Shown one piece after another: positions 1-11,066 of a DNA stretch of 11,066 nucleotides. This DNA comes from JBFLYE01 sp040756715 [NCBI: bacterium] (GTDB taxonomy: Bacteria; UBA9089; UBA9088), in contig JBFLYE010000050.1 of NCBI GenBank assembly GCA_040756715.1, positions 1 through 11,066 on the forward strand, in the 5' to 3' direction. Within the stretch, counting starts at the first letter, position 1. Each line of letters starts with the position of its first letter. A model generated the notes under the pieces. The model was given only the letters and a program-made list of their open reading frames with translations, was not told the origin of the DNA and did no database searches. The translations under genes were made by a program, and so were the position numbers.

Positions 1-66
1 AGAGGTTATTTTTTATATTCTAATGGCTAAAGTTGTACGAGCATTCTTATAAATTTTAATCTGCAT

Positions 67-97
67 ACGCTACATATTTTATCAAATAATGTAGCGT
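67..97. repeat. 9-bp perfect inverted repeat (hairpin) downstream of the secreted repeat-protein gene
   Basis: ACGCTACAT at 67-75 is the exact reverse complement of ATGTAGCGT at 89-97. The 13-base interior can add four A/T pairs (76-79 with 84-87, base 88 bulged), leaving a TATC loop. It starts about 54 bases past the stop codon of the repeat-protein gene at 151, so it could be a 3' mRNA hairpin or terminator. No clear run of T follows it on the minus strand, so intrinsic termination is not well supported. A regulator-binding palindrome for something to the left of the window is an alternative. The rest of 1-150 shows no gene. Confidence 0.55.
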
Positions 98-150
98 TAG
101 TTAACATCTACACATCTTCTGATCCTGCCTTTTCTCTCTGGCAGAAAGTT

Positions 151-939
151 TCATTCTGAGGTTTTAGTTTCAGCTATCCTTATAGCCTTATGAGCCAATC
201 TGGTAGCTATTCCAGAGCGCCTCAGGCTCAGACGATAGTCTCCTTCCTCAAAGGCCTTCTCAGCTTTTCTTTGCATCTGCTTTGCCTTAAAGAGCACCTT
301 TCCTGCCTCAAGGTTGTTGCTTTCGTTCACTATTTTGGTGGCCTTCTTGATCAGCTCATCCAGGCGAATAAGGGCCTTTTTGGCTGCCTCTTCTGGTCCA
401 CCTTCGGCTATCACTATCGCCTTAAGGGCAAATTCAGTAGCTCTCTCTATCAGTCTTAAAGCCTTTCTGTAATCACCATCCTCAATAGCCTTCTCTGCCT
501 TCTCAGCCTCCTTCTTGGCTTTCTCCAAGACCTCAGCCGCCTCCTCATTGCCACTCTCTTCCACTATCTTTTCTGCCCTCTCCAAGAGCCTCTCTAGGCG
601 CTCATAGGCTCTCTTTGCCCTCTCTTCCAACTTATCAGGCTTTGCGATCTCTATTGCCCGCAGGGCCAACTTGGTGGCAAAGCGAATGTGTTTTAAGGCC
701 TTTCTGTACTTACCATCCTCAATAGCCCTTTTTGCCTTCTCAGCCTCCTTCTTGGCTTTCTCTAAGACCTCAGCCGCCTCCTCATTGCCACTCTCTTCCA
801 CTATCTCCTCTGCCCTATCAAGCAGCTCCATCAGGTGGCCGAACTCCCTCTTGGCCACCTCTTTAGGGTCAGGCTGTGAGAAAGCTGTCCCTATCCCCAA
901 GACCATCATCCCTAAGATCATTGCCATTACCTTCTTCAT
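151..939 (-). CDS. secreted all-helical protein with three tandem ~79-residue repeats, function unknown
   Basis: I do not recognise a named family. From the ATG at 939 the product is 262 residues. Residues 1-21 form a signal peptide (MKK, then a Met/Leu/Gly/Ile-rich core, ending TAFSQ), so the protein is probably exported to the periplasm or beyond. The mature part is almost entirely Glu/Lys/Arg/Ala/Leu helix, with no Cys or Trp. It comprises three repeats at about 31-109, 110-188 and 189-262. Each carries the pattern ESGNEEAAEVL, then AKKEAEKA, then AIEDGxYRKAL, then ATxxALxAI, reminiscent of TPR-like helical hairpins. Repeats 1 and 2 are nearly identical; repeat 3 has diverged. The start is fixed by a strong Shine-Dalgarno (AGGAGGTGA at 953-945, 8 bases from the ATG after AGGAGG). 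The same frame is open upstream to an ATG at 1059, but that start would bury the signal peptide. Stop codon is TGA. A sigma-54 promoter at 1001-985 lies just upstream, next to a sigma-54 activator gene, so this is the likely regulated output. A binding, scaffold or chaperone role is possible but only a guess. Confidence 0.85.
   Translation of the reverse strand: MKKVMAMILGMMVLGIGTAFSQPDPKEVAKREFGHLMELLDRAEEIVEESGNEEAAEVLEKAKKEAEKAKRAIEDGKYRKALKHIRFATKLALRAIEIAKPDKLEERAKRAYERLERLLERAEKIVEESGNEEAAEVLEKAKKEAEKAEKAIEDGDYRKALRLIERATEFALKAIVIAEGGPEEAAKKALIRLDELIKKATKIVNESNNLEAGKVLFKAKQMQRKAEKAFEEGDYRLSLRRSGIATRLAHKAIRIAETKTSE
496..569 (-). repeat. internal DNA repeat, copy encoding protein repeat 2
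   Basis: This 74-bp block matches 733-806 at every base except one (526 C versus 763 T on the plus strand), at an offset of 237 bp, which is 79 codons. Similarity continues more weakly on both sides (about 458-585). Synonymous positions are conserved too, which points to recent duplication or gene conversion rather than ancient protein repeats. Confidence 0.9.
733..806 (-). repeat. internal DNA repeat, copy encoding protein repeat 1
   Basis: Partner of the block at 496-569 (73 of 74 identical, 237 bp apart, same reading frame). Recombination between the copies would delete or add exactly one 79-residue repeat without shifting the frame, so length variants of the protein are plausible. Confidence 0.9.
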
Positions 940-984
940 CTTACTCACCTCCTCGTAGGTTTTGGAAGCTTCCACTTTACTTAT

Positions 985-1001
985 AGCAAAAAGTATGCCA
1001 A
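985..1001 (-). promoter_or_regulatory. sigma-54 (-24/-12) promoter of the secreted repeat-protein gene
   Basis: Read on the minus strand the sequence is TTGGCATACTTTTTGCT. The GG of TTGGCA (999-998) and the GC of TTGC (987-986) are separated by exactly ten bases, matching the known consensus YTGGCAYN5TTGCW at every specified position. Predicted transcription start is about 974, giving a leader of about 35 bases to the ATG at 939. The site sits between a sigma-54 activator gene and an exported-protein gene, downstream of an rpoN gene, which strengthens the call. Confidence 0.88.
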
Positions 1002-1019
1002 AATAGATTTGCCTATTTT
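1000..1019 (-). repeat. 7-bp inverted repeat abutting the -24 element
   Basis: On the minus strand AAAATAG (1019-1013), a 6-base spacer, then CTATTTT (1006-1000) form a perfect palindrome. Its right arm runs into the first bases of the -24 box. It could be an operator for a regulator that blocks sigma-54 binding, or chance in AT-rich DNA. It has no GC pairs except at the inner end and is unlikely to terminate transcription. Confidence 0.3.
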
Positions 1020-1049
1020 TCAAGGGTCTTGTGAGATGCAAGGAGATAA

Positions 1050-1089
1050 AAATGCACATAATGGTACAAAAGTGTTCCTAAATGCACAT
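1050..1089 (-). promoter_or_regulatory. candidate activator-binding (enhancer) repeats upstream of the sigma-54 promoter
   Basis: The 10-base word ATGTGCATTT occurs twice on the minus strand, at 1089-1080 and 1059-1050, exactly 30 bp apart (about three helical turns). Relative to the predicted start near 974 the copies centre near -111 and -81, in the usual range for enhancer sites of sigma-54 activators. The first copy overlaps the last codons and stop of the activator gene. A third, weaker TGCATCTC follows at 1040-1033. Assignment to the adjacent regulator is an inference from position. Confidence 0.4.
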
Positions 1090-2403
1090 CTTCTTCAGCT
1101 TGGAATAGAGGGAGCGCCGGGTAATCCCCAACAGCTTGGCAGCTTTGGTCTTATTTCCCCCTGCCTTCTTGAGGGCTTCTTTGACTAGATCCTCCTCTAT
1201 CTTGGCTAAAGAGAGGCCAGAGTCTGGAATCTCTAAAGAGAGAGGTCCTTTCCTTCTTTCTCTGATATAAATGGAAAGGTGGTCAGGGGTGATCATTGAG
1301 TCCTGGGCTAACACTTGCGCTTGTTCTATGACATTCTCTAACTCCCTCACATTGCCTGGCCAATCATACTCTGCCAGAGAAGAGATAGCCTCTTTTGATA
1401 TCCTATCTTCCTGATGATGCAGAAAATGATAGATTAAATCAGAGATATCCTCCTTTCTCTCTCTAAGAGGAGGAAGGAAGATGGGGAAGGTGGAGATCCT
1501 GTAATAGAGATCCTCCCGAAACTCACCTTTCTTTAAGGCCTCCTCTAAGTCTTTGTTGGTGGCAGCAATGATCCTAACATCCACCTTGGTTGTCTTGACA
1601 CCTCCTAATCTGACAAACTCTTTATACTGGAGGACCCTCAATAGCTTGGCCTGGATCTCAAGGGCCATCTCTCCAATCTCATCCAAAAAGATGGTTCCCT
1701 TATCTGCCAACTCAAACCTGCCTGGTTTCTCTTTTTCTGCTCCTGTAAAGGCTCCTCTTTCATATCCAAAGAGCTCGCTCTCTAAGAGGGTGGAAGGAAG
1801 GGTGGCACAATGGACAACCACTAAAGGTTTCTCACTCCTTTTGCTGTTATGGTGGATTGCCTGGGCAATCAGCTCCTTTCCTGTTCCTGTCTCCCCCCTG
1901 ATCAAAACCATGGTATCAGTGGGAGCCACCTTCTCTACCAATCTCAAGAGATCCCTCATCTTGCCTGATCTGCCAACAATCTGATCAAACCTATACCTTT
2001 TCTTCAGCTCTTGCTTAAGCTCTATATTCTCCTTGATCAACCTCTTCTTTTCACCAATTCTTTTAATGAGCAGTTTCAGTTCATCTTGTTGGAATGGCTT
2101 GATCAGATAATCATAGGCCCCCTCCTTCATGGCAGAGACTGCTGTCTCCACCGTAGCATAGGCTGTGATGATGATTACCTCAGTATCAGGGGTATGCTTT
2201 TTCACCTCAGATAGGATGGTTATTCCGCTAACTTCAGGCATCTTAAGATCGCATATTATTACATCATACCCATATCTTCGGGCTTTCTCCAAACCTTCCC
2301 TTGCCTTCGTGGAGGTATCCACCTCATAACCTTCTTTGCTTAAAGAAAGCTCCAAGAGCTTGCAGATCTTGGATTCATCATCAATAATCAGTATCCTAAG
2401 CAT
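1078..2403 (-). CDS. sigma-54-dependent response regulator, NtrC/AtoC/ZraR type
   Basis: The product is 441 residues, a full-length NtrC-family activator. Residues 1-115 are a receiver domain: acidic pocket D8-D9, phospho-acceptor D52 in CDLKMP, T80, and K102 in IKPF. A helical linker leads to the AAA+ domain at about 141-375. This has Walker A GETGTGKE (170-177), GAFTGA (217-222, the loop that contacts sigma-54), Walker B TIFLDE ending D241-E242, AATN at 280-283, REDLYYR at 296-302 and WPGNVREL at 348-355. The C-terminus (415-438) is a Fis-type helix-turn-helix, GNKTKAAKLLGITRRSLYSK. All catalytic motifs are intact. The start at 2403 is chosen because MLRILIIDDE is the normal receiver beginning and AGGAGG lies at 2413-2408; an upstream in-frame ATG at 2439 would add 12 unrelated residues. 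It overlaps the kinase 3' end by 8 bp (ATGCTTAG). Stop is TAG. The likely partner is the kinase encoded just upstream, and the likely target is the promoter at 1001-985. Confidence 0.95.
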   Translation of the reverse strand: MLRILIIDDESKICKLLELSLSKEGYEVDTSTKAREGLEKARRYGYDVIICDLKMPEVSGITILSEVKKHTPDTEVIIITAYATVETAVSAMKEGAYDYLIKPFQQDELKLLIKRIGEKKRLIKENIELKQELKKRYRFDQIVGRSGKMRDLLRLVEKVAPTDTMVLIRGETGTGKELIAQAIHHNSKRSEKPLVVVHCATLPSTLLESELFGYERGAFTGAEKEKPGRFELADKGTIFLDEIGEMALEIQAKLLRVLQYKEFVRLGGVKTTKVDVRIIAATNKDLEEALKKGEFREDLYYRISTFPIFLPPLRERKEDISDLIYHFLHHQEDRISKEAISSLAEYDWPGNVRELENVIEQAQVLAQDSMITPDHLSIYIRERRKGPLSLEIPDSGLSLAKIEEDLVKEALKKAGGNKTKAAKLLGITRRSLYSKLKKMCI

Positions 2404-2815
2404 CTTGCCTCCTGAGGGGTAATCTGATAATAAACTCACATCCTCTCCCTTTTCTGCTTTTTACCTCTATCTTGCCCTGATGAGCCTCAAGGACAGACTT
2501 GACAATGGCCAATCCCAAGCCTGCTCCCTCCTCCTTGGTGGTGAAGAATGGTTCAAATATCCTCTTTCTATCCTCTTTTGCAATCCCCTTTCCTCTATCG
2601 GCAAACCTTATCTTGACAAAATCCTTCTCTTTCTTGGTCTCAATCTCTATCTTGACCGCCTCGTCAGTGCTCTCTATTGAATTTCGGATCAGATTGGAGA
2701 ATACCTCCGCTATCCTCTCTCTGTCTGCCAAGATATGGATGGCTGGGTCATAGCAGGTAGTAGCCTCTACCTTGAATCTCTTCAGCACAGAGTCAATAAC
2801 CTCAGGAAGAGCCAC
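2396..2815 (-). CDS. histidine kinase, C-terminal ATPase half (downstream of an in-frame stop)
   Basis: This open segment continues in the same frame as the kinase N-terminal half, after the TAG at 2869-2867. The frame is open from 2866; 2815 is only the first GTG. It encodes a complete HATPase_c domain: N-box with NLIRNS, G1 box DRGKGI, F-box FEPFFTTK and G2 box GAGLGLAIV, ending RRQDA. Numbered on the full kinase, these fall at about residues 322-382 of 420. There is no convincing ribosome site for the GTG: a GAGGA sequence sits almost on top of it. Independent translation therefore looks weak. The motifs show no decay, so either the stop is recent, read through, or a base-call error, or the half works as a separate protein. 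It ends in TAG inside the response regulator start (ATGCTTAG overlap). Confidence 0.75.
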   Translation of the reverse strand: MALPEVIDSVLKRFKVEATTCYDPAIHILADRERIAEVFSNLIRNSIESTDEAVKIEIETKKEKDFVKIRFADRGKGIAKEDRKRIFEPFFTTKEEGAGLGLAIVKSVLEAHQGKIEVKSRKGRGCEFIIRLPLRRQDA

Positions 2816-2866
2816 TTCCTCTAAATTGAGGGGCTCTTTTCTGAGGTTGAGAAAACGCCTGGTAGT

Positions 2867-2869
2867 CTA
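2867..2869 (-). other. in-frame amber (TAG) codon splitting the histidine kinase
   Basis: The codon is 264 of a kinase frame running 3658 to 2396. The preceding residues EEVKRID and the following TTRRFLNLRKEP together make a normal end of the dimerisation helix and linker to the ATPase domain. There is no frameshift or gap. One base change from CAG, AAG or GAG (Gln, Lys or Glu) explains it. TAG is also the ordinary stop of three genes in this window, including this kinase itself. Confidence 0.9.
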
Positions 2870-3658
2870 ATCTATTCTCTTCACCTCTTCTGTGATATAG
2901 TCAAAGAGCTCATCCTGTGATTCAGGATCATACCTCTCCTTCAAGGCCTCGGCTGTTCCCCTGATTATAGAGAGGGGATTCCTGATCTGGTGGGCTACTG
3001 ATCCTGCCATCTGGCCCATAGCCGCCACCCTCTCTGCCTGAAGAAGAAAAGCCTCAGAGGAGGCCAGAGAAGAGATGGCCTTGATCAAGAGTAAGACCAA
3101 AAGACCCACTCCTAAAGAAGCAAGGAGAGATCCTGCCATCAGACTTCTCTTTAGCCTATCCAAAACCCCCAAGAACTGAGCTGATGCCTCTACACAGAGG
3201 ATGGCCTCCTCTCCTATCGGAGCATACCCACTCTTGAAGTATAGCCCCTCAACCTGGTAGAGTTCTGAAGAAGAAACAGTCCCTGACCAAGCCTTATCAA
3301 CACTCTCAGGATGTAAAGCCAGATATGGATACTCCTGACCAAAGAAGATCTCAGGCCTTGTGTCTACCAAAGACCTTCTGTTTCTATCAAAGATGAAGAG
3401 AGCCTCCAATTGATTGGCCTCCTTTATCTTAGCCAGCAATGGATAGAGAGTTTCTGCAGTTTCAGAAGAAGAAAGAAGGGAGGAATCTATCTTCAAAGAA
3501 GAGGTGGCAGCTATTGCCTTTAGTCTCTCTCCCAACTCCTGATCCAGATAATCCTTTGCCTTTAAGTAGAAGAGGAAGGTAGCTGAGTTTACTCCTAAAA
3601 AGAGGAGGAGGCTAAAGAGAAGGATCAGCTTGATCTGGGTCTTTCTTTTAGTAATCAT
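2867..3658 (-). CDS. membrane sensor histidine kinase, N-terminal sensor and phospho-acceptor half, truncated by TAG
   Basis: From ATG at 3658 this segment encodes 263 residues. A basic N-terminus precedes TM1 (about 10-31) and an extracytoplasmic sensor region of about 32-168 with a Cache/PDC-like look (ALFIFDRNRRSLVDTRPEIF). TM2 is at about 173-195. The dimerisation domain carries the H-box MGQMAGSVAHQIRNPLS, with H223 as the expected phosphorylation site. Gln follows the His, as in FleS/FlrB-type kinases. The frame then hits TAG at codon 264. The full unit would be 420 residues, a normal NtrB/ZraS-like kinase acting on the sigma-54 activator downstream. The start at 3658 forms an ATGA overlap with the rpoN stop, implying translational coupling; an ATG at 3697 would add 13 residues inside rpoN and delay the membrane segment. 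As written, the product has a phospho-acceptor domain but no ATPase, so it could not autophosphorylate alone. Confidence 0.8.
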   Translation of the reverse strand: MITKRKTQIKLILLFSLLLFLGVNSATFLFYLKAKDYLDQELGERLKAIAATSSLKIDSSLLSSSETAETLYPLLAKIKEANQLEALFIFDRNRRSLVDTRPEIFFGQEYPYLALHPESVDKAWSGTVSSSELYQVEGLYFKSGYAPIGEEAILCVEASAQFLGVLDRLKRSLMAGSLLASLGVGLLVLLLIKAISSLASSEAFLLQAERVAAMGQMAGSVAHQIRNPLSIIRGTAEALKERYDPESQDELFDYITEEVKRID

Positions 3659-4698
3659 CTTCTTCTGAAAGATAGAATCTTCAGTTCCTTCCTGCATTGG
3701 GCTACTGTTCTTCGAGCCACAGATATTCCATATTTCTTTAAGGATTGTTGAATCTTTCCATCAGTGAGTGGGGTCTTTTCTTCTTCAATAATCTTCTCCA
3801 CCAAGAGTTTAAGTCTATCTTTTGAACTGAAAAAGAAGAATTTTAATGGCCTCTCTCCCCAAGGGGTCTCTACACATCGGTTTTGAATAGCCCTTGATAC
3901 TGAGGAGATGGCCACCCCTAAATCTTGAGCCACCTCAGTCTCAGTAAGAAGAGAGAGATCACTCAATCTTCCGTTCTTAAGATACTTAGCCTGCTGCTCC
4001 ACTATCTTCTCCAATATTTGAAAGATCAGGGTCTTTCTCGTATTGGCTAATTCAAGCTTTCTTAGCAGCCTTTTGATCTGAGAGATCTTGGCCTTATCAA
4101 ACCCTTCTTCTTTTAGCCTTTCATACTCTATGATGTATTTGCCTCTGGTCATATTTTGCCAGAAGAAGCCAATGGTGAGGTCATCCTGAATAGAGGCTAT
4201 CTTGGTGTAAGAAATGTAGCCTCCCCTATCTTTTGGCTGATACCATACCCCATACTGGACCTCAAAGTCTGTGATCAACTGATTGATTGCCTTGATCTGG
4301 GAAAGAGAGAGGGAAAGCTCCTTTTTAATATTCTCCAAACTTATCTGGCCATCGTTATAAAGGAAGAATCGGCAAAAATCCTCCTTCCCTATCTGCCTTA
4401 TCAGCTTGATGGTATCTTCTCTCTCTGAAAGAAGTGGCTCTGGGCTTTTGGCTGGTGAATCGGAGATGAGTTCTGGTCGCAGTTCCATTACCGAGAAGGT
4501 CCTGGGAAATCTTCTATATCTGATGATCCCAAGCTCAAGGAGCTCACCAAACAATGGGTCATCCTCCAATCTCCTAACATAGTCTGCGAACTCAGCCTCT
4601 GACAGGGAGAGGAGGTCAGCGGCCAACTTAGCCTTCATCTGAAGCCCAACTTTAAGCTTCGGAGCCTGTGAAAAAGGGGACGGTTCTATTTTTTTCAT
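3655..4698 (-). CDS. rpoN: RNA polymerase sigma-54 factor, short divergent form
   Basis: The product is 347 residues, clearly shorter than typical RpoN proteins (about 430-490). Region I at about 12-55 keeps the spacing of LLSLSEAEFADYVRRLEDDPLF, which corresponds to the usual LLQLS...ELE.NP segment, but is poor in glutamine. The acidic region II is nearly absent. The core-binding region spans about 90-215. The segment RKTLIFQILEKIVEQQAKYL (221-240) is typical of RpoN. The helix-turn-helix at 251-272 reads TETEVAQDLGVAISSVSRAI, where the familiar HESTVSR is changed to AISSVSR. TPWGERPLKFFF follows at 278-289. The RpoN box at 328-337 reads ARRTVAQCRK instead of ARRTVAKYRE. The identity as sigma-54 is secure; it may recognise a subset of promoters or be the genome's only, streamlined copy. 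AAGGA at 4707-4703 supports the start. It leads the rpoN-kinase-regulator operon, and its TGA overlaps the kinase ATG. Confidence 0.92.
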   Translation of the reverse strand: MKKIEPSPFSQAPKLKVGLQMKAKLAADLLSLSEAEFADYVRRLEDDPLFGELLELGIIRYRRFPRTFSVMELRPELISDSPAKSPEPLLSEREDTIKLIRQIGKEDFCRFFLYNDGQISLENIKKELSLSLSQIKAINQLITDFEVQYGVWYQPKDRGGYISYTKIASIQDDLTIGFFWQNMTRGKYIIEYERLKEEGFDKAKISQIKRLLRKLELANTRKTLIFQILEKIVEQQAKYLKNGRLSDLSLLTETEVAQDLGVAISSVSRAIQNRCVETPWGERPLKFFFFSSKDRLKLLVEKIIEEEKTPLTDGKIQQSLKKYGISVARRTVAQCRKELKILSFRRR

Positions 4699-5063
4699 CC
4701 TTTCCTTCTTGCTTCTTGGGTCTTTCTTTTGGCTTGATTACTTCCTTTATTTTATATTTTTCCTTTGTCTTTTCTTAAGAATTCTTCGTTCCCATATATT
4801 AGTTTTCTGTATGTGTTTAGGTAGACGAGAAGAAGAAAGGAAGTTAAAATGAAAGAAACGCACTAAATCCGAAAGCACAAAGCACGAAACAATATCTAAA
4901 TTCAAAATTCTAAACATTAGAGTTTTCAGATATATTGTTTTGAATTTTCAATTTTAGTCATTTGAATTTGTTTTTTTGATTTCGGATTTCATTTGTTCCA
5001 TTAAAGCTAAACACATACAATATTATTTACCCATTATATTTTGTGAAGAGCCAAAAAAATTTC
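4699..5063. other. 365-bp gene-free gap between the sprA-like gene and rpoN
   Basis: I see no open frame with family features and no RNA gene here. Bases 4808-5019 are a palindromic repeat element described separately. Bases 4699-4807 must hold the rpoN leader and probably its promoter, but I find no clear -35/-10 pair and no GG-N10-GC sigma-54 motif in it. Bases 5020-5063 follow the sprA-like stop and contain no GC-rich hairpin, so no intrinsic terminator is evident before the repeat element. The element's own long palindrome might serve as one. Confidence 0.6.
4808..5019. mobile_element. MITE-like palindromic repeat element with perfect 13-bp terminal inverted repeats
   Basis: TGTATGTGTTTAG at 4808-4820 is the exact reverse complement of CTAAACACATACA at 5007-5019, bounding 212 bp. 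Inside, AAATCCGAAA (4865-4874) pairs with TTTCGGATTT (4980-4989). Near the centre, AAACAATATCT (4887-4897) pairs, with two extra bases, with AGATATATTGTTT (4928-4940). The unit is non-coding and strongly AT-rich. ATATTA directly follows the right end (5020-5025) and also lies 6 bases outside the left end (4796-4801), which is not a clean target duplication. From memory, AAATCCGAAA and AAATTCAAAATTC words are typical of interspersed intergenic repeats in many uncultured bacteria. No transposase is present, so a non-autonomous element or a REP-like palindrome are both possible. Confidence 0.55.
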
Positions 5064-8000
5064 CTAAAACTTAAACTCCAAGCTTACATAAGAGCCATAG
5101 CCGAGATAATCCCTTTCTGCCTTTACCCTGTCTTTAAAGTATGAGAGGTTAAGACCTAGTGTTCCAGATGTATTCTCTTGAATCTTGTATGTTCCAGATA
5201 CATCAAATTTGTAATCGTCTTCGTTTATTTCCTGGATTTTCCCCTTTGTTTTACGCTTAAAGCTTGTATCAATTTTTCCTGTAAGGCTTAGCTTTCTCTC
5301 TAATGAGATTGCCCTTTTAATAAAAGGAATATTTAAAAACCCTGGCTTTGTATAATCATAAGTGCCAGATAGGGATGGATAAACCTCAAGGTTTTTTGTA
5401 ATCACACCCGATGCCTCCTTTGAATTTGAAAATGTTGTTTTAAGAATACTCGTTGTCTTCAGGTTATTCTTCCAATCTGCATTCCATTCAAGATATGGGT
5501 TATGGGTAATGCTGGTTGATCTTTCTTGGGTTGGCGTATATTGATGACTCCAATCTATTTTATAATTTGCCTTTAAAGATGAGGATGTAAACCTCTTTGA
5601 AAGCCCTGGTTTTGCTTTTAAAAGGTCTAATGTATTGTTTATTGAGTTTGATATTGTATCAGACCATAAAAGACCATTTTCCTTCTCTTCTAATGTCAGG
5701 GTAATCTTGCTCTCTGTGGTTAAAGGCTCATAAAGCTTCCAATTACCTGTAATCCCCCAGGATCTTGTATCAGAGGAAGATGTCCTTTTTGCCTTTGAAT
5801 ATAAATCTCCATTTGGACCTTTTCTCTTAAACAAAAGCCCCTTATGGAAATCATTATACACGGATAGTAATGTTTTTAGGGTCTCCTCATCCTGGTCAAG
5901 GTTATCATAGCCTGCATTTGCATCCAATGTAAAGGTGGTTGAAAGACCAACACTATATTTTTTCCATTTAATCTCACCGAGGCTATTATTTATCCCTAAA
6001 TGCGAGCTTGTAGATACCCTTTTTTTATAAATCCTCCTATCGGTTGAAATGTCATAATCCTCAAGGAAATAGAATTTCTTGTCAATCCTAGTTGAGGAAA
6101 TCAAGGGAATAAACCTTAATTTCCCAATCTCTACCCTGTTCAGGTCATACTTTATCTCCCTATGGGTTAAAAGGAGGGCTTTATCCTCTTTTGCCTTTGC
6201 TTCTGTTTGACCAAATGACAATTTATTTCCCTCAATGGTTAGAGAGCCTTTATTGTCCCTATGGAGGATATAGGTTGATTGATTTCTGTTTTTTGTTTCA
6301 TATATATATTGAGAAAGGTTTGAATCCTGCTTTTCCCTATTTTGTGTTATGCTATAATTTGTCTCTAAGGAAAAGGTTTTATAGGGAAATATACTTACAA
6401 TAATTCTATCTTTTACATTATCTTTCTCTGTTTTCTGGATTATCTCATTTTCTGGAATTCCGCTATATCTTGTTTTTAAATCTTCAATGCTCTTACTTAT
6501 TGAATACTCTGTTGAATATGAAGATTTTGGTAAAATCTTTGGAATGGGAATAGGCCCTTTTGGATAGAATTTTAAAACAAGGCTTGCAAGAGAAAGGTCT
6601 TTATCATTTCTTTCTAATGTGCCTGTTCCCTGCCTTCCTGGGTATTCTATATCCTCATTTGATATTTGCTTTTCTAATGAAATGTTTGAGCCAGAGAGGG
6701 ATGGATGGGGTGAAAAGGAAAGGGATGTTTTCCCAGAATGTGATCTCTTCTCTTTCTCATTGGTATTTGTTTTGTTAAGATAGTCTGTTAGGCTTCCTTT
6801 TTGCTTTGTAAAGCTATATGTTGTGCTTAATGATGGGCTTGAAATAGGTATTTTAAGAAGCCTTTGGGGAAATGTATATGAATGGGAAAGGGCTCCTCCA
6901 ATTTCTGAATTCATCCCTTCATTATTATTGTCAGAATAGCTATACAAAAATTCATTTTTTTTGTAATAACTTGACAAAACAGGAAACCCCTTGTTTTTCT
7001 TCTTGTTAAGGTCAAATGAGATATCAAATTTTTTATCAGATGTCTCATCAATCCCAAATTTCTGTATTGATACCTCATCAACATTCTTATAGGAAAGGTC
7101 ATTTTTCTTTTTATCATAAACAAATTTTAAAAGAGGGAAAACAGAAAACCTTGTAATGCTTGTATCAAAATGGATACTATCTGCCTCTTGTCCTGAAGCT
7201 ACAGGACCTATTGTCCTAAATTCTCCATCCTGTTTTGTCCTATTAAAATTAAAATTTCCCCAATTAGTCCATCCTCCAGATAAAGATACAAAATATGAAT
7301 CAGCCTCCCTCTTTATAACATCAGAAAGGTGAAGTTCATTGAGCCATATCTCTCCCTGTGAAGAAGCATTCAAAATAAACCTTATTTCATTGATTCTCCC
7401 CATGTTTGGAGAGCCAATTATAACAAAATTCCCACTTTGCGTTCCCTTTTTGGTAAGTAGCTCATTGAAAATGGAAAGGTTTATGCTTATAAGGCTTAAT
7501 CCTTTAGAGATTGTTCCCACATTATACTCAAAGCAATTGCTAGCATCCTGACCAAACCTTAATGAAAGGGATTGTGTTCCAGAATATCCATAAACCCAGA
7601 ACCTCAAGGATTTATAAGAATTATAATTCTGTGTTCTTCCAAGTGGCTTTCTTATATAGGCAGATGAGAATGTTGCAAAATTATAGGATATAGAAAGTGC
7701 TCCCTCCTCCTTAATATCCTCCTTCTCATGGAGCTTTTTATATTCAGGGTCATTAATTAAGCTTATATAATCAGCATCATCCTTTGAATTCCTTCCCAAT
7801 AGGGAAATTGTTCCTGTTCCCTTTGTTAGGACAGGCTTTTCCCAATTAGAGCCTATAATGGCTATCCTATCTATATGAAATGCTGTATTTAAAATTGATG
7901 CTGTTCCCGCATTTTTAAACCTTATCCTCATATGCTTGACAACCCTAAAGTCTACACCAGGGTCTTTTATTGGAATCTTATATAACTTCCATCCCGATAC

Positions 8001-10925
8001 TGTATTTTTTGTATCCTGAATATACCTTTCGTCATTTACAAGGACGGTAAAAATAGATTCTCCTGTTTCAAGAGAGCCATCAGAATCAAGGTCTTCACTA
8101 TCTAATTTGCCATTTTTTGCACCACACCTTGTTTCTGTTGAAAATGGAAAACCTATATCCTCGCCGGGGTTAAGGATGCCATCTTTATAAATAATATCCT
8201 CTGTATCCAAAATACCATCTCCATCACTATCCTCTGATACATTGCCAATATCAAGATAGAATTTTATTGTAGAGGATGAGGGGATATCGCTCCATACCTC
8301 AATGAATGAATAGTCAGAAAGGTCTATACCTTCCTTTGAAAGGGAGGTAGCAAGACCTACAAAGCACTCAGATGAACTTGTTCCCAGGGAGAGATTAAAT
8401 GTAAGCATCTTCTGCTTATTTTGCTCCTCATCTAACCTATGTCCTCCATCTTCTACATAAGGGCCACACCTTTCTGTATAAGGAATTTGCTTTCCATCTT
8501 CATAATAAAATATCTTTCCCCTTGGTGTGTAAACCTCTCCTGAGAGAAGGCTTGAAATTTGCCAGCTGGTTTCTGTAATCCCTCCCGATACTTCATTCTC
8601 TGTATTGTCCATAGAATCAATCATCCCATAGCCATATGTATTTGGATTCTGGATAGAATGGGCAAACTCTCCTTCAAATTTAGCCGAAAGTGCTCCATTA
8701 TAATCCATCTTTTCCTTTAAAAGCTCTGTAAGGGAGAGGCTTGAGTTAATATCAAATACAGAAAGTGATGTTGATGGATGGGTAACTGAGGGAGCACCCT
8801 TAAGCCCTGCACCAGATTCACCGATATATGTTCCACCAAGGGAAAAATTTGCTCCTGGCTTATACTCAAACCTTGTTCCCAAAAGGCTCTTTTGATATAC
8901 GCCAATGAATGGCGCATATTCATAGTCTACCTTTATCTCGTCCTCTGGCTTTATCTTTCTATAAATTGTTAGATAACCTACCTCATAGTCAATGGAATAT
9001 TCCCCTTTTGAAAGCCTATTGCCATTTATGTAAATAGCCTCACTCTCTGGAACAATATTGAGCTCATCAAGGGAGAATCCAAATTTTTCTGCAAAATAGC
9101 TTATTCTTATGGTATATTTTGATTGTGGGCTTTCTAATTTGTAGCAATTTTGGTTAGAGAGAAGGCTAAGGGTTGCTGGCTGTAGCAAAGAAAAGATATT
9201 TTCTGGATACCATGTGTCTTCATAGTAAAACCTATTATCCTTCTTTGTGGTAGATGTTGTAAAATCAAATGGAATCCTATCGGGAAATATAAGAAGCCCT
9301 AGGTCCAGGTCAAAAACATCCTTATCAATCTTGTTGTATTCTAATCTTTCATTTCCCTCCTGATCATACCTTTTATCCCTATCTAAACCAAAGATTCTAA
9401 CATAGGTTAGCTCTCCTGTATCAAAGAGGCCATTGTTATTTACATCATACCAATATTTCCCTCCTGTATCCCTTATTTCAAAAGAAAAGTCAGCTGCTTC
9501 TGGATTGATTTTTCTATAAAAAAGGCTATAATATCCTTTTAGCTCAAATAATTCATAAACCTCTGGTTTTTTTATCTCCTCTGCCCTTTCATTTTTTATG
9601 ATAAGGTTTGTTGTCTCAGATCCTTTTCCATCTATAAACGAGACAAAGACAACATTGTTTTCTGCGATAGGATATTTAAATGAAAGAATGCCTGTCCAAT
9701 AATCAAAGGAATAATCCTCGCCTGGGAATTTTTGGTCAAAATAGCCGGTATATGAGCCAGATTTCTCATAAGTGAAACCTGTAAGAGGGATTGCAGATGT
9801 ATTATTGTTCGGGTCTTTGTCATCAATGTAGAGCTTAAAAGAGCCGGGTTTTATGGGAAGATAACCCTTGTTTTTTAGCCATTCTATCCTTCCTTTATCT
9901 ACCTTATCGCCTTCCATATCAATTGAGCCAAGAACCTGATAAAATCTCCTCTTTATAAACGAGGTATCCTGGATATCTGAGAAACATAATGTTGTTGTCC
10001 CTTTAAATGATTTGCTCCTTGATTCTCCCTTTTCCCTGCTTGCAATTACAGAAAGATTAAGCTTCTTTTTTAATCCAGTTGCCTTTGCAGATATTCCAAA
10101 CCCAGATTTTTTGTAGCTTACAAATCTGGTTGCAGGAAGCTCTAATGCCACATCTCCAAATACTGCCTCCTGGACTACCTCTTCCTTGTCGCCTGTGTAT
10201 TTTACCTCAAATGTCTTTTTGGCAGGAAGAACATCTGTAGATTTATCAGAATAGTCAACATTTACAGAGACCTTTTTCTTTACTATCCCCTTAATCTTTA
10301 CCTCAAGCTCCTGGTCGATGTTTATTTGATTAGAAGTCTTCTGTTTTTCTGTTGTATTAAGAAGGCTTCTTCCAGAATATCCCATTTTTATAAATTTTCT
10401 TCCCAAAACATTTAAAGAAGATTCCTCCGGAAGGTTCCATTTTAAAGCCTCGCCTGGTTGTGTCTTAAGCCTTTCATATTCCTCTTTTGGCAAGATAAGC
10501 CTCTTTCTTCTATCCTCTGCCTCCTTTAGCCTATTGGATGCTAAGTCTGCCAATAATGTAAGATCCTCCTTTTCCTCCACCTCCCTCTTTGGTTCTTCTC
10601 CTTGAATTTCCTCTTTAAATTCTATAGTGGGTTCTTCTTTTATCTTTTCTTTTGAAAGGAGGGCTTCCCTCTCTTTCTCTAGCCTTTCTACATAAGGAGT
10701 AAGGTCTTCCTTTTCTATTTCTTCCTCTTTAAATTCAGGCTCCTCAAGATACTCAATTTTTTCCTCTGTTGTTTTGGTTTCAGGAAAATATGTTTCTTCT
10801 TCGTAAGTAATCTCTTTTTCGTTTGTTAATGAGAATGGGTTGATTCGGCAATAAGCAGGAGAAGAGAGAAGAGAGAAGAGAGAAGAGAGAAGAAGTAGGT
10901 AAGAAAGGAATTTTGAATTTTGCAT
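5064..10925 (-). CDS. sprA: SprA-like giant outer-membrane protein
   Basis: The product is 1953 residues. SprA is the very large beta-barrel translocon of the Bacteroidota type IX secretion and gliding system (about 2,400 residues there). Here residues 1-26 are a signal peptide rich in Leu/Ser, and 36-150 are a Glu/Lys-rich, probably coiled region. A SprA N-terminal-like section follows from about 165. Two copies of the family's strand module are visible, around 400-432 and 628-672, the latter reading GEYSIDYEVG then IKVDYEY. Aspartate-rich calcium-loop-like motifs occur at 494-505 (DVNNNGLFDTGE), 899-909 (DSDGDGILDTE) and 938-956. The best diagnostic is 1164-1200, with GSPNMGRINEIRF then GEIWLNEL, matching the GEIWVNELR signature of SprA. 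From about 1210 to the end the sequence alternates as beta strands and closes with the aromatic EFKF expected of barrel proteins. Start context is weak in Shine-Dalgarno; stop is TAG. Function as a true T9SS translocon is unproven, as no other T9SS gene is present in the window. GC content is visibly lower than in the downstream operon. Confidence 0.85.
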   Translation of the reverse strand: MQNSKFLSYLLLLSSLFSLLSSPAYCRINPFSLTNEKEITYEEETYFPETKTTEEKIEYLEEPEFKEEEIEKEDLTPYVERLEKEREALLSKEKIKEEPTIEFKEEIQGEEPKREVEEKEDLTLLADLASNRLKEAEDRRKRLILPKEEYERLKTQPGEALKWNLPEESSLNVLGRKFIKMGYSGRSLLNTTEKQKTSNQINIDQELEVKIKGIVKKKVSVNVDYSDKSTDVLPAKKTFEVKYTGDKEEVVQEAVFGDVALELPATRFVSYKKSGFGISAKATGLKKKLNLSVIASREKGESRSKSFKGTTTLCFSDIQDTSFIKRRFYQVLGSIDMEGDKVDKGRIEWLKNKGYLPIKPGSFKLYIDDKDPNNNTSAIPLTGFTYEKSGSYTGYFDQKFPGEDYSFDYWTGILSFKYPIAENNVVFVSFIDGKGSETTNLIIKNERAEEIKKPEVYELFELKGYYSLFYRKINPEAADFSFEIRDTGGKYWYDVNNNGLFDTGELTYVRIFGLDRDKRYDQEGNERLEYNKIDKDVFDLDLGLLIFPDRIPFDFTTSTTKKDNRFYYEDTWYPENIFSLLQPATLSLLSNQNCYKLESPQSKYTIRISYFAEKFGFSLDELNIVPESEAIYINGNRLSKGEYSIDYEVGYLTIYRKIKPEDEIKVDYEYAPFIGVYQKSLLGTRFEYKPGANFSLGGTYIGESGAGLKGAPSVTHPSTSLSVFDINSSLSLTELLKEKMDYNGALSAKFEGEFAHSIQNPNTYGYGMIDSMDNTENEVSGGITETSWQISSLLSGEVYTPRGKIFYYEDGKQIPYTERCGPYVEDGGHRLDEEQNKQKMLTFNLSLGTSSSECFVGLATSLSKEGIDLSDYSFIEVWSDIPSSSTIKFYLDIGNVSEDSDGDGILDTEDIIYKDGILNPGEDIGFPFSTETRCGAKNGKLDSEDLDSDGSLETGESIFTVLVNDERYIQDTKNTVSGWKLYKIPIKDPGVDFRVVKHMRIRFKNAGTASILNTAFHIDRIAIIGSNWEKPVLTKGTGTISLLGRNSKDDADYISLINDPEYKKLHEKEDIKEEGALSISYNFATFSSAYIRKPLGRTQNYNSYKSLRFWVYGYSGTQSLSLRFGQDASNCFEYNVGTISKGLSLISINLSIFNELLTKKGTQSGNFVIIGSPNMGRINEIRFILNASSQGEIWLNELHLSDVIKREADSYFVSLSGGWTNWGNFNFNRTKQDGEFRTIGPVASGQEADSIHFDTSITRFSVFPLLKFVYDKKKNDLSYKNVDEVSIQKFGIDETSDKKFDISFDLNKKKNKGFPVLSSYYKKNEFLYSYSDNNNEGMNSEIGGALSHSYTFPQRLLKIPISSPSLSTTYSFTKQKGSLTDYLNKTNTNEKEKRSHSGKTSLSFSPHPSLSGSNISLEKQISNEDIEYPGRQGTGTLERNDKDLSLASLVLKFYPKGPIPIPKILPKSSYSTEYSISKSIEDLKTRYSGIPENEIIQKTEKDNVKDRIIVSIFPYKTFSLETNYSITQNREKQDSNLSQYIYETKNRNQSTYILHRDNKGSLTIEGNKLSFGQTEAKAKEDKALLLTHREIKYDLNRVEIGKLRFIPLISSTRIDKKFYFLEDYDISTDRRIYKKRVSTSSHLGINNSLGEIKWKKYSVGLSTTFTLDANAGYDNLDQDEETLKTLLSVYNDFHKGLLFKRKGPNGDLYSKAKRTSSSDTRSWGITGNWKLYEPLTTESKITLTLEEKENGLLWSDTISNSINNTLDLLKAKPGLSKRFTSSSLKANYKIDWSHQYTPTQERSTSITHNPYLEWNADWKNNLKTTSILKTTFSNSKEASGVITKNLEVYPSLSGTYDYTKPGFLNIPFIKRAISLERKLSLTGKIDTSFKRKTKGKIQEINEDDYKFDVSGTYKIQENTSGTLGLNLSYFKDRVKAERDYLGYGSYVSLEFKF
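10861..10893. repeat. 7-bp tandem repeat (GAAGAGA)n in the signal-peptide codons of the sprA-like gene
   Basis: The plus strand shows four perfect GAAGAGA units (10861-10888) plus GAAGA, 4.7 copies in all. It encodes residues 11-21 of the SprA-like protein (Ser/Leu/Phe-rich core of the signal peptide). Seven is not a multiple of three, so gain or loss of one unit by slipped-strand replication would shift the frame and abolish the protein. Three units (21 bp) would keep the frame and change the hydrophobic core by seven residues. Confidence 0.9.
10908..10922. repeat. heptamer repeat GAATTTTGAATTTTG spanning the sprA-like start codons
   Basis: Two GAATTTT heptamers plus G overlap codons 2-6 (MQNSKF) of the SprA-like protein. 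The same word family recurs at 11038-11066 and inside the element at 4808-5019, which suggests that the translation start was built from or invaded by the intergenic repeat. Confidence 0.6.
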
Positions 10926-10938
10926 TTACTTTTACTAT

Positions 10939-10953
10939 CTAAAACACATACAG
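10939..10953 (-). repeat. third copy of the terminal-repeat word in the sprA-like leader
   Basis: Read on the minus strand this is CTGTATGTGTTTTAG, identical to the left end of the 4808-5019 element with its preceding C (4807-4820) apart from one extra T. It lies between the possible -10 box and the start codon, so it would form part of the mRNA leader. It may be an element remnant or a shared regulatory word. Confidence 0.55.
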
Positions 10954-10959
10954 AATCTT

Positions 10960-10988
10960 TTTATAGTATCTTCCATTACTTAGTGCAA
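10960..10988 (-). promoter_or_regulatory. possible sigma-70 promoter of the sprA-like gene
   Basis: On the minus strand TTGCAC (10988-10983), exactly 17 bases, then TATAAA (10965-10960). The -10 box matches the consensus at five of six bases; the -35 at only three. The predicted transcription start near 10953 leaves a leader of about 28 bases. AT-richness makes chance matches likely, and no sigma-54 motif is seen here. Confidence 0.35.
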
Positions 10989-11037
10989 AAATAGATAGGG
11001 TTGTGTTTATCTGTTAAAAATTCATCCACCTTTTAAG

Positions 11038-11066
11038 AAATTTTGAATTCTAAATTTTGAATTTTG
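11038..11066. repeat. AT-rich direct repeat at the window edge
   Basis: AAATTTTGAATT occurs at 11038-11049 and again at 11052-11063, a 14-bp spacing (two heptamers). It is probably the edge of another AATTTTGAATT-type intergenic repeat continuing beyond the window. No gene is visible in 10926-11066. Confidence 0.6.

What the first reader, a model, noticed from the sequence alone, without database searches (positions are those of the whole stretch)
151..4698. Self-contained sigma-54 circuit ending in a secreted helical-repeat protein
An rpoN, a sensor kinase and a GAFTGA-bearing activator are overlapped head-to-tail, and the next gene, an exported three-repeat helical protein of unknown family, is preceded by a full-match -24/-12 promoter. 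Sigma factor, signal input, activator, promoter and output are all within 4.6 kb. rpoN is often near unrelated housekeeping genes (for example the lptB-rpoN-hpf region), so a dedicated cassette with one secreted output is unusual. That the output responds to this very circuit is inferred.
Basis: partly seen in the sequence, partly recalled or inferred. Interest (0 to 1): 0.8.

Follow-up and report, generated by a model that had tools for sequence, protein, structure and literature searches.

The report
Portable sigma-54 circuit with mini sigma
A small bacterium appears to have picked up a complete gene-control circuit (its own reduced sigma-54 factor, sensor, activator, promoter and one exported helical protein) in one piece, whereas sigma-54 is normally a shared, genome-wide factor; the sensor gene carries a stop codon, so the copy may be damaged.

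Summary
This is the assembly's only rpoN and only true sigma-54 activator. Four relatives of its order have neither. Of three exact -24/-12 matches, only 985-1000 lies outside reading frames. All four genes differ in composition from the rest but lie between this genome's own dispersed repeats, beside an SprA gene 92% identical in a sister, so mis-binning is unlikely. The RpoN belongs to a separate clade of reduced sigma-54s (10 members, 100/100) without Pfam's activator-interacting or core-binding domains. Beside such genes, 5 of 6 gaps after the activator, this one included, hold a -24/-12 site. Kinase-activator-promoter-repeat protein is contiguous in one same-phylum relative and partly visible in two, all with ordinary RpoN. 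Best reading: a horizontally acquired, ZraPSR-like envelope-response circuit that carries its own sigma factor, with signal input possibly broken here. No expression data.

The parts
3655..4698 (-). reduced sigma-54 (mini-RpoN), 347 aa
   Evidence: Sigma54_DBD 2.1e-26, no AID or CBD hit; clade of 10 reduced RpoNs, 100/100; fold search top hits are sigma-54 chains
2396..3658 (-). membrane sensor histidine kinase region, interrupted by an in-frame stop
   Evidence: HisKA 1.8e-12 and HATPase_c 1.9e-28 on the two pieces; N-terminal piece 35-39% identical to orthologues in G005, G009, G010, G012, G015
2867..2869 (-). in-frame TAG inside the kinase frame
   Evidence: both sides open in the same frame; five orthologues have K or E there
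1078..2403 (-). NtrC/ZraR/AtoC-type response regulator, sigma-54 activator
   Evidence: REC, Sigma54_activat, AAA lid and HTH_8; GAFTGA; 54-56% identity over residues 2-438 to G015, G012 and G009
1050..1089 (-). candidate activator sites: 10-bp direct repeat at 1050-1059 and 1080-1089, 30 bp apart, with a GGAACA-N4-TGTACC dyad between them
   Evidence: an exact 10-bp repeat arises in 0.3% of shuffles; not tested experimentally
985..1000 (-). -24/-12 promoter TGGCATACTTTTTGCT
   Evidence: exact match; sites of at most 1 mismatch after the activator at four other mini-RpoN loci; exact sites upstream of homologues of the output in G015, G009, G013
151..939 (-). exported protein of three repeats, nine helices (output)
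   Evidence: signal-peptide-like start; AlphaFold2 mean pLDDT 89.3 from the single sequence; homologues in 8 of the 18 other phylum genomes searched
4808..5019 (.). dispersed element with 13-bp perfect terminal inverted repeats (right flank)
   Evidence: the flank 4740-5066 has at least 17 further matches in the same genome
1..121 (.). dispersed intergenic repeat (left flank)
   Evidence: 95-96% identical copies of parts of it (2-106, 20-113) on two other contigs of the same genome and 92% (20-121) in the same-genus genome

Best explanation
A self-contained sigma-54 circuit that entered a sigma-54-less lineage in one piece. The mini-RpoN would bind core polymerase and hold it closed at the one -24/-12 site. 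A membrane kinase would sense an envelope signal and phosphorylate the NtrC-type activator, which would bind sites 50-89 bases upstream and use its GAFTGA ATPase to open the promoter, so that the exported nine-helix protein is made as an envelope effector or chaperone-like protein, in the way ZraSR controls ZraP. Shown: gene content, order, promoter match, uniqueness in the assembly, deviating composition, clade, conserved arrangements. Inferred: horizontal arrival, transcription, DNA binding, signal, function of the output, and whether the interrupted kinase still works (as two pieces, by readthrough, or not at all).
For: One Sigma54_DBD gene and one true bEBP in a 96%-complete assembly; the second PF00158 hit is ClpC-like. 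No RpoN match and no PF00158 match better than 3.7e-9 in G001-G004. Exact site 45 bases before the output's ATG; the other two exact sites lie in reading frames. GC3 of the four genes 0.49-0.57 against 0.27-0.36 for five other genes of the genome and 0.32 for SprA. Own-genome repeats on both sides; SprA 92% in G001, where it is followed by other genes. Mini-RpoN clade 100/100. 5 of 6 post-activator gaps next to mini-rpoN have a -24/-12 site with at most 1 mismatch and the other 10 loci of 11 have none elsewhere; the near-copy L087 has one in its equivalent gap and one inside an ORF. Kinase-activator-site-output is contiguous in G015 and partly visible in G009 and G013. Sensor and recognition helix are conserved. 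ZraSR-ZraP precedent: PMC4987338, passages read.
Against: In-frame stop in the kinase. No Pfam AID or CBD in the sigma factor; its RpoN box reads ARRTVAQCR where most aligned canonical ones read ARRTVAKYR or close. L092, a mini-rpoN-activator pair, has no such site. Homologues of the output exist without a nearby sigma-54 site. The upstream direct repeat is not seen, by eye, upstream of the site in G015, G009 or G013. The four-gene order was not seen elsewhere. MAG data; no transcripts.
Confidence: 0.66

Rival explanations
1. A decaying island: the cassette arrived intact, but the kinase has since been broken, so the circuit no longer receives its signal and is silent or constitutively low.
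For: In-frame TAG at a position where five orthologues have K or E; the other three reading frames are intact, as in recent decay.
Against: rpoN, activator, promoter and output are all intact; a response regulator may be fed by another donor; the two pieces carry HisKA and HATPase_c apart.
Confidence: 0.35
2. The mini-RpoN is not an activator-dependent sigma factor but a DNA-binding derivative that occupies -24/-12 sites as a repressor or antagonist.
For: Only the DNA-binding domain is recognised by Pfam; local profile-profile alignment covers only the C-terminal part of canonical RpoN.
Against: Linked to activators in five lineages including this one; it is the only kind of RpoN found in G000, G356, G134, G192 and G045, each of which has at least one strong PF00158 match; global profile alignment places an AID-like N-terminus; VIA-align rows on sigma-54 chains span about residues 15-347 with Z up to 10.7, but at rmsd 9-24 A.
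Confidence: 0.15
3. Assembly chimera or mis-binning: the cassette belongs to another organism that has more activators.
For: Cassette GC and GC3 differ sharply from the rest; it is flanked by repeats, where assemblers err; the contig ends 150 bases beyond it.
Against: Both flanks are repeats of this very genome and the left one is also in the sister; contamination estimate 0.08%.
Confidence: 0.08
4. The -24/-12 match is chance and a sigma-70-type promoter drives the output.
For: A 9-of-12 sigma-70-like match overlaps the site at 1001-974.
Against: Such matches are no more frequent than in shuffles (8 against 6.3 in window 1-5100); exact -24/-12 sites precede homologues of the output in three relatives, and sites of at most 1 mismatch follow the activator at four other mini-RpoN loci.
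Confidence: 0.05

Closest known systems
ZraPSR (E. coli/Salmonella)
   Same: membrane kinase, NtrC-type activator, sigma-54 promoter, exported protein as output; PMC4987338 describes ZraP as a periplasmic zinc-dependent chaperone responding to envelope stress (passages read)
   Different: ZraPSR has divergent promoters and uses the shared genomic RpoN (recalled); here the output is downstream in tandem, has no ZraP match in the libraries scanned, and the cassette has its own reduced sigma-54
CtcB/CtcC-sigma-54 of Chlamydia trachomatis
   Same: a two-component system requisite for sigma-54 activation in a reduced genome (PMC7482065, passages read)
   Different: CtcC lacks a DNA-binding domain and its ATPase domain raised transcripts of 64 genes; here the activator keeps its HTH and one site outside reading frames was found
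Canonical RpoN of the same phylum (G005, G010), beside the orthologous kinase-activator pair
   Same: same kinase-activator pair beside an rpoN gene
   Different: 456-457 aa with AID, CBD and DBD, divergent orientation, outside the mini clade, no repeat-protein homologue in the stretch read
Mini-RpoN modules in MAGs labelled Clostridia, Elusimicrobia and Dehalococcoidales
   Same: reduced RpoN, kinase, NtrC-type activator, then a -24/-12 site of at most 1 mismatch
   Different: different kinases and different next genes (cupin/HTH regulator, DUF2341 protein, LysM-bearing protein, receiver protein); in L090 a receiver gene stands between activator and site

Membership tests
Sigma-54 (RpoN), canonical form | Sigma54_DBD | tested here: met
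   93.0 bits against cut-off 22.8; 7 of 7 members of A5
Sigma-54 (RpoN), canonical form | Sigma54_CBD and Sigma54_AID recognised by Pfam | tested here: not met
   no hit at E up to 1 in the window protein; neither among the 25 of 30 families shown for the 7 members; two canonical controls hit both
Sigma-54 (RpoN), canonical form | TIGR02395 equivalog cut-off | tested here: not met
   110.7 bits against 277.35
Sigma-54 (RpoN), canonical form | recognises -24/-12 GG-N10-GC promoters | not testable with these tools
   only positional association: 5 of 6 gaps
NtrC-type activator (bEBP) | receiver, AAA+ with GAFTGA, Fis-type HTH | tested here: met
ZraPSR | ZraS/ZraR equivalog cut-offs | tested here: not met
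   ZraR 393.5 against 760; ZraS 38.5 and 114.9 against 479 on the two kinase pieces
ZraPSR | sigma-54 promoter before an exported protein next to the two-component genes | tested here: met
   by sequence only
ZraPSR | zinc-binding periplasmic chaperone as output | not testable with these tools
   a sub-threshold SMBP (small metal-binding protein) match, 21.4 against 29 bits, is only a lead
HEPN domain (output protein) | PF05168 gathering score | tested here: inconclusive
   window protein 49.9 against 22 bits; homologue in G005 19.6, below cut-off; homologues in G015 and G013 no hit at E up to 0.05; exported helical repeats can score by composition

The most novel reading that the evidence does not exclude
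A separate clade of reduced sigma-54 factors works as private sigma factors: each travels with its own kinase-activator pair and promoter as a portable, self-sufficient circuit, so that activator-dependent transcription can be installed in a host without RpoN; kinase and output are exchangeable around the sigma-activator core.
Probability: 0.42. Interest if true: 0.85.

Novelty: new variant of a known kind. Interest (0 to 1): 0.7.

Why it matters
Sigma-54 is taught as a shared factor served by several activators (recalled). A reduced sigma-54 bundled with its activator and promoter would show that the whole activator-dependent mode of transcription can move as one unit, would define the minimal sigma-54 parts that still work, and would offer naturally insulated sigma-54 circuits for testing in laboratory strains.

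Tried and rejected
Single-sequence scan of named genomes with the window RpoN: no relative. Plasmid records: 42 with a match, none covering 80% of the query; the ten listed are ordinary rpoN or unannotated. Rfam: nothing at gathering thresholds. Fold search of the output: no PDB match at E up to 0.001; VIA-align Z up to 10.7 on a small three-helix protein, inside the range that helical bundles reach by arrangement alone, so no function is drawn from it. RpoN model: pLDDT 70.4, pTM 0.59 from 7 sequences; used only for overall fold. Chance explanation of the promoter: rejected on shuffles and conservation. Mis-binning: judged unlikely. Idea that the mini-RpoN derives from the phylum's own RpoN: not supported, the mini branch excludes all 13 same-phylum canonical rows. 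A shared activator operator between the window and G015/G009/G013: half-sites TGT-N-CC occur in all four but in different arrangements, and in G012 only in one orientation nearer the site; left open. Printed record: the listings showed no title or abstract start describing such a reduced, cassette-borne sigma-54; these are listings of the best 4-20 papers each, and most subscription papers are missing from the library.

Counting choices: the six gaps are those after an activator lying next to a mini-rpoN among 11 loci (window, L080, L081, L082, L083, L084, L086, L087, L090, L091, L092). L087 was set aside as a near-copy of L080. L090 and L092 come from one MAG. For L090 the gap was set to 11308-11500 although an ORF is listed from 11441; the site at 11399 lies before both. 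GG and GC were held fixed in the 1-mismatch scan. In one search the rows were 10 mini and 46 canonical; two canonical loci then in hand, L017 (not picked up by my list) and L027 (cut by a contig end), were left out, and the mini locus L087, also cut, was not used.
Full report
WHAT IS THERE. The window is a whole contig (G000:C50) of a 1.55-Mb, 96%-complete assembly. On the - strand: an SprA/Sov-like gene (TIGR04189, 3.1e-40, below its cut-off), then a four-gene cassette: a 347-aa RpoN (4698-3655), a membrane kinase (3658-2396), an NtrC-type activator (2403-1078) and, after an exact -24/-12 site (1000-985), an exported protein of three repeats (939-151). The first three overlap by 4 and 8 bases. 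The kinase frame holds an in-frame TAG at 2867-2869; five orthologues have K or E there. TAG also ends the activator gene, so it is read as a stop at least once in this genome.

HOW SELF-CONTAINED. PF04552 finds one RpoN. PF00158 finds two places, this activator and a ClpC-like protein at 1.6e-7. The -24/-12 consensus has three exact matches; about one is expected at 36% GC, a figure I assumed from the genes seen. One is the cassette's; one lies in a reading frame that ends at the start of a histone-deacetylase-like gene, with no room for a leader; one lies inside purH (both gene names are my reading). Of the order's other four genomes held, G001 and G002 (97% and 95% complete) and the less complete G003 and G004 (87% and 78%) have no RpoN match and no PF00158 match better than 3.7e-9. 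Of the 19 phylum genomes 14 match the RpoN query; the fifth miss, outside the order, is G012, which has strong activator matches.

DEVIATING BUT NOT MIS-BINNED. The four genes have GC 0.43-0.49 and GC3 0.49-0.57; SprA has 0.36 and 0.32, and five other genes of the genome GC3 0.27-0.36. Yet the left flank is a repeat with 95-96% copies on two other contigs of this genome and a 92% copy in the same-genus genome, and the right flank carries a 212-bp element with 13-bp perfect inverted ends and has at least 17 further matches in the genome. SprA is 92% identical in G001, where it is followed by small genes that look like toxin-antitoxin pairs (my reading) and by no cassette DNA in the 2.8 kb read. 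This fits one horizontal acquisition.

THE SIGMA FACTOR. In 386 genomes, 309 match the window RpoN, nearly all of the listed rows over its C-terminal part only; matches that start within residues 10-26 and run to 340-343 (E 1.9e-35 or better) are listed in four genomes besides this one: G356, G134 (two copies), G192 and G045 (list ordered by E and cut). A scan of named genomes with a three-sequence alignment gave eight loci, two of them contigs already seen. In a tree of the C-terminal 228 residues with 46 canonical RpoNs, the ten reduced ones form one side of a branch with 100/100 support and length 1.22 (bootstrap not fully settled). Pfam finds Sigma54_DBD in all 7 of alignment A5; CBD and AID are absent from the window protein's list and from the 25 of 30 families shown for the set. 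Of five reduced proteins scanned at E up to 0.01 (two of them also in A5), each shows only the DBD among sigma-54 families, while two canonical controls show all three. Global profile alignment suggests a shortened AID-like N-terminus and a reduced core-binding part, but the local alignment covers only the C-terminal part, so this is inference. The predicted model (pLDDT 70) finds sigma-54 chains first.

A RECURRING MODULE. Reduced rpoN, kinase, activator in this order occur in G356 (L080), G134 (L081), an Elusimicrobia-labelled MAG (L090) and a Dehalococcoidales-labelled MAG (L091); a second locus of the Elusimicrobia-labelled MAG has rpoN-activator (L092). The gap after the activator (in L090 after one more receiver gene) holds a -24/-12 site with at most one mismatch on the coding strand in 5 of 6 cases including the window (0 mismatches in the window and L081; 1 in L080, L090, L091; none found in L092). 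No other such site occurs in these 11 loci of 121 kb except two in L087, a near-copy of L080: one in the equivalent gap, one inside an ORF. Two reduced rpoNs lie without a kinase or activator beside them (L083, where the stretch ends just after rpoN, and L084), and two have a kinase nearby but no adjacent activator (L082, L086). In G356 both strong PF00158 matches lie on the rpoN contig. Species labels are those of the records; the Methanophagales label of L087 is probably a binning error (my inference).

THE OUTPUT IS CONSERVED WITH THE ACTIVATOR. Homologues of the repeat protein occur in 8 of 18 other phylum genomes searched, none in the order's other four, and in none of the four mini-RpoN genomes G356, G134, G192, G045. 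In G015 the order is kinase (N-terminal piece 35% identical), activator (53%), exact site, 92-aa ORF, 342-aa homologue; G009 and G013 show exact site, 88-aa ORF, homologue at contig ends. These three genomes have ordinary-length RpoN. The activators of G009, G012 and G015 share the recognition helix KAAKLLGITRRxLYS with the window and are its best matches in the phylum. In G005 and G010 the orthologous kinase-activator pair stands beside canonical rpoN, and the repeat-protein homologue elsewhere beside an ECF-like sigma gene (my reading); in G006 and G011 a longer homologue stands beside a kinase and a receiver-like protein. The family is thus often tied to signalling, but not always to sigma-54.

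MECHANISM. By established knowledge of sigma-54 (recalled; passages on it in PMC7482065 and PMC4987338) the activator binds upstream and opens the closed complex with ATP. Here a 10-bp direct repeat (1050-1059, 1080-1089) with a dyad between the copies lies 50-89 bases upstream of the site. The output is predicted as nine helices, pLDDT 89.3, with no informative PDB relative. I take an envelope-response circuit like ZraSR-ZraP as most likely; the signal is unknown and the kinase may be dead.

KNOWN OR NEW. Two-component sigma-54 circuits are known, and so are genomes with one activator: Francke et al. (PMC3162934, passages read) name FlgR as the only one of Campylobacter and note species with several RpoN copies. 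A reduced RpoN clade that travels with its activator and promoter was not seen in the listings of seven searches. I rate it a new variant of a known kind.

Noticed in passing
window 5064-10925: SprA/Sov-like gene (TIGR04189 3.1e-40, under its cut-off), 92% identical in the same-genus genome; its 3' neighbour differs between relatives.
   Followed up: partly
window 4808-5019: 212-bp dispersed element with 13-bp perfect inverted ends, MITE-like; whole or partial copies elsewhere in the genome.
   Followed up: partly
L080 4276-5631; L147 4629-5837: Activators with altered GAFTGA loops: GAFTDA beside the mini-RpoN of G356, and GAFPGA plus a missing HTH in G005.
   Followed up: no
L108 2322-6682; L109 2049-7074: Repeat-protein homologue in G005 and G010 near an ECF-like sigma gene, a probable anti-sigma gene and, in G005, a DUF3106 protein (names of the first two are my reading).
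   Followed up: partly
L091 8089-14960: Mini-RpoN module whose kinase begins with a ferredoxin-like 4Fe-4S motif, followed downstream by genes that look like NuoE/NuoF: perhaps redox control of a hydrogenase or dehydrogenase (my reading).
   Followed up: no
L081, L082; L090, L092: Two genomes carry two mini-RpoN genes each, in different settings: a chance to test whether they are mutually insulated.
   Followed up: no
L153 4379; L150 7686: Further exact -24/-12 sites in same-phylum genomes, one after an activator gene and before receiver genes, one near a contig end.
   Followed up: no
L116 1-150 and about 1000-1130: A stretch upstream of the G013 promoter seems repeated before the repeat-protein homologue (seen by eye).
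   Followed up: no
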